64,000 bases of DNA. Source: Kushneria sinocarnis (GTDB lineage Bacteria > Pseudomonadota > Gammaproteobacteria > Pseudomonadales > Halomonadaceae). The position numbers and the translations under genes were made by a program. The stretch spans positions 62,001 through 126,000 of the forward strand of contig NZ_RBIN01000007.1 of the NCBI RefSeq assembly GCF_003633775.1, read 5' to 3'. Positions 1-64,000 of this stretch are shown here, piece by piece; the stretch's first letter is position 1, and every line of letters starts with the position of its first letter. The notes beneath the pieces are model-generated. The model was not told the origin of the DNA. It saw only the letters and a list, made by a program, of their open reading frames with translations, and did not search any database.

Positions 1-1522
1 GGATCGGAGCGCGGCTCAGCAGGGCGCGCGCGATCCCGAAGCGCTTGAGCTGCCCGCCCGATAGCGAGCTGCCGCCCTCGTCCGGATAGCTGTCGAGCCC
101 GTCGGGCTGATCATCCAGCCAGCCGGTCAGATCCAGCGCCTGCAGCAGCTCGTACAGCTCATCGTCGCCGGCGGCCGGATTGCCCAGCTTCAGGTTGTCA
201 CGGTAGCTGGCCACGAACAGATGAGTTTCCTGCGGTGCCACGGCCATCGAGGCGCGCAGGGTGGCTTCGTCGAGCTGCTCGAGGGGAACGCCGCCGAGCA
301 GGATGCTGCCGCTGGTGGGCGGCACGAAACGTACCAGCGTGTTGAGCAGGGTGGTCTTGCCGCCTCCCGAAGGCCCCAGCAGGGCGAAGTGTTCGCCGGG
401 CGCCAGGGTCAGGGAGAACTCGCTCAAAGCGCGGGTGCCATCCGCGAAGCGAACGTCGAGGTCCCGGATTTCGAGGCCGTTGTCGTCCGGTATGGCTCGG
501 CTCTCGGCGGGGAAAGCAATGCTCGGTACCCGCTCGGTAAGCTCATCGAGCCGCCCCGCGGCGCGTTGAATGCGGCCCAGGTTCTGCCAGGCCTGGGGCA
601 GCATGGCGATGGCCTCGAACGCGCCCATGACGCTCAGCCCCATCAGCGCAATCAGGGTCGGGGAGAGGTCGCGATTGACCGACCACCAGGCTGCCATGGC
701 CAGCACGCCGGTGATGGTCAGCCCCAGCAGCACCTGGGAGAGCAGCTGCGAACGCCCCCACAGTCCGGCCAGCGCCAGCTCCTGTTGATCACGCTCCCGC
801 TGGGCATCGAGCAGGGCTTCGGTTTCCGGCTGCCAGCGGCCATACAGCAGCAGCTCCGACAGCGCCGGCAGACGCTCGAGCAGACGTGCTCTCAGATCGG
901 TATCGAGGGCCTGCCAGTGATGCGAGAGGCGATGGCCGCGACGCCATGCCAGCCATGGCCCGAGCGTCCCGGAAATCGCCAGCGCCAGCGCGGCGAAAAT
1001 GCCGATGGCGGGCACGAATACGCCGATCACCACACCGCACAGCACGATGATGCCCATGGCGACTATCGAAGGGGTCACGACCCGCAGGTAGAGGTTGTCG
1101 AGTGCATCGACATCGGCGGTCAGGCGGGCCATCAGGTCGCTGCTGCCATAGCGCTGCAGCGCAGTGGGCGAGAGCGGTTCGATCGCCTGATAGAGATGCC
1201 GACGCAGCCGTGACAGCAGCCGCAGGGTACCTTCGTGGGAAGCGACACGCTCGCCATAGCGCCCCGCCGTGCGGGTAATGGCGAAGCCCCTGACGCCCGC
1301 CGAGGGCAGTAGGAAATTGAAGGTGGCAGCCGTGGCAGCACTGGTACCGGCCAGTGCCGCGGCGGACAGGAACCAGCCGGAAAGGGCGATCAGGCCGACG
1401 CTGGAGGCCAGGGCGATCAGGTTGAGCAGAATGCCCAGCGCCATCAGGCCGGCAAAGGGGCGCATCTGGCCGAGCCAGGGGCGCAGATTGACGCTGGCGG
1501 GATCAGCTGAAGGCGCGGACAT
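1..1522 (-). CDS. cydC: CydC, ABC exporter subunit (3' end outside window)
   Basis: One half of the CydDC heterodimeric ABC exporter of cysteine and glutathione, which is needed to assemble cytochrome bd oxidase in the periplasm. The frame stays open from the ATG at 1522 to the window edge, giving 507 codons. E. coli CydC has about 573 residues, so roughly 65 C-terminal residues are missing here. The N-terminal half holds the hydrophobic transmembrane helices. The ATPase domain follows, with Walker A LLGPSGGGKTT near residue 385 and the ABC signature SLSGGQ near residue 485. The window ends before Walker B. The start overlaps the 3' end of cydD by 20 bases, which indicates translational coupling. 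Truncation is due only to the window edge. Confidence 0.93.
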   Translation of the reverse strand, partial: MSAPSADPASVNLRPWLGQMRPFAGLMALGILLNLIALASSVGLIALSGWFLSAAALAGTSAATAATFNFLLPSAGVRGFAITRTAGRYGERVASHEGTLRLLSRLRRHLYQAIEPLSPTALQRYGSSDLMARLTADVDALDNLYLRVVTPSIVAMGIIVLCGVVIGVFVPAIGIFAALALAISGTLGPWLAWRRGHRLSHHWQALDTDLRARLLERLPALSELLLYGRWQPETEALLDAQRERDQQELALAGLWGRSQLLSQVLLGLTITGVLAMAAWWSVNRDLSPTLIALMGLSVMGAFEAIAMLPQAWQNLGRIQRAAGRLDELTERVPSIAFPAESRAIPDDNGLEIRDLDVRFADGTRALSEFSLTLAPGEHFALLGPSGGGKTTLLNTLVRFVPPTSGSILLGGVPLEQLDEATLRASMAVAPQETHLFVASYRDNLKLGNPAAGDDELYELLQALDLTGWLDDQPDGLDSYPDEGGSSLSGGQLKRFGIARALLSRAPI

Positions 1523-3293
1523 GGTTCGCCTCCCGTGTGGTATCGGTTGCCAGGGGGCCGCCTGATGTACGCAGGGCCTCGAGAGTGTCGAGCGCCACGG
1601 CACGGCCCTGGTCGAGCATCAGTACCCGGTCGGCCAGCTGCAGCAGGGCGAGCCGGTGGGTCAGCATGATGACGGTTCTGCCCCGGCAGAGCCGCTCCAG
1701 CGCTGCCAGTACCCGGGCTTCGCTGTCCCGGTCGAGGCTCGCGGTAGGCTCATCGAGCAGCAGCAGCGGGGCATCCCGCAGGAAGGCGCGCGCCAGCGCA
1801 ATGCGTCGTGCCTGCCCGCCGGAAACGGGCTGACCGCGGTCACCGAGAGTGGTGGCCAGCCCGTTCGGCAGCCGGGCCACCCAGTCGCCGAGATCGGCCT
1901 GATTCAGCGCCTCGTGCAGTGCCTCTTCGCTGGCCTCGATGTCTGCCAGTCGCAGGTTGTCGGCCAGTGTGCCGGAGAGAATGACCGGCCGCTGGCCGAC
2001 CCAGGCAATGGAGCGCTGCCATTGCTCGGGAGCAAGGCGGGCGATGTCGGTTTCTTCCCCGTCGTCGCCGCGTGCCAGCAGGGCGCCTTCTTCCAGCCGC
2101 ATGAAGCCCATCAGGATGTTGAGCAGGGTGGATTTGCCCGAGCCACTGGGGCCGATGACCGCCAGTCGTTCGCCGGCCTCGATGGTCATGTCGAGCGCCT
2201 TCAGCGCCGGCGAGCGCTGGCCGGCGTAGCGGCCGGTCACCTGGTGCAGGCGCAGGGCCAGCGCTTCCGGCACCTGCCATGGCTCGGCGCCCTGACGCTC
2301 CGCGACTGGACGCTCGAGCATCGGAATCAGGTCTTCCGCGGCGGCTTCGGCTTCGGCCTTGGCGTGATAGTGCACGCCGAGATCGCGCAGCGGCTGGTAG
2401 AACTCCGGTGCCAGAATCAGCAGAAAGAGGCCGGTGAACAGGTCGATGCCGTGACCCCAGGTACCGAAATGGAACTGGCCGAGATAGCTGAAGCCGATAT
2501 AGAGGGCCAGGATGGCAATCGATACCGAGGAGAAGAATTCCAGTGCCGTCGAGGAGAGAAAGGCCAGACGCAGTACCCGCATGGTGCGCTGGCGGAAATT
2601 CTCGGAAGCCTCGTACACGGTATCGGCGTGGCGGCGACTGATGCCGAACAGCTTGAGGGTGGGCAGGCCACGAAGGGTGTCCAGAAAGTGGCGGCTCATG
2701 CGGCTCATCTCGACGAACTGCGCCTCCTGGCGCCCGCGCGCGCCGAACCCCACCATGATCATGTTGAGCGGAATCAACGGCCCGGTGACCATCAGGATCA
2801 CGCCGGCTGCCCAGTTGAGCGGAAACACCACGGCCAGGATTACCAGCGGAATGGTGGCACAGAGCAGGGTCTGGGGACGAAAGTCGGCATGATAGCTCTG
2901 CAGGGCATCGACCTGATCCCAGATGCGGTTGCCCAGGGTGGCGCTGTGCTGACGCTGAGCCCAGAGCGGGCCGAGGTGGGCAAGTCGTTCAAGCAGCTCG
3001 CGGCGAATCGACTGACGCACGGCAATGCCGGCCCTGGCGCCGGCCCGGGTTTTGAGCCAGGCGAGCAGCCCGCGTCCGGCAAAGGCCAGCGGCAACAGGG
3101 CAAGGGGCAGTAGCACGGTGTTCAGGGGGGCCTGGTCGAGCACCATGCGCTGGGCAACGGTGGCAATCGCCCAGGCCTGTACCAGCAGCAGCAGGGTTGA
3201 CAGCGTACCTGCAAGCACGGTCAGTCGCTGCCATGGCCCGGCCCGACGACTGGTAGCACGCAGCCACTGGCGCACGGTGGGAAGCTGAGCCAT
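1503..3293 (-). CDS. cydD: CydD, ABC exporter subunit
   Basis: Partner of CydC in the inner-membrane thiol exporter required for cytochrome bd maturation. The 596-residue product matches the usual CydD length of about 588. It has an N-terminal membrane domain and a C-terminal ATPase with Walker A IGPSGSGKSTLL, signature PVSGGQARR and Walker B LLLLDEPTASLD. The ATG at 3293 is preferred over an upstream in-frame start at 3431: it has a GGAGG ribosome site six or seven bases upstream and begins the family-like sequence MAQLPTVRQW. The stop lies inside the start of cydC, so the two form one minus-strand operon. It is divergent from gltX. Confidence 0.94.
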   Translation of the reverse strand: MAQLPTVRQWLRATSRRAGPWQRLTVLAGTLSTLLLLVQAWAIATVAQRMVLDQAPLNTVLLPLALLPLAFAGRGLLAWLKTRAGARAGIAVRQSIRRELLERLAHLGPLWAQRQHSATLGNRIWDQVDALQSYHADFRPQTLLCATIPLVILAVVFPLNWAAGVILMVTGPLIPLNMIMVGFGARGRQEAQFVEMSRMSRHFLDTLRGLPTLKLFGISRRHADTVYEASENFRQRTMRVLRLAFLSSTALEFFSSVSIAILALYIGFSYLGQFHFGTWGHGIDLFTGLFLLILAPEFYQPLRDLGVHYHAKAEAEAAAEDLIPMLERPVAERQGAEPWQVPEALALRLHQVTGRYAGQRSPALKALDMTIEAGERLAVIGPSGSGKSTLLNILMGFMRLEEGALLARGDDGEETDIARLAPEQWQRSIAWVGQRPVILSGTLADNLRLADIEASEEALHEALNQADLGDWVARLPNGLATTLGDRGQPVSGGQARRIALARAFLRDAPLLLLDEPTASLDRDSEARVLAALERLCRGRTVIMLTHRLALLQLADRVLMLDQGRAVALDTLEALRTSGGPLATDTTREANHVRAFS

Positions 3294-3417
3294 GAAACCT
3301 CCGCGAGACCCTTGAAACCGATAGTGTAGGAACCCTGGCCTGTCAGGGCCCAGTGACGCGTTGTCGCAGCCGGCGAAGCGCCCGTATCGATGCTGCCAGA
3401 AAGGCACCCGATTCACG

Positions 3418-3423
3418 TATAAT
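3418..3423 (+). promoter_or_regulatory. Candidate -10 element for gltX
   Basis: A perfect TATAAT lies 38 bases before the gltX ATG in the divergent cydD-gltX gap. No good -35 hexamer is seen 16 to 18 bases upstream, so this may be a weak or activated promoter. The assignment is an inference from position. Confidence 0.4.
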
Positions 3424-3461
3424 CCTACCACCGTTTCACTCTCAAGGCTGACGAAGGCTCC

Positions 3462-4955
3462 ATGACTGTACGTACCCGTATCGCGCCGTCACCGACCGGC
3501 GACCCGCACGTCGGCACCGCTTATGTGGCCCTGTTCAATCTCTGCTTTGCCCGGCAGCACGGCGGTGAATTCATCCTGCGCATCGAGGATACCGACCGCG
3601 AACGATCGACCGGCGAATCCGAGCAGATGATTCTGGACTCCCTGCGCTGGCTGGGCATCGAGTGGTCCGAGGGGCCTGATATGGGTGGCCCGCATGGGCC
3701 CTATCGACAGAGTGAACGCGGCAGCATCTATGCCGAATACGCCCAGCGGCTGCTCGACAGCGGTCACGCCTTCCGCTGCTATCGCACCAGCGAAGAGCTG
3801 GATGCCATGCGGGATGAGCGCAAGGCCCAGGGGCTGTTCACCGCCCTCAAGCCGGCCGATCTGGCCCTGCCGGAAGAGGAGCGTGCCCGGCGCGAGCGCG
3901 AAGGGTGGCCCAGTGTCATTCGCATGCAGGTCCCTGATGAGGGCAGCTGCATGATTCACGACATGCTGCGCGGCGAGATCGAACTGGACTGGGCCCAGGT
4001 CGATGCCCAGATCCTGGTCAAGTCCGACGGTATGCCGACCTATCACATGGCCAATGTGGTCGATGACCACCTGATGGGGATCACCCATGTGCTGCGTGGC
4101 GAGGAGTGGATCAATTCGGCGCCCAAGCACCGGTTGCTCTACGAGTATTTCGGCTGGCCGATGCCGGAGCTCTGTCATCTGCCGCTGCTGCGCAATCCCG
4201 ACAAGTCCAAGCTCTCCAAGCGCAAGAACCCGACCTCGATCAACTACTATCGGCGCATGGGGTATCTGCCCGAGGCCGTGATCAACTATCTCGGTCGCAT
4301 GGGCTGGTCGATGCCGGATGAGCGGGAGAAGTTCACGCTCGACGAGATGATGGCGCATTTCGACATCAACCGCATCTCGCTGGGCGGGCCGGTGTTCGAT
4401 CTGGAGAAGCTGAGCTGGCTCAATGGTGTCTATATCCGAGAGGATCTGGATGATGCGGCACTGATGCAGCGCCTGCAGGAGTGGGCCTTCAACGAGGAGT
4501 ATGTGAGCCGGATTTTGCCGGAGGTCCGGCCGCGCATACAGACGCTGGCGGAAGTGATGCCGCTGGCCGGGCATTTCTTCAGTGGCCTGCCCGCCATCGA
4601 GGCTCGCAGTTTCGAGGGTATCCGGCTGGAGCAGGGCACCCTCGTGACCCTGCTGCAGTTTCTGGTCTGGCGGCTTGAAACCGTCTCCCGGTGGGACAAG
4701 GAGCAGCTGCTGGCAGTGGTAAAAGAGCTGGCCGGATATTTCGAACTCAAGATGAAGGCGTTCCTGGCGCCCGTGTTCGTGGCGATTACCGGCAGCCAGA
4801 CCTCGACCTCGGTGATGGATGCCATGGTCATTCTCGGCTCGGACATGACCCGGGCTCGTCTGAGACACGCCATCGAGCAGCTCGGCGGTGTTTCCGGCAA
4901 GCAGGCCAAAAGGCTCGAGAAGCAGTATCGCGAGATCGGTCAGGCCAGCTCTTGA
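3462..4955 (+). CDS. gltX: Glutamate-tRNA ligase
   Basis: Class I aminoacyl-tRNA synthetase that charges tRNA-Glu with glutamate in the cytoplasm. The 497-residue product has the bacterial GluRS length. The HIGH-type motif appears as HVGT at residues 16-19 within [13 protein letters not shown], and the KMSKS-type loop appears as KLSKR at residues 250-254. The C-terminal third is the helical anticodon-binding region. A GAAGG ribosome site precedes the ATG. The stop codon is embedded in the -35 element of the downstream tRNA-Ala promoter. It is divergent from cydDC. Confidence 0.97.
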
Positions 4956-4980
4956 CCGTGGCGGGGCGCATGCGTATTAT
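4952..4980 (+). promoter_or_regulatory. Sigma-70 promoter for tRNA-Ala, overlapping the gltX stop and a hairpin
   Basis: TTGACC at 4952-4957 and TATTAT at 4975-4980 are separated by 17 bases. The TGA stop of gltX is part of the -35 hexamer. The bases just after the -10 are GCGCCCCG, a GC-rich discriminator of the kind seen at stringently controlled stable-RNA promoters. A 10-bp inverted repeat (4962-4971 with 4979-4988) spans the spacer, the -10 and the discriminator, and as RNA could also end gltX transcripts, though only two T residues follow it. Confidence 0.65.
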
Positions 4981-5036
4981 GCGCCCCGTTCCCGACGCGC
5001 TACGAGGCAGCGCCCTCGATAGCCGCACCGGAACGT

Positions 5037-5112
5037 GGGGCCTTAGCTCAGCTGGGAGAGCGCGACACTGGCAGTGTCGAGGTCAGCGGTTCGATCCCGC
5101 TAGGCTCCACCA
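5037..5112 (+). tRNA. tRNA-Ala (anticodon GGC)
   Basis: A 76-base cloverleaf including an encoded CCA. The acceptor stem GGGGCCT pairs with AGGCTCC with one G-T wobble. The anticodon arm CGACA-CTGGCAG-TGTCG carries GGC, which reads GCC and GCU alanine codons. The T arm AGCGG-TTCGATC-CCGCT is intact. It has its own promoter overlapping the end of gltX. Confidence 0.97.
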
Positions 5113-5587
5113 TTTTCCCTCCCCGTGGTTCGTCCTGGTACTTCCCTTTTCAGGGCAGCAGCAACCCGGTAAGCGTCGCTCTGACGCGTTGTCACAATGC
5201 CATCATCGCAGTGACTCGAAAGCGAAATCAGGGCTATTGCCCCTTGACATGGCCGCTTACTTGTCCACTGGTGCCATCCTCCTGTCGTGAAACATCAACC
5301 TGCCGGCGGTAAGCTGCGTTTTCTGCTGAATTTTTTATAAAACCCTTTAAATTCAGTGTCTTATAGTTGGCTAAAAATTACCCAATCTGTAGATAACCCC
5401 CATGTCATGGCGATTGAGGGCGACTCTGCAGTGGTTACCCACAACGTTATCCACAGAAAGTGTGGAAAACAGTCGTCCGCTTCATCAGTGATCGCCGGGG
5501 TGGAAGCCGGACGCCGGGGAGGCCGGCAGGAAGCGAAGCAATGAAGCCGCAGTCGTGGCGGGTGGGCGCGACCATCAGCGAGGTGCA
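5113..5587. other. Gene-free stretch with AT-rich tract and four DnaA-box-like 9-mers
   Basis: No convincing gene is seen between tRNA-Ala and the gltA terminator. An AT-rich segment lies at about 5329-5365. Four 9-mers resembling the DnaA box follow: TGTAGATAA (5388-5396), TTACCCACA (5435-5443), the perfect TTATCCACA (5447-5455) and TGTGGAAAA (5461-5469). The other three each differ from the consensus, or its complement, at one base. Such clusters occur in origins, in DnaA-titration sites and in DnaA-controlled promoters. Which of these applies, if any, cannot be told from sequence alone. Confidence 0.55.
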
Positions 5588-5589
5588 TG

Positions 5590-5621
5590 AAAACGCCCGC
5601 CAACCCGAAGGGTGGCGGGCG
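5590..5621 (-). terminator. Intrinsic terminator of gltA
   Basis: Read on the minus strand, a 9-bp GC-rich stem (5594-5602 with 5613-5621), extended inward by a CCC/GGG pairing, is followed by TTTT (5590-5593). It lies 35 bases past the gltA stop. Confidence 0.85.
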
Positions 5622-5655
5622 CAGCAGCCGGCAGGGCAGCTCGGTCGCCGGCGGG

Positions 5656-6945
5656 TCACTCGCCGGTGGGATAGTCCCGCTGCGTGTAGCCGGTGTAGAG
5701 CTGACGCGGACGGCCGATGCGTGCACCGCTGGAGATCATCTCGTTCCAGTGCGAGATCCAGCCGATGGTGCGTGCCACGGCAAAGATGACCGTGAACATG
5801 TTGGTGGGGATGCCGAGGGCCTTGAGAATGATGCCCGAATAGAAATCCACATTGGGGTAGAGCTTGCGCTCGACGAAGTAGTCATCCTCGAGGGCGATCT
5901 CCTCCAGCCGCTTGGCGATCTTGAGGCGGGGGTCATCGCCCATGCCGAGCTCGCTGAGCACCTCGTCGCAGGTTTCCTTCATGACCCTGGCGCGCGGATC
6001 GAAGTTGCGATAGACGCGGTGGCCGAAGCCCATCAGCCGGAAGGAGTCATTCTTGTCCTTGGCGCGATCGACATAGCGCTGGATGTTCTCTTCGGATTCG
6101 TCGCCGATCTCGGCCAGCATGTTGAGCACGGCCTCGTTGGCACCACCGTGGGCCGGACCCCAGAGTGCCGCAATACCGGCGCTGATACAGGCAAACGGAT
6201 TGGCACCGGTGGAGCCCGCCAGGCGTACCGTGGAAGTGGAGGCATTCTGCTCATGATCGGCATGGAGCATGAGTATGCGATCCATCGCCTTGGCCATGAC
6301 CGGATTGACCCGGAATTCCTCGCAGGGATTGCCGAACATCATGTAGAGGAAGTTTTCCGCGTAATCGAGATCGTTGCGCGGATACATGAAGGGCTGACCG
6401 ATGTTGTACTTGTAGCACATGGCCGCCAGCGTGGGCATCTTGGCAATCAGCCGGATGGCCGATACCTGACGATCATGCTGCTGGGTGATATCGAGGTTGT
6501 CGTGGTAGAAGGCCGACAGTGCGCCGGCTACGCCGCACATCACGGCCATGGGGTGCGCGTCGCGTCGAAAGCCCTTGAAGAAGTTGGCAATCTGCTCGTG
6601 CACCATGGTGTGGTTGCGAATCCGGCTGGAAAAGTCCTCGTACTGCTCGTCGCTCGGCAGTTCGCCGTTGAGCAGCAGATAGGCCATTTCGGTGAAGCTG
6701 GAGTGATGGGCCAGCTGACCGATGGGGTAGCCACGGTGCAGCAGAGTGCCGTTGGCGCCATCGATGAAGGTGATGCCGGATTCGCAGGAGGCGGTGGAGA
6801 CGAAGCCGGGGTCATAAGTGAAATAGCCGCTCTTGACCAGCTCGCGAACGTCGATAACCTCGGGGCCTGACGTGCCCGAGTAGATGGGCAGGTCAACTGG
6901 AGCGTCCAGTCCCTCGATGGTCAGCTGCGCCTTCCTGTCAGCCAT
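5656..6945 (-). CDS. gltA: Citrate synthase (type II, NADH-sensitive family)
   Basis: Condenses oxaloacetate and acetyl-CoA to citrate, the entry step of the TCA cycle. The 429-residue product matches the hexameric gammaproteobacterial enzyme. The active-site regions are present: HADHEQNAS with the first His, the second His in [13 protein letters not shown], and the catalytic Asp in [18 protein letters not shown] is also conserved. A GGAGG ribosome site precedes the ATG at 6945. The gene is divergent from sdhC with separate promoters in a 355-base gap, and ends at a strong terminator. Confidence 0.98.
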
Positions 6946-7010
6946 TGTGGCCTCCTCAATGTTGGGTAAGCTACTGTCCCGCCTGATTTGTTCGTCACAA
7001 AAGTCAGCCC

Positions 7011-7038
7011 ACTATAGGTTTTGACGGGCGATTGTCAA
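7011..7038 (-). promoter_or_regulatory. Sigma-70 promoter for gltA
   Basis: On the minus strand, a consensus TTGACA (7038-7033) is 16 bases from TATAGT (7016-7011), about 66 bases before the gltA ATG. Position, orientation and near-consensus hexamers make this the best gltA promoter in the gap. Confidence 0.7.
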
Positions 7039-7152
7039 TTTGCCGGTAGTCCTGTGCAAAGCGGCCTGGCATCCTTCAAAGCATGGTCTGCCTGGCCGGT
7101 TGACACAACCGTTTTGACCTTTTTCCTGCCATCCAGGAGGCGGTGCGTCAAT

Positions 7153-7181
7153 TTGTCATATGGCATACCCGGGCATATAAT
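7153..7181 (+). promoter_or_regulatory. Sigma-70 promoter for the sdh-suc operon
   Basis: TTGTCA (7153-7158) and a perfect TATAAT (7176-7181) are 17 bases apart and face sdhC. Transcription from here would give a leader of about 110 bases. A small inverted repeat CGGTTG-ACA-CAACCG lies further upstream, between this promoter and the gltA promoter, and could be an operator. Confidence 0.72.
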
Positions 7182-7300
7182 AATTGACCGCACGACAGGC
7201 GCTTGCCCGGGCCTGCAGCGTGGTTTGGCCTGACCCGTCTGACCTACCTCCAATCAATCCCGGTCGGTCTGCCGAACCGGGTCGAGAGAGTGAAAGAATC

Positions 7301-7699
7301 GTGACTAGTAAACGCCCCAGCACAAGCGTCAAGCGTCCGACCAACCTTGACCTTTCCTCTATCCAGTTCCCTCTGCCCGCACTTGTATCCATCGCCCATC
7401 GCATCACCGGCATCGTCATGTTCGTCGGTCTGATTCTTGTGCTCTGGGCGTTCGATGCTTCCCTTTCCTCTCCCGAAGGCTTCGCCTCGGCACGTGAGGC
7501 CCTGACCGACAACGTGCTGACCCAGCTGATTGCCTGGGGACTGCTCTCGGCACTTTCCTATCATTTCGTCGCCGGTGTCCGGCACCTGATCATGGACATG
7601 GGCTATGGCGAAACGCTGCAGGGTGGCCAGCGCGGTGCCCAGCTGACCGTCATCATCACTGCGGTTCTCGTGGTCCTGAGTGGAGTATGGGTATGGTAA
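7301..7699 (+). CDS. sdhC: Succinate dehydrogenase cytochrome b556 subunit
   Basis: Membrane anchor of succinate dehydrogenase (complex II) that helps bind haem b and ubiquinone. From the GTG at 7301 the product has 132 residues, close to E. coli SdhC (129), and starts with a short polar tail. The quinone-site Ser and Arg are seen in SIAHRITGI, and the haem-ligand His in FVAGVRHLIMD. Three hydrophobic helices are visible. An upstream in-frame start at 7184 would add 39 unrelated residues and sits at the expected transcription start, so it is rejected. No ATG fits, so GTG is the likely start. It overlaps sdhD by 13 bases. Confidence 0.93.
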   Translation: MTSKRPSTSVKRPTNLDLSSIQFPLPALVSIAHRITGIVMFVGLILVLWAFDASLSSPEGFASAREALTDNVLTQLIAWGLLSALSYHFVAGVRHLIMDMGYGETLQGGQRGAQLTVIITAVLVVLSGVWVW

Positions 7700-8040
7700 C
7701 CAGCATCATGAATCTGGGTCGCAGCGGTGTCTCCGACTGGCTGATCCAGCGTGTCTCTGCTGTCATTCTGGCGCTTTATACGATCTTCATTGTTGCCTTT
7801 CTGCTGTTTCATTCCGATCTCGACTACAGTGCCTGGTCGGCCCTGTTCGCCCAGACCTGGATGAAGATATTCACCCTGCTGGCACTGCTCTCGGTAGCCG
7901 CTCACGCCTGGGTGGGGCTGTGGATCGTGGCGACGGACTACATCAAGCCGGCAAACATCCGGATCGCCACTCTGACCGTCGTGATCCTGGCGCTTTTCGT
8001 TTTCGTGGTCTGGGGCGTTCAAGTCCTCTGGGGAGCCTGA
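7687..8040 (+). CDS. sdhD: Succinate dehydrogenase hydrophobic membrane anchor subunit
   Basis: Second membrane anchor of complex II. It has 117 residues from the ATG at 7687, or 115 from the ATG at 7693; the GGAG five bases before 7687 favours the first. The motif AHAWVGLWIVATDYIKPA matches the conserved SdhD segment that includes the quinone-site Asp-Tyr. Three transmembrane helices are evident. The start lies inside the end of sdhC and the stop is three bases before sdhA, so translation is probably coupled. Confidence 0.94.
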   Translation: MGMVTSIMNLGRSGVSDWLIQRVSAVILALYTIFIVAFLLFHSDLDYSAWSALFAQTWMKIFTLLALLSVAAHAWVGLWIVATDYIKPANIRIATLTVVILALFVFVVWGVQVLWGA

Positions 8041-8043
8041 AGC

Positions 8044-9819
8044 ATGGCACAAATGCGTAGCCTGACATTTGACGCAATCATCATCGGCGGTGGCGGCTCC
8101 GGCCTGCGCGCCGCGCTCGAACTGTCCAAGTCCGGCAAGAAGACGGCAGTCCTGTCCAAGGTCTTTCCGACCCGTTCGCATACCGTGTCGGCCCAGGGCG
8201 GGATCACCAGCGCCATCGGCAGTGCCGATCCCGAGGATGACTGGCGCTGGCACATGTATGACACGGTCAAGGGCTCCGATTACATCGGTGACCAGGACGC
8301 CATCGAGTACATGTGCACCGAAGGCCCGAAGGCGGTCTTCGAGCTGGAGCACATGGGGCTGCCGTTTTCCCGTTTTGACAACGGCCGCATCTATCAGCGT
8401 CCGTTCGGCGGTCAGTCCAAGAACTTCGGCGAGGGTGGTCAGGCCGCCCGGACCTGTGCAGCTGCCGACCGTACCGGTCACGCACTGCTGCACACGCTCT
8501 ATCAGACCAACCTGAAGAACAACACGGTATTCCTCGACGAGTGGTATGCCGTGGATCTGGTGCGCAACGCCAGCAACGATGTGGTTGGCGTGACGGCCAT
8601 GTGCATCGAGACCGGTGAAACGGTACTGATCAAGTCCCGTGCCACGGTGCTCGCCACCGGTGGCGCCGGCCGGATCTATTCCTCGACCACCAACGCCCTG
8701 ATCAATACCGGTGATGGTGTCGGCATGGCGCTACGCGCGGGCTTCCCGGTGCAGGATATCGAGATGTGGCAGTTTCATCCGACCGGGATCCATGGCGCCG
8801 GCTGTCTGGTGACCGAGGGATGCCGCGGCGAGGGCGGTTATCTGATCAACAAGGATGGCGAGCGTTTCATGGAGCGCTATGCGCCCAACGCCAAGGATCT
8901 TGCTTCCCGCGACGTGGTCGCACGTGCCATGGTCCAGGAGATGCTGGAAGGCCGGGGCTGCGGCGAGAACGGCGACCACGTGATGCTCAAGCTCGATCAT
9001 CTGGGCGAAGAGGTGCTGATGAAGCGGCTGCCGGGGATCGTTGATCTGGCACGCACCTTTGCCAACGCCGACCCGATCCAGGAGCCGATTCCGGTAGTGC
9101 CGACCTGTCACTACATGATGGGCGGCATTCCCACCAACGTTCACGGCCAGGCACTGACCGTGGATGCCGACGGCAACGACCACATCATCAACGGTCTCTA
9201 TGCCTGTGGCGAAGTCGCCTGCGTCTCGGTCCATGGCGGCAATCGGCTGGGCGGCAACTCGCTGCTCGACCTGGTGGTCTTCGGCCGCGCCGCCGGCATG
9301 TTCATCGAAAGCGCCCTCAACGAGGGGGTCGAGTACCTCGAACCGAGCGATTCGGATGTCGAGGGCGCCATGAAGCGTCTCAACCGCTGGAAGGAATCCG
9401 ACGAGTCGGGCGAATCGATCCCTGCGCTGCGCAACGAGCTGCAGCAGGTCATGCAGAACAACTTCGGCGTCTTCCGCAAGGAAGAGTACATGCAGGAAGG
9501 GGTCGAAAAACTGGCTGATCTGCGCGAGAGGATCGGCAGGGCCTATCTGCCGGACAAGTCCGACACCTTCAATACTGCCCGTGTGGAAGCCCTCGAGCTC
9601 GACAATCTGCTGGAAGTGGCTGAAGCGACTGCCATTGCGGCGCTGGAGCGCCGGGAGAGTCGCGGTGCCCACTCCCGCGAGGACTATCCCGAACGCGACG
9701 ACGAGAACTGGCTGAAGCACTCGATCTACTATCCGATCGAGAAGCGGCTCGGCAAGCGTGATGTCAATTTCACGCCGCGTACCGTCGACACCTTTCAGCC
9801 CAAAGCGCGTACCTATTAA
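8044..9819 (+). CDS. sdhA: Succinate dehydrogenase flavoprotein subunit
   Basis: Catalytic subunit of complex II that oxidises succinate to fumarate on covalently bound FAD at the cytoplasmic face. The 591-residue product matches the family. The dinucleotide fold [11 protein letters not shown] lies near residue 14, and the FAD-linking His is H46 in [10 protein letters not shown]. The substrate-site segment HPTGIHGAG and the C-terminal [18 protein letters not shown] are also present. It lies in the sdhCDAB operon, with 12 bases to sdhB. Confidence 0.98.
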
Positions 9820-9831
9820 AGAGGAAGTGAG

Positions 9832-10542
9832 ATGTCCAGACTCACGGTCTCCATCTATCGTTACAATCCGGAAACCGACGACGCACCCTACATGCATGAC
9901 TATGAGGTCGATACCCAGGGTCGTGATCTGATGGTGCTCAACGTCATCCAGATGATCAAGGAACAGGACAGCACCCTGGCCTATCGTCGCAGCTGCCGTG
10001 AAGGGGTCTGCGGCTCGGATGGCATGAACATGAACGGCAAGAACAGTCTGGCCTGCGTGACGCCGCTGTCCGATGTGGTCAAGGACAATCGGCTGGTGCT
10101 GCGTCCGCTGCCCGGACTGCCGGTGATCCGGGATCTGGTGGTCGACATGGCCATCTTCTACAAGCAGTACGAGCGCATTCAGCCGTATCTGCAGAACGAC
10201 GAGGCGCCGCCGGCCATCGAGCGGCTGCAGTCGCCGGAGGAGCGGGACAAGCTCGATGGACTCTATGAGTGCATCCTGTGCGCCTGCTGTTCGACCTCCT
10301 GCCCCTCGTTCTGGTGGAACCCGGACAAGTTCGTCGGCCCCGCGGGCCTGCTGTGGGCCTACCGGTTCATGGCCGACAGTCGCGACACGCATACCCAGGA
10401 GCGACTGGCCGAGCTGGATGATCCGTTCAGCGTGTTCCGGTGCCGTGGCATCATGAACTGCGTGGCCGTCTGTCCGAAGGGGCTGAATCCGACCCGGGCC
10501 ATCGGCAAGATTCGTGATCTGCTGGTGTCGAATGCAGCTTAA
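9832..10542 (+). CDS. sdhB: Succinate dehydrogenase iron-sulfur subunit
   Basis: Electron-transfer subunit of complex II linking FAD in SdhA to quinone in SdhCD. It has 236 residues, as usual. The [2Fe-2S] cluster cysteines are in SCREGVCGSDGMNMNG with a later NSLAC. The [4Fe-4S] and [3Fe-4S] ligands are in CILCACCSTSCPSF and CRGIMNCVAVCPKGLNP. An AGAGGAAG ribosome site precedes the ATG. A 225-base gap with a hairpin separates it from sucA. Confidence 0.98.
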   Translation: MSRLTVSIYRYNPETDDAPYMHDYEVDTQGRDLMVLNVIQMIKEQDSTLAYRRSCREGVCGSDGMNMNGKNSLACVTPLSDVVKDNRLVLRPLPGLPVIRDLVVDMAIFYKQYERIQPYLQNDEAPPAIERLQSPEERDKLDGLYECILCACCSTSCPSFWWNPDKFVGPAGLLWAYRFMADSRDTHTQERLAELDDPFSVFRCRGIMNCVAVCPKGLNPTRAIGKIRDLLVSNAA

Positions 10543-10615
10543 ACACCATCACGGGGCTTGTTATCATTGTTGACACTACGATCCGGGAATCGTGGGTCCG
10601 CATCAGGCCCCGAGC

Positions 10616-10642
10616 CAGTAGCCGGTGTTGCGCCGGCTACTG
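10616..10642 (+). other. Hairpin in the sdhB-sucA gap
   Basis: A perfect 10-bp inverted repeat, CAGTAGCCGG with CCGGCTACTG, encloses a 7-base loop. No T-run follows, so it does not look like a terminator. It may stabilise or delimit the sdh message. A smaller imperfect palindrome (ACGAT and ATCGT arms) lies about 30 bases upstream. Confidence 0.6.
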
Positions 10643-10767
10643 ATTATCCGAATCGACGCGGGGCATACCGTTCCATCGGACGGGAGATCCGCAAGTAGAG
10701 TACAGCCGGCGCGTTCCGGTCATGCCGGTCGCCGATTCCACCCCTACAGCAGCAGGGTGACCGAACG

Positions 10768-13623
10768 ATGCAAGAAGGCATTATGGAGTTGATGTGGCGC
10801 ACCTCCCACATGAGTGGTGGTAACGCCCATTATGTCGAAGAGCTCTACGAACAGTATCTTGCCGATTCTTCCTCCGTACCCGACGAGTGGCGACAGTATT
10901 TCGACGCACTGCCCGGTTACGAGGGCGGGCCGGCAAGGGATACACCGCTCAGCCCCATCCGTGACCGATTCGAGCAGCTGGCCCAGGAGCGCCGGCCGAA
11001 AGCGGCTGCAGCTGCCGGCCAGGATGACAGCGAAGAGAATCGCCGGCAGGTCCGCGTTCTCCAGCTGATCAACGCTTATCGTTTCCGCGGCCACCAGCGG
11101 GCCAATATCGATCCGCTCGGGCTGCGCAGTCCCGAGCCCATCCCTGACCTTGATCCCGCCTTTCACCAGCTGACCAGCGATGACATGGAGCGTGTCTTTC
11201 AGACCGGTTCACTGTTCATCGGCAAGGATTCCGCACCGCTCGGGGAGATCATCGAGGCGCTCGAGCAGACCTACTGCCGCTCGATCGGCTGCGAGTTCAT
11301 GCATATCGTCAACACCGAAGAGAAGCGCTGGCTGGAGCAGCGTTTCGAATCGGTGCGCTCGAAGCCCGACTACTCGAATGATGTCCGCAGGCATGTGCTG
11401 GAGCGACTGACTGCCGCCGAGGGTCTGGAGAACTATCTCGCCAGCCGTTATCCGGGCACCAAGCGTTTCGGTCTGGAGGGCGGCGAGTCCTTCATCCCGA
11501 TGGTGGACGAGCTGATCCAGCGCTCCGGCAACTACGGCACCCGCGAAGTGGTCATCGGCATGGCCCACCGCGGGCGGCTGAACCTGCTGGTCAACATCCT
11601 CGGCAAGAGTCCTTCCGAGCTGATCGACGAGTTCGATGGCAAGAAGATGATCTCGCACGGCTCCGGAGACGTGAAGTATCACCAGGGCTTCAGCTCGAAC
11701 GTGATGACACCGGGCGGCGAGATCCACCTCGCGCTGGCCTTCAATCCCTCTCATCTCGAGATCGTTTCGCCGGTGGTCGAGGGCTCCGTGCGCGCCCGCC
11801 AGGATCGCCGCGAGGACGATAGCGGGGATCAGGTGCTGCCGCTGGCTGTGCATGGCGATGCCGCGCTGGCCGGCCAGGGCGTGGTCATGGAAACCCTGCA
11901 GATGTCACAGCTGCGCGGTTACAAGACCGGCGGCACCGTGCATATTGTCATCAACAACCAGCTCGGCTTTACCACGTCGCGACGCGACGATGCCCGCTCG
12001 ACCGAATACTGCACCGATATCGCCAAGATGGTTCAGGCGCCCATCTTCCATGTCAACGGTGATGATCCCGATGCGGTCCTGCACGCCACCCAGGTGGCAC
12101 TGGACTATCGCCAGCAGTTCAAGCGTGACGTGGTGCTGGATCTGATCTGCTATCGGCGTCGGGGGCACAACGAGGCGGACGAGCCGTCCGGGACCCAGCC
12201 GGTGATGTATCAGAAGATCAAGGGCCATGACACGACCCGGGCGCTCTATGCCAAACGACTGGTCGAGGAGGGCGTGCTGAGCGAGGATGACGTGAAGACG
12301 ATGGTCGATGGCTATCGTGACAATCTCGACAACGGCAATCACGTTGCCAACTCGCTGGTGCAGGAACCCAACCGAGCGCTGTTCGTCGACTGGACGCCCT
12401 ATCTCGGACACGAGTGGACCGGGGTGGCCGATACCTCGTTTGACATGAAACGTCTCCAGGAGCTCGCCACCAAGATGTGCGAGATCCCCGAGGACTTTCA
12501 GCTGCAGCGTCAGGTGAGCAAGATATACGATGATCGCCGCAAGATGCTCGCCGGCGGAATGGCGCTCAACTGGGGCTTTGCCGAGACGCTGGCCTACGCC
12601 ACCCTGATCGATCAGGGGCATCCGGTACGCCTTACCGGGCAGGATACGGCGCGTGGTACCTTCTCCCACCGTCATTCGGTGCTGCACAACCAGAATGATG
12701 GTTCCACCTGGATTCCCCTGCAGCATCTCAAGCCCAATCAGTCGCCCTTCGCCGTCTATGACTCCTTCCTTTCGGAGCAGGGCGCACTGGCCTTCGAATA
12801 CGGTTATGCCACGACCACACCCAACGCGCTGATTGCCTGGGAAGCCCAGTTCGGCGACTTCGTCAACGGTGCCCAGGTGGTAGTGGATCAGTTCATCTCT
12901 TCCGGAGAGAGCAAATGGGGTCGGCTGTGCGGTCTGACCCTGCTGCTGCCGCATGGTTACGAAGGTCAGGGGCCGGAGCACTCCTCGGCGCGGCTGGAGC
13001 GTTTCCTGCAGCTGTGTGCCGAGAACAACATGCAGGTGTGCGTGCCCTCCACGCCGGCGCAGATCTTCCATCTGCTGCGGCGTCAGGTGATTCGTTCGCT
13101 GCGCAAGCCGCTGGTGGTCATGTCACCCAAGAGCCTGCTGCGTCACAAGGATGCCACCTCCAGCATGGATGATCTGGCCGGCGGGTACTTCCACATGGTG
13201 ATTCCCGATCAGGGCGGTCTCGAACCCGACAAGGTCAGGCGAGTGATCGTCTGCGCCGGCAAGGTCTATTATGACCTCGCCAGTCATCGTGCCGAGCAGG
13301 AGCGCAACGATACGGCCATCGTGCGGGTCGAGCAGCTCTATCCCTTCCCCGAGGACTCGCTGTATGAGGCGCTTGCGCCCTACGCTAACCTCGAACAGGT
13401 GGTATGGTGCCAGGAAGAGCCGCAGAACCAGGGCGCGTGGTATCAGAGCCAGCACCATATCCGCAACGTGGCTGACCGCCTCGGAGAGGGGCTGGGACGT
13501 CGCCTCTGTTTCGCCGGACGCGCCGCTTCTGCAGCGCCGGCAGCGGGGTATATGGCGGTGCATGCCGAGCAGCAGCGTCAGCTGATCGAGGATGCCTTCA
13601 ACCGGCAGTACGAAGGTCAATAA
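10768..13623 (+). CDS. sucA: 2-oxoglutarate dehydrogenase E1 component
   Basis: Thiamine-diphosphate-dependent decarboxylase that begins conversion of 2-oxoglutarate to succinyl-CoA. It has 951 residues against 933 in E. coli. The N-terminal E2-binding segment [20 protein letters not shown] is followed by the conserved [30 protein letters not shown] and VNGDDPDAV regions, then the pyrimidine-binding transketolase-like half with [14 protein letters not shown]. The chosen start matches the family; an ATG six codons downstream (MELMW) is possible. The next gene, sucB, starts 38 bases after the stop. Confidence 0.97.
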
Positions 13624-13660
13624 GCGGGTATCGAGAGAGACGAGTAACCAAGGAATTCCA

Positions 13661-15403
13661 ATGGCAACCGATATCAAAGCGCCGAGCTTCCCCGAATCCG
13701 TGGCCGAGGGGACCGTGGCCACCTGGCACAAGAAGCCCGGCGACAAGGTTTCACGCGATGAGCTGATCGTCGAGATCGAAACCGACAAGGTGGTCCTCGA
13801 GGTCGTCGCGCCTTCCGATGGTACCGTGGAAGAGATCCGTGTCGAGGAAGGCGAAACCTGCGAGTCCGAACAGGTACTGGGCACCCTGGGCGCGGGGGAT
13901 GGCCAGTCCGGCGGCAGCGAAAGCAGCCAGTCGGAAAGCGATGAGGCGCAGCAGGACGAAGAGAGCGAAAAGGAGGCGGCTGCCCCGGCTCAGCAGGCAG
14001 AGTCCGGGCAGTCGCAGTCCGGAGAAGAGAAGAGCCGGCAGTCAAGCGGCCAGCAGAGTGATTCGGGCAGCCAGGCCGGAGGCTCCGGTCGCTCTGTTGA
14101 GGTGAAGGCGCCCTCGTTTCCCGAATCGGTGCAGGAAGGTACGGTTGCCAGCTGGACCAAACAGGTTGGTGAAGCGGTCAAGCGTGATGAAGTACTGGCC
14201 GAGATCGAGACCGACAAGGTAGTGCTCGAGGTCGTCGCGCCCGCGGATGGTGCGCTTGCCGAAATTCGTGCCGAAGAGGGCAGCCAGGTCGAGTCCGAGC
14301 AGGTACTGGCCCTGTTCAGTGAAGGCGGCGGCGATGCGGCCGGTGCTTCGGCCGAGGCGCGAGGCGATGACAGTCAGGCCGAAGCCGGCGACGCCAATGC
14401 CGGTGGCCAGGAGGATGAAAGGGTTGGCGACCGGGTGCTGGCGCCGGCGGCCCGCAAGCTGGTGGCCGAGCATGACCTGGATGTCAACCGGATCGAGGGC
14501 ACCGGCAAGGGTGGCCGCATCCTCAAGGAAGACGTGCAGAAGGCGATCGATGCCGGTTCGGCCAAAAAGGGCGGCTCGGAATCGGGCGAACAGCAGTCGA
14601 CCAGCAAGCAGTCGGGCGGCAAGCAGCAGGAGAGTGCGCCGGCGCCCGGGGGCGGTGTCAGTGAACAGGCCGCCGCACCGGCGACCGCCGCCATCGAGGG
14701 CGACCGTCCCGAACAGCGTGTGCCGATGAGCCGGCTGCGTCAGACCATCGCCAAGCGGCTGGTGCAGGCGCAGCAGACCGCGGCCATGCTGACCACCTAC
14801 AACGAGGTGGACATGAGCGCGGTGATGGCCCTGCGCAGTCAGTACAAGGAGGGCTTCCAGCAGCGTCACGATGTCAAGCTGGGCTTCATGGGCTTCTTCG
14901 TGAAGGCTGCGACCGAGGCGCTCAAGCGCTTTCCTGATGTCAACGCCTCGATTGACGGGACCGACATCGTCTATCACGGCTATCAGGATATCGGGGTGGC
15001 AGTGTCCACGCCGCGGGGGCTGGTAGTACCGGTGCTGCGCGATACCGATTCGATGAAGCTGGCCGACATCGAAAAGCAGATCGGTGACTTCGGCAAGCGC
15101 GGCAAGGAAGGCAAGATCGGCATCGAGGACATGCAGGGCGGTACCTTTACCATCACCAATGGCGGTATCTTCGGATCGCTGATGTCGACACCGATCCTCA
15201 ACCCGCCGCAGACCGCCATTCTCGGCATGCACAAGATCCAGGAGCGGCCGATGGCGGTCAACGGTCAGGTCGAGATCCGGCCGATGATGTATCTGGCCAT
15301 CTCCTACGATCACCGCATGATCGATGGCAAGGATGCGGTGCAGTTCCTGGTCACCATCAAGGAACTGCTCGAGGACCCGGCGCGCTTCCTGCTGGATGTC
15401 TGA
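13661..15403 (+). CDS. sucB: Dihydrolipoyl succinyltransferase (E2) with two lipoyl domains
   Basis: Core acyltransferase of the 2-oxoglutarate dehydrogenase complex. The product has 580 residues, well above the roughly 405 of E. coli SucB, because the lipoyl domain is duplicated. Domain 1 (about 1-77) carries lipoyl-lysine K43 in [11 protein letters not shown]; domain 2 (about 144-220) carries K186 in the same motif. Ser/Gln/Glu-rich linkers separate them. A peripheral subunit-binding domain follows near 259-297, then the catalytic domain with [13 protein letters not shown] (H551, D555). The ATG at 13661 has an AAGGAA site; an upstream in-frame start at 13592 lies inside sucA and adds nothing family-like. 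Confidence 0.96.
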
Positions 15404-15408
15404 CATAA

Positions 15409-16938
<1,530 letters not shown>

Positions 16939-16959
16939 GTCTGCAAGAGTACGGTGGAT

Positions 16960-16982
16960 CGCCGGCGGTCGAGCCGTCGGCG
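16960..16982 (+). other. Hairpin in the lpd-sucC gap
   Basis: A 9-bp GC-rich stem (one G-T pair) with a 5-base loop lies 21 bases past the lpd stop, without a T-run. It resembles the hairpins between sdhB and sucA and between sucB and lpd, which suggests segmental control of the long operon message. Confidence 0.5.
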
Positions 16983-17065
16983 AGTCGGGGCGTTCGCCCG
17001 GGCCCTGGCCCGAGCCAGAATCGGTGAGCGCCAATAGAGTCCAATGCAACCAATGGCATGAGACG

Positions 17066-18231
<1,166 letters not shown>

Positions 18232-18235
<4 letters not shown>

Positions 18236-19104
18236 GTATCCTCATCGACAAGAACACGAAGGTGATCTGCCAGGGCTTTACCGGCGGCCAGGGCACCTTC
18301 CATTCCGAGCAGGCGATTGCCTACGGCACCAACATGGTCGGCGGTGTCACGCCCGGCAAGGGCGGCCAGAAGCATCTCGATCTGCCGGTGTTCAATACCG
18401 TGCGTGAAGCGGTGGAAGAGACGGGCGCCGAGGCATCGGTCATCTATGTGCCTGCACCGTTCTGCAAGGACTCGATTCTCGAGGCCGCCAACGCCGGCAT
18501 CAAGCTGATCATCTGCATTACCGAAGGCATCCCGACGCTCGACATGCTCGATGTCAAGGTGAAGTGCGATGAGCTGGGCGTGCGCCTGATCGGTCCCAAC
18601 TGCCCCGGCGTGATCACCCCTGATGAAAGCAAGATCGGTATCATGCCCGGCCACATTCATCAGGCCGGTCGGGTCGGCATCGTCTCCCGCTCCGGCACCC
18701 TGACCTACGAGGCGGTCAAGCAGACCACCGATCATGGCTTCGGTCAGTCGACCTGTGTCGGTATCGGTGGTGATCCGATCCCGGGCTCGACCTTCATCGA
18801 CATGCTCGAGCTGTTCGAGAAGGATCCGAAGACCGAAGCCATCGTCATGATCGGCGAAATCGGCGGCACCGCCGAGGAAGAGGCTGCCGAATACATCAAG
18901 GAGCATGTCAGCAAGCCGGTGGTGGCCTATATCGCCGGGGTCACGGCGCCGCCCGGCAAGCGCATGGGCCATGCCGGTGCCATCATCGCCGGTGGCAAGG
19001 GCACGGCGGATGACAAGTTCCAGGCGCTGGAAGCGGCCGGCGTCAAGACGGTGCGTTCGCTGGCCGAAATCGGTGACAAGCTCAAGGAAGCGACCGGCTG
19101 GTAA
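18232..19104 (+). CDS. sucD: Succinyl-CoA synthetase alpha subunit
   Basis: CoA-binding and phosphohistidine subunit of succinyl-CoA synthetase. The 290-residue product has the Rossmann-type N-terminus with [15 protein letters not shown], and the phosphorylated His in [11 protein letters not shown] near residue 246. The ATGA overlap with sucC suggests coupled translation and stoichiometric assembly. It is the last gene of the sdh-suc transcript and is followed at once by a strong terminator. Confidence 0.98.
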
Positions 19105-19126
19105 GCGCCGCGCCTTTCGGAGCAGC

Positions 19127-19158
19127 AAAGGGGGATGCCGCAGGGCATCCCCCTTTTT
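19127..19158 (+). terminator. Intrinsic terminator of the sdh-suc operon
   Basis: A 13-bp stem (19127-19139 with 19144-19156) with a GCAG loop ends in TTTTT (19154-19158), 22 bases after the sucD stop. The A-rich 5' arm means it could also work on the convergent minus-strand transcript. Confidence 0.92.
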
Positions 19159-19213
19159 CATTGCAGCCCGCCAGCCCGGGCAATCTGCCGGGCTGCCGGT
19201 GGTCCGGAGAGGG

Positions 19214-20059
19214 TCAGCCCAGCTGATCGAGAAAGTCGATCATCAGCCGGTTGAGCTCTTCGGCATGGGTGAAGTTGAGGCCATGCGGGGCACCGCCCAC
19301 CATTTCCAGCCGGCTGCCGCTGATCATTTCATGGGAGCGATGGGCGCTGACCTCGGCGGGCACGATCTGATCCGCATCGCCGTGGACGAGCAGGGTCGGC
19401 ACATCCATCTTCGGCAGGTCATGGCGGAAGTCGGTTTCGCCAAAGGCGGTGATGCAGCGCAGGGTAGCGTGAGGTGCGGCGAAGCTGGCGATGGTGTGGT
19501 TATGGTTGAGCTGGGCCCGACTGATGGTGGGCGCGTCCTCGCTCCAGTTGACGAACATCTGGCCGAAGCCTTCGAGAAAGGCGACGCGCTGATCGCGAAT
19601 GCCGGCCTTCATGTCCTCGAATACCTGACCGTCCACGCCTTCGGGATTGTCGTCGGTCTTGAGCAGATAGGGTGGCACGGCGCCGATCAGCATCGCCGCA
19701 CTGACCCGGTCACTGCCAAAGCGGCCGAAGTAGCGGGCCACCTCGCCGCCGCCCATCGAGAACCCGACCAGCACCGCATCACGCAGATCGAGCCGGGTCA
19801 TCAGCGCCTGCAGATCACCCGCCAGGGTGTCGTAGTCATAACCTTCCCATGGCTTGCCGGATTCGCCGAAGCCGCGGCGATCATAGGCGATGCAGCGATA
19901 GCCGGCCTCGGTCAGGGCATTGATCTGGTACTCCCACATGCGATGGCTCAGGGGCCAGCCGTGAATCAGGATGACCGGTCGGGCATCGGGATCACCACAG
20001 TCCTGATAGTACAGATCGACCGGTGCAATATCGCTGGTATCCACGCTGATGAAGGGCAT
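19214..20059 (-). CDS. Alpha/beta hydrolase (non-haem haloperoxidase/arylesterase type)
   Basis: Cytoplasmic alpha/beta hydrolase of 281 residues. The oxyanion motif HGWPLSHRMWEY, the nucleophile elbow GFSMGGGEVARYFGR, the Asp in HGDADQIVP and the His in GGAPHGLNFTH give a complete Ser-Asp-His triad. The sequence resembles the non-haem chloroperoxidase and arylesterase group, whose members hydrolyse esters and can show perhydrolase activity. The natural substrate cannot be told. The ATG at 20059 has a strong AGGAG site, so the longer in-frame start at 20131 is rejected. It is convergent with sucD and stands alone. Confidence 0.85.
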   Translation of the reverse strand: MPFISVDTSDIAPVDLYYQDCGDPDARPVILIHGWPLSHRMWEYQINALTEAGYRCIAYDRRGFGESGKPWEGYDYDTLAGDLQALMTRLDLRDAVLVGFSMGGGEVARYFGRFGSDRVSAAMLIGAVPPYLLKTDDNPEGVDGQVFEDMKAGIRDQRVAFLEGFGQMFVNWSEDAPTISRAQLNHNHTIASFAAPHATLRCITAFGETDFRHDLPKMDVPTLLVHGDADQIVPAEVSAHRSHEMISGSRLEMVGGAPHGLNFTHAEELNRLMIDFLDQLG

Positions 20060-20135
20060 GGCGAACTCCTCTGACAATGAATGCGGGTGCTGACAGTTAT
20101 AGAAAGTCGTTCGCTGCAGCGCCAGCCACATCCGC

Positions 20136-21155
20136 TCAGTCGCCGGGTTCGCTCTCCTCCTGGCGGCGTGCCGAGAGCACGCGACGCAAGAGCGGGCGAC
20201 CGGCCATCAGCATGAAGGCCGGCGCGCCGGCGACCAGGTAGAAGTAATAGGTCACCGCGCGCCAGATCAGGATGGCGGCAGCTGCCGTGGACTGGCCGAT
20301 CACGGGGGCCAGCAGGGCCGAGGAGGAGAGTTCGGCCCCTCCGGCACCGCCCGGCAGCAGCGTGATCTGACCGGCCGCCATGGAGAGCATCTGGACCAGG
20401 AAGGTCCAGGCCCAGTCCAGGTGCTGGCCCAGTCCGATCAGGGTGAAATAGAGCACGCTATAGCGAATCACCCAGTGCACCACGCCCAGCAGAAAGGCTG
20501 TCAGCAGTCGATAGCGCGGCATTTGCAGGGTTTCGGCCAGGGCATTGCGAAAGTTGAGCAGCCGTCGGGCCAGCTTGCGACGGGTATGGGGACGTACCCG
20601 CAGGCCTGCCAGTATCCGACCGAGCAGCCGCATCAGGCCGCGGTGATAGCGACCCAGCAGCAGAATCAGGATCAGGCCACCGATCAGCATCAGCAGTGGC
20701 ACCATCAGCATCCAGCCCAGCCGCACGTCGATGGCACGCGTGATGACATAGATCATCATGCCGATCATGGCCGACAGGAAGAACACTAGATCGATGATCT
20801 GATCGACGGCGAAGACCGCGGTGGTACGCGCCGGACGCACGCCGCGCCGGGCCAGCAGGGCCATCAGGGTCAGCGGACCGCCGGTGCCGCCCGGGGTGGC
20901 ACAGATGGCGAACTCCGTGGCCATCATGATGGCCATGGCGCGCAGACTGCCGAGCGGCCCGGCATGACCGGCCAGCAGGACCTTCAGCTTGAGCCCGTTG
21001 ATGAACCAGCAGACCAGGATCATGCCCAGCATCAGCGCAAACAGCCAGAGCGGAAAGCCGGCCAGCTGATGGATCAGATCGGTTCCGCCCAGCAGGAAGG
21101 GGATGGCCAGCACGGCCACCAGGCCGGCCAGCAGGAGCCAGAGCGTGCGATTCAT
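20136..21155 (-). CDS. LPG-synthase-TM-like (UPF0104) integral membrane protein
   Basis: A 339-residue polytopic membrane protein with about eight hydrophobic segments. It has conserved family features such as CATPGGTGGPLTL and LLPGGAGGAELSSSALL, typical of the lysylphosphatidylglycerol synthase transmembrane / UPF0104 family. That family includes lipid flippase-like domains fused to or encoded beside lipid-modifying enzymes. Its start overlaps the stop of the upstream DUF2334 gene by four bases, and that gene overlaps a GT4 glycosyltransferase. A role in moving or modifying a glycosylated lipid is inferred from this context; the substrate is unknown. Confidence 0.8.
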   Translation of the reverse strand: MNRTLWLLLAGLVAVLAIPFLLGGTDLIHQLAGFPLWLFALMLGMILVCWFINGLKLKVLLAGHAGPLGSLRAMAIMMATEFAICATPGGTGGPLTLMALLARRGVRPARTTAVFAVDQIIDLVFFLSAMIGMMIYVITRAIDVRLGWMLMVPLLMLIGGLILILLLGRYHRGLMRLLGRILAGLRVRPHTRRKLARRLLNFRNALAETLQMPRYRLLTAFLLGVVHWVIRYSVLYFTLIGLGQHLDWAWTFLVQMLSMAAGQITLLPGGAGGAELSSSALLAPVIGQSTAAAAILIWRAVTYYFYLVAGAPAFMLMAGRPLLRRVLSARRQEESEPGD

Positions 21156-21934
21156 AAATGACCGTGAGAGGCGCTTGCGTTGTTGATCCGTTGCCCCCGG
21201 CGCTGCAGCCAGTCCACCTTGGTGGTCGGGGTGTAGCCGGCATCCAGCAGCCGCTTGAGGGTGTCGAGCCAGTAGCGTCGTGACAGTTGATGTCGCATGT
21301 CGACCGGATGCAGGCCGAGCCGCAGCAGCGGCTGGTGGCGGTGGCGCAGGCGAGCCGTTTCATTGACCGCCCATGACATCCCCCGGCGCCAGCGGCTGCG
21401 GGCACTCCAGACCAGCGACGGGGCCCGGATGGGGGTAAAATCGGGCAGCCGATAGAGATGCTGCGGGTCACTGGTATAGCTCAGTGGCAGCTCGCGCAGT
21501 GCCGCGCGTGCGCCACTGCTGAGCAGCCATGCGGGGGCCACGAAGCCGTGCAGCGGCCAGTTGCGCTGACGGAACAGTTCGATGCCGGCTTCCAGCCGCT
21601 GGCGTGCCTGCTGCTGATCCAGCGCGTAGAACTCGCCCTCGTAGGTGTAGATCCGCCGCATGAACCACTCCCGCGGGGTGCGGGGTGGCGGTGCATCATC
21701 ACAGTGGTAGTAGCCGTGCAGGGTCAGTTCGTCACCCCGGGCCAGACGCTGTTCGAGCAGTGCCGGCAGCTCCGGATCCTCGAAGGTCGCACTGCAGTGA
21801 TGAAAATCGGGGACCACCAGCCAGGTCATCGGCACGCTGCCGAGCGCATCCACGGCTTCAACGAAGGGGCGGTAATCCTCCCAGGTTTCGGGGGCAATGT
21901 CATGCAGTACCAGCGCCAGCTCGCGCTCAGCCAT
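21152..21934 (-). CDS. DUF2334 polysaccharide-deacetylase-like protein
   Basis: A 260-residue protein of the DUF2334 branch of the carbohydrate esterase 4-like fold. Metal-site-type motifs are visible: VLHDIAPET near the N-terminus with Asp, HGYYHCDD with two His residues, and GFVAPAWLLS. No signal peptide is seen. The ATG at 21934 follows a GGGAG site; a longer in-frame start at 22078 lies inside the glycosyltransferase gene and is rejected. It overlaps its neighbours on both sides, by eight and four bases, so the three are co-translated. It probably removes an acetyl group from a glycan made by the neighbouring glycosyltransferase; that is inference. Confidence 0.78.
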   Translation of the reverse strand: MAERELALVLHDIAPETWEDYRPFVEAVDALGSVPMTWLVVPDFHHCSATFEDPELPALLEQRLARGDELTLHGYYHCDDAPPPRTPREWFMRRIYTYEGEFYALDQQQARQRLEAGIELFRQRNWPLHGFVAPAWLLSSGARAALRELPLSYTSDPQHLYRLPDFTPIRAPSLVWSARSRWRRGMSWAVNETARLRHRHQPLLRLGLHPVDMRHQLSRRYWLDTLKRLLDAGYTPTTKVDWLQRRGQRINNASASHGHL

Positions 21935-23054
21935 GCTGGACTCCCGCTGTACCGGTTTCGCGGATGCCGAGCACGCTGCGGTAGTGTTCGCCCAATCCGT
22001 CAACCACGCTGTCCCAGTTGTGATGACGCTCGACGTGTGCCCGTGCCTGACGGCCCAGTCGCTGGCTGTCCGCGGCAAACAGGTTGCGCACCGCTTCGGT
22101 CATGGAGGCAGCGTTGTGGGGCTCACACAACAGCCCGCACTCTTCGGGCACGTTCTCGCCCAGCGCGCCTGCATTGGCCACCACTACCGGGATACCGCAG
22201 GCCATGGCCTCGAGCACGACCAGCCCAAAGGTCTCCTGGGTGCCGGCATGCAGCAGGGCATCGCTGCTGGCCATCCTGACGGCCAGCTCGTCGGCACTGC
22301 AGAAATGGTTGATGACCGTGACGTTATCCGGCGTATGCTCGGGCATGCAGGAGCCGACCAGCAGCAGATGATAGCCGCTGCCCAGCTGTTTCATGGTTTC
22401 CAGCAGCACATCGACGTTCTTTTCCCGCGAGCCGCGCCCGGCAAAGATCAGCAGGCGGGTTTCGTCACTGATGCCCAGTTCGCGCCGGACCTCGTCACTG
22501 CGGCGCTCGGGCGAGAAATTGACCAGATCCACGCCCAGCGGCTGGACATGAACCTCTTCGAGGCCGAGGGCATGCAGCTTGCCGGCCATCACCCGGCTGG
22601 GGGCCAGTACCCGGGCATAGTGCCCGTAGAGGCGCGAGATGTAGTGCCCGATACCGGCACTGGTCCAGTCGCCGAAGCGGTTGCTGACCAGCAGCGGAAG
22701 ATCGGAGTGGTAGAAGCCGACCACCGGAATATCGAGCTCACGGCCCGCGCGAGCGGCGGCCCAGCCGGTCACGTAGGGGTCACCGGCCTCGATCAGGTCC
22801 GGATGCACATCGCGCAGTGCCCGGATCCAGTGGCGGCGCCGCAGGGGGAAGCGATAACCATTGCTGAAGGGCAGGGGAGGTGCCGGAACCTCGACCAGGC
22901 GGTCATGGTCATGACGCCGGTAGCGGGCACCGGGCACCAGCAGGCTGTGGCGGATGCCGGGCACTTCGTGCAGCCGTCGCCGCTTGGCGTCCAGATAGGT
23001 GCGTACACCGCCGCTGGACGGTGCATAGAACATGGTCATGTCGGCAATATGCAC
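21927..23054 (-). CDS. GT4-family glycosyltransferase
   Basis: Retaining GT-B glycosyltransferase of 375 residues. The N-terminal half starts HIADMTMFYAPSSGGVRTY, and the donor-binding half shows FAGRGSREKNVDVLLE and HAGTQETFGLVVLEAMACG, the GT4 E-X7-E region. The GTG at 23054 is chosen because GGAGGT lies nine bases upstream and the HIADMTMF strand then begins the protein. An in-frame ATG at 23093 would add 13 residues and has no ribosome site. It is first gene of a minus-strand trio with the DUF2334 deacetylase and the UPF0104 membrane protein. The acceptor could be a lipid, by analogy with other clusters of this make-up. Confidence 0.85.
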   Translation of the reverse strand: MHIADMTMFYAPSSGGVRTYLDAKRRRLHEVPGIRHSLLVPGARYRRHDHDRLVEVPAPPLPFSNGYRFPLRRRHWIRALRDVHPDLIEAGDPYVTGWAAARAGRELDIPVVGFYHSDLPLLVSNRFGDWTSAGIGHYISRLYGHYARVLAPSRVMAGKLHALGLEEVHVQPLGVDLVNFSPERRSDEVRRELGISDETRLLIFAGRGSREKNVDVLLETMKQLGSGYHLLLVGSCMPEHTPDNVTVINHFCSADELAVRMASSDALLHAGTQETFGLVVLEAMACGIPVVVANAGALGENVPEECGLLCEPHNAASMTEAVRNLFAADSQRLGRQARAHVERHHNWDSVVDGLGEHYRSVLGIRETGTAGVQHG

Positions 23055-23212
23055 GGTGCCGATACCTCCATCGGGCTTTACATCCCCAAGCATCGGCCGG
23101 CGCCGAAACGCTCGACCGGCAGCACTCTCGGCTCCTCCGGCATGCTGGGTATCCAGTATAGCGAGCCGGTATCGAAGTGTCTGATTCGATGGGTTACCGG
23201 AGAAGCGTCATG

Positions 23213-25156
23213 TCAATCGGCCGGGCGGGCCACCAGCGAGCGTGTATCCTCGCGCGCTTCGGAGAGCACCACATTGAGCGGGTCACCGAGCCGGTAGCGC
23301 AGCTCGCCGGCGATATGGATCAGGCCTTCGCGTTCATCGATCGACAGCTGATCGCGGTCCGTGGTGAGGGTGGAGGCCGGCACGAAGGCGGAAGCGCCGT
23401 TGGCGACCAGTCTCACCCGCAGCCCGCCACGACGGATGTCGATGATTTCGGCGGCAAAGGTGTGACCCTCGCGGGCAGCCTCGCTCAGGTAGCGGACATA
23501 GAGCCAGTCCTTGACATCCCGCTCGGCGAGACGGTTGAGGCGCCGGCGATCACCGAGATGTTCGGTCAGGGCTTCGGTGGCAGCCGCTGACGGCGTCTCT
23601 TCACGCAGTACCTGCTTGATCAGGCGATGATTGACCATATCGCCATACTTGCGGATCGGAGAGGTCCAGGTGGCGTAGGCCGGCACGCCCATGCCGAAGT
23701 GTGGTCCCGGCTGGCTGGACACGACGGCAAAGCCCTGCAGCCGGCGCAGCCGGGTATCGAGCCAGGCGTCGTTGCGGGCATCCAGGGTGTGGCGCAGGGT
23801 ACGATAGCCCTCGACGCCCATCAGCTGTTCACGGGTAGCCTCGATCGACTGGCTGGCCAGCAGTTCCACGGCCTGATCGGCACGCTCTTCGGTAAAGCCC
23901 TGATGAACATTGTAGATGCCGTGACCGACATGACGCTGCAGGAACTCGGCGCAGCTGAGGTTGGCGGCAATCATTGCCTCTTCGACCATGCGATGCGCGA
24001 TCCGTCGCGGCTCCGCGACGATGTCGAGCACATTGCCGGCCTCATCGAGATGAAAGACGTAATCGGGCCGATCGGGAAAGACCAGGGCGTGCTGCTCGCG
24101 CCACTGCTGACGCGCCCGGGTAAAGGCCTCGAGCTGACGCAGCTGCTGCTCACCCTGTTCGAAATCGGGCTGCCACTCTCCCTGACCTTCCAGCCAGTCG
24201 GAAACCTGCTCATAGGTCAGTCGGGCATGTGAACGTACCGTGGCCGCGAAGAAGCGGGTATCGGCAATGGTGCCGTCGCTGTCGATATCCAGCGTGGCGG
24301 CCAGCGCCAGCCGATCGGTGCCCTGCTTCAGCGAGCAGAGGTCATCGGCCAGCGCTTCCGGCAGCATGGTCACGTTGCGACCGGGCAGATAGACGGTAAA
24401 GGCGCGCTGCCGTGCTTCGCGGTCAATGGCGTCATCCACGGCCACATAGGCGGTCGGATCGGCGATCGCCACGGTCAGGCGGAAGCCGCCTTCGCTGCGC
24501 GGCTCGATATGCAGCGCATCGTCCATGTCGGTGGTGGAGGCGCTGTCGATGGTGAAGAACGGCTGCGTGGTCAGGTCGGTACGCGCCAGCGGCTCCTCGA
24601 GCTGCGGCCACTGGTCCGCGCCCTGAGGCGAGGCCTGTTCCAGCGCGTGTCGTGCCAGCGTGACCCGCCACGGTACCGACGGATCCGATGCCGTGGCGAT
24701 TACCTCGTCGAGCTGGCAGTAGAAACTGCGATCATCGGCGCGCAGCGGATGGCGCAGCAGTCGGGCCACGACCCAGTCACCCTCGTTCAGCGCGGCCTCG
24801 TCCAGCTGGCGATGAACCCGAGCGCGAATGGTCTGCCGGATCGAGGGATGATCGGGAACGACTGAAAGCTTGCCTTCGCGCTTGTGAACCCGTGCGATGA
24901 AGCGGTTGAGACTGGCCTCGATCAGGCTCTCGGGTGCCACGCTCTTGCGCTCGTCGGCTTCATGCACGACCGCCTCGATGCGATCGCCATGGATCACCTG
25001 TTTCATCGCCGGTGGCGGGATGAACAGCGACTGGCCGTCGTCGGTTTCCAGAAAGCCGAAACCTTTCTCGGTGCCCTTGACCACGCCGGTAACGCGCGGC
25101 GTGTTGTCACGAATCTGTTGCTTGAGTTGAGCAAGCGCGGAGTTGTTCTGCAGCAT
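23213..25156 (-). CDS. rnb: Exoribonuclease II
   Basis: Processive 3'-to-5' RNA exonuclease of the RNB family, cytoplasmic, acting in mRNA decay. The 647-residue product matches E. coli RNase II (644). It has N-terminal cold-shock domains (GVVKGTEKGFGFLETDDGQS), a central RNB domain with metal-binding Asp residues in STTDMDDALHIE near residue 205, and a C-terminal S1 domain. The start MLQNNSALAQLKQQI aligns with the E. coli N-terminus, so the ATG at 25156 is chosen over 25189 although its ribosome site is weak. It stands alone between the glycosyltransferase cluster and a small dehydrogenase-like gene. Confidence 0.94.
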   Translation of the reverse strand: MLQNNSALAQLKQQIRDNTPRVTGVVKGTEKGFGFLETDDGQSLFIPPPAMKQVIHGDRIEAVVHEADERKSVAPESLIEASLNRFIARVHKREGKLSVVPDHPSIRQTIRARVHRQLDEAALNEGDWVVARLLRHPLRADDRSFYCQLDEVIATASDPSVPWRVTLARHALEQASPQGADQWPQLEEPLARTDLTTQPFFTIDSASTTDMDDALHIEPRSEGGFRLTVAIADPTAYVAVDDAIDREARQRAFTVYLPGRNVTMLPEALADDLCSLKQGTDRLALAATLDIDSDGTIADTRFFAATVRSHARLTYEQVSDWLEGQGEWQPDFEQGEQQLRQLEAFTRARQQWREQHALVFPDRPDYVFHLDEAGNVLDIVAEPRRIAHRMVEEAMIAANLSCAEFLQRHVGHGIYNVHQGFTEERADQAVELLASQSIEATREQLMGVEGYRTLRHTLDARNDAWLDTRLRRLQGFAVVSSQPGPHFGMGVPAYATWTSPIRKYGDMVNHRLIKQVLREETPSAAATEALTEHLGDRRRLNRLAERDVKDWLYVRYLSEAAREGHTFAAEIIDIRRGGLRVRLVANGASAFVPASTLTTDRDQLSIDEREGLIHIAGELRYRLGDPLNVVLSEAREDTRSLVARPAD

Positions 25157-25258
25157 CTCGATCGATCGGTTGGCGGGTCGGGCGCCCACTATACGTCCTG
25201 GCCTCCACCCGCGAAAGGGGCCCCCGGGCGAGATGGGGCAGCGGGAGGGGGCGCCGGC

Positions 25259-25885
25259 TCAGCGAATGGCCTCGTCGATGACTCGTTCGCCGTCGAGCAG
25301 GACGAACTCGCGATGATCGAGCTGCTGGCGCTTGAGCAGTGTGACAATGACCCGGGCGACGTTGTCCCGGGACACGTCCTCTCCGGAGGCTTCCTCACGG
25401 GAGAGGGCGATGCGGCCGCTGCCGGGGGCATCGGTAAGGCGCCCCGGCCGCAGGATGACATGCGCGAGCCCCGAGTGGGTCAGGTAGGCATCGGCGGCGC
25501 GCTTGGCCGCCAGGTAGGGGCGCAGTCGCTCCGGCCCCTGCAGCGGATCGGTGTGACGGGTGCTGACCATGATGAAGCGCTCCACTCCCTGCTCGCGGGC
25601 GAGATCAATGGCGCGCATGGCACCGTTGAGGTCGATCATCAGCGTCTGTTCGGGGCCGGTCGAGGCGCCCGAGCCGGCCGTGAACACGACCTGATCACAG
25701 CCCGTGAAGACCGCGGTCATGTCGCCGCCCAGATCGCCCCGTACGGTTTCGATGCCCAGCTCCTCGAAAAATGCGCGCTGATTCTCGTGGCGGATCATGG
25801 CCCGTACCGGGACATGCGCTGCGGCGCACTGCTGGCAGAGGCGACGGCCGATCTGGCCGTTGGCGCCGATGATCAGAGTGGTCAT
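25259..25885 (-). CDS. NAD(P)-binding protein, atypical SDR family
   Basis: A 208-residue Rossmann-fold protein with the dinucleotide motif TTLIIGANGQIGRR at the extreme N-terminus. It resembles the small NmrA/YwnB-like NAD(P)-binding proteins. ISTR-type features appear as FIMVSTRHTDPLQGP followed by YLAAKRAADAYL, and ILRPGRLTD matches the C-terminal part. The reaction is unknown, and many members are redox sensors or non-catalytic. The ATG at 25885 has an AGGAG site. It is divergent from the GntR-regulated nag operon. Confidence 0.8.
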   Translation of the reverse strand: MTTLIIGANGQIGRRLCQQCAAAHVPVRAMIRHENQRAFFEELGIETVRGDLGGDMTAVFTGCDQVVFTAGSGASTGPEQTLMIDLNGAMRAIDLAREQGVERFIMVSTRHTDPLQGPERLRPYLAAKRAADAYLTHSGLAHVILRPGRLTDAPGSGRIALSREEASGEDVSRDNVARVIVTLLKRQQLDHREFVLLDGERVIDEAIR

Positions 25886-25984
25886 GAACTGACTCCTGCA
25901 ATGAAGGGACTGCCTGCCGGCTCGCCCGTTGCCGGGCGCCGTGGCACTGATGCTGCCAGCATAGGGCCCTGCAAGAGAGACGTC

Positions 25985-26003
25985 GACCATGTTCCAAGTG
26001 GTC
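25985..26003. promoter_or_regulatory. Candidate GntR operator before the nag operon
   Basis: GACCA (25985-25989) and TGGTC (25999-26003) form an inverted repeat with a 9-base spacer, and the right arm is part of AGTGGTCT. The same arms recur before nagF at 29071-29087. Position just upstream of the GntR gene supports an autoregulatory operator. The match to GntR/HutC-type sites is only partial. Confidence 0.4.
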
Positions 26004-26068
26004 TGCAACCGGTATTGCAACAGGGGGAATGTGGTGCCAGATTGGTCAGCAGCAGAGGAGCAGACACC

Positions 26069-26818
26069 ATGAACTGGATGGCAGAGCTGGCCGTCGACGA
26101 GCACAGCGCCACCCCGCTGTATCGCCAGCTGGCAGCGCAACTGATCGAAGCCATCGACAGCCGCCGCGTGCGTCATGGAGAGGCGCTGCCCTCCGAGCGG
26201 CGGCTGGCCAGTCACTGCCGTATCTCGCGGATTACCGCCCGGCGGGCGCTGGATGAAGTGATCGAGCTGGGGCTGGCCGAGCGCAATCGCGGCGCCGGTA
26301 CCTTTGTCATGCCACGCGTGAAGACGCCGCTCAATCGTCTGACCGGCTTCTCCCAGGCGCTCGAGGCACGGGGGCTGGTGCCCCGCTCACGATGGCTGAC
26401 ACGCGATATCCGGGTGCCCGATGGCGATACCCTGATGCGTCTCGGCCTGCACCGGCAAGAGCCGGTCGCCTACCTCAAGCGTCAGCGGCTGGCGGATGAG
26501 TGCATCGTCGCCGTCGAGGAGAGCTGGCTGCCGCGCACGCTGCTCCCGCGGCCCGAAGCCGTGGAGCAGTCGCTCTATCGTTACCTGGAGGCGCACGGCC
26601 ATTGCATCGAGCGAGCCCTGCAGCACGTCAGTGCCGTCAACGCCGATGCCGCACTGGCCGAACTGGCCGGGGTCGAGGAGGGGCGGGCGCTGCTGCGCAT
26701 CACGCGGCTGGGCTATCTCGATGACGAGCGCCCGGCCGAACTCACCATCAGCTGGTGCCGGCCGGATCACTACGATGTCGTGGTCGAGCTCCAGCGCAGC
26801 CCCCGGGAGACTACATGA
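26069..26818 (+). CDS. GntR/HutC-family regulator of amino-sugar use
   Basis: A 249-residue transcription factor. The N-terminal winged helix has LPSERRLASHCRISRITARRAL in it, and the C-terminal UTRA ligand domain carries RLADECIVAVEESWLP and later EEGRALLRITRLGY. It is first in the nag operon and overlaps nagA by ATGA. In Pseudomonas aeruginosa a GntR regulator occupies the same place before nagA. It probably represses the operon until an amino-sugar phosphate binds. The ATG at 26069 has a GAGGAG site; the open frame extends far upstream without support. Confidence 0.88.
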   Translation: MNWMAELAVDEHSATPLYRQLAAQLIEAIDSRRVRHGEALPSERRLASHCRISRITARRALDEVIELGLAERNRGAGTFVMPRVKTPLNRLTGFSQALEARGLVPRSRWLTRDIRVPDGDTLMRLGLHRQEPVAYLKRQRLADECIVAVEESWLPRTLLPRPEAVEQSLYRYLEAHGHCIERALQHVSAVNADAALAELAGVEEGRALLRITRLGYLDDERPAELTISWCRPDHYDVVVELQRSPRETT

Positions 26819-27954
26819 AGCAACTGGAAGGCAATCTGCTGACTCCGTCGGGCTGGCGGCGGGGTTACCTGCGTCTGAGTGGCGAACACATCATCGAACT
26901 CGAGGGCGAGCCGGTCGATCCCGAGGACAACGATGCCCCGCGTCTGATCCCCGGCTTCATCGATCTGCATGTTCACGGCGGTGGTGGCGCGGATGTCATG
27001 GAGGGCGGTGATGCGGCGGCCACCCTGGCCCGGACTCATGCCCGCTTCGGCACCACCAGCGTGCTGGCGACCACCATGACGGCCAGCCGACCGGCCATTG
27101 AACAGGCGCTCGGAGCCGTACAGCAGGTCATGCAGGATCCGCCTGAACAGGCGGCCGATATCCTGGGCGTGCACCTGGAAGGCCCCTTCATCAGCCCCGA
27201 GCGCCTGGGGGCACAGCCGCCGCATGCCCGGCCCGGTACCCGGGAGGAACTGGAATCACTGATGGCGCTGGCGCCGATCAGGACCCTGACGCTGGCACCG
27301 GAGATCGCCGGCCATGATGCCCTGATCGGCTGGCTGAACCGGCACGGGGTGCGGGTCCAGCTCGGTCACAGTGACGGGGATTACGACACCATGGTCGCGG
27401 CGCTGGCACAGGGTGCACACGGCTTTACCCACCTCTATAACGCCATGCGCGGCCTGCATCACCGGGATCCGGGGGTGGTTGGTGCCGCGCTGGCCCGGGC
27501 GGAGTTTGCCGAGATCATTCCCGACCTGCTGCACGTGGCACCCGGCGCCGCGCTGGCCGCGCTGCGCGCCATTCCCGGCCTTTATGGCATTACCGATGCC
27601 ACGGCGGCAGCCGGCATGCCCGAGGGGCAGTATCGGCTGGGGGACAATGACGTCTACAAGCAGGGCAATTCGGTGCGGCTGGCGGATGGCACCCTGGCCG
27701 GCAGCGCACTGACCATGGATGTGGCGCTGCGCAACTGGATGACGCTGGGGCTCTCGCTGGCCGAAGCCTCGCGGCGGCTGTCGGCGCTGCCGGCGCATTT
27801 TCTGGGGCTGACCGATCGCGGGGCCCTGGTGCCCGGCAGGCGCGCGGATGTCGTGACGCTCGATCGACAGCTGAACCTGCAGGCGGTCCATGTGGCGGGG
27901 CAGCCGATTGCCGGGGTCGCCGAAACGGGTCAGCCCAATGAACACCCATCATGA
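26815..27954 (+). CDS. nagA: N-acetylglucosamine-6-phosphate deacetylase
   Basis: Cytoplasmic amidohydrolase converting GlcNAc-6-phosphate to glucosamine-6-phosphate and acetate. The product has 379 residues. Metal and substrate motifs are intact: DLHVHGGGGADV, HLEGPFISPERLGA, LGHSDGDYDT, THLYNAMRGLHHR and GITDATAAAGMPEG with the catalytic Asp. The start overlaps the regulator stop (ATGA). Next in the operon is the SIS-type deaminase, the following step of the pathway. Confidence 0.95.
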   Translation: MKQLEGNLLTPSGWRRGYLRLSGEHIIELEGEPVDPEDNDAPRLIPGFIDLHVHGGGGADVMEGGDAAATLARTHARFGTTSVLATTMTASRPAIEQALGAVQQVMQDPPEQAADILGVHLEGPFISPERLGAQPPHARPGTREELESLMALAPIRTLTLAPEIAGHDALIGWLNRHGVRVQLGHSDGDYDTMVAALAQGAHGFTHLYNAMRGLHHRDPGVVGAALARAEFAEIIPDLLHVAPGAALAALRAIPGLYGITDATAAAGMPEGQYRLGDNDVYKQGNSVRLADGTLAGSALTMDVALRNWMTLGLSLAEASRRLSALPAHFLGLTDRGALVPGRRADVVTLDRQLNLQAVHVAGQPIAGVAETGQPNEHPS

Positions 27955-27970
27955 TTCCGGGAGAGCAGAC

Positions 27971-28990
27971 ATGTCACTGATGCGAGAGGAAGCCCTGAGT
28001 GCGCCCGAGCGAGTGGCGTCTCAGCTGGCCGCCAACGAGGTCGCGACGCGGGCACTGGCTGACCGGCTGAAACAGCGCCCGCCGCGTGCACTGATCAGCG
28101 TGGCGCGAGGCAGTTCGGACCATGCGGTCGCCTTCATCAGCTATCTGGTGATGCAGCGCCTGGCGATTCCGGCCGCCTCGCTGCCGCTGTCACTGACCAC
28201 GCTGGAAGAGACCGCCTGGCGGGTCGATGAAATGCTGGCGCTGGCCATCTCGCAATCCGGTCGCAGTCCCGACCTGATCGACATGCAGCGAGCGCTCGGT
28301 GCCGGTGGGGCGATGACCGTGGCAATGGTCAATGTGCCGGACTCGCCGCTGGCGCAGGCCAGTGAAACGACCCTGGCCCTGCATGCCGGCGAAGAGCGCA
28401 GCGTGGCAGCGACCAAGAGTTTTCTGGCGGCGCTGGCAGCCGGAGCCCAGCTGGTGGGCGCCTGGAGCGGGGATGATGCGCTGCTCGAGGCAGTGACACA
28501 GCTGCCCGCACGGCTGCGCGAGGCGGCAGCGAGCGACTGGTCGCCTGCCATCGCTCCGCTGCGCGATGCCAGCCACATGATGGTGGTGGGGCGAGGCAGC
28601 ACGCTGGCGATCGCCCAGGAGGCCGCGCTCAAGTTCAAGGAGACCTGCGGCATCCAGGCCGAAGCCTTCAGTGGCGCGGAGATCCAGCACGGGCCGATGG
28701 CGCTGGTCGATGAAGGCTATCCGGTGTTGATCCTCGCGCCCCCCGGCAACGGCCAGGCCGGACTGCTGGAGCTGGCAGGAAGCTTTCGTTCCCGGGGCGC
28801 GTGCGTGCTGCTGGCGGCCGACCACAGCGTTGCCGAGCGCGATCTGACGCTGACCTGTGCCGACCACTCGCTGCTGCATCCGCTGTGTGCGATCCAGAGC
28901 TTCTACCCCATGATCGAGCAGCTGGCCCGGGCCCGGGGGCTGGATCCGGATCACCCGCGCCATCTGCGCAAGGTGACCGAAACGCGCTAG
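27971..28990 (+). CDS. SIS-domain glucosamine-6-phosphate deaminase (NagB-II type)
   Basis: A 339-residue protein with two SIS sugar-isomerase domains, like the isomerase half of GlmS without the glutaminase domain. Features include SVARGSSDHA, ISQSGRSPDLIDM, SVAATKSFLAAL, FKETCGIQAEAFSGAE and QHGPMAL. In this operon it most likely deaminates glucosamine-6-phosphate to fructose-6-phosphate, replacing classical NagB. A frame starting at 27938 would overlap nagA; the ATG at 27971 is chosen for the CGGGAGAG site six bases before it. Confidence 0.9.
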   Translation: MSLMREEALSAPERVASQLAANEVATRALADRLKQRPPRALISVARGSSDHAVAFISYLVMQRLAIPAASLPLSLTTLEETAWRVDEMLALAISQSGRSPDLIDMQRALGAGGAMTVAMVNVPDSPLAQASETTLALHAGEERSVAATKSFLAALAAGAQLVGAWSGDDALLEAVTQLPARLREAAASDWSPAIAPLRDASHMMVVGRGSTLAIAQEAALKFKETCGIQAEAFSGAEIQHGPMALVDEGYPVLILAPPGNGQAGLLELAGSFRSRGACVLLAADHSVAERDLTLTCADHSLLHPLCAIQSFYPMIEQLARARGLDPDHPRHLRKVTETR

Positions 28991-29054
28991 GGCAGCCGGG
29001 TCCGGCAGAGCTGGTGGCCGGCGCGGTATTGACCAGCAATCCAACAACTACATG

Positions 29055-29087
29055 GCCAGTGCACTGGCATGACCACCGTGGGTGGTC
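29055..29087. promoter_or_regulatory. Two palindromes before nagF
   Basis: GCCAGTGCACTGGC (29055-29068) is a perfect 14-bp palindrome. GACCACC-GTG-GGTGGTC (29071-29087) is a perfect 7-bp inverted repeat. They lie in the only sizeable gap (115 bases) of the nag operon, just before the nagF ribosome site. The second shares GACCA and TGGTC arms with a repeat before the GntR gene. They are likely operators for an internal promoter; an RNA hairpin role is also possible. Confidence 0.5.
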
Positions 29088-29105
29088 CGATTCGAGGTAA
29101 CCGAC

Positions 29106-31691
29106 ATGACCGAATCCGTTGCAACCGAGGCCAGCTTCACCCTGATGGCGCCCTGCCGGGGGGTCATGGTCCCCCTGGCGCAGGTTCCCGACCCGGTGTT
29201 TGCCGGTGGCAGTCTCGGTCCCGGCGTGGCGATCGAACCACTCGAGGACGTGCTGCACGCCCCCTGTGAGGGCGAGGTGGTCCGAGTGGCGCGGACCCGC
29301 CACGCCGTGACCCTGCGCTGTGATCAGGGGCCGGATATCCTGCTGCATCTGGGGCTCGATACGGTGGCACTGGACGGCGAAGGCATCGAAGTGCTGGTGG
29401 CCGAAGGTGAGCGGGTGAGCGCCGGCCAGCCGTTGTGTCGCTTCGATGTGGAGCTGCTTGCGCAGCGCGCCCTGAGCCTGATCACTCCGATCATCGTGAC
29501 CGAGGCCGATGGCTGGCAGATCACGCCACTGGCCGAGAGCCGGCTCGAAGCCGGTGCGGCGATGCTGCGTCTGGCACGTGTCAACCGGGAGGTGCAGGCG
29601 CCTGCGAATGCGCCCGATGATGATGGCGGTCCGCTACTGGAAGCGGAGCTCGAGCTGGCACTGGCGGATGGTCTGCATGCCCGGCCTGCAGCCCGGCTGC
29701 GCGAGATTGCCACGACCCGGGCGTGTCGGATCACACTGCGCCACGACGAGGCCACCGCGGATGTGCGCAGCCTGACCGAGCTGATGGGGCTCGGGCTGAG
29801 TGGTGGGGATCGGCTCACGGTGGCGATCGACGGTGCGCAGCGCGAAGCGGCAATGGCGGATATCCGGGGGTTGCTTGAGCAGCCCGAAGCGGCCCATGAA
29901 GCCCCGCGCGGCGAAGGCCGCCAGCAGCCTGCCGAGCACGCGTCGGCAGGGCGCGAGCTTGCTCCGGGCGAGCTCGCCGGTCTGGTGGCCAGCCCCGGTC
30001 TGGCCTGCGGCCCGCTGCGAAGGCTGGGTGTCACGCTGCCCGAGGTTGAACGCGACGCCGCCGATTCAGCCGTCGAACACGCTGCGCTGCAGCGGGCCCG
30101 TGATGCCCTGCATCAGCAGCTGGAAACGGATATCGCCACCGCTCGCAGCGCGCAGCGCAGTGGTGAGGCGGATATCTTTGCCGCCCATCTGGCCTGGCTG
30201 GAGGACCCTGATCTTTTCCGGCGCAGCCAGGCGCTGATCGAGGAGGGGCGCACGGCGGTTTTTGCCTGGCGTGAAACGCTGGAGTCCGAGATCGAACGGC
30301 TGGTGGCCAGCCGCAACCGGGTGATCGCGGCACGGGCCAGCGATCTGCGTGATCTGCAAAGGCGACTGCTGCTGAAACTGCTGGGTCGCGAGGACGATCC
30401 GCTGGCGTTGCCCCGTGGTGCCATGGCCGTGGCGGACGAGATCACCCCATCGCAGTTCATTGCCCTGTGCCAGACCGAGCCGGCCGGGCTCTGTCTCGCC
30501 GGGGGCGGGGTGACCTCGCACGTGGCCATTCTAGCCCGGGCGCGGGGGCTGCCCTGTCTGGCCGCGATGGGTGAACCGCTGACCGAACAGGCGGCACGGT
30601 ACGAGGGAGCTGCCGTCATTCTCGATGCCGATCGGGGCAGACTTGAACTGACGCCCGATGATGCGCGCCTGACGGAGGTACATGAGGCCATCGAAGCGCA
30701 GCATCGGGCCCGGCGCGAGGCGCAGGCGATGGCCGGAGAGGCGGCGGTGACGCGTGATGTCGTCAGCCTCGAGGTCGCCGCCAATGTCGCCGACACCACC
30801 GAAGCCGAACGGGCCCGCGAGCTGGGCGCCGATGGTATCGGCCTGCTGCGCAGCGAATTCCTGTTCATGGCGCGCGATTCGGCGCCATCGCTGGAAGAAC
30901 AGCGCGAGGTCTATCAGGCAGCTGTCGACGCCATGGCCGATCGGCCGGTGATCATCCGCACGCTCGATATCGGCGCCGACAAGGCGCTCTCCTATCTGCC
31001 GCTGGCCCCTGTCGCCAATCCGGCGCTGGGCGTGCGTGGCGTTCGCCTGATCGACGCTTACGGTGCACTGCTCGATGAGCAGCTGCGCGCCCTGCTGGCG
31101 GTCGAGGCGCCCGAACGGCTGCGTATCATGGTGCCGATGGTAACTGATGTGACCGATCTGCAGGCGGTGCGCCAGCGCCTGCAGGCACTGGCCGATGAGG
31201 CGGGGATCAACCGGCTGCCACAGCTGGGGGCCATGATCGAGGTGCCGGCGGCGGCGCTGTGTGCCGACGCGCTGGCCGAACAGGCCGATTTCCTGTCGAT
31301 CGGGACCAATGATCTGACCCAGTATGCGCTGGCCATGGATCGCGAGGAGGCATCGCTGGCGGGGCGGGCCGATGTGCTTCATCCCGCCGTGCTGCGTCTG
31401 ATTGCGATGACGGTCGAGGCGGCCCGCCGCCGCCGGTGCTGGGTCGGGGTCTGTGGTGCCGCGGCCGGTGATCCGCTGGCCTGGGCCGCGCTGGCGGCGC
31501 TGGGTGTTGATGAGCTTTCGGTGGAGCCGATGCGGGTGGCCGACATCAAGGCCGCCCTGCGAAAGCTCGACCTGGCGGCACTGGCGAAAGAGCTGCCAGG
31601 CTGGCTGATGCTGGATGATGGCGCAGCCGTGCGCCGGGCGCTGGGTGAGTGGCTTGCCAACAACAATGAAGCAGGAGAGAGCCGATCATGA
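29106..31691 (+). CDS. nagF: PTS multiphosphoryl-transfer fusion EIIA(Glc-type)-HPr-EI
   Basis: An 861-residue soluble PTS protein that joins three phosphorelay steps. The N-terminal EIIA domain has phospho-His H81 in LLHLGLDTVALDGEG. The HPr domain has H191 in LADGLHARPAAR. The C-terminal enzyme I has H472 in GGGVTSHVAILARARGLP and a PEP-binding barrel with DFLSIGTNDLTQYALAMDR. Phosphate passes from PEP to EI, HPr, EIIA and then NagE. This order and context match the NagF protein of Pseudomonas. The ATG at 29106 follows GAGG; the stop overlaps nagE (ATGA). Confidence 0.95.
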   Translation: MTESVATEASFTLMAPCRGVMVPLAQVPDPVFAGGSLGPGVAIEPLEDVLHAPCEGEVVRVARTRHAVTLRCDQGPDILLHLGLDTVALDGEGIEVLVAEGERVSAGQPLCRFDVELLAQRALSLITPIIVTEADGWQITPLAESRLEAGAAMLRLARVNREVQAPANAPDDDGGPLLEAELELALADGLHARPAARLREIATTRACRITLRHDEATADVRSLTELMGLGLSGGDRLTVAIDGAQREAAMADIRGLLEQPEAAHEAPRGEGRQQPAEHASAGRELAPGELAGLVASPGLACGPLRRLGVTLPEVERDAADSAVEHAALQRARDALHQQLETDIATARSAQRSGEADIFAAHLAWLEDPDLFRRSQALIEEGRTAVFAWRETLESEIERLVASRNRVIAARASDLRDLQRRLLLKLLGREDDPLALPRGAMAVADEITPSQFIALCQTEPAGLCLAGGGVTSHVAILARARGLPCLAAMGEPLTEQAARYEGAAVILDADRGRLELTPDDARLTEVHEAIEAQHRARREAQAMAGEAAVTRDVVSLEVAANVADTTEAERARELGADGIGLLRSEFLFMARDSAPSLEEQREVYQAAVDAMADRPVIIRTLDIGADKALSYLPLAPVANPALGVRGVRLIDAYGALLDEQLRALLAVEAPERLRIMVPMVTDVTDLQAVRQRLQALADEAGINRLPQLGAMIEVPAAALCADALAEQADFLSIGTNDLTQYALAMDREEASLAGRADVLHPAVLRLIAMTVEAARRRRCWVGVCGAAAGDPLAWAALAALGVDELSVEPMRVADIKAALRKLDLAALAKELPGWLMLDDGAAVRRALGEWLANNNEAGESRS

Positions 31692-33409
31692 CCCTGATGC
31701 AACGTCTCAATCCCATGGGGCCCCTGCAGCTGCTGGGGCGCTCACTGATGCTGCCGATCGCGGTACTGCCGATTGCCGGGCTGCTGCTGCGGCTGGGGCA
31801 GCCCGATCTGCTGGATATCAGCTTCATCGCCGAGGCCGGCAAGGCGATCTTCGACAACCTGGCCCTGGTGTTTGCCGTCGGTGTCGCCGTCGGGCTGGCC
31901 GATGACAACAACGGTGCCGCCGGGCTGGCCGGGATGATCGGTTATCTGGTCATGACGGCGGTGCTGGGGGCCATTGATCCGGACATCAACATGGGGGTGC
32001 TGGCCGGGATCATTTCCGGCTGTATCGCCGGGCTCTGGTACAACCGCTGCAAGAACATCAGGCTGCCGGACTATCTGGCCTTCTTTGCCGGTCGGCGCTT
32101 CATCCCCATCGTCACCGGCCTGACCGCACTGGCGCTGGGCTGGCTCTTCGGCTGGGTCTGGCCGCCGATCCAGCATGGTATCGATCAGCTCGGGCAGTGG
32201 ATGATCGGTTCGGGCAGTGCGGGGCTTTTTGTCTATGGGCTGCTCAACCGGCTGCTGGTCGTGACCGGGCTGCACCATGTGCTCAACAGCCTGGTATGGT
32301 TCGTGTTCGGCCACTATGACGGTGCAACCGGCGATCTCAACCGCTTCTTCGCCGGTGATCCCGAGGCGGGGCGCTTCATGGCCGGTTTCTTCCCGGTGAT
32401 GATGTTCGGCCTGCCGGCGGCGGCGCTGGCGATGTATCACGCGGCGCATCGCGATCAGCGCGCCCGGGTGGGCGGCATGCTGCTGTCGCTGGCGCTGACG
32501 GCGTTCCTGACCGGCATTACCGAACCGATCGAGTTCACCTTCATGTTTCTGGCGCCGGTGCTGTATGCCATTCACGCGGTGCTGACCGGGCTGTCGATGG
32601 TGGTCATGGGCCTGCTGGACGTGAAGCTGGGCTTCACCTTCTCGGCCGGCGCCTTCGACTACGCCCTTTCCTATGGTCTCTCCACCAATGGCTGGATGCT
32701 GATTCCGGTGGGCGCCCTCTATGCGCTGCTCTACTACGGCATCTTCCGCTGGGCGATCGTGCGCTTCGACCTCGGTACACCGGGGCGCGAAGAGGCCGCT
32801 GCTGCAGCGAGCGCTGCCAGTGGCGAAGCGTCTCCCGGAGAGCGGGGCCCGGCGTTCGTGGCAGCACTCGGTGGCGCCGGCAATCTGGCGTCGGTCGGGG
32901 CCTGTACCACGCGGCTGCGGCTGGTACTGCATGACAGTGAGCAAATCGATGAACCGACGCTCAAGCAGCTTGGCTCACGCGGCATCATGCGGCTCGGTGA
33001 AGGTCATCTGCAGGTGGTACTGGGACCGATTGCCGATGGGGTGGCCGACGAGATGCGTCAGACGCTGGAGCGCGACGGTCATCAGCCCGAGGCGCCGACT
33101 GCTCGGCAGCCCGGTGATCCCGGTGAACAGACGACTGCGGAAAGTGACGAGGCTGCGGCACCGGCGCTGGATGAGGCCACCCGTGATCGCTGGCTGAGTG
33201 CGCTGGGAGGGCGGCAGAATCTGCGCGATGTGTCAGCGGTGGCACTGACCCGGCTGCGGCTGGAGGTGGCCGATGAAAGCACGCTGGATCGCGAAGCGCT
33301 GTCGCAGCTCGGTGTCCGCGGGGAACAGGCACTGGCCGCGGGCAGGCTTCATCTGATCGTGGGGGATGGCGCCGCTCGACTGGCCTCGGCGCTGGCCGGG
33401 ACGGCCTGA
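31688..33409 (+). CDS. nagE: PTS N-acetylglucosamine permease EIICB with an extra EIIB-like domain
   Basis: Inner-membrane sugar transporter that phosphorylates GlcNAc during uptake. Of 573 residues, about 1-370 form the EIIC membrane domain, with GITEPIEFTFMFLAP as the conserved segment. An EIIB domain follows with phospho-Cys C406 in VGACTTRLRL. A second EIIB-like domain (about 500-565) shares NL, TRLRL and LGVRG features but has no Cys at the phosphorylation site (VSAVALTRLRL). There is no EIIA domain; the nagF product supplies it. The start overlaps the nagF stop by four bases. Confidence 0.93.
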   Translation: MTLMQRLNPMGPLQLLGRSLMLPIAVLPIAGLLLRLGQPDLLDISFIAEAGKAIFDNLALVFAVGVAVGLADDNNGAAGLAGMIGYLVMTAVLGAIDPDINMGVLAGIISGCIAGLWYNRCKNIRLPDYLAFFAGRRFIPIVTGLTALALGWLFGWVWPPIQHGIDQLGQWMIGSGSAGLFVYGLLNRLLVVTGLHHVLNSLVWFVFGHYDGATGDLNRFFAGDPEAGRFMAGFFPVMMFGLPAAALAMYHAAHRDQRARVGGMLLSLALTAFLTGITEPIEFTFMFLAPVLYAIHAVLTGLSMVVMGLLDVKLGFTFSAGAFDYALSYGLSTNGWMLIPVGALYALLYYGIFRWAIVRFDLGTPGREEAAAAASAASGEASPGERGPAFVAALGGAGNLASVGACTTRLRLVLHDSEQIDEPTLKQLGSRGIMRLGEGHLQVVLGPIADGVADEMRQTLERDGHQPEAPTARQPGDPGEQTTAESDEAAAPALDEATRDRWLSALGGRQNLRDVSAVALTRLRLEVADESTLDREALSQLGVRGEQALAAGRLHLIVGDGAARLASALAGTA

Positions 33410-33438
33410 GACGAATGACGGCAGGAGCGTGCGAGACC

Positions 33439-34329
33439 ATGCAGACGGCGGATATAGCCATCGGGGTGGATGGCGGCGGCAGCGGCACACGGGTATGCGT
33501 GACGCGGGGCGGCCGGGTTGTCGAACGGACCGGCCCTCCCTCGGGGCTGGCACTGGGGATCGGACGGGCCTGGCAGCACATCCGGCAGACCGTCGCCGAG
33601 GCGCTGGCCGAATGGGGCGAATGCTTCGAACCGGCGCGCTGTGCCATGGCGCTGGGGCTTGCCGGAGCCAATCAGCAGCAGTGGCGCCAGGCCTTCATCG
33701 AGGCCGCGCCGCCGCTGGCCGCGCTGCAGGTCGAGAGCGATGCCTTTACCACCCTGATCGGGGCCCACGGCGGCGAGCCGGGCGCGATCGTGGCGGTCGG
33801 GACCGGTAGCGTGGGCGCGGCGCTGGCGCCCGATGGCACGCGTCGTTTCGTCGGCGGTTACGGCTTTCCCGCGGGGGATGAGGCCAGTGGCGCCTGGCTG
33901 GGGCTGCGGATCACGCGCCATCTGCAGCATGTGCTTGACGGCCGTGCCGGGACGGATGAGCTGGCCCGGGCGCTGCAGGCGGCCATTGGCGCCGACGTGC
34001 CGGAGACTCCGATGGAGACCCCGGCGGCACTGACCACCTGGCTGAGCCGGGCCGATCAGACCCGTTATGCGGCGCTGGCGCCGCTGGTGCTGGCGCATGC
34101 CGACCACCCCGTGGCCGATGCGCTGCTCAACCGCGCGGGCAGCGAGATCGCGCTGATGCTGCAGGCACTCGATCCCCATGAGCGCCTGCCGCTGGCGCTA
34201 TGTGGCGGGCTGGGCGAGCCCCTGTCATTGTGGCTGCCGGCACGGTTCGAAAGGCGTCTGTGCCCACCCCGCGAGAGCGCCGTGGCAGGGGCGCTGCGAC
34301 TGGCCCGTGAACTGCTGCAGGCGGCGTGA
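33439..34329 (+). CDS. BadF/BadG-type amino-sugar kinase (GspK-like)
   Basis: A 296-residue ASKHA-fold kinase. The phosphate-binding motif DGGGSGTRVCVTRGG lies at the N-terminus, with GAIVAVGTGSVGAAL and a C-terminal LALCGGLGEPLS. The sequence is like the BadF/BcrA ATPase group that includes GlcNAc and glucosamine kinases (GspK). In this operon it probably phosphorylates free glucosamine or GlcNAc released from oligomers, bypassing the PTS. The ATG at 33439 is chosen over 33415 because AGGAG lies upstream of it, although the spacing is long. Confidence 0.82.
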   Translation: MQTADIAIGVDGGGSGTRVCVTRGGRVVERTGPPSGLALGIGRAWQHIRQTVAEALAEWGECFEPARCAMALGLAGANQQQWRQAFIEAAPPLAALQVESDAFTTLIGAHGGEPGAIVAVGTGSVGAALAPDGTRRFVGGYGFPAGDEASGAWLGLRITRHLQHVLDGRAGTDELARALQAAIGADVPETPMETPAALTTWLSRADQTRYAALAPLVLAHADHPVADALLNRAGSEIALMLQALDPHERLPLALCGGLGEPLSLWLPARFERRLCPPRESAVAGALRLARELLQAA

Positions 34330-34401
34330 CGCTGGCATGCATCGAGCCGCCAGGGCATGCTGTCAGGCCATGTTTTTCTACCCCACCCGGGAGTTTCCGG
34401 C

Positions 34402-35202
34402 ATGTCGACCAGCCTGATCGTCAGCGACCTCGACCATACCCTGCTCAATGCCGAGCATCGACTTGATGACATCACCATCGAGACCTTTCAGGCTTTGGCC
34501 GCCCGGGGGCATCATCTGGCAATCGCCTCGGGCCGGCACTTTCGCGACATAGCCGCCGTCCGGCGGATGCTGGGCGTATCCGGCCACATCATCTCGACCA
34601 ATGGGGCCCATCTGCATGCCCCGGATGACAGCCTGATCTTCGAAACCCACGTGCCAATGGAGGCGGTGGCGGAGCTGATGTCGCTGGATGTGCCGGAATC
34701 GGTACGCATCAATCTCTACACCGGCGACCGCTGGCTGATCGATGCTCCCGAGCCGGCGCTGCTGGCGTTTCATGCCAGTACCGGGTTCAGCTATGAAGTG
34801 ACCGATGTACGCAGTTTTCAGGGGCATGACATCGGCAAGGTACTGTTCATCGGCGATCCCGAACTGCTGGCAGCGCTGGAGACCGAGATTCGCGCCCGGC
34901 TGGGGGAGAGCGTCTACGTCACCTACTCGCTGCCCAATTCGCTGGAGATCATGAACCGCGAGGCCTCCAAGGGACGCATGCTGCAGCGGCTGATGGCGCA
35001 GCTCGAGGTGCCCGCCGAGCGCACCCTGGCCTTCGGCGACAATCTCAACGATATCGACATGCTGCAGACCGCCGGGCGCGCCTATGCCGTGGCCAATGCC
35101 CATACCCAGCTGACCCTGTCGGCGCCCCATGCCGAAATCATCGGCAGCAATGTCGATGCCGGCGTGGCGTACAAGCTGCGCGAACTGTTCGCACTCGACT
35201 GA
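34402..35202 (+). CDS. Cof-type HAD-IIB phosphatase
   Basis: A 266-residue HAD superfamily phosphatase of the Cof/YidA type. The nucleophile motif is VSDLDHTLLNAEH, motif II lies in AIASGRHFRDI, and motif IV is TLAFGDNLNDIDML. The C2-type cap occupies the middle. Such enzymes dephosphorylate sugar phosphates and other small molecules. Its place at the end of the nag operon suggests relief of sugar-phosphate stress, but that is inference. The ATG at 34402 has a CGGGAG site. It is convergent with ycjF; a 7-bp GC inverted repeat (35206-35212 with 35223-35229) spans the junction. Confidence 0.88.
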   Translation: MSTSLIVSDLDHTLLNAEHRLDDITIETFQALAARGHHLAIASGRHFRDIAAVRRMLGVSGHIISTNGAHLHAPDDSLIFETHVPMEAVAELMSLDVPESVRINLYTGDRWLIDAPEPALLAFHASTGFSYEVTDVRSFQGHDIGKVLFIGDPELLAALETEIRARLGESVYVTYSLPNSLEIMNREASKGRMLQRLMAQLEVPAERTLAFGDNLNDIDMLQTAGRAYAVANAHTQLTLSAPHAEIIGSNVDAGVAYKLRELFALD

Positions 35203-35214
35203 CCCGGGCGGCGG

Positions 35215-36279
35215 TCATTCCTGCCGCCCCTGCGCGTCGACGCGTTTCAGCTGCTGCCAGAGCTGGCGGCGCAGATCGGCGATGCGCGGGGCTTCGTCCC
35301 GGGCGAACGGCATCGGGCGCAGCATGCGCATGGCACGCACGCCCAGCCGGGCGGTCAGCAGACCGCTGGAGAGGCCCTGGGCGGTGCGTGTCGAGAGCCG
35401 CTCGGCCAGATTCATCGACAGCAGGTCCATGCCGGCTTCACTGACGACTTCGCTGGCACCGGCAAAGGCCATGTTGGCCAGTACCGCGCGAAACAGCGCC
35501 AGCCGGCTGGAGTAGCCGAGCTCCAGCCCGTAGATGGCGGCCAGCCGATCGACCAGCCGCAGGTTGCGCCAGGCCATCAGTGCCATGTCGACCAGCGTCA
35601 GCGGACTGACGGCTACCATCACCGCCGTCTCGCCGGACATCCGCGTGATCAGGGCGCGGGCCTTCGCGTCGCGCGGTGCCAGCACGTGGTGGGCAAACAG
35701 CAGCCGGGTTTCGCGATTATCATGATGCGCCTGCCGGGCGCTGACAAAGGCCTGCCAGTGCGGATCGTCGCGATCGAGGCCCATCTGGCTGCGCAGCCGC
35801 TCGCAGAGTTCAAGGGCGTTGCCGTGGCCATCGCTGACGGTGTCATCCTCGACGGCCTCGCGCAGGCGCACATGCCGGCGCAGATGGCGCAGCCGCACCA
35901 GCTCGCGGCCCAGCGCCATGCCGGCCATGCCCACGGCAGTGAAACCGACCACGCTCCAAGCCCCCGACAGCCAGTCCCCGCCCAGCCAGGCCTCGCGCAC
36001 CCCTTCCACGGCCTGTACGGCGCCCAGGGTGAGACTGCCACCGAGCACTCCCAGCAGCCCCCAGCGCCGCTTGCGCGGATGAGCAAGTGCCCGGTCGAGC
36101 GCGCTCTCCGCCGGGGTCTCCGCTGCCTCCGGGGCCAGTGGCCGCGAGGTGCTCTCCAGCGGAAAGTGCCGGCCGGGGACGGGATCGAGACGGGTGAAGG
36201 CCGGCGTCCGGTCGCGGCGATGGTCGGGGGCGCCTTCGGCGGGAATCTCGAAGTGCTGTCCGGGACGTGGATCACTCAT
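35215..36279 (-). CDS. ycjF: YcjF family inner-membrane protein (TIGR01620/DUF697)
   Basis: A 354-residue membrane protein. After a polar N-terminal region come two hydrophobic segments, GLLGVLGGSLTLGAVQAV and WSVVGFTAVGMAGMALG, then a long basic and helical part with a further hydrophobic region, GETAVMVAVSPLTLVDMALM. This matches the YcjF/TIGR01620 family. The start overlaps the ycjX stop (ATGA), the usual YcjX-YcjF pairing. In enterobacteria the pair belongs to the envelope-stress (Psp) regulon; no psp gene is visible here. Its molecular role is unknown. Confidence 0.88.
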   Translation of the reverse strand: MSDPRPGQHFEIPAEGAPDHRRDRTPAFTRLDPVPGRHFPLESTSRPLAPEAAETPAESALDRALAHPRKRRWGLLGVLGGSLTLGAVQAVEGVREAWLGGDWLSGAWSVVGFTAVGMAGMALGRELVRLRHLRRHVRLREAVEDDTVSDGHGNALELCERLRSQMGLDRDDPHWQAFVSARQAHHDNRETRLLFAHHVLAPRDAKARALITRMSGETAVMVAVSPLTLVDMALMAWRNLRLVDRLAAIYGLELGYSSRLALFRAVLANMAFAGASEVVSEAGMDLLSMNLAERLSTRTAQGLSSGLLTARLGVRAMRMLRPMPFARDEAPRIADLRRQLWQQLKRVDAQGRQE

Positions 36280-37676
36280 TGCAGACGATCTCCCAGTAAC
36301 CAGTCGAGTACCGCATCCAGGCGGATATGGGGCAGGGCACCATCATCGGGCAGCGCCTGTGGCCTGAAGCCGCGAAAGGTGAACCCCTGGCGGCGCCAGA
36401 AGTCGGCATCCGGCAGGCTGGCAGGCACCTCGCCGGGAAACATCAGGACCTCCTCGCCGGTCAGGGTCGTTCCGCGCAGGGCCGGCTGGCGCTGGCCGTC
36501 ATGCTCGACCTCGCGAAATTCGGTGGCGCGCACCGAGGCGAGCGAAAACGGCCGTACCGGGATGTCGAGATAGCGCAGATCGCGGATCGGTTCGGCCAGC
36601 AGTGCCTCGATCAGCGACAGCAGTGCCGGGTGCTGTTCGGGCGTAACATGATCGGCCTTGGTAGCCGCCAGTGCCAGCCGGTCGATGCGCGGATTGAACA
36701 GTCGACTGAGCAGGCTGCGCCGGCCATAGTCGAAACTCTGCATCAGGGTTGCCAGCGCCTGACGCAGGTCATCGAACACATCCGGCCCGGCATTGAGCGC
36801 CGAGAGCACGTCAACCAGGATGATCTGCCGGTCGAAACGGCGAAAGTGATCGCGGTAGAAGGGGCGTACCACCGTGCGCTTGTAGTGCTCGAATCGCTGC
36901 GCCAGGGTCTGATAGACGCTGTCGGCCGGGAGCCTGTCCAGCTCCGCGGCGCGCTCGCCGGTCACCCCGGGCAGGGGGAAGAACTGCAGTACCGGCGCGC
37001 CCGCGAGTTCGCCGGGCAGCAAAAAGCGCCCCGGCTGGACAAAGGTATAGCCGCCCTCGTGCCGGGCACTGTGGAGGGCCCGGCCGTAGTGTTCGGTCAG
37101 CTCGGCGAGCTGCTGCTCATCGGCGGTGGCGGCCGGATCAAGCCCGGCCACGGCATCCAGGAAGGCGGTGCTGTAGCGTCGGCGGCGCTCGGTCATCAGC
37201 CGCTCCATGCGCTCGCACCACTCCGGGTAGCTCTGTGCCAGCAGGGGCAGGTCCAGCAGCCATTCGCCGGGATAGTCGATCAGATCCAGCGTCAGGGTGC
37301 GCTGCTCGCCGAACAGACGGCTGGTGCCGGTGCGGCTGCGATAGCGAATCGACAGGCGCAGCTCGCTGATGCCGCGGGTCGGTGCCGGCCATTGCGGCGG
37401 TGTGCTCCCCAGCGCCGCAAGCGCCTCGTCATAGGGAAAGCGTGGTATCGAGAGATCCGGCTGATTGACCCGCCGGGCGCCGAGCAAGCGGCCCTCGCGG
37501 GCGCAGGGCAGCAGTGCCAGCTGTGCGTCCATGCCGGCATGGCGCAGCTGATTGACCAGCGAGGTGAGAAAGGCCGTCTTGCCGGCCTGCGACAGGCCGG
37601 TCACGGCCAGGCGCAGCTGTCGGTCGAGGCCGCGTTCCAGCCAGTCGTTGAGTTCGCGGGGTAATGTCAGCGCCAT
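36276..37676 (-). CDS. ycjX: YcjX family P-loop ATPase/GTPase
   Basis: A 466-residue P-loop protein of the YcjX (DUF463) family. The Walker A motif TGLSQAGKTAFLTSL is near residue 26, LDLIDYPGEWLLDLPLL looks like Walker B, and AATKADHVTP resembles a nucleotide-specificity motif. It is encoded directly upstream of, and overlapping, ycjF. The family is linked to stress response and its function is undefined. The start is the only well-placed ATG and gives the conserved N-terminus. Confidence 0.9.
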   Translation of the reverse strand: MALTLPRELNDWLERGLDRQLRLAVTGLSQAGKTAFLTSLVNQLRHAGMDAQLALLPCAREGRLLGARRVNQPDLSIPRFPYDEALAALGSTPPQWPAPTRGISELRLSIRYRSRTGTSRLFGEQRTLTLDLIDYPGEWLLDLPLLAQSYPEWCERMERLMTERRRRYSTAFLDAVAGLDPAATADEQQLAELTEHYGRALHSARHEGGYTFVQPGRFLLPGELAGAPVLQFFPLPGVTGERAAELDRLPADSVYQTLAQRFEHYKRTVVRPFYRDHFRRFDRQIILVDVLSALNAGPDVFDDLRQALATLMQSFDYGRRSLLSRLFNPRIDRLALAATKADHVTPEQHPALLSLIEALLAEPIRDLRYLDIPVRPFSLASVRATEFREVEHDGQRQPALRGTTLTGEEVLMFPGEVPASLPDADFWRRQGFTFRGFRPQALPDDGALPHIRLDAVLDWLLGDRLQ

Positions 37677-37823
37677 GCGGTAGTCTGTCCATCCATCCGT
37701 TGGCCTGCGGGCATGTCTCCGGGCACGCTCAAGGCGCGGGTACCGGGCAGGCTGGCATGATCGGTCGCTTTCAACGTGCTCGGAGGCAATAACCCCGGCA
37801 CATCATGGTGAAGCGAGGATAGC

Positions 37824-37890
37824 ATGCCTGCCTTTTTGAACGCTGAGCCGTTTCGAACAGTGTCGCCTCGTGAGTCAGGCAGGCATTTTT
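37824..37890 (+). other. Long-range inverted repeat with T-run upstream of the YeaQ-like gene
   Basis: ATGCCTGCCT (37824-37833) and AGGCAGGCAT (37877-37886) form a perfect 10-bp stem around a 43-base loop, and the second arm runs into TTTTT (37886-37890). The rest of the 290-base gap between ycjX and the YeaQ-like gene shows no gene. The element could be a terminator, a leader structure or a small RNA end. Confidence 0.35.
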
Positions 37891-37966
37891 GTTCATTATT
37901 ACCTATCCTGGGAGGGCAATAACGTGCACTGCCCGTGCGCGATAAATCGTACCAATGGAGGTAGCA

Positions 37967-38212
37967 ATGGGTTTCATTCTGGCCCTGATCATCGGCGGCA
38001 TTGCCGGCTGGATTGCTGGAAAGGTCATGCGTGGCGGTGGCTTCGGCATTCTCGGCAATATCGTGGTCGGCGTGGTGGGCGCCGTCATCGGCCGCCTCAT
38101 CTTTGCCCTGCTGGGGCTCGGCGCCCATAACATCATCGGTTCACTGGTGGTGGCCGTCATCGGTGCGATCGTATTGCTCTGGATCGTCTCGCTGATCAAG
38201 CGCAAGACCTGA
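37967..38212 (+). CDS. YeaQ/YmgE (transglycosylase-associated) small membrane protein
   Basis: An 81-residue, very hydrophobic, glycine-rich membrane protein of the GlsB/YeaQ/YmgE family. The typical pattern GFILALIIGGIAGWIAGKVMRG is followed by GFGILGNIVVGVVGAVIG and a third helix ending in the basic tail LIKRKT. The family is stress-associated and its molecular function is not settled. A TGGAGGT site lies four bases before the ATG at 37967. It is a single-gene unit with its own terminator. Confidence 0.9.
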   Translation: MGFILALIIGGIAGWIAGKVMRGGGFGILGNIVVGVVGAVIGRLIFALLGLGAHNIIGSLVVAVIGAIVLLWIVSLIKRKT

Positions 38213-38237
38213 ACCATCCGACACGTGCGATGCTGTG

Positions 38238-38262
38238 CGCCCGGTTTCGACCGGGCGTTTTT
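38238..38262 (+). terminator. Intrinsic terminator after the YeaQ-like gene
   Basis: An 8-bp stem CGCCCGGT/ACCGGGCG on a TTCG loop is followed by TTTTT, 25 bases past the stop. Confidence 0.92.
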
Positions 38263-38383
38263 GCGGGCCGCCTGCAGCAGTATCAGCAGGTTCAATCACG
38301 GCGATTGCAGTTTCTGATTAAGAGTCTCGGTTTTGATTGTGTAAATTAATCGAAGTCGACAACCTGATTCAGGACCGTAATTC

Positions 38384-39792
38384 ATGGCCGATCCGAAACA
38401 CGCCCGCTATACCACCGCCAATGGCGCACCCGTACCGCATGACGACATCAGTATCACTGCCGGTGCGCGCGGTCCGTTGACGTTCGACAACTGGCGGCTG
38501 TTCGAAAAGCTTGCCCACTTCAACCGTGAGCAGATTCCCGAGCGCGTGGTACATGCCCGTGGCGCAGCGCCGCTTTCGGCACCTTCCGCCTGACGCGCGA
38601 TCTGAGCGATCTGACCTGCGCCGACTTTCTCGGGAGCGTGGGCAGGCAGACACCGGTGGTGGCCCGCTTCTCTACCGTCGCCGGCGGTCAGGACAGTGCC
38701 GATAACCTGCGTGACGTCCGCGGCTTCTCGGTCAGGTTCTACACCGAGGAGGGCAACTGGGACATGGTGGGCAACAATACGCCCGTCTTCTTCATCCGCG
38801 AACCGAGCAAGTTCCCCGACTTCATCCATACCCAGAAAAAGGACCCGCGCAACAACCTGGTCAACTGGCAGAATCGCTGGGAGTTCTGGGCCAACCATCC
38901 GCAATCCTTCCACCAGGTCACCATCCTGCTCTCCGATCGCGGTATCCCGTACAGCTACCGACACATGAACGGCTACAGCTCGCACACCCTGAGTTTCTAC
39001 AACGAGCGGGGCGAGCGTGTCTGGGTAAAGTGGCACTTCAAGACCAATCAGGGCATTCGCAACCTGACCGATGAGCAGGCACGCCACTACCACATCAATC
39101 CCTTCGATCTGACCAAGGTGTGGCCGCATGCCGACTTTCCGCTGATGGAGATCGGTCAGCTCGAACTCAATCGCAATCCGGACAACTACTTCGCCCAGGT
39201 CGAGCAGCTGGCCTTCTCGCCCTCGAACTTCGTGCCCGGCATCAGCGGTTCGCCCGATCGGGTGCTGCAGTCACGGCTGTGGGCCTATGCCGATGCCCAT
39301 CGCTATCGGCTGAGCGTCAATTACCAGCAGATCGAGGTCAATCGCCCGCGCTGTCCGGTCAGCAATTATCAGCGTGACGGGCTCATGGCGGCAGCGGCGT
39401 CGCCGGGTGAAGCGCGGGAAGGCGGGCAGTATGCCCTGACCAACTTCTATCCCAACGATCGCGCTGCCGAGGGGGCGCCGGTGCCCGATGCCAGCGTGGT
39501 CGAGCCACCCATGCCACTGGAGCAGGAGGCCTGGGTGAACTACCACGACAATCGTGACGAGGACAACTTCAGTCAGGCCGGTGAACTCTATCGTCTGTTC
39601 GACGAAGGCCAGCGCGAACGGCTGGCCCGGGTGTTCGCCACCACCCTGCAGGAGGTCACGGCCGGCGTGCGCCAGCGGGTGATTGCCCAGTGCTGCGCTG
39701 CGGATGAGGATTACGGCCGCCGCGTGGCGCAGGCCTGTCGCGAAGGCGCCGGTGAGTCTGCCACCGCGGAGCAGACCCTGAACAACCCATGA
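38384..39792 (+). pseudogene. Catalase (small-subunit, KatA-like) with a one-base frameshift
   Basis: The first frame (38384-38593) encodes the catalase N-terminus up to the catalytic His in VVHARGAA, then stops. The remaining catalase follows in the frame one base over and reads through to 39792. The frames join if one G is restored near 38567, which turns GCA-GC-GCC into GCA-GGC-GCC and gives [16 protein letters not shown]. The repaired protein would have about 469 residues, a normal small-subunit catalase with the active-site Asn in NNTPVFFIRE and the haem-ligand Tyr in RLWAYADAHRYRL. As read, no active enzyme is made. A real mutation and a sequencing error both fit; the rest of the gene shows no decay. 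Confidence 0.85.
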
Positions 39793-39873
39793 TGCGTCGG
39801 TAATTCGCGGGCAGCATCACGCAGCCGAGAGTCGAACACCACCGGCTGCGCATACGCCCCTGGCATCAACAGC

Positions 39874-39905
39874 AAGCCCCGGCTCCGGTCGGGGCTTTCC
39901 TTTTT
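39874..39905 (+). terminator. Intrinsic terminator after the catalase pseudogene
   Basis: An 8-bp stem AAGCCCCG/CGGGGCTT with an 8-base loop is followed by TTTCC and TTTTT, about 80 bases past the stop. It shows that the catalase locus is an independent unit from katE. Confidence 0.85.
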
Positions 39906-40084
39906 GGCAGAGCTGCGGGTTTGTTCCTACGATAAAAAATGCATCGCCGGCTGCCGGAAAAGCGCCGGCGGTTGCAGAAGGTCGGTGATGGCCTGTCATC
40001 GCTTCGTACAAGGATACTGAACACGACTATCGGACAGTCGCTTCGGTCGTCTTGCGACCGTGATGTTCAACGAGGAGAGATCGA

Positions 40085-42232
40085 ATGGCTAGGAATCCTT
40101 ACAGCACATCCAACACGGATGAGGCTCACGATACCGATTTCAATACCAGTGAGCGCTCCAAGGATGAAAATCTGACCCGCTATCGCAGTGATGCCGAAGG
40201 GCATGATCTGCGGACCAATCACGGAGCCCGTATAGCGGACAATCACAACTCGCTGAAGGCCGGCGAGCGTGGTCCGACCCTGATGGAAGACTTTGTCTTC
40301 CGCGAAAAGCTCAATCATTTCGATAACGAGCGCATTCCCGAGCGTATCGTGCACGCCAGGGGGGCTGCCGCTCACGGTGTGTTCGAAGCCTATCCGGAAG
40401 CCGAGAAGTATTCCAAGGCAGCGGTGTTCAGGAACGGCAAGCAGACGCCGACCTTCGTACGCTTCTCCACGGTGCAGGGCGCGCGCGGTTCCAACGATAC
40501 CGTGCGTGACGTCCGCGGTTTTGCCACCAAGTTCTATACCGAAGAGGGCAACTGGGATCTGGTCGGCAACGACATGCCGGTCTTCTTTATCCAGGATGCC
40601 ATCAAGTTTCCCGATTTCGTGCATGCGGTGAAGCCCGAACCGCACAACGAGATTCCCCAGGGGCAGTCGGCACACGATACCTTCTGGGACTTCGTCTCGC
40701 TGATGCCGGAGTCGGCGCACATGGTGCTCTGGACCATGTCCGACCGAGCCTTTCCGCGCAGCTATCGGTCCATGGAAGGCTTCGGTGTACATACCTTTCG
40801 GCTGGTGGACAGGCAGGGCAAGTCGCGTTTCGTCAAGTTCCACTGGAAGCCGCTGGCCGGTACCTGGTCCCTCATCTGGGACGAGGCCCAGCTGCTATGG
40901 GGCCGGGATCCCGACTTCAACCGTCGCGAGATGTGGAATGACATCGAGAACGGCGACTATCTCGAGTGGGAACTCGGGGCCCAGATTGTCGAGGAGGAGG
41001 ACGAGCACAAGTTCGACTTCGATATCCTCGATCCAACCAAGATCATCCCCGAGGAGCAGGTGCCGGTCACCCCGCTGGGCAAGATGACCCTGAACCGCAA
41101 CCCGGACAACTACTTCGCCGAGACCGAGCAGGTGGCCTATAATCCGGCACACATCGTACCGGGGATCGATTTCACCAATGACCCGCTGCTGCAGGGGCGC
41201 CTGTTCTCCTATCTGGATACCCAGATGCTGCGCCTGGGCGGGCCGAACTTTCAGGAGATCCCGATCAATCAGCCGGTCACGCCGGTGCACAACAACCAGC
41301 GCGACTCGATGCATCGTCAGACGATCAACAAGGGGCAGGCGGCCTACGAGCCCAACTCGATCGATGGCGGCTGGCCGCGCGAGACGCCGGCAGCCCCGGA
41401 AAACGGCGGCTTCGAGACGGTCAATGAGCGCGTCGATGCCCACAAGATCCGGGCGCGCAGCAACTCCTTCGCCGATCACTATTCCCAGGCCACGCTGTTC
41501 TGGAACAGTCAGACCGAGGTCGAGAAGGAGCACATCATCGCGGCCTACACCTTCGAGCTCTCCAAGGTCGAGCGGCCATGGATTCGTGAGCGGGTCATCC
41601 AGCAGATCCTGCCCAACATCGATCTCGAGCTGGCGCGTCGTGTGGGGGAAAACCACGGTATCGAGGCGCCGACCGAGAAGCCGGCGCCGGCCGAGGAGCT
41701 GGGGCAGGGGGCCCAGACCGAGTCTCCCGCCCTCAGCCTGATGGCGCGTCTGCCCGGCAATATCCGCTATCGCAAGGTCGCCATCCTGGCGGCCAATGGT
41801 GTCGATGGCGAGCAGGTCGAAAGCATTCGTTCGAAGCTCAGCGCCGAGGGTGCCCGGGGCTTCGTGATTGCGCCCAGCATGGCGCCGCTGAAGACGAAGG
41901 GCGGTGGCTCGCTGGCACCGGATGCCATGCTCAACGGGCTGCCATCGGTCACCATGGATGCGGTCATCGTGCCCGGCGGGTCCGATAGTGTCGAGGCCCT
42001 CAAGAGCTCCGGGCTGGGACAGTACTATCTGCAGGAGGCCTGGAAGCATCTCAAGGTCATTGCCACCGTAGGGGAGGCGAAGGACCTGATCGAGGCGGCC
42101 AACGTTGAAATGGGCGATGGGGTGCTCAATGCCGACAGCGTTGATGGCTTCTTCGGTGACTTTGTCAGTTCCCTGGGTCAGCATCGGGTCTGGTCGCGGG
42201 ATGCCAAGGCCAACAGCATGCCGGCAGGCTGA
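40085..42232 (+). CDS. katE: Large-subunit catalase HPII type
   Basis: Haem catalase of 715 residues that dismutates hydrogen peroxide in the cytoplasm. The catalytic His lies in RIVHARGAAAHGVFE near residue 93, the active-site Asn in GNDMPVFFIQD, and the haem-ligand Tyr in RLFSYLDTQMLRLGGPNF. The C-terminal 150 residues form the class I amidotransferase-like (DJ-1 fold) domain of clade 2 catalases, with VAILAANGVDGEQV and VIVPGGSDS. A GAGGAG site precedes the ATG. A short hairpin CGGTCG-TCTTG-CGACCG (40044-40060) lies in the leader. It could cover for the broken neighbouring catalase. Confidence 0.95.
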   Translation: MARNPYSTSNTDEAHDTDFNTSERSKDENLTRYRSDAEGHDLRTNHGARIADNHNSLKAGERGPTLMEDFVFREKLNHFDNERIPERIVHARGAAAHGVFEAYPEAEKYSKAAVFRNGKQTPTFVRFSTVQGARGSNDTVRDVRGFATKFYTEEGNWDLVGNDMPVFFIQDAIKFPDFVHAVKPEPHNEIPQGQSAHDTFWDFVSLMPESAHMVLWTMSDRAFPRSYRSMEGFGVHTFRLVDRQGKSRFVKFHWKPLAGTWSLIWDEAQLLWGRDPDFNRREMWNDIENGDYLEWELGAQIVEEEDEHKFDFDILDPTKIIPEEQVPVTPLGKMTLNRNPDNYFAETEQVAYNPAHIVPGIDFTNDPLLQGRLFSYLDTQMLRLGGPNFQEIPINQPVTPVHNNQRDSMHRQTINKGQAAYEPNSIDGGWPRETPAAPENGGFETVNERVDAHKIRARSNSFADHYSQATLFWNSQTEVEKEHIIAAYTFELSKVERPWIRERVIQQILPNIDLELARRVGENHGIEAPTEKPAPAEELGQGAQTESPALSLMARLPGNIRYRKVAILAANGVDGEQVESIRSKLSAEGARGFVIAPSMAPLKTKGGGSLAPDAMLNGLPSVTMDAVIVPGGSDSVEALKSSGLGQYYLQEAWKHLKVIATVGEAKDLIEAANVEMGDGVLNADSVDGFFGDFVSSLGQHRVWSRDAKANSMPAG

Positions 42233-42253
42233 GAGCCGGCCCTGATGACAGCG

Positions 42254-42279
42254 AACCCCGGCTTCGGTCGGGGTTTTTT
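42254..42279 (+). terminator. Intrinsic terminator of katE
   Basis: A 9-bp stem starting AACCCCG closes on a TTCG loop and ends in a run of six T, 22 bases after the katE stop. Confidence 0.93.
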
Positions 42280-42419
42280 GTGCCCTGCTTTCCGGGGTTA
42301 AACCCTTTCGGGAATGGACGCCGAATACCCTTGTGGTATGTTTCAGGCCCGCATCATGCGGCGGTCGCGACCAGGTTCGCCGACGCTGCAGCTGTCAAGC
42401 GCCACACGGAAGATTCATC

Positions 42420-43742
42420 ATGTCCCAGCCTGCTGCCACGCCATCTTCTTCCTCGCCGCCCCGCCGGTCGCGCGAGCGCTTCATCGGGCTGGAGTGGCTG
42501 CGCTTTCTGCTGGGATTCTACATTGTGCTGTTTCATACCCTGCACAATTACCCCAGCATCAGCAGCTGGTCACACTATCTGACCGATGTCGGCTTTTTTG
42601 CCACCAGCGCCTTTTTCGTGCTCTCCGGGTTTCTGCTGACGCATGTCTATCTGGATGGCGATCAGCGCATGCGCGAGCCGGCTCACCATTTCTGGATCAA
42701 GCGCTTCGCCAATCTCTATCCGATTCATGTCGGCTCGTTTCTGCTGGCGATGGCGGTTTCCACGCTGGTGGGCTATCTGGCGATCACGGCCGAGGATGCC
42801 GGTACGTCACTGCGCTTCGTGATGTTCGATGTCAACAATGACATGGGACAGCTCAATCCCGGCAGCCTCAAGCATCTGATGGACAACGGTGAGGTGGCCC
42901 TGAACGTGGGGCTCAATGTGCTGATGCTGCACGCCTGGAACCCCTATTATCTGACCTTCAATCCGCCGTCGTGGTCGATCTCGGCACTGTTCTTCTTCTA
43001 TCTGCTGTTTCCGGTACTGGCACCGCGACTGAGGCGGGTCAGGCATACCCGGCTGGCGCTGACGGCCACCAACCTGATCTATCTGATTCCGCCGCTGATC
43101 GTGATTGCCACGACCCAGTACGGCATGCCCGAGACGGGCATCCTGCATCGCAATCCGATCATTCGGCTGCCGGAGTTCGTGGCCGGGATACTGCTGTGTG
43201 CCTTCTATGCCAAACGCCGGGATGCCGGCCGTCGTCCGACGGGCGGAACCTGCCTGCTGCTGCTGATCTTCGTGCTGGCGGCAATGGCGGGGGCGACCCT
43301 GCTGCTGCGCCAGGGCCATGCCTGGTATTATCTGCTGCACAACGGGCTGCTGCTGCCGGCTCAGCTGGCACTGATCTATGCGGCCCTGTTCATCCCGACC
43401 CCCCGCCGGGCCTGGGTTGAACGTCTGGCAGGGCGGCTGGGCGGCGCCTCGCTGCCGATGTTTGCCCTGCACGTGCCGCTGTTCGTGCTGTTCTCCCGCG
43501 CCGAACGGATCCTCTCCGGTGAACCCTGGCTCTGCCCGGGCAACTTTCGGCTCTGCATAGCTGCGGCAGGCGATCTGTCGCTGGCCCTGTATCCCGTTTT
43601 CCTGCTGGTGACGGTCGTGTTCTGCGTGATCTTTCAGGAGCAGCTCGTGGTGCGCGTGCGCAGGAAAATGGTCAGCGCGCTGCTTTCCCGCCGTACGCAG
43701 CGAACCGCTGCCCGCGAGGCGCCGGGGCCCGGCCCCCTCTGA
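42420..43742 (+). CDS. Acyltransferase 3 family membrane protein (OafA-like)
   Basis: A 440-residue polytopic membrane protein with about ten hydrophobic segments. The acyltransferase-3 N-terminus is clear: RFIGLEWLRFLLGFYIVLFH with the conserved His, then FFVLSGFLLTHVYL. These enzymes O-acylate surface polysaccharides, lipopolysaccharide or exported sugars; the substrate here is unknown. The ATG at 42420 follows GGAAG; an in-frame start at 42333 would add 29 arginine-rich residues and is rejected. No functional partner is adjacent. Confidence 0.87.
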   Translation: MSQPAATPSSSSPPRRSRERFIGLEWLRFLLGFYIVLFHTLHNYPSISSWSHYLTDVGFFATSAFFVLSGFLLTHVYLDGDQRMREPAHHFWIKRFANLYPIHVGSFLLAMAVSTLVGYLAITAEDAGTSLRFVMFDVNNDMGQLNPGSLKHLMDNGEVALNVGLNVLMLHAWNPYYLTFNPPSWSISALFFFYLLFPVLAPRLRRVRHTRLALTATNLIYLIPPLIVIATTQYGMPETGILHRNPIIRLPEFVAGILLCAFYAKRRDAGRRPTGGTCLLLLIFVLAAMAGATLLLRQGHAWYYLLHNGLLLPAQLALIYAALFIPTPRRAWVERLAGRLGGASLPMFALHVPLFVLFSRAERILSGEPWLCPGNFRLCIAAAGDLSLALYPVFLLVTVVFCVIFQEQLVVRVRRKMVSALLSRRTQRTAAREAPGPGPL

Positions 43743-43874
43743 GGACCCTTCGAAGCCGCTTCCGATCGGTTACAATGGGTGGCTGCTCCGGGGCGATAGC
43801 GCTTCGGGGCGAGGCCCGTTGCGTCCGATAAAGTGTCTCTTCGATCGACCCCTTCAGTGATTCAGAGGTGAGTA

Positions 43875-46160
43875 GTGAACGACACGCACAGGGGTTGGTG
43901 GGTCAGAGTGCTCACGCGCCATGGCTGGCCCATGGCCGATGACCCGACACGCATGCTGAGTGCGCCGCGCGCCAGGGCCAGACTGCGTGCACTGGCGATC
44001 GAGGATCGGGGTGCGCTGGCCTGGCAGCTGATGAAAAGTGGTGAGCAGCCGGCAGACTGTCCCCGGGCACTGCTGCTGCTGGCCCTGGGCGGTTGTGCCG
44101 GCTGGCTGGGCGAGACTGCGATCGATCACTGGCTGGCGCGTCTGGCCGCGGTCAGCGAGGGGCGCACGCCCGCTGACGAGGATGATCCCTGGCCACGGGG
44201 ACGTGCGGCCATCTGGCGCGCGCGCGCGCTGCTGGCGCCGATGCCCGAGGCGGAGGGAGACAGCGCATGCGACTGGCCGGAGGTGGCGCTGTTTCTGACG
44301 CGCACCTGGGCGATCACCGACCGCAGTGAGCTGATCCGGATGCTGCTCTGGCTCGGCGGGCAGGGGCATCGGTACGGCTGGGATCTCGATTATCGCCGCA
44401 TTCGGCGGATGACCTCTGCCGAACGGCTGAAATGGCGTGCCGGACTGGGCGAGAACGAGGACTACGGTCGGGTGCTGCTGCAGTTCGTGGGGCGTGACGA
44501 GACACCGGACTGGGCCGCATGGGACTGGTTGCGGCTGATCGATCTGGCCTGCGCCGGCTGGCTGATGGGCTGGCTGGAGGAGCAGGAAGCCGTGGATTTC
44601 GCGGTTCATGGCATGGATCTGCTGCTGCAGCGCCATGATGACTGGGCCGGCATGCTGGCGGCCTGGCAGCGCGGAGCCAGTCTGTTCGAAGGACGTGATC
44701 TGACCACTGAAACCGATGCCCGCGCCGAGCTGCTGCTTCACGGCCGGCACACGCCCTGGCAGCACCCGCCCGCCGCCCTGGTGGATGAGACGATGCTGGC
44801 AGCGTCCCGGGAGCGCATTCGTCAGTGGCGCTCGGGGGCCCGGCACTGGGTGCTGGCGGTGGCGGGAGTACGCGATCCCGATCTGTTCTATCGGCAGGGT
44901 ATGGCAGCCCCGGCCGATGACCAGCGTCGCCGGGAAGCCCGCCGGTATCTGCAGGAGACGCTGGACTGGTGGCCGCAGGAAGGGGTATCGGCGATCTCCC
45001 GTTACTGGCTGCCGGGGCAGGCCCATCACCTCAATCAGCTGGCCAGCGATGCCGCGCATCGCACGCTGGCGCCAGCCGATACACCGTTCGGGCGACCCTC
45101 GCGGGAGTGGCTGACGGTAAGGGGGCAGCTTGCCGAATGCCGTGAGCATGCCGCGACCATCGTGATGGCGGAGCGCTTCGGCTTTCAGCTGGCCATGCTC
45201 GAGGATGGCGACGTGGGCGAGGAAGAGGTGCAGCAGCGGCTGCAGCGCTCGTTTGCCGGTGTGCTGGGGCGTCTCTATGCCACGCCCGAGCGGCTGCTGC
45301 AGGCTTGGCTGGCCTGGGAGCGGGTGCTGCCGGAAGACCCCGACGCGTCGCTGGCCGATGATCTTGAATGGCATCTGAATGATCCCGGCAGCCCCTTTCA
45401 CTGGCTGGAATACCTGGCGGGCGAGTGGCAGGAGCCCGGCCCGCGGCCCACGCTCGAACAGTTCACTGCCCTGGCCCTGAGCGGACCGCTCAACACCCCG
45501 AACTGGGGCATGCCGCAGATGCAGCAGAATCGCCAGACCGGCGAGCTGCGCGACTGGCTGGACAGCCACTACGGGCTAGGCAGCGCAACGGCGCTGCGCG
45601 ACTTTCTCGACTTCCTGAGCGAGGCGGGCGATCGTCAGGAGTATCAGATCACCTATGCCCCCTATACGCTCAATCTGCCGCGTCTTCGCGAGGAGATCGC
45701 AATCATGGAGACCGGGCAGTGCAGCGAAGAGGATCAGGTACATCTCGATCGCCTGCGTCGTGTACGGGACAATGATCAGCAGTGCAACGACCTCGACATG
45801 GCCGCCTGGGACATTGCCCAGCTGGCGGATCTGTGTGTCGCCGGCCGCCAGCTGGGCTGGCTGGATGAAGATGCCATGAATCACTATCTCGAGCGTGCCC
45901 TGGCCCTGGCCCGGCAACACTATGGTGACTGGCGCGCCTATGCCCGGGGACTCTATGCCGGCTACAGCTTTTTCATGATGGGTGTTCCCGAGCGCCACCG
46001 CTTGCTCGAAGAGCTGCGCAGTGCGCTGATGATGTGGCTCTGTGGTACTCCGCCGCTGGCAGGCGCCTGGGCGAGCCTGGATTTTCCCGGCGCCGCACCG
46101 GGACACTGGCCGGCCCTGCATGTCGATGTCCTCAGCCAGGATCGCAGCATTCTGCACTGA
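43875..46160 (+). CDS. Tandem DUF1266 protein of unknown function
   Basis: A 761-residue protein rich in Trp and acidic residues, with no signal peptide or membrane helix. Two DUF1266-like units are visible. Unit 1 has TRTWAITDRSELIRMLLWL, then AWDWLRLIDLACAGWLMGWLEEQEA and a DDWAGMLAAWQRGASLF segment. Unit 2 has ALRDFLDFLSEAGDRQEY, then AWDIAQLADLCVAGRQLGWLDEDA and GDWRAYARGLYAGYSFF. A 300-residue linking region lies between. DUF1266 proteins (for example E. coli YbeU and YbeR) have no established activity. The start is GTG at 43875, preceded by AGAGG. It is a stand-alone gene. Confidence 0.75.
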   Translation: MNDTHRGWWVRVLTRHGWPMADDPTRMLSAPRARARLRALAIEDRGALAWQLMKSGEQPADCPRALLLLALGGCAGWLGETAIDHWLARLAAVSEGRTPADEDDPWPRGRAAIWRARALLAPMPEAEGDSACDWPEVALFLTRTWAITDRSELIRMLLWLGGQGHRYGWDLDYRRIRRMTSAERLKWRAGLGENEDYGRVLLQFVGRDETPDWAAWDWLRLIDLACAGWLMGWLEEQEAVDFAVHGMDLLLQRHDDWAGMLAAWQRGASLFEGRDLTTETDARAELLLHGRHTPWQHPPAALVDETMLAASRERIRQWRSGARHWVLAVAGVRDPDLFYRQGMAAPADDQRRREARRYLQETLDWWPQEGVSAISRYWLPGQAHHLNQLASDAAHRTLAPADTPFGRPSREWLTVRGQLAECREHAATIVMAERFGFQLAMLEDGDVGEEEVQQRLQRSFAGVLGRLYATPERLLQAWLAWERVLPEDPDASLADDLEWHLNDPGSPFHWLEYLAGEWQEPGPRPTLEQFTALALSGPLNTPNWGMPQMQQNRQTGELRDWLDSHYGLGSATALRDFLDFLSEAGDRQEYQITYAPYTLNLPRLREEIAIMETGQCSEEDQVHLDRLRRVRDNDQQCNDLDMAAWDIAQLADLCVAGRQLGWLDEDAMNHYLERALALARQHYGDWRAYARGLYAGYSFFMMGVPERHRLLEELRSALMMWLCGTPPLAGAWASLDFPGAAPGHWPALHVDVLSQDRSILH

Positions 46161-46389
46161 AGGGGATTGGGCCCGCAGGACGATCGCTCTGGCGGAAAAG
46201 TGTGAGGCGAACGGTTGAGTCGGGCAGGAGGCGATTAAAAAACACCGTTGTTTTTCATTAGGTATCGTCAATCAGAGCGATAGCCTTTATGATCCCGCTG
46301 ACGTGCACGGCGCCAGGGGCCGGGCACCGCACACGGTGAATAATGATACCGGCTGGCGCGCCGGCCGGATCGATAAAAAGGGTCACACC

Positions 46390-47001
46390 ATGCATTACCC
46401 GCTTCTGCGCAGGCTGGGAGCCGGCAGTGTCGTGCTGTTGCTGCTTGCAGGCTGCGCAGCTCAGAACACGGCATCCTCGAGCGCTGCCACGAGGGTGGAT
46501 GCCGCGTCAGCGCTGGCCGTCAGCTCGGCCGGTTCGGCCCGGTCGAGGCAACAAATGCGCTCCTCGCTTGAGCATTTCATGCAGTCGGTGTCACTGGCCG
46601 ATATCCGCGAAACCCTGCTGGGTGAGGCATCCGCCTGGTCCGGCACGCCCTACCGCTACGGCGGGGAGACCCGCGCCGGGATCGACTGTTCGGCCCTGGT
46701 GCAGCGTATCTATCGCGACAGCTTCGATGTCCGCCTGCCGCGCACTACGGCGGGTCAGGTGCTTGAAGGCCAGCGGATCGCCCGCGATGAGCTGCAGCCG
46801 GGTGATCTGATCTTCTTTCGACCCTCCCGCCGGGACCGTCATGTCGGCATCTATGTCGACAATGGCATGTTCCTGCACGCTTCGAGCTCATCGGGTGTCA
46901 GGATGTCGAAGCTGGATAACCCCTACTGGATCAGTCACTACTGGCAGGCGCGCCGTCCCGAGGCCGCCCAGCTGCTGGTCATGCGAACGGCGTCCCGCTA
47001 G
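46390..47001 (+). CDS. NlpC/P60 lipoprotein, probable murein endopeptidase
   Basis: A 203-residue lipoprotein. The signal peptide ends in the lipobox LLLAGC, so the mature protein is anchored to a membrane, probably the outer one. The C-terminal NlpC/P60 domain has the catalytic Cys in GIDCSALVQRIYRD, the His in DRHVGIYVDNG and a further His in FLHASSSSG. It is like the Spr/MepS family, which cleaves peptide cross-links in peptidoglycan. The ATG at 46390 gives the signal peptide; longer in-frame starts do not. The 229-base gap before it shows no gene. Confidence 0.9.
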   Translation: MHYPLLRRLGAGSVVLLLLAGCAAQNTASSSAATRVDAASALAVSSAGSARSRQQMRSSLEHFMQSVSLADIRETLLGEASAWSGTPYRYGGETRAGIDCSALVQRIYRDSFDVRLPRTTAGQVLEGQRIARDELQPGDLIFFRPSRRDRHVGIYVDNGMFLHASSSSGVRMSKLDNPYWISHYWQARRPEAAQLLVMRTASR

Positions 47002-47127
47002 TCCGCGCGGCCATTCGGCCATGAAATGTCCGGTGTCCGCCCGTTTCATGGCATCATGATGACTTGTCCATTGGCGAAGCGGTAATGGCTGCCGCTTCGT
47101 CGTGCCTTGAGTTGGCAGGGAGGTCAC

Positions 47128-48324
47128 TTGAGCATCGAACCCCGCACGCCACGGTGGTGGCGAGCAACCCTGGCGCTGAGCCTCGGTTCCTTTCTGATTT
47201 TCGTCAATCTTTATGCCATTCAGCCACTGATGCCTCGCGTGGGTGAAGACCTGAACCTGTCGTCGCTGCAGGCCAGCTGGCTGCTGTCGGTGGCCACGCT
47301 GACCCTGGCGATTGCACTGCTGATATTCGGCCCGCTTTCGGATGCGATCGGGCGTCGCGCGCTGATGCTGATCACCATGGCGCTGGCAACGGTCTGCACC
47401 CTGATGCTGTCGCTGGCGCCGGGCTATGCCAGCCTGCTGGCGCTGCGCGCGCTGCAGGGGTTCCTGCTGGGCGGGCTGCCCGCCGTGGCTGTCGCCTGGA
47501 TGGGGGACGAGTTCACCCGCCCGGCGCTGACCATGGCAGTCGGCCTCTATATCAGCGGCAATTCACTGGGTGGTATCAGTGGCCGGGTCATCGGTGGTGC
47601 CGTGGGCGGTGTCTGGGGCTGGCGCGCCAGTTTCGTGGTGGTCGGGCTGCTCAGTGTCGTGGCCTGGCTGGTGTTCCTGTGGCTGCTGCCCCATCAGCGC
47701 TCCTTTGTTCCCCGCAGCCTGAACCTGCGCAGGATGGGAGGCGATCTGCTGGGCCACCTGCGCAATCGCATGCTGCTGGGCGCCTATCTGCTTGGCGGGC
47801 TCAACTTCTTCGTTTTCGTCAACCTCTACAGCTACATCACCTTTCGGCTCTCGGCGCCGCCCTTCGGGCTGGCCACCCAGTGGCTGGGGCTGCTGTTTCT
47901 GACCTATCTCGGCGGGACGGTCGGCTCGGCCTTTTCGGGACGCCTGACCGGCAGGCTCTCCCAGCCGGCGGTGATGATCTCGGGTATCGTGCTGCTGATG
48001 GCAGGGACCCTGATCACCCTGTCAGGCTCACTGCCCATCATTGTGGCCGGACTGTGCTTCAATGCCTTCGGGTTCTTCATGTGCCACTCGATGGCCTCCA
48101 GCTGGGTAGGTCGTCAGGCGATCGGCGCGCGCGCCAGTGCCTCTTCGCTCTATCTCATGTTCTATTATCTTGGTGCCAGTCTGGGCGGCTTTTATCTCGA
48201 ACCCTTCTGGAAACTGGCCGAATGGCCGGGGGTAGTGGCGGCAGCACTGGCGGTCTTCTGCATTACCCTGACCATTGCCGAGCTGCTGCGACGGATGGAG
48301 CGTTGCCAGCTGGTACGGGGTTGA
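47128..48324 (+). CDS. MFS transporter (YnfM-like)
   Basis: A 398-residue major facilitator with twelve hydrophobic segments. The loop 2-3 motif is GPLSDAIGRRAL, and motif C-like glycines appear in helix 5 (YISGNSLGGISGRVIGGAVGG). The sequence resembles the YnfM/arabinose-efflux-like drug:H+ antiporters; the substrate is unknown. No ATG or GTG is well placed. TTG at 47128 is chosen because GGGAGG lies just upstream (close spacing) and the protein then starts SIEPRTPRWW. TTG at 47107 is an alternative. Confidence 0.82.
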   Translation: MSIEPRTPRWWRATLALSLGSFLIFVNLYAIQPLMPRVGEDLNLSSLQASWLLSVATLTLAIALLIFGPLSDAIGRRALMLITMALATVCTLMLSLAPGYASLLALRALQGFLLGGLPAVAVAWMGDEFTRPALTMAVGLYISGNSLGGISGRVIGGAVGGVWGWRASFVVVGLLSVVAWLVFLWLLPHQRSFVPRSLNLRRMGGDLLGHLRNRMLLGAYLLGGLNFFVFVNLYSYITFRLSAPPFGLATQWLGLLFLTYLGGTVGSAFSGRLTGRLSQPAVMISGIVLLMAGTLITLSGSLPIIVAGLCFNAFGFFMCHSMASSWVGRQAIGARASASSLYLMFYYLGASLGGFYLEPFWKLAEWPGVVAAALAVFCITLTIAELLRRMERCQLVRG

Positions 48325-48517
48325 CCCGTGGCCGCGCCGGGCCAGGTATGCTCTTGCCCGGGCACGCCAGGGTGCCGGCCGGGGCGAGGTGCGCTCGTGC
48401 CGGGGCAGCCGGGCCGGGGTCGGAAATCCGGTTTCGATACGGGGATCGCGTCGACCCGGCGACACGGGAAGCGCAGGTGGTTTAAAATAAAAGTAACACG
48501 ATGTTACCGAGGTTTCG

Positions 48518-49270
48518 ATGCTGGATCGCTGGCTGAGACGCGCTACCCAGCCGCCGCTTCGCTGGCTGGCAAGGCATTCGATCTATTGGCGGGTGACGCC
48601 CCTGGGGGCCTCTCTGACGGGGCTGACGCTGGCGGTATTCGTCATGGTCATGCTGGTGCTGCATTTCTACATGGCGGCACTGGCGGGGTTGCTGCTCAAT
48701 CGCTTCTTTGACGGGCTTGATGGTGCGCTGGCACGGACCATGGGGGAGGACGAGACTGCCGGGCGCTTTCTCGATGCCTGTCTGGAAGTGCTCTCTCGCA
48801 TGCTGTTTCTGCTCGGCTTTGCTCTGGCAGAGCCGGCGCAGAATGCGTTGCCGGCACTGATTCTGCTGGCAACGGGCAGCGCACTGGATATCAGCATTGC
48901 CCGGTTCGAGGCCCAGACCGGGCAGCGAAGAGGCGTGCTGAGGCATGCGCACTGGGCGCTGCGCCTGCTGGACATGATCACGCACGCCACACCACGGCTG
49001 CTGATTCTGGTAGCCGCCTGCGTCTGGCCGCACTACTTTCCCGTCATTGCCTGGAGTTATGCCGGCGTTCAGGCACTGCTGCTGCCGGCCCGGGTCATTC
49101 TCGGCTATCGCCGGCTGGCCGGTCGCGATCGTCTGGCAAGAGCCGAGCGTGCCGCTCGCATGACGGCGCTTGGGGTCGTGGAGGCCGGCAGGCCGGGGTT
49201 TGCCCTCCCGCCATGGCGAAACGCTGAAGTCGGCAGCGCAGGGCGGCAGGCAGCAGCGAAGGCAACATGA
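48518..49270 (+). CDS. CDP-alcohol phosphatidyltransferase-like membrane protein
   Basis: A 250-residue membrane protein of the CDP-alcohol phosphatidyltransferase superfamily, which joins a CDP-linked donor to an alcohol in phospholipid synthesis. The signature reads DGLDGALAR, then GRFLDACLE after eight residues. The last position, usually the catalytic Asp, is Glu here. About six hydrophobic helices are seen, with a polar C-terminal tail. A GAGG site precedes the ATG. The 190-base region upstream is GC-rich and lacks a gene; a GTAAC...GTTAC repeat lies just before the start. Substrates are unknown. Confidence 0.8.
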   Translation: MLDRWLRRATQPPLRWLARHSIYWRVTPLGASLTGLTLAVFVMVMLVLHFYMAALAGLLLNRFFDGLDGALARTMGEDETAGRFLDACLEVLSRMLFLLGFALAEPAQNALPALILLATGSALDISIARFEAQTGQRRGVLRHAHWALRLLDMITHATPRLLILVAACVWPHYFPVIAWSYAGVQALLLPARVILGYRRLAGRDRLARAERAARMTALGVVEAGRPGFALPPWRNAEVGSAGRQAAAKAT

Positions 49271-49296
49271 AAGAAGGCGGCCCGGGGGTCGCCTTC
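49267..49296 (-). terminator. Terminator of slyD
   Basis: On the minus strand a 7-bp stem (49273-49279 with 49290-49296) is followed by TTTCAT. It lies 29 bases past the slyD stop and between convergent genes. The T-run is weak. Confidence 0.55.
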
Positions 49297-49324
49297 CTGA
49301 TAAGCGGTCGAACCGGTGACTGGC

Positions 49325-49813
49325 TCAGTGCTGCTCTTCACTGCCGCCTTCGCCATGTACATGGCCATGCTCGACTTCTTCGGAGCTGGCTTCGCGCACT
49401 TCCTGCACGTTGACATCGAAATTGAGCGTTTCGCCAGCCAGCGGATGGTTGCCGTCAACCGTCACGGTGTCACCTTCCACCTTGGTGACGGTTACCAGCA
49501 GCGGGCCGCCTTCGGTCTGAGCCTGAAACTGCATGCCGGGCTGGATGTCCTCGACACCCTGGAAGGCGTCGCGCGGTACATCCTGAACCAGCGAAGGCTG
49601 GACTTCGCCATAACCTTCCGAAGGTTCGACCCGCGCCTTGACCTGATCACCGCTGTTATGACCGGCAAGCTCCTTTTCGAGGCCGGGGATGATGTTGCCC
49701 GAACCGTGGAGATAGGTCAGCGGTTCACGACCTTCGGAGCTGTCCAGAACCTCTCCGGCGTCGTTCGTCAGCGTGTAATGAAAAGCGACGACTGTGTTGT
49801 CGGCGATTTGCAT
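49325..49813 (-). CDS. slyD: FKBP-type peptidyl-prolyl isomerase SlyD
   Basis: Cytoplasmic prolyl isomerase, chaperone and metal-binding protein of 162 residues. The FKBP domain has LTYLHGSGNIIPGLEKELAG, the insert-in-flap chaperone region holds PSEGYGEVQPSLVQDVP, and DGNHPLAGETLNFDV is conserved. The His-rich tail HGHVHGEGGSEEQH is shorter than in E. coli SlyD, so nickel binding may be weaker. The ATG at 49813 has an AGGGG site; the start at 49873 is rejected. Confidence 0.92.
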   Translation of the reverse strand: MQIADNTVVAFHYTLTNDAGEVLDSSEGREPLTYLHGSGNIIPGLEKELAGHNSGDQVKARVEPSEGYGEVQPSLVQDVPRDAFQGVEDIQPGMQFQAQTEGGPLLVTVTKVEGDTVTVDGNHPLAGETLNFDVNVQEVREASSEEVEHGHVHGEGGSEEQH

Positions 49814-50066
49814 GGTTAAGCCCCTGAGTCGTTGGTAAGGGTATGTGAAATGCACGGCGCAGTGGATCATCATGCCGGGACATGAAGATGTCTTGCGTCA
49901 CGTTAGATCATTAGGTGGCTCCTCATGGCGCGATTTCAACCCATGGCGGGTGAATTTTCCGCATTTCTGCCGGAGGCGCCGGGGGCACCTGTGCAGGGGC
50001 CAGGCCAAGCGGCTAGAATGCCCGACGATACTGTCATCGCAACAAGAATGTTCGGAGATTTCGAGA

Positions 50067-50342
50067 ATGCTGACCCTGATCTGGCTGGTGGTGTTCGTGG
50101 TCGTCGCCATTGCGATATGGGCGGACTGGAATAGCATGTTTTCGGGGGTGGTACGCCGCGCGCTGCCGGAAGCCCTGCAGGTTGATGAGTATGATCGCTA
50201 TATCTGGAGCGTGGCGCTGGGGATCGTGATCGCCACCCTGGCGGTGAATCCGATTTCGACGCTGACTACCCTGATCCTGCTCGCCATTATCGGCTTTATC
50301 GTGCGTGCCCTGCTGCGTTTTGCCATGAAGTTCGTGCACTGA
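50067..50342 (+). CDS. Small two-helix membrane protein, unknown
   Basis: A 91-residue protein with a hydrophobic N-terminus (LIWLVVFVVVAIAIW), an amphipathic middle and a second long hydrophobic stretch (LTTLILLAIIGFIVRALL). I do not recognise the family. The ATG at 50067 has a GGAG site about ten bases upstream; the open frame extends to 49845, but that part is Arg- and Cys-rich and unlike a protein. A strong shared terminator follows. It is divergent from slyD. Confidence 0.65.
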   Translation: MLTLIWLVVFVVVAIAIWADWNSMFSGVVRRALPEALQVDEYDRYIWSVALGIVIATLAVNPISTLTTLILLAIIGFIVRALLRFAMKFVH

Positions 50343-50387
50343 TCCCGCGCGGCAGCCGCTCCTCCTCGGCCGCCTCGTGATAGAGTG

Positions 50388-50424
50388 AAAAAACCCCGCG
50401 TCGATCATCGACGCGGGGTTTTTT
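50388..50424. terminator. Bidirectional terminator between the small membrane gene and putP
   Basis: An almost perfect 18-bp palindrome has six A at one end and six T at the other, so it can end transcripts from both strands. It serves the plus-strand small gene and minus-strand putP. Confidence 0.93.
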
Positions 50425-50464
50425 GCGTTGCACCAGGCCCCGCTGGCAGGGGCCCGTTGCCGGT

Positions 50465-51949
50465 TCAGCCGTGTTGCTGGCGGGCCTCATCGAAGTGCTG
50501 CTGAACCCGGGCGGCGGGTTCGCCGGTCAGCAGGCTGACGATCCAGATGGCCAGATACGAGAAGACCACGCCCGGCACGATCTCGTAGAGGTCGAAGAGC
50601 CCGCCGGACAGCTGTGCCCAGATCACTACGGTGACCCCGCCGATGACGATCCCGGCCAGTGCGCCCCAGCGGTTCATGCGGCGCCAGAACAGTGCCATGA
50701 CCAGGGCCGGGCCGAAGGCTGCACCAAAGCCCGCCCAAGCGTAGGAGACCAGTTCCAGCACGCTGGAGTCGGGGTTGAGGGCAAACAGGTAGGCAATGAT
50801 GGCAATGCCGACGACCGACAGGCGGCCGACCCAGACCAGCTCCTTCTGCGTGGCATTCTTGCGGAAGATGGCCTTGTAGAAATCATCGGCAAGCGCCGAG
50901 GAGGAGACCAGCAGCTGGGAGTCGGCCGTCGACATCACTGCAGCGAGGATGGCAGCCAGCAGCACGCCGGCCACGACCGGGTGGAAGATGGTATTGACCA
51001 TGATCATGAAGATCTTCTCGCTGTCGCCCAGATCACGGGGGATATAGACCAGCCCCAGCAGACCGACGGCCACGGCGCAGATCAGCCCCAGTGCCGACCA
51101 GGTGACGGCAATCCGTCGGGCCACCGGGATATCACTGTCGCTGCGGATGGCGGCAAAGCGCGCCAGGATATGCGGCTGACCGAAGTAGCCCAGTCCCCAG
51201 GCGAGCGAGCTGATGATACCGATCAGGGTCAGCCGCTCGCCGGTCGAGGCATCGCGGAACCACTCCAGCAGCTGGGGGTTCTCGGCCGTGATGCGTGAGG
51301 CGGCCTCGCTGAAACCGCCCATGTCGGTCAGTGCGATGATCGGCACGACCAGCAGCGCAGCGGCCATCATCAGCCCCTGGATCAGGTCGGTCCAGGAGAC
51401 GGCCAGAAAGCCGCCGAAGAAGGTATAGGAGATGATGGCGATGGTGCCCACGGTAACCGCCACGGTGTAATCGAGGCCGAAGACGGTATTGAACAGCTTG
51501 CCGCCGGCCACCAGCCCCGAACTGGTATAGAACAGGAAGAACAGCAGGATGAATACCGCCGAAATGACCCGCAGCAGGTGGGAGTGGTCCTCGAAGCGGT
51601 GCTCGAAGAATTCCGGAAGCGTAAGCGAATCGTTGGCAATGTAGCTGTAGATGCGCAGCCGGCGTGCCGTGATCAGCCAGTTCAGCCAGGTGCCGGCCAG
51701 CAGGCCGATGCCGATCCAGGCCGCGGAAAGCCCGCTGACGTAGGCGGCACCCGGCAGCCCCAGCAGCAGCCAGCCCGACATGTCCGAGGCCCCGGCGGAG
51801 ATCGCCGAGGTCCAGGGGCCCAGCGAGCGCCCGCCCAGTATATAGTCGGAAAGATTCGCGGTACGGCGATAGGCGTAGAGCCCGATACCCAGCATCAGCA
51901 GCAGGTAGAGGGCAAACGTGATGCCGATGAGTATGTTGTTTTCGACCAT
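50465..51949 (-). CDS. putP: Sodium/proline symporter
   Basis: Na+-coupled proline importer of the SSS family, 494 residues with about thirteen helices. Family features include SDYILGGRSLGPWTSAISAG, ASDMSGWLLLGLPGAAYVSG, the conserved GYFGQPHILARFAA, and AAVMSTADSQLLVSSSALADD with Na+-site residues. An AAGGGA site precedes the ATG. It lies 86 bases downstream of putA on the same strand. In halophiles it also serves uptake of proline as a compatible solute; that is established for the family and inferred here. Confidence 0.95.
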   Translation of the reverse strand: MVENNILIGITFALYLLLMLGIGLYAYRRTANLSDYILGGRSLGPWTSAISAGASDMSGWLLLGLPGAAYVSGLSAAWIGIGLLAGTWLNWLITARRLRIYSYIANDSLTLPEFFEHRFEDHSHLLRVISAVFILLFFLFYTSSGLVAGGKLFNTVFGLDYTVAVTVGTIAIISYTFFGGFLAVSWTDLIQGLMMAAALLVVPIIALTDMGGFSEAASRITAENPQLLEWFRDASTGERLTLIGIISSLAWGLGYFGQPHILARFAAIRSDSDIPVARRIAVTWSALGLICAVAVGLLGLVYIPRDLGDSEKIFMIMVNTIFHPVVAGVLLAAILAAVMSTADSQLLVSSSALADDFYKAIFRKNATQKELVWVGRLSVVGIAIIAYLFALNPDSSVLELVSYAWAGFGAAFGPALVMALFWRRMNRWGALAGIVIGGVTVVIWAQLSGGLFDLYEIVPGVVFSYLAIWIVSLLTGEPAARVQQHFDEARQQHG

Positions 51950-52035
51950 TGTCTGTTGTCCCTTGCCATTGTTGTAACGAGTTTCAGGGTCTCCGGCATG
52001 GCCTGCCGGATCAGCGAAAGGGGGGCCTGGGCCCC

Positions 52036-55000
52036 CTATTCATCACCCAGTGCCAGCAGTGAAGCATTGCCGCCCAGTGCTGCGGTATTGATGGTCCGGG
52101 CCTTTTCGGTGGCGAAACGCAGCAGGTAGTGCGGTCCGCCGGCCTTGGGGCCGGTCCCCGAGTAGCCCTGTCCCCCGAAGGGCTGAACGCCGACCACGGC
52201 GCCGATGATGTTGCGATTGACGTAAACGTTACCCACCCGGATGCGATCGGCAACATGCCGGGAGAAGGTTTCGTTGCGACTGTGTATCCCGAAGGTCAGC
52301 CCGTAGCCACGCGCATTGATGGTATCGATAACGTCATCGATCTCACCGGACTTGAACGTGGCGACATGCAGGATGGGGCCGAACTGCTCGCTTTCCAGGG
52401 CATCGATACCATCGATGCGAAAGGCCGCGGGTGCAATGAAGGTACCGCGTGCCGCGGTAGCGGGATCGATGGGCGTCTCGGCCAGCAGCCGGCCTTCGCT
52501 GCGCAGGCGATCGATGTGCGCCTGCAGCCCGGCGCGGGCGTCCTCGTCGATGACCGGGCCGACATCGGTTGCCAGCCGGGTCGGATCGCCGACAGCCAGT
52601 TCCGCCATGGCGCCGCGCAGGGTGTCGATGATCCGCTCGGCGATGTCCTCCTGCACATAGAGTACGCGCAGGGCACTGCAGCGCTGACCGGCGCTCTGAT
52701 AGCTTGACGCCACCACATCGGCGACGACCTGTTCGGGCAGCGCGGTAGAGTCCACGATCATGGCATTCAGCCCGCCGGTCTCGGCGATCAGGGTTGGCAG
52801 GGGCGCATTGTCCCGCTCGGCCAGCGAACGATTGATCAGGCGTGCGGTATCGGTCGAGCCGGTAAAGGCAACGCCGGTGATGCGCGGATCGCCGGAGAGC
52901 ACGGCACCGACGGTGGGCCCGTCACCGGGCAGCAGTTGCACGACCTCCCGCGGCATTCCCGCTTCATGCAGCAGCTCGACCACCCGGTGGGCGATCAGCG
53001 AGGTCTGCTCGGCCGGCTTGGCCAGCACGGTATTGCCGGCCACGGCAGCGGCCACGGTCTGGCCGCAGAAGATGGCAATCGGGAAGTTCCAGGGGCTGAT
53101 GGTGGCAAACACCCCCTTGCCGGCCAGCATCAGCTCGTTGGACTCGCCGGTTGGCCCGGGCAACCGGGTGGCCGAGCCGAACAGTTCCCGGGCATGGGCT
53201 GCGTAGTAGCGGCAGAAGTCGACCGCCTCGCGGACTTCGGCGACCCCGTCGCTCAACAGCTTGCCACCCTCCATGCAGCACAGCGCCATCAGTTCGGCCA
53301 TGTGGGCTTCCAGGGCGTCGGCGAAGCGCTCCAGAATGGCGGCGCGCTCCTCGACCGGCGTGGCATCCCAGCGCGGGAAGGCCTCGCACGCGACCGCAAT
53401 GGCCTGGCGGGTCTGCTCGGCAGTGGTCCAGCGCACCTCGCCAATGGTGCGTTCATGGTCCCAGGGGCATGTGACCGGGCAGCTTGCTGCATCATCTGCA
53501 TCGAGCTGAAAACCGACCAGCGGTGCGGCCCGATACTGACGGTCGAGAAAGGGCGCCATCTCGTCCATCAAGGGCTGGAACTGGCTGTGGATGTTGAGGT
53601 TGATGCCCCTGGAATTGCGCCGTCTGTCACCGTAAAGCTCACCCGGCAGCGGGATGCGGGTGTTGTAGTAGTGCTCCACCTCGGCCAGCGACTGCAGCGG
53701 ATGAATGCAGAGTGACTCGACAGGCACACGCGGATCGACCAGCTGATGTACGAACGAGGAGTTGGCGCCATTTTCCAGCAGCCGCCGAACCAGGTAGGGC
53801 AGCAGATCCTTGTGGGCCCCCACGGGGGCATAGATGCGACACCAGGTGCCCTCGGGGGCGCGCCTGAGGGCGGCCTCATAAAGTGCTTCGCCCATGCCGT
53901 GCAGGCGCTGGAACTCGAATGGCCGCTGCTGCTCGCCCACCATGTCGAGGATGGTCGAGATGGTGTGCGCATTGTGGGTGGCGAACTGGGGGAAGAGGCG
54001 CCCGGCGGCATTGTCGGAAAGCAGATACCGGGCACATGCAAGATAGGCCACATCGGTACAGGATTTACGGGTATAGACCGGATAGCCATCGACCCCCAGT
54101 ACCTGGGCCTCCTTGATTTCGCTGTCCCAGTAGGCGCCCTTGACCAGTCGCACGGGGATGATATCTCCCCGGTTCCCTGAAAGCCGGGTAAGCCAGTGCA
54201 GCACCGGCATGGCACGCTTGGAGTAGGCCTGCACCACCAGTCCGAAGCCCCCCCAGCCTTGGCACACTTCGCTTTCGTAGACGGCCCGGAAAACCTCCAG
54301 CGACAGCTCCAGGCGATCGACTTCCTCGGCATCGATGGTCAGTGCCACGTTACGCTCGCGCGCCATGGTGGCCAGCTGACGGACGCTTGCCACCAGCTCC
54401 TCGAGCACCTGTTGGCGTCGGCCGAATTCGTAGCGCGGATGCAGCGCCGAGAGCTTGATCGAGATCGACGGAGCCGGCGTGCGCTCGGAGAGCCGGCTGC
54501 TGACACTGCCGACCGAACGAATGGCGTTGGCGTAATCCTCGAAATAGCGCTCGGCATCGGGGCGGGTCAGAGCCGCTTCTCCCAGCATGTCGTAGGAGTA
54601 GGTGTAGCCCTTGTCGAACAGCGGTTTCGAGCGCTTGAGTGCTTCATCAATGGTGCGTCCCAGCACGAACTGGCGGCCCATGATCTTCATCGCCTGCCGC
54701 ATCGCCTGACGGATTACCGGCTCGCCCATGCGATTGACCATGCGGTTGATGAAACCGGCGGGGCGACCCTCGCGGGGCTGATCGAGCGATATGACCCGGC
54801 CGGTGGTCAGAAGCCCCCAGGTGGAGGCATTGACCAGCCAGGAGTCGCTCTGACCGACATACTGCTGCCAGTCCGCAACCCCGAGACGGTCCTCGATCAG
54901 GGCGTCGGCGGTTTCGGCATCGGGGACGCGCAGCAGGGCTTCGGCCAGGCACATCAGCATCAGCCCCTCCCGGGTATCGAGGCTGTACTGGGTCAGCAGC

Positions 55001-55227
55001 TCGTCGATCGAATCGACGGCACTGTCCATGGCGCGGACGTCCCGCACCAGCTCGGCGGTACGCTCGCCGATGCGCTGGAAATCGGCGTCATCGGTATCCA
55101 GCAGGGCGGCCAGTTCGCGAACCCAGTCATCCTCGCTGATGATGTAGTGCTCGCTGATGCGCTCGAACTGGGTAGTGAGGTCCTGCTGCCAGGTGGTGGG
55201 GTCGAGTATTTGTTCGGCTTTCAGCAT
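52036..55227 (-). CDS. putA: Bifunctional proline dehydrogenase / P5C dehydrogenase
   Basis: Oxidises proline to glutamate in two steps with FAD and NAD. The 1063-residue product has an N-terminal helical domain, a proline dehydrogenase barrel (about 190-480, with SIKLSALHPRYEF and RLVKGAYWDSEI) and an aldehyde dehydrogenase domain (about 560-1040, with TISPWNFPIAIF, catalytic Cys in SAGQRCSALRVLYV and Glu in ETGGLNAM). The ribbon-helix-helix DNA-binding domain of E. coli PutA is absent, so it cannot regulate itself that way. The ATG at 55227 has an AAGGGA site; a start at 55326 is rejected. Confidence 0.96.
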   Translation of the reverse strand: MLKAEQILDPTTWQQDLTTQFERISEHYIISEDDWVRELAALLDTDDADFQRIGERTAELVRDVRAMDSAVDSIDELLTQYSLDTREGLMLMCLAEALLRVPDAETADALIEDRLGVADWQQYVGQSDSWLVNASTWGLLTTGRVISLDQPREGRPAGFINRMVNRMGEPVIRQAMRQAMKIMGRQFVLGRTIDEALKRSKPLFDKGYTYSYDMLGEAALTRPDAERYFEDYANAIRSVGSVSSRLSERTPAPSISIKLSALHPRYEFGRRQQVLEELVASVRQLATMARERNVALTIDAEEVDRLELSLEVFRAVYESEVCQGWGGFGLVVQAYSKRAMPVLHWLTRLSGNRGDIIPVRLVKGAYWDSEIKEAQVLGVDGYPVYTRKSCTDVAYLACARYLLSDNAAGRLFPQFATHNAHTISTILDMVGEQQRPFEFQRLHGMGEALYEAALRRAPEGTWCRIYAPVGAHKDLLPYLVRRLLENGANSSFVHQLVDPRVPVESLCIHPLQSLAEVEHYYNTRIPLPGELYGDRRRNSRGINLNIHSQFQPLMDEMAPFLDRQYRAAPLVGFQLDADDAASCPVTCPWDHERTIGEVRWTTAEQTRQAIAVACEAFPRWDATPVEERAAILERFADALEAHMAELMALCCMEGGKLLSDGVAEVREAVDFCRYYAAHARELFGSATRLPGPTGESNELMLAGKGVFATISPWNFPIAIFCGQTVAAAVAGNTVLAKPAEQTSLIAHRVVELLHEAGMPREVVQLLPGDGPTVGAVLSGDPRITGVAFTGSTDTARLINRSLAERDNAPLPTLIAETGGLNAMIVDSTALPEQVVADVVASSYQSAGQRCSALRVLYVQEDIAERIIDTLRGAMAELAVGDPTRLATDVGPVIDEDARAGLQAHIDRLRSEGRLLAETPIDPATAARGTFIAPAAFRIDGIDALESEQFGPILHVATFKSGEIDDVIDTINARGYGLTFGIHSRNETFSRHVADRIRVGNVYVNRNIIGAVVGVQPFGGQGYSGTGPKAGGPHYLLRFATEKARTINTAALGGNASLLALGDE

Positions 55228-55324
55228 GGCAACTTCCCTTGGACGGTACCGCACCGTGAGTCGATGAACCATCATGATGACTGTTTCGAGCGGACAGTGC
55301 GGTGGGCAAATGGTCTGGGCGGGC

Positions 55325-55343
55325 ATGCGTCACTGTGACGCAT
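55325..55343. promoter_or_regulatory. 19-bp palindrome upstream of putA
   Basis: ATGCGTCACTGTGACGCAT is a perfect inverted repeat (9-bp arms, one central base) centred about 107 bases before the putA start. It has the form of an operator for a dimeric regulator. The cognate protein is not known from sequence. Confidence 0.5.
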
Positions 55344-55391
55344 CCGGAATCCGGGTAATTTCGACTCTAGAGGGTTTGCGGTGTCATCGTC

Positions 55392-55421
55392 TTGTCGAAT
55401 CCGCGGGTCGCATTGTCGGAT
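55392..55421. promoter_or_regulatory. Direct repeats, likely AraC-type regulator site for put genes
   Basis: TTGTCGAAT (55392-55400) and TTGTCGGAT (55413-55421) repeat in the same orientation at a 21-base interval, two helical turns. AraC-family activators typically bind such direct repeats. They lie between putA and the AraC-type gene encoded next to it. Confidence 0.5.
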
Positions 55422-55463
55422 TGCCGGTTAATTCCGCTGAACTCATGCGCCGGTAGCGCTCGC

Positions 55464-56228
55464 TCAGTGTTGCCGGGGGATGCGCAGCGATCCCGGCGAC
55501 TGCCCGAAATGACGCCGAAAGGCGTGTGAAAGGGCGCTCTGATTGGCGAAGCCGGTACGCTCGGCAATGGTGACCAGCGGCAGGGTCGTCTCCTCGAGCA
55601 GTGCCCGCGCAGCACCCAGACGCTTGTGCAGGATATAGCGGTAGGGCGGCAGTCCGGTATGGTCGCGAAACAGTTCGGTGAAGTGCGCCGTGCTCAGGCA
55701 GGCCCGACGCGCCAGATCCTTCACCTTCAGGGTTTCGGCGAGATGCTGCTCGATCCATTCATCAAGATCGCGGATGTTCAGGCGCGAACGGGGTGCGGCT
55801 GCCTCGGGCGCGAGGCGGCGGCTGAGCGAGGCCAGCAGGGTGGTGGTCAGCAGATTGTGATCGTCGGTGGCCGCTTCGTTCATCTCTGCCACCATGAACT
55901 GCAGATAGAGACACAGGGTCGTGTCGAGCGTGAAATAGCGGGGCTGGTCGAACAGGTGCCGATGATGGTGGTGGGCGCCATTGAGCCCCGGGGCCGCGTC
56001 GGGGAGGTCAATGATCAGCTGACTGTTGTCGCCCACGCCACGGTAGTAGTGCTCCCGGCCGGCCGGCACGATACAGCCCGTGCGTTCGGTGACATGCCCC
56101 CGGGCGCCGTCGATGTCGAACTCGGCGGCACCGGACAGACCGATCACGATCTGACGGTGGGCGTGGGCGTGATGCTGGCCGGTGGTCGCCAGCGGTGCGA
56201 GCCGAATGGCGCTGCCGGAAGTGGACAT
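55464..56228 (-). CDS. AraC-family regulator, probably of proline catabolism
   Basis: A 254-residue transcription factor. The N-terminal cupin-like half is His-rich (TGQHHAHAHRQIVIGLSG; AHHHHRHLFDQPRYFTL). The C-terminal double helix-turn-helix has KVKDLARRACLSTAHFTELF and VTIAERTGFANQSALSHAFR. It lies directly upstream of putA on the same strand, as does the AraC-type proline-use activator PruR in Pseudomonas. PutA here lacks its own DNA-binding domain, which makes this the obvious put regulator. The ribosome site before the ATG is weak. Confidence 0.85.
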   Translation of the reverse strand: MSTSGSAIRLAPLATTGQHHAHAHRQIVIGLSGAAEFDIDGARGHVTERTGCIVPAGREHYYRGVGDNSQLIIDLPDAAPGLNGAHHHHRHLFDQPRYFTLDTTLCLYLQFMVAEMNEAATDDHNLLTTTLLASLSRRLAPEAAAPRSRLNIRDLDEWIEQHLAETLKVKDLARRACLSTAHFTELFRDHTGLPPYRYILHKRLGAARALLEETTLPLVTIAERTGFANQSALSHAFRRHFGQSPGSLRIPRQH

Positions 56229-56336
56229 CGTCGCAATACCTGCAAGGAACGGATGGGCAAGGCCGGCGGGAACCGGCCTTGCCAGGATACCGCGATGGCG
56301 GAGGCAGGAAAAGCCCGCGGCGGGCGCCGTGGCAGG

Positions 56337-57917
56337 CTACTCCGCCTCGGGCTGACGATACAGGCGGACCCGTCTGACCCGATGGCGCTCGATATCCCGG
56401 ACCTCGATCTGCCAGGGCGGCACGGTGACCCGGGCGCCGACATGCGGCAGATCCTCCAGACGATCGACCACCAGCCCGGCGAGGCTGGTGTAGTCGCGCC
56501 CCAGCGGCAGCGGGTCGGGCAACTGCTGGTTGATATCGACGATATCCTCGCTGGCATCGGCCTCGAAACACTCCTCGCTGACGCGCCGAACGCGGGTGGT
56601 CGCCTCGCTGCCGCCCGGCATCTCGCCGGCAATATCCTCGAGAATATCCAGCATGGTCACGATGCCTTCCAGCGTGCCGAATTCATCAACGACAAAGGCG
56701 AGCCGTTCACCGCTGCGCTGGAACTGCTGGAGGGCCTCGACCACCGACACGTTTTCCAGCAGGACCAGCGGCTGTTCGAGGGCTGCAGCCACGTTCAGTG
56801 GCTGCCCGGCCAGCGCGGCATCAAGCAGACGGCGCTTGCGCACGATGCCCAGCGGGGCATCGCGGGCAGCGTCACGGATGACCACCAGGCTGGCGTGCGG
56901 GCTGTTGCGCAACTGTTCGATCTGATGCTCGGCCGTGTCCGTCAGATCGAGGCAGTCGATATCGCGCCTGAGCGTCATGATCGCCTCGATCGGCTTGTCG
57001 GCCAGCGAAAGCACGCCTCGCACCATGTGCTGCTCGGTCATGTCGAACAGCGCGAGTGCTTCCTCGCTGTGCGACTCTCCGGCCGGCGCCCGGGAGTGGC
57101 GGCTCAGCCCGGGATCACTGCTGCCGAGCAGCCGCATCACGGTAGCGGCGGTACGTGCCCGACGAGTGCCGTAGCGAGTCTGTGGCTGCTGGCTCTTGCG
57201 CTGGCGCAGGGTCTGGAGCAGTTCGATGATGATGGCGAAACCGATGGCGGAGTAGAGATAGCCGCGGGGAATGTGCAGCCCGAGTCCCTCGGCGACCAGA
57301 CTGAAGCCGATCATCAGCAACAGCCCCAGACAGAGCAGAATGACCGTGGGATGCGCCGTGATGAAACGCATCAGGGGGCGGCTGGCCAGCAGCATCAGGG
57401 TCATGGCACATACGATGGCAATCATCATGACCGGCAGGTGATCGACCATCCCCACGGCGGTAATGATCGAGTCGAGCGAGAAGACCGCATCCAGGATCAC
57501 GATCTGTGCCACCACGGTGGAAAAGGCCGCGTAGACCTGATTCCCGCCTTCCTCGCCGGGTGAGGCGGTGTCGATATGATCGTGCAGCTCGCTGGTGGCC
57601 TTGTAGATGAGAAACAGCCCGCCACTCAGCAGGATCAGATCGCGGCCGCTGAAGACATGACCGAAGAGGGTCAGCAGTGGCTGGGTCAGTCCCATCAGCC
57701 AGGAGAGGCACAGCAGCAGGATCAGCCGCATGATCAGCGCCAGCGACAATCCGGTGATACGGGCGCGCTCGCGCAGTGCCGGGGGCAGCCGTTCGGCGAG
57801 GATGGCAATGAAGACCAGGTTGTCGATGCCCAGCACGAGCTCGATGATGATCAGCGTTGCCAGGCCTGCCCAGGCGGCAGGATCGAACAGCCAGGCGGGA
57901 TCGAGCCAGGCGGTCAT
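56337..57917 (-). CDS. TerC-family membrane protein with CBS and CorC/HlyC domains
   Basis: A 526-residue inner-membrane protein with three parts. Residues 1-235 form a TerC-type membrane domain with the acidic helices [15 protein letters not shown] and [19 protein letters not shown] pair follows at about 300-420 ([18 protein letters not shown]). The end is a CorC/HlyC transporter-associated domain ([18 protein letters not shown]). E. coli YegH has this layout. TerC relatives are linked to metal-ion export, notably manganese; the ion here is not known. An AGGAG site precedes the ATG. It is a single gene between the AraC regulator and tctA. Confidence 0.88.
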
Positions 57918-58068
57918 GAATGGCTTCTCCTGCAGGCTGGCAGGTCAGGAGGTCTGCAGCAGGGAAAGGGGGCTCGGCATCGACAACAGCCGTCTTCGCT
58001 GGGCGCGTTCAAGGCCGCGTTCCTCATGTGTCCGTGGAGGCCTCAGTTTAGGGGGGTGCGGGCTTGAA

Positions 58069-58096
58069 AGAAAACCACGCCCGCAGTGGGGCGTGG
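58069..58096 (-). terminator. Terminator of the tct operon
   Basis: On the minus strand an 8-bp stem CCACGCCC/GGGCGTGG-type hairpin (58075-58082 with 58089-58096) is followed by TTTTCTT, just after the tctA stop. Confidence 0.8.
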
Positions 58097-58103
58097 ACTT
58101 CGG

Positions 58104-59624
58104 TCATCGGCCATTGTGGCGTTTGGCCTCCATGCGGCGGCGCAGCATCGGACCGACCAGCCAGGGCAGGATCAGCCCGAGCAGGGCAATCGCCCAGATG
58201 GTGACGGACAGCGGCGTGGACCAGAGGACCGACCAGTCGCCATCGGAGAGGCTCAGCGCATGGCGCAGGTTCTTTTCCATTTCCGGGCCCAGCAGCAGCC
58301 CCAGAATGATCGGTACCAGTGGTATCTCCAGCTTGCGCAGCAGATAACCGAGTACCCCGAAGGCGATCATGAAATACAGATCGAAGGTCGAGTGGCTGAT
58401 CGAGTAGATGCCGACAATGGCCACCAGGGTCACCAGCGGCATCAGATATTTCGGCGGCACCGACAGGATCTTCACGAAGAGGCCGACCATCGGGATGTTC
58501 AGCAGCAGCAGCAGCAGATTACCGATCAGCAGCGCGGCGATCACGCCCCAGACGATCTCGGCATGCTGCTGAAACATCATCGGCCCCGGCGTGATGTTGA
58601 GCGAGACCAGCATTGCCAGCAGCACGGCAGTGGTGCCGCTGCCGGGAATGCCGAGCGTCAGCATCGGCACCAGTGCGCCATTGGCCGCGCCATTGTTGCC
58701 TGCCTCCGGTGCCGCCACACCCCGCGGGTCACCTTCGCCGAAGCGGTTCTTGCTGCCGAGCATGCGTTTCTCCACCGTATAGCTCAGAAAGCTGCCCAGT
58801 GAAGCGCCGGCACCCGGCAGTACCCCGGAGATGAACCCCACCACGCCACTGCGCAGGCTGGTGGGCAGCACGGCCACGATCTCCCGCCAGCGCAGCTTGA
58901 GACGATTCATCTTCACGCTGCTGTCCCCGTCGCCGGCACGACGCTCGATGAAGAACAGCAGCTCCGAGATGGCAAACAGACCCACGATGGCAATGATGAA
59001 ATCGATGCCCTCGTAGAGCTCGAGGATGCCGAAGGTGAATCGCTGGCTGCCGGTGGAAATATCGATGCCGATGGTCGACATCATCAGGCCCAGGGCCGCC
59101 GCCATCAGGGTCTTGATCGGGTTCTTGCCGGTAATGCCGCCCAGGGTGGCAAAGGCCAGCACGAACAGGGCGAAGTATTCGGCGGCTCCGAAGGTCAGGG
59201 CGAACCGGGCCAGCAGTGGTGCCAGCAGAATCAGGCCGACACAGGCAATCAGGCTGCCGACGAAGGAGGCCACGGCAGAGATGGCCAGTGCCTCGGCTGC
59301 CTTGCCCTGTTGTGCCATGGGATAGCCATCCAGGCAGGTCATCATCGCCGGTTCGTCCCCCGGGATGTTGAGCAGGATGGAGGAGATCCGGCCACCATAC
59401 ATCGCCCCGGCATAGACGGCCGTCAGCATGATCAGGGCAGATTCCGGGGGCAGGCCGAGCGTGAAGGCCAGCGGAATCAGGATGGCGACACCGTTGGCCG
59501 GGCCGAGCCCGGGCAGGGCACCGATCAGGGTGCCGAGAAAACAGCCGGCCAGCGCCAGCAGCAGGTTCATGGGCGTCAGGGCGACGCCAAAGCCGGCGAG
59601 CAGGGCATTGAGGGTATCCATCAC
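58104..59624 (-). CDS. tctA: Tripartite tricarboxylate transporter, large membrane subunit
   Basis: Main permease of a TctCBA secondary transporter, 506 residues with about twelve helices. The conserved glycine-rich segments GTLIGALPGLGPANGVAIL and FISGVLPGAGASLGSFLSY are both present. Together with TctB and the periplasmic TctC it imports a carboxylate using an ion gradient. Citrate is the classical substrate, but substrate cannot be told from sequence. The start overlaps the tctB stop by four bases. Confidence 0.94.
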   Translation of the reverse strand: MMDTLNALLAGFGVALTPMNLLLALAGCFLGTLIGALPGLGPANGVAILIPLAFTLGLPPESALIMLTAVYAGAMYGGRISSILLNIPGDEPAMMTCLDGYPMAQQGKAAEALAISAVASFVGSLIACVGLILLAPLLARFALTFGAAEYFALFVLAFATLGGITGKNPIKTLMAAALGLMMSTIGIDISTGSQRFTFGILELYEGIDFIIAIVGLFAISELLFFIERRAGDGDSSVKMNRLKLRWREIVAVLPTSLRSGVVGFISGVLPGAGASLGSFLSYTVEKRMLGSKNRFGEGDPRGVAAPEAGNNGAANGALVPMLTLGIPGSGTTAVLLAMLVSLNITPGPMMFQQHAEIVWGVIAALLIGNLLLLLLNIPMVGLFVKILSVPPKYLMPLVTLVAIVGIYSISHSTFDLYFMIAFGVLGYLLRKLEIPLVPIILGLLLGPEMEKNLRHALSLSDGDWSVLWSTPLSVTIWAIALLGLILPWLVGPMLRRRMEAKRHNGR

Positions 59625-60067
59625 TGAAACTCCAGTAGGCCGGCGGGCAGGGTCAGTTCAAGACCGTAGTTGAACAGGGCGTAACCGATCGCGGCGCCGC
59701 ACACCCCCACCAGGCCGGCGCGCAGCAGCGGTGCCCCCATGCGCCAGCAGAGGATGGCCACCCCCAGGGTGGTGGCGATCGGGAAGCCGATGGGCTCAAG
59801 GGTCAGGGTGTAGACGATCAGAACCAGTACGGCGATGATCATCTCGAGCAGGGTACGCCCCAGTGGCCAGGCATTGTCGGGGTCCGGTCGAACCATCAGA
59901 TAGAGGCTGGTCAGGGCGAGTACCACGGCCAGCAGGGTGGGAAAGGTGGAAGGGCCTACCGGCCCGCCACCGCCGAAGGATACCGGGATCTGCTGAGCCT
60001 GCCAGCCGTACGCGACGGCCAGCAGCAGCATCAGGACCCCGAAGATGCGATCGTTCAGAAAGCTCAT
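59621..60067 (-). CDS. tctB: Tripartite tricarboxylate transporter, small membrane subunit
   Basis: A 148-residue membrane protein with four hydrophobic segments, the size and layout of TctB. Sequence conservation in this family is low; GGGGPVGPSTFPTLLAVVLA near residue 32 is a family-like feature. It overlaps tctC upstream and tctA downstream by four bases each, so the three are translated together. Confidence 0.88.
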   Translation of the reverse strand: MSFLNDRIFGVLMLLLAVAYGWQAQQIPVSFGGGGPVGPSTFPTLLAVVLALTSLYLMVRPDPDNAWPLGRTLLEMIIAVLVLIVYTLTLEPIGFPIATTLGVAILCWRMGAPLLRAGLVGVCGAAIGYALFNYGLELTLPAGLLEFQ

Positions 60068-61065
60068 TGCACCAGCCCGATCTCGCGAGAGAGCTGCTGG
60101 AGCTCCTTGATCTGCTGTTGAACGTATGCGTCAAACTCCTGGCCGGACTTGTGGAAGGGCATCAGGCCGTTCTGCTGCATGACCTTCTTCCACTCATCGC
60201 TGGCATACACCTGATCAAGGGTGTCTACCCACCACTGGTAGGTCTCGTCGGAAACGCCTTTCGGGAGATAGAAACCGCGCCAGTTGGGAGCGACTTCATC
60301 AATACCCTGTTCCCTGGCAGTGGGCAGATCGTCCAGCGGCTCCGGCAGGCGCTGATCGGCAAGCACGGCCAGCACCTTGAGATCACCGGATTCGATGAAG
60401 CCCCGGGACTCCGAGATGTCGCCGGTAAAGGCATCAATATGACCGCCGATGACCTGGGTGATCGCCTCGCCGCCATTGTTATAGGAGAGGTACTTGATCC
60501 GGCGCAGGTTATCAACATCCGCCTTCCGGGCGGTCTGCAATACCTTGAGGTGATCCCAGCCGCCGGTAGCGCTGCCGCCGGCAAACGAGACGCTGCCCGG
60601 ATTCTTCTTCAGCGCATCCATCAGTTCGGGCAGGCTGTCGTAGGGGGAGTCACTACCGACCGCGATGATCCCGTAATCCGCTCCCAGGGCGGCTGTCCAG
60701 CGCACCATGTCGGCCGACATGCCGGGGAACTGGTTCTGTGCCAGGCGGGTCGTGGTCGCCGTACTGGCCGCCACGATCAACTGATCATCCTTGCGGCGCT
60801 TGCTGACGGTATGGGCGTAGGCCACGCCGCCACCGGCACCTGCCATGTTGGTTGTCTGGACGCTGGCGGGAACCAGATCGAGCTGCTCGAGCAAGCGTCC
60901 CACGCTGCGGCAGGTGAAATCCCAGCCGCCGCCCGGATCGGAAGGCGCAATACAGTCGACCTTGCCCGAGGGCTGAAAGGCGAAGGCGGTGGAAGCGCCA
61001 AGCGCCAGGGTGGCGGCCGTCACCCACCCCAGTGCCCGGCCCATGAAGCGTGATTTGTTGAACAT
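60064..61065 (-). CDS. tctC: Tripartite tricarboxylate transporter, periplasmic binding protein
   Basis: Solute-binding receptor of the TctCBA system, 333 residues. A Sec signal peptide is visible with a basic start, a hydrophobic core and the cleavage-like ASTAFAFQ near residue 28. The mature part shows PSDPGGGWDFTCRSVGRLL, NMAGAGGGVAYAHT and SFAGGSATGGWDHLK, typical of the Bug/TctC family. An AGGGG site precedes the ATG. The leader holds a 10-bp inverted repeat, and repeated CATGTC sites lie further upstream. Confidence 0.93.
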   Translation of the reverse strand: MFNKSRFMGRALGWVTAATLALGASTAFAFQPSGKVDCIAPSDPGGGWDFTCRSVGRLLEQLDLVPASVQTTNMAGAGGGVAYAHTVSKRRKDDQLIVAASTATTTRLAQNQFPGMSADMVRWTAALGADYGIIAVGSDSPYDSLPELMDALKKNPGSVSFAGGSATGGWDHLKVLQTARKADVDNLRRIKYLSYNNGGEAITQVIGGHIDAFTGDISESRGFIESGDLKVLAVLADQRLPEPLDDLPTAREQGIDEVAPNWRGFYLPKGVSDETYQWWVDTLDQVYASDEWKKVMQQNGLMPFHKSGQEFDAYVQQQIKELQQLSREIGLVQ

Positions 61066-61471
61066 GAAGATGAACCCCTGCTGTCAATCGGAGAGATTTT
61101 TTCAGCGTTTGCGGTTGTCGGAATCGACGCTGAAAAGTTCCGGCTTGAGCGAGAGTTAATCACCGTTCATGTCAGGGTCAATCAATGCCTGACATGTTGC
61201 GACTAAAGTGTAAACCTGCTGAAACATGTCGGGAAAAGGCTTGAATATCAAAATCTTGCAATAATGTAAGGTTTCGGGTGGGCAGCCGTTGCAAACGGAA
61301 ATGACGTATCCGTGCGGGCGGAAAGGCCAAGCATGGCAGACCACCGGGCTGGATACGCGAGGGCAGCAGGCATCGTCTGCAGCAGGCTGAATGACAAGTC
61401 CTGTGGTACCGACACGACAGTTTCGGCAGTGCGAGGATGACTGCAGGGAGCAAAAGAGGGGACAGGGGAAA
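61066..61471. other. Regulatory gap between tctC and tRNA-Gly
   Basis: No gene is supported in these 406 bases. TTTTCAGCGT (61099-61108) and ACGCTGAAAA (61127-61136) form an inverted repeat in the tctC leader. Three copies of a CATGTC-type arm follow upstream: CATGTCAGG (61168-61176), CCTGACATG (61188-61196, inverted) and AACATGTC (61223-61230). They look like binding sites for a regulator of tctCBA. The gap marks the last host-like sequence before the tRNA and island. Confidence 0.5.
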
Positions 61472-61547
61472 TGGAGCGGGCAACGAGGCTCGAACTCGCG
61501 ACCCTCAGCTTGGGAAGCTGATGCTCTACCAACTGAGCTATGCCCGC
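61472..61547 (-). tRNA. tRNA-Gly (anticodon CCC)
   Basis: A 76-base cloverleaf with encoded CCA. The acceptor arms GCGGGCA and TGCCCGC pair fully. The anticodon arm TCAGC-TTCCCAA-GCTGA carries CCC, which reads GGG. The T arm contains GTTCGAGCC. The gene is complete although it borders an integrated element. Its 5' end, not its 3' end, faces the integrase. Confidence 0.95.
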
Positions 61548-61575
61548 TCGGCCTGAATAACGGCCTACAAACAAC

Positions 61576-61604
61576 AATCTAGAGCAGTGATGATGATGGG
61601 TCAA
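61576..61604 (-). promoter_or_regulatory. Candidate sigma-70 promoter of tRNA-Gly inside the end of the integrase gene
   Basis: On the minus strand TTGACC (61604-61599) is 17 bases from TAGATT (61581-61576), about 29 bases before the tRNA 5' end. The -35 hexamer includes the integrase TGA stop. The -10 is imperfect. Confidence 0.45.
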
Positions 61605-62707
61605 TCATGGTTGCTCTCTCCAGTGTGACTATTTTGTGCAGATAGCCGGTTGACGGCCTCCTGCACAGCTGTGGGTCTCAAATGAGCATAGCGCTGGGTT
61701 GTGTTAATGTCAGAGTGCCCCATTGCCTTGCTCAGGACTTCCATCGGCACATCGGCATTCAGCAGGTAGCTGGCAAACGTGTGGCGGGCATCGTGACGTC
61801 TAAAATCTTCGATGCCCGCCTCGCGTATTGCTGTATTGAATGCGCGCTTCATATCTTTTATGCGCTCTCCCTTCCAGTTGCAGAACACCCAGGGCGATTC
61901 CGGGCAATTCCTGTCCCTGAACGCCTTTCTGCCCCTGATGGCTTTCATGGCCTCATCGTTGAGCGGCACGATCCGGTCTTCCTTCATCTTGCGATTCTGA
62001 CGACTCGGGATTCGCAGTAGACATCTCTGCATATCCACCCGATCCCATGTCAGAGCGCTCACGTCTCCCGCCCTGAGACCTGTAAACACCGACAAGCGGA
62101 TGTGATCTCCGATCCATGGCGCCCGTTTGTTCCGGTCAGCCACGGCTATCAGGCGCTCGATCTGGCTGCGCTCCGCCCATCGGGTCCGCCCCCGCGGCTC
62201 CTGCTCTTTCTGCCGGTGAGCCGGGTTGGGAATATCCCAGTCCAGTTCGTTGCGACAGTAGTTGCACGCAGCGCTGATCAGTCCGGTCTCCTTGTTCACG
62301 GTGCTGGCCCCGACGCTCTCCCTGCGCCGGCGGCGATACGCCCGTATTTCCGATGGATGGATGTCCTCGATCATCCGGCCGTCGAACGCCTCCATGACAT
62401 GCCTGACGATGTATGCAGCACGACTGCGCCCAAATGACTGCACATAGCCCTTGGCAGCCATGTAAGCATCGAGAACGTCTTTCAATGCGTGCTTTTGCTT
62501 CTCCTGGGGCTTGCCCCACACACGCTGCTGATGCGCTTCGTACTTCCATTTGCTCAGAAGCGCATCGGCCTCTTGCTGAGCACCAGCGCGATCTACCCGG
62601 ATTTTAGTAGACTGTCGATGACGCTCTCCGTCTGCTCCGATCCAGCTGGCCCACCAGTACGGCGAGCCTGACCGCTGGTAGAGCCCGTCTTTCTGTTTTC
62701 GCGGCAT
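61601..62707 (-). CDS. Tyrosine recombinase (phage/island integrase)
   Basis: Site-specific recombinase of 368 residues. The N-terminal arm-type region includes RSGSPYWWASWIGADGERH, followed by a core-binding domain and the catalytic domain. Catalytic residues seen are Arg in FTGLRAGDVSALTW, the His-X-X-Arg box in HDARHTFASYLL, His in AMGHSDINTTQRYAHL and the Tyr nucleophile in the same segment. The ATG at 62707 has an AGGAGAAGG site; the longer start at 62746 is rejected. It overlaps the upstream winged-helix gene by 115 bases. The neighbouring tRNA-Gly is the probable attachment site. Confidence 0.93.
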   Translation of the reverse strand: MPRKQKDGLYQRSGSPYWWASWIGADGERHRQSTKIRVDRAGAQQEADALLSKWKYEAHQQRVWGKPQEKQKHALKDVLDAYMAAKGYVQSFGRSRAAYIVRHVMEAFDGRMIEDIHPSEIRAYRRRRRESVGASTVNKETGLISAACNYCRNELDWDIPNPAHRQKEQEPRGRTRWAERSQIERLIAVADRNKRAPWIGDHIRLSVFTGLRAGDVSALTWDRVDMQRCLLRIPSRQNRKMKEDRIVPLNDEAMKAIRGRKAFRDRNCPESPWVFCNWKGERIKDMKRAFNTAIREAGIEDFRRHDARHTFASYLLNADVPMEVLSKAMGHSDINTTQRYAHLRPTAVQEAVNRLSAQNSHTGESNHD

Positions 62708-62931
62708 GTCCTTCTCCTGCCAGACACGCTTGGCTCCGCGCCGCACTGAGTATGCACAGCAGAGTGCTCGCGAGCAAAGCGCGTGATCTCTTCAGCATGA
62801 ATTCGAGGCGATCGGGGCAGCGGGTAGGATGCTGCCAGCTTCCCCGACTCAACGAGTCGCCTGATGGTCCGATGCGAAGAAAAGCCGAGGAGCGGGGCTG
62901 CCTCGGCATAGGTGTAGAATTGCTTGTCCAT
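62593..62931 (-). CDS. Small winged-helix protein, possible excisionase
   Basis: A 112-residue protein. The first 60 residues form a MerR/excisionase-like winged helix: FYTYAEAAPLLGFSSHRTIR, then a basic wing and RIHAEEITRFAREH. The C-terminal half is Ser/Arg/Gly-rich and overlaps the integrase gene in another frame, so it may be unstructured. A GGGAGGGG site precedes the ATG, which itself overlaps the stop of the 58-residue gene upstream (TGATG). Position next to an integrase suggests an Xis-type directionality factor or a repressor. Confidence 0.68.
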   Translation of the reverse strand: MDKQFYTYAEAAPLLGFSSHRTIRRLVESGKLAASYPLPRSPRIHAEEITRFAREHSAVHTQCGAEPSVSGRRRTCRENRKTGSTSGQARRTGGPAGSEQTESVIDSLLKSG

Positions 62932-63107
62932 CACCCCTCCCGATATTTCTGCGCCTCTTCCAGCAACCATGCCCGCTGCACGCTGTCAGGCGGACGCTTC
63001 ATTGCCAGTTCTCGCGCCGCTTCGGCCTTGAAGTGACGCTCTATGCGGTCAATGGTGTGCGTAAATCCGATGTCTTTGATGGACTGAAGGTCGCTGTCGA
63101 TTGTCAT
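62931..63107 (-). CDS. Small unknown island protein (58 residues)
   Basis: A short, charged, helical protein that begins MTIDSDLQSIKDIGFTHTID and ends AWLLEEAQKYREG. The AAAGAGAAAG stretch before the ATG may serve as a ribosome site. The stop overlaps the start of the winged-helix gene (TGATG), which supports it as a real, co-translated gene. I do not recognise the family. Confidence 0.55.
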   Translation of the reverse strand: MTIDSDLQSIKDIGFTHTIDRIERHFKAEAARELAMKRPPDSVQRAWLLEEAQKYREG

Positions 63108-63131
63108 TGCTTTCTCTTTCCACAGATGTCG

Positions 63132-63344
63132 TTATGTCGAATCACATTGAAGGCAGCCCTGATCATGTAGGCCCATATGATCGACGCACATATCCCGCAA
63201 AATATCTTGCTTCCATCCATTAAGGATGATCTCCACTGCCCCCGAGTAGTCAGCGCCAAGCTCGGATCGCCATTTCGGATATAAGCTGCCTCTTGATTTT
63301 AAGTTTACCAACCTTTCTTTTTTAGGATTTCCATCCCTCGCCAT
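63132..63344 (-). CDS. Small unknown island protein (70 residues)
   Basis: A hydrophilic protein starting MARDGNPKKERLVNLKSRGS, with three Cys in the C-terminal third (DMCVDHMGLHDQGCLQC), which could bind a metal. The ATG at 63344 has a GGGAGCGG site; an in-frame start at 63359 is possible. It overlaps the end of the gene upstream by about 40 bases. I do not recognise the family, and base composition is less GC-rich than in the host region. Confidence 0.45.
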   Translation of the reverse strand: MARDGNPKKERLVNLKSRGSLYPKWRSELGADYSGAVEIILNGWKQDILRDMCVDHMGLHDQGCLQCDST

Positions 63345-63529
63345 AACATCCGCTCCCATTTTGTCATCGGTTTATTTGCCAGCGCATAGTCATAAAATCT
63401 GCGACAGAAACTTTGGTAAGCTGCATTCGGCATAATCGAATATCCGGCTATGACTCTACCGTCGCTCGCTATCGCCCAGCACTTCCACATTCCTGACCGC
63501 TGCCTTCGCATTCTTGGCTTGATCATCAT
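63305..63529 (-). CDS. Small basic unknown island protein (74 residues)
   Basis: A basic protein rich in Met, Arg and Trp (MWKCWAIASDGRVIAGYSIM; MTKWERMLWRGMEILKKKGW). It lies 13 bases after the NinX-like gene on the same strand. A GAGGGATG stretch precedes two adjacent ATG codons at 63529 and 63526. I do not recognise the family. Its place among phage-type genes suggests an accessory early gene. Confidence 0.5.
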   Translation of the reverse strand: MMIKPRMRRQRSGMWKCWAIASDGRVIAGYSIMPNAAYQSFCRRFYDYALANKPMTKWERMLWRGMEILKKKGW

Positions 63530-63542
63530 GTGTAGTCATCCC

Positions 63543-63929
63543 TCATCCCATCAGTTCCTTCGGCACCTGAACCGGGTCACCAATCTCTGACATCACGATT
63601 GCCCGCATGGAGGCAATAAGCAGCGTTCTGCCGCAGCACGACCCGATCCCGACAGGCATGGGCCATGTATACCACGGCTCTTCGCCTGAATATTTTTCTG
63701 CACTTGTGATGCACTCTTCAATCAGCGGGCCGCCCTGCGACCAGTCAGTTGATGGCCTAAAAGGAACTGTCTGTTCAGGCGCTATATCTACTGGTTGAGT
63801 AACTATCGCGCCATAGTGAATTGGCCCCCATTGCCCGAATGTCACATCATGACCGACTGCCCTAGCCACTGCGTAATCAAGCGCCGATCCTTCAAGATCA
63901 CACACATCCACTTCAACCATTTCTCTCAT
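63543..63929 (-). CDS. NinX-like (DUF2591) phage protein
   Basis: A 128-residue protein. The N-terminal LEGSALDYAVARAVGHDV and the motif FRPSTDWSQGGPLIE, followed by LLIASMRAIVMSEIGDPVQV, match the DUF2591/NinX family found in lambdoid and other phages. Its function is unknown. The ATG at 63929 has an AGGAGGAAG site; the frame extends upstream to 63992 through a terminator hairpin and is not coding there. It is the clearest phage marker in the element. Confidence 0.8.
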   Translation of the reverse strand: MREMVEVDVCDLEGSALDYAVARAVGHDVTFGQWGPIHYGAIVTQPVDIAPEQTVPFRPSTDWSQGGPLIEECITSAEKYSGEEPWYTWPMPVGIGSCCGRTLLIASMRAIVMSEIGDPVQVPKELMG

Positions 63930-63946
63930 CACTTCCTCCTGCGCAT

Positions 63947-63970
63947 AAAAAAGCCGAGCAGTGGCTCGGC
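63947..63970 (-). terminator. Intrinsic terminator upstream of the NinX-like gene
   Basis: On the minus strand a 7-bp stem GCCGAGC/GCTCGGC with a 4-base loop is followed by TTTTTT. It would end transcription coming from genes beyond the right edge, so the ninX-to-int genes would need a promoter between here and 63929 or some read-through. Confidence 0.82.
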
Positions 63971-64000
63971 GTCTCCAGATACCTGCTGCCAAAACGAGTG

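Follow-up and report, generated by a model that had tools for sequence, protein, structure and literature searches.

A siphovirus-like prophage that inserts at a tRNA-Gly(CCC) anticodon arm, rebuilds the 5' half of the gene, and appears to carry a captured copy of the host tRNA promoter

The stretch of DNA analyzed here (the window, 64,000 nucleotides) corresponds to positions 62001 to 126000 of contig C7 in a 3.51-Mb genome of 18 contigs. Within the window, ARAGORN and a comparison of repeats placed a rebuilt tRNA-Gly(CCC) gene at 61472 to 61547 on the minus strand, and a gene for a tyrosine integrase lies on the same strand at 61601 to 62707. The two genes are in tandem, with 53 bases (61548 to 61600) between the end of the integrase and the start of the tRNA. 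The integrase reading frame is open to a GTG at 62746, and the ATG at 62707 fits the relatives. The product matched the Pfam Phage_integrase family (PF00589; E value, 3.2e-34), and six residues that we take to be catalytic (R226, K254, H319, R322, H345, and Y354) were invariant in an alignment of 10 sequences. An R-K-H-R-H-Y set is the hallmark of tyrosine recombinases, and the protein is a predicted member of that class. An adjoining ORF on the minus strand (62593 to 62970), which as called mechanically overlaps the integrase start, is HTH/excisionase-like; it matched the excisionase PHROGs 66 and 2907 and Pfam HTH_17 at an E value of 8.8e-6 (26.3 bits, with a cut-off of 27). A promoter-like sequence, TTGACC-17-TAGATT (61576 to 61604, minus strand; 9 of 12 matches), precedes the tRNA. 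The last codons of the integrase are CAT GAT TGA, and the TGA stop falls within the -35 box. Two promoter-like sites were found in a 421-bp stretch, compared to a shuffle mean of 0.2, and the -10 boxes are weak both in the element copy (TAGATT) and in the native copy described below (TACATT). The first-pass annotation had set the integrase 53 bases off the 5' side of this tRNA and the -35 of the best tRNA promoter in the integrase stop region, and both claims were borne out by ARAGORN, the ORF coordinates, and the promoter-like sites.

The near attachment site (61508 to 61550, minus strand) is one copy of a 43-bp exact direct repeat that consists of 3 bases plus tRNA positions 1 to 40. A search of the genome with the locus returned a 46-bp match (98%) at C7:171353-171398, of which 43 bp are exact; this far repeat copy (G000:C7:171353-171395) lies 47,845 bp away, outside the window. 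At the far end, the tRNA sequence ends at position 40 and is followed by phage DNA. The displaced fragment is the 5' part of the gene, lies upstream, has the same orientation as tRNA-Gly(CCC), and still adjoins the native promoter; it is the displaced native 5' half. No whole tRNA gene was found by ARAGORN at the far prophage end, and a whole tRNA is present at one end only. In the rebuilt gene, positions 1 to 40 lie inside the prophage-borne repeat and the remainder is host DNA. The integrase gene, ending at 61601, is outside the repeat, with its edge at 61550, and was left unsplit by integration. The gene upstream of the far copy is presumably a Mn-catalase gene, recognized by eye. In the sister species G007, a Mn-catalase-like gene, promoter, and whole tRNA-Gly(CCC) are present without the element, in a comparison that used one genome per species and is thus sister-species evidence. 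The repeat at both ends and the empty site in G007 together indicated that on integration the host acquired a new 5' half and its old one was displaced to the far end. The other end of the island, the crossover repeat, and an empty tRNA-Gly(CCC) site, all of which had been proposed earlier as checks, were therefore found, and the repeat is the 5' half and not a sequence at the tRNA 3' end or outside the tRNA; with the G007 site empty, the gene order is not a fixed ancient feature that lacks an island. In a comparison of 10 genomes from the genus, only this genome and G007 were seen to have tRNA-Gly(CCC) beside a Mn-catalase-like gene. In G003, G006, and G009, the Mn-catalase-like gene locus has no tRNA, and tRNA-Gly(CCC) is found elsewhere with a different upstream region (L012-L015, L016-L020, and L022-L024).

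The element between the repeats is a 47.8-kb siphovirus-like prophage with the integrase at one end. Its left end occupies 61508 to 64000 of the window, and it extends beyond the window as far as C7:171395. A selection of 20 of the ORFs listed for the interval between the two repeat copies was scanned against PHROGs. Matches were obtained for terminase, portal, head maturation protease, tape measure, and central tail fibre J, as well as for repressor, anti-repressor, replication O-like, excisionase-like, and integrase families; two of the 20 ORFs had no PHROGs match. A viral contig of 47,536 bp in IMG/VR carries a 100% identical integrase. No other tRNA gene was detected in the prophage by ARAGORN (L008-L010). 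A P22 NinX-like ORF lies near the left end (window 63543 to 63998, minus strand; Pfam PF10765; E value, 1.7e-11). A 479-amino-acid ORF on the minus strand (L009:9528-10967; C7:152528-153967), opposed to the structural genes and without a Pfam or PHROG match, may be a cargo gene.

The 59 bp upstream of the rebuilt tRNA (61548 to 61606, minus strand) was aligned with the native promoter at the far end and with the G007 empty site. Identity was 39/59 with the native promoter (score, 35) and 45/59 with G007 (score, 59; shuffle maximum, 28), and neither score was reached in 2000 shuffles. When the comparison was run at three lengths, the native score was reached by 0, 1, and 1 of 2000 shuffles and the G007 score by none. 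As a control, 20 upstream regions of other tRNA genes, namely, those of 15 tRNA genes of the same genome and of five tRNA-Gly(CCC) genes of sister genomes, scored 10 to 20, the best of these being matched by 12 of 300 shuffles. Among the listed matches in 275 genomes of the family, with at most three candidates scored per listed genome, G007 was the only one besides the genome itself in which the match spans the promoter; all others listed end at or just before the tRNA. This points, therefore, to capture from the host's own lineage, with divergence of the copies since then. The capture was probably made in a relative or earlier, because the element promoter is nearer to that of G007 than to the native promoter of its own host. 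By its homology, the upstream 59 bp is a captured, diverged copy of the putative host tRNA-Gly promoter and not an invented one. The earlier claim that the element replaced the native promoter and must bring its own is thus upheld by the repeat, the far end, G007, and the homology, with the replacement extending to the 5' half of the gene and the new promoter being a predicted one.

The rebuilt tRNA might instead be transcribed by read-through from the integrase promoter, with the promoter-like site being incidental, as described for archaeal pTN3-like integrases (PMC8371274); the two genes are in tandem with a gap of only 53 bases, and a search of 61380-61800 turned up no terminator-like site. 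However, the homology of the 59 bp to the native promoter argues against this, as does its distribution: the -35 is identical in the element, native, and G007 copies (6/6) and the -10 differs at one base (5/6), whereas in the spacer, which is 17 long in all three, the element matches the native copy at 9/17 positions and G007 at 10/17. Integrase genes are usually silent in lysogens, which also counts against read-through, and we regard it as unlikely beside a dedicated, captured promoter.

The consequences for the host were considered next to the tRNA complement of the genome. The CCC gene was the single one among 7 matches in a DNA search of the genome, which has 58 tRNA matches in total; tRNA-Gly(TCC) is present beside tRNA-Tyr, tRNA-Thr, and tRNA-Trp (L006), and there are three GCC genes. 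In six chosen host genes of the window, GGG made up 55 of 272 glycine codons, and tRNA-Gly(CCC) is therefore used. By wobble, tRNA-Gly(TCC) should read GGG, and the CCC tRNA gene is dispensable in Escherichia coli. Judging from the two repeat copies, clean excision would reunite the native promoter and its 5' half with the remainder of the gene and so restore the native gene; only a partial deletion that removed the integrase end would strip tRNA-Gly(CCC) of a promoter. The first-pass annotation had tied host viability or glycine-codon reading to retention of the element. An addiction device of this kind, in which seizing the promoter of the sole tRNA-Gly(CCC) gene would make loss of the element harmful, could draw on the one CCC gene found and on the GGG codons counted above, but since the native gene would be regained on precise excision and GGG should be covered by tRNA-Gly(TCC), dependence of the host on the element is not supported and that claim is weak; we consider an addiction device very improbable. 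It is least credible of all that the upstream homology is uncaptured host DNA, with the crossover upstream of the promoter and the tRNA never split, for although host homology does extend about 59 bp upstream of the tRNA, it is the far end that has the 5' half, ceases to be tRNA at position 40, and gives the better upstream match to G007 (50/62, continuing into the flanking gene), and the near and far upstream copies mismatch in 20 of 59 aligned columns beside an identical 43 bp, as fits two independent promoter copies and not a single uncut one.

The captured-promoter arrangement was then compared to those of related integrases. Among the 275 family genomes, 18 others had the integrase at an E value of 1e-40 or better. 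ARAGORN detected a tRNA at 15 of the 18, and each time the genes were convergent, with the integrase stop facing the tRNA 3' end. Among the best 80 loci from the GTDB collection, a tRNA 3' end faced the integrase stop in 25 (three of which were taken to duplicate loci of the family set), 2 were in tandem at the tRNA 5' end, 48 lacked a tRNA up to 400 nt from the stop, and 5 were at contig ends. An order-level search of 390 genomes gave 3 with a match at 1e-60, this genome included, and added one locus, L076. No tRNA was found near the integrase of L227, the nearest viral relative. In four close relatives, the repeats begin at tRNA position 30, 31, or 33 and reach the tRNA end, and the prophage repeat, which ends at position 40, just past the anticodon loop, is their mirror image. 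The prophage thus shares with the anticodon-loop group an identity block that ends at the anticodon loop, but the group has the 3' half on the integrase side, whereas the prophage and one further element, L148, carry the 5' half there. In none of the four close relatives did the near and far sequences show homology past the 3' end of the tRNA (842 to 1998 of 2000 shuffles were as good).

L148, from a betaproteobacterial metagenome-assembled genome, has its integrase in tandem before tRNA-Arg(CCG). Its displaced 5' half is 9.0 kb away and is identical through tRNA position 42, and the 60 bp upstream matched between the near and far copies at 45/60, a value equaled in 0 of 2000 shuffles. A tree was built from 50 chosen integrases, most picked for their assigned tRNA side, plus four without one; it is midpoint rooted, contains several long rows, and leaves 17 of 47 inner branches open. 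The prophage integrase grouped with L046 and L047, which are 3' sided, plus the side-unassigned L227 (100/98), and L148 grouped with the 3'-sided L147 plus the side-unassigned L151 (100/100). The starred branches of the tree force at least two changes for the two rows with a 5' half. L148 thereby seems to be a second, phylogenetically independent capture of a promoter region, as read from these alignments.

Other arrangements were seen in a survey of 53 regions behind integrases, 39 of which came from 80 viral loci. The 3' part of a tRNA was convergent with the integrase in 18 regions, a 3' half was in tandem in 5 (L267, L271, L273, L276, and L303), and 28 had no tRNA match. In the five tandem cases the half starts near the anticodon arm, and the identity block is apparently on the side away from the integrase. 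In the viral contig L292, the integrase stands in tandem before a whole tRNA-Gly(GCC) (1/53), possibly a further 5'-side case, and in L163 (867 to 908) the integrase stop is followed by a reversed tRNA-Pro 5' half (1/53), possibly marking a 5'-half element with the integrase at its displaced end. The 9-kb betaproteobacterial element has a second tyrosine recombinase-like gene (Phage_int_SAM_2/Integrase_1; L307:2921-3781) behind the first. For L164, in which an integrase is in tandem with tRNA-Arg(TCT), the 6 matches seen included no displaced half belonging to it. The same Zixibacteria genome contains a tRNA-Arg(CCT) (L222, G648:C26:119504) and a displaced 5' half 22.9 kb away (L224, G648:C26:142389). 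About 130 bp is common to the sequences upstream of L222 and L224 (0 of 2000 shuffles were as good), and no Pfam family match was obtained in 4 ORFs scanned of 16 listed for the stretch. This pair is possibly the relic of a third promoter-carrying insertion and is kept as a lead only.

The position of the crossover and the geometry of the recombination complex were approached from the anticodon arm. The CCC anticodon (61512 to 61514, minus strand) is the center of a perfect 7-bp inverted repeat, TCAGCTT on one side and AAGCTGA on the other, and the arm folds into a hairpin (equaled by 2 of 200 shuffles). The limits of the repeat and the spacing in the arms would place the crossover in the anticodon arm. 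Six elements were compared, two 5' sided and four 3' sided. On the side away from the integrase, WATCAANNNNTTR, which we take to be an IHF consensus, was present at +32 or +33 from the anticodon center in 6/6 elements. An occurrence at 31 to 34 was found in 1, 1, 0, 0, 0, and 0 of 20,000 shuffles, of which the first two figures are after the fact because the motif was spotted in the two 5'-side arms and then sought in the other four. GTCAC was present at +110/111 and +121/122 in 4/6 elements and at +122 alone in the other two. The motif had been expected to occur more widely. Of 12 further attachment-site rows, 5 offered at most 30 nt of arm; the other 7 had enough sequence, and the strict WATCAANNNNTTR was absent from all of them. 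Three of the 7 had it with one mismatch at +32/33 (3, 4, and 14 of 5000 shuffles were as good), L248 had it with two mismatches at +32/33 (188 of 5000), and L295 had it with one mismatch at +22; L251 and L159 had no such site near +32/33 with mismatches allowed. The fixed distance of the IHF-like site in the six elements argues that the complex is the same and that the tRNA is reversed. One intasome mounted either way on a near-palindrome looks to be the simplest reading of these spacings.

Together, these results support, with high confidence, an explanation in which a temperate siphovirus-like phage used tyrosine recombination to insert itself into the anticodon arm of tRNA-Gly(CCC). On the integrase side, the attachment site holds the tRNA promoter region and tRNA positions 1 to 40. 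After integration the tRNA gene is thus still whole but stands behind the phage's copy of the host tRNA promoter, from which it is presumably transcribed, and the native promoter and a 40-nt half gene end up at the far prophage end. The ancestor presumably belonged to an integrase lineage in which the 3' half is the one usually kept. With the same complex in the opposite orientation on the near-palindromic arm, as the motif spacing indicates, the half on the integrase side would become the 5' half, and because the 5' half is next to the integrase, the captured host segment would have needed to extend as far as the promoter. On excision, the native gene would be restored. A broader generalization, plausible rather than probable, is that the palindromic arm is a reversible docking site on which the intasome can be mounted either way. 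Flipped lineages that keep the integrase-side fragment would then succeed only via promoter capture, and sites made of a promoter plus a 5' half would recur independently and explain the few-percent minority of 5'-fragment islands; the phage-borne promoter could drift, and the exiled native promoter would make a 5' half-tRNA RNA.

Insertions of this polarity are known. The Islander collection lists 159 of 3919 islands with a 5' tDNA fragment, compared to 3760 with 3' fragments, and the anticodon region is one of its two classes of crossover site (PMC4383910); in Sinorhizobium meliloti, 9 of 88 are at the tRNA 5' end (PMC11476347). As in the 5'-fragment islands of Islander, the tRNA is restored in the prophage and a 5' fragment is displaced. 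The prophage differs from both accounts, as far as their accessible portions go, in that the promoter region is a homologous, diverged host copy and the attachment site is reversed compared to those of relatives; by term counts, the word "promoter" is absent from the main texts of PMC4383910 and PMC11476347. According to the part of PMC8371274 that was available, an insertion leaves a bacterial tRNA gene under its original promoter in all but a very few cases. In the archaeal pTN3-like elements described there, the 5' tRNA half is the attachment site, the tRNA is reportedly driven by the integrase promoter, and the integrase gene becomes split; such an arrangement is said to be rarely encountered in bacteria, with a citation of Williams 2002 that implies rare bacterial exceptions. 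These elements have in common with the prophage the 5' half as attachment site and an element-supplied promoter, whereas the prophage has a dedicated, predicted tRNA promoter copy behind an unsplit integrase.

Promoters supplied by elements are also known at protein genes. Islands at dusA supply a new promoter, and the same paper cites the likewise case of prfC (PMC8409611). Both dusA islands and SXT at prfC (PMC8409611 and PMC4482086) resemble the prophage in bringing a promoter along with the 5' end of the target gene but, in the text available from these sources, have a protein gene as the target and a crossover that is not in a tRNA arm. In tRNA-dependent lysogeny, a prophage likewise takes over part of the host tRNA function, but the core is short, there is no rebuilding of the host tRNA gene, and a complete tRNA gene of the phage complements it, as outlined in the available part of that report (PMC10865867); the prophage studied here has a 43-bp repeat, a rebuilt tRNA, and no further tRNA gene. 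ICEKp1 likewise couples integrase and tRNA transcription at the attachment site and is the converse case, with a host tRNA promoter that drives the integrase of the element, according to the part of that study at hand (PMC13023037). A search that mostly stopped short of full texts and subscription journals returned no prior account of a homologous captured tRNA promoter or of the reversed arm geometry. Most insertions in tRNA genes restore the 3' half, and the gene keeps its own promoter; here, restoring the 5' half costs a promoter, a cost that seems to have been paid twice independently within one integrase subfamily, by recombination machinery that can apparently face either way on the anticodon arm. 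This yields a rule that is testable on known 5'-fragment islands and a clean system for a prophage that changes a host tRNA promoter. Insertions at a 5' half were already a known minority; what looks new here is the homologous captured promoter and the reversed arm.
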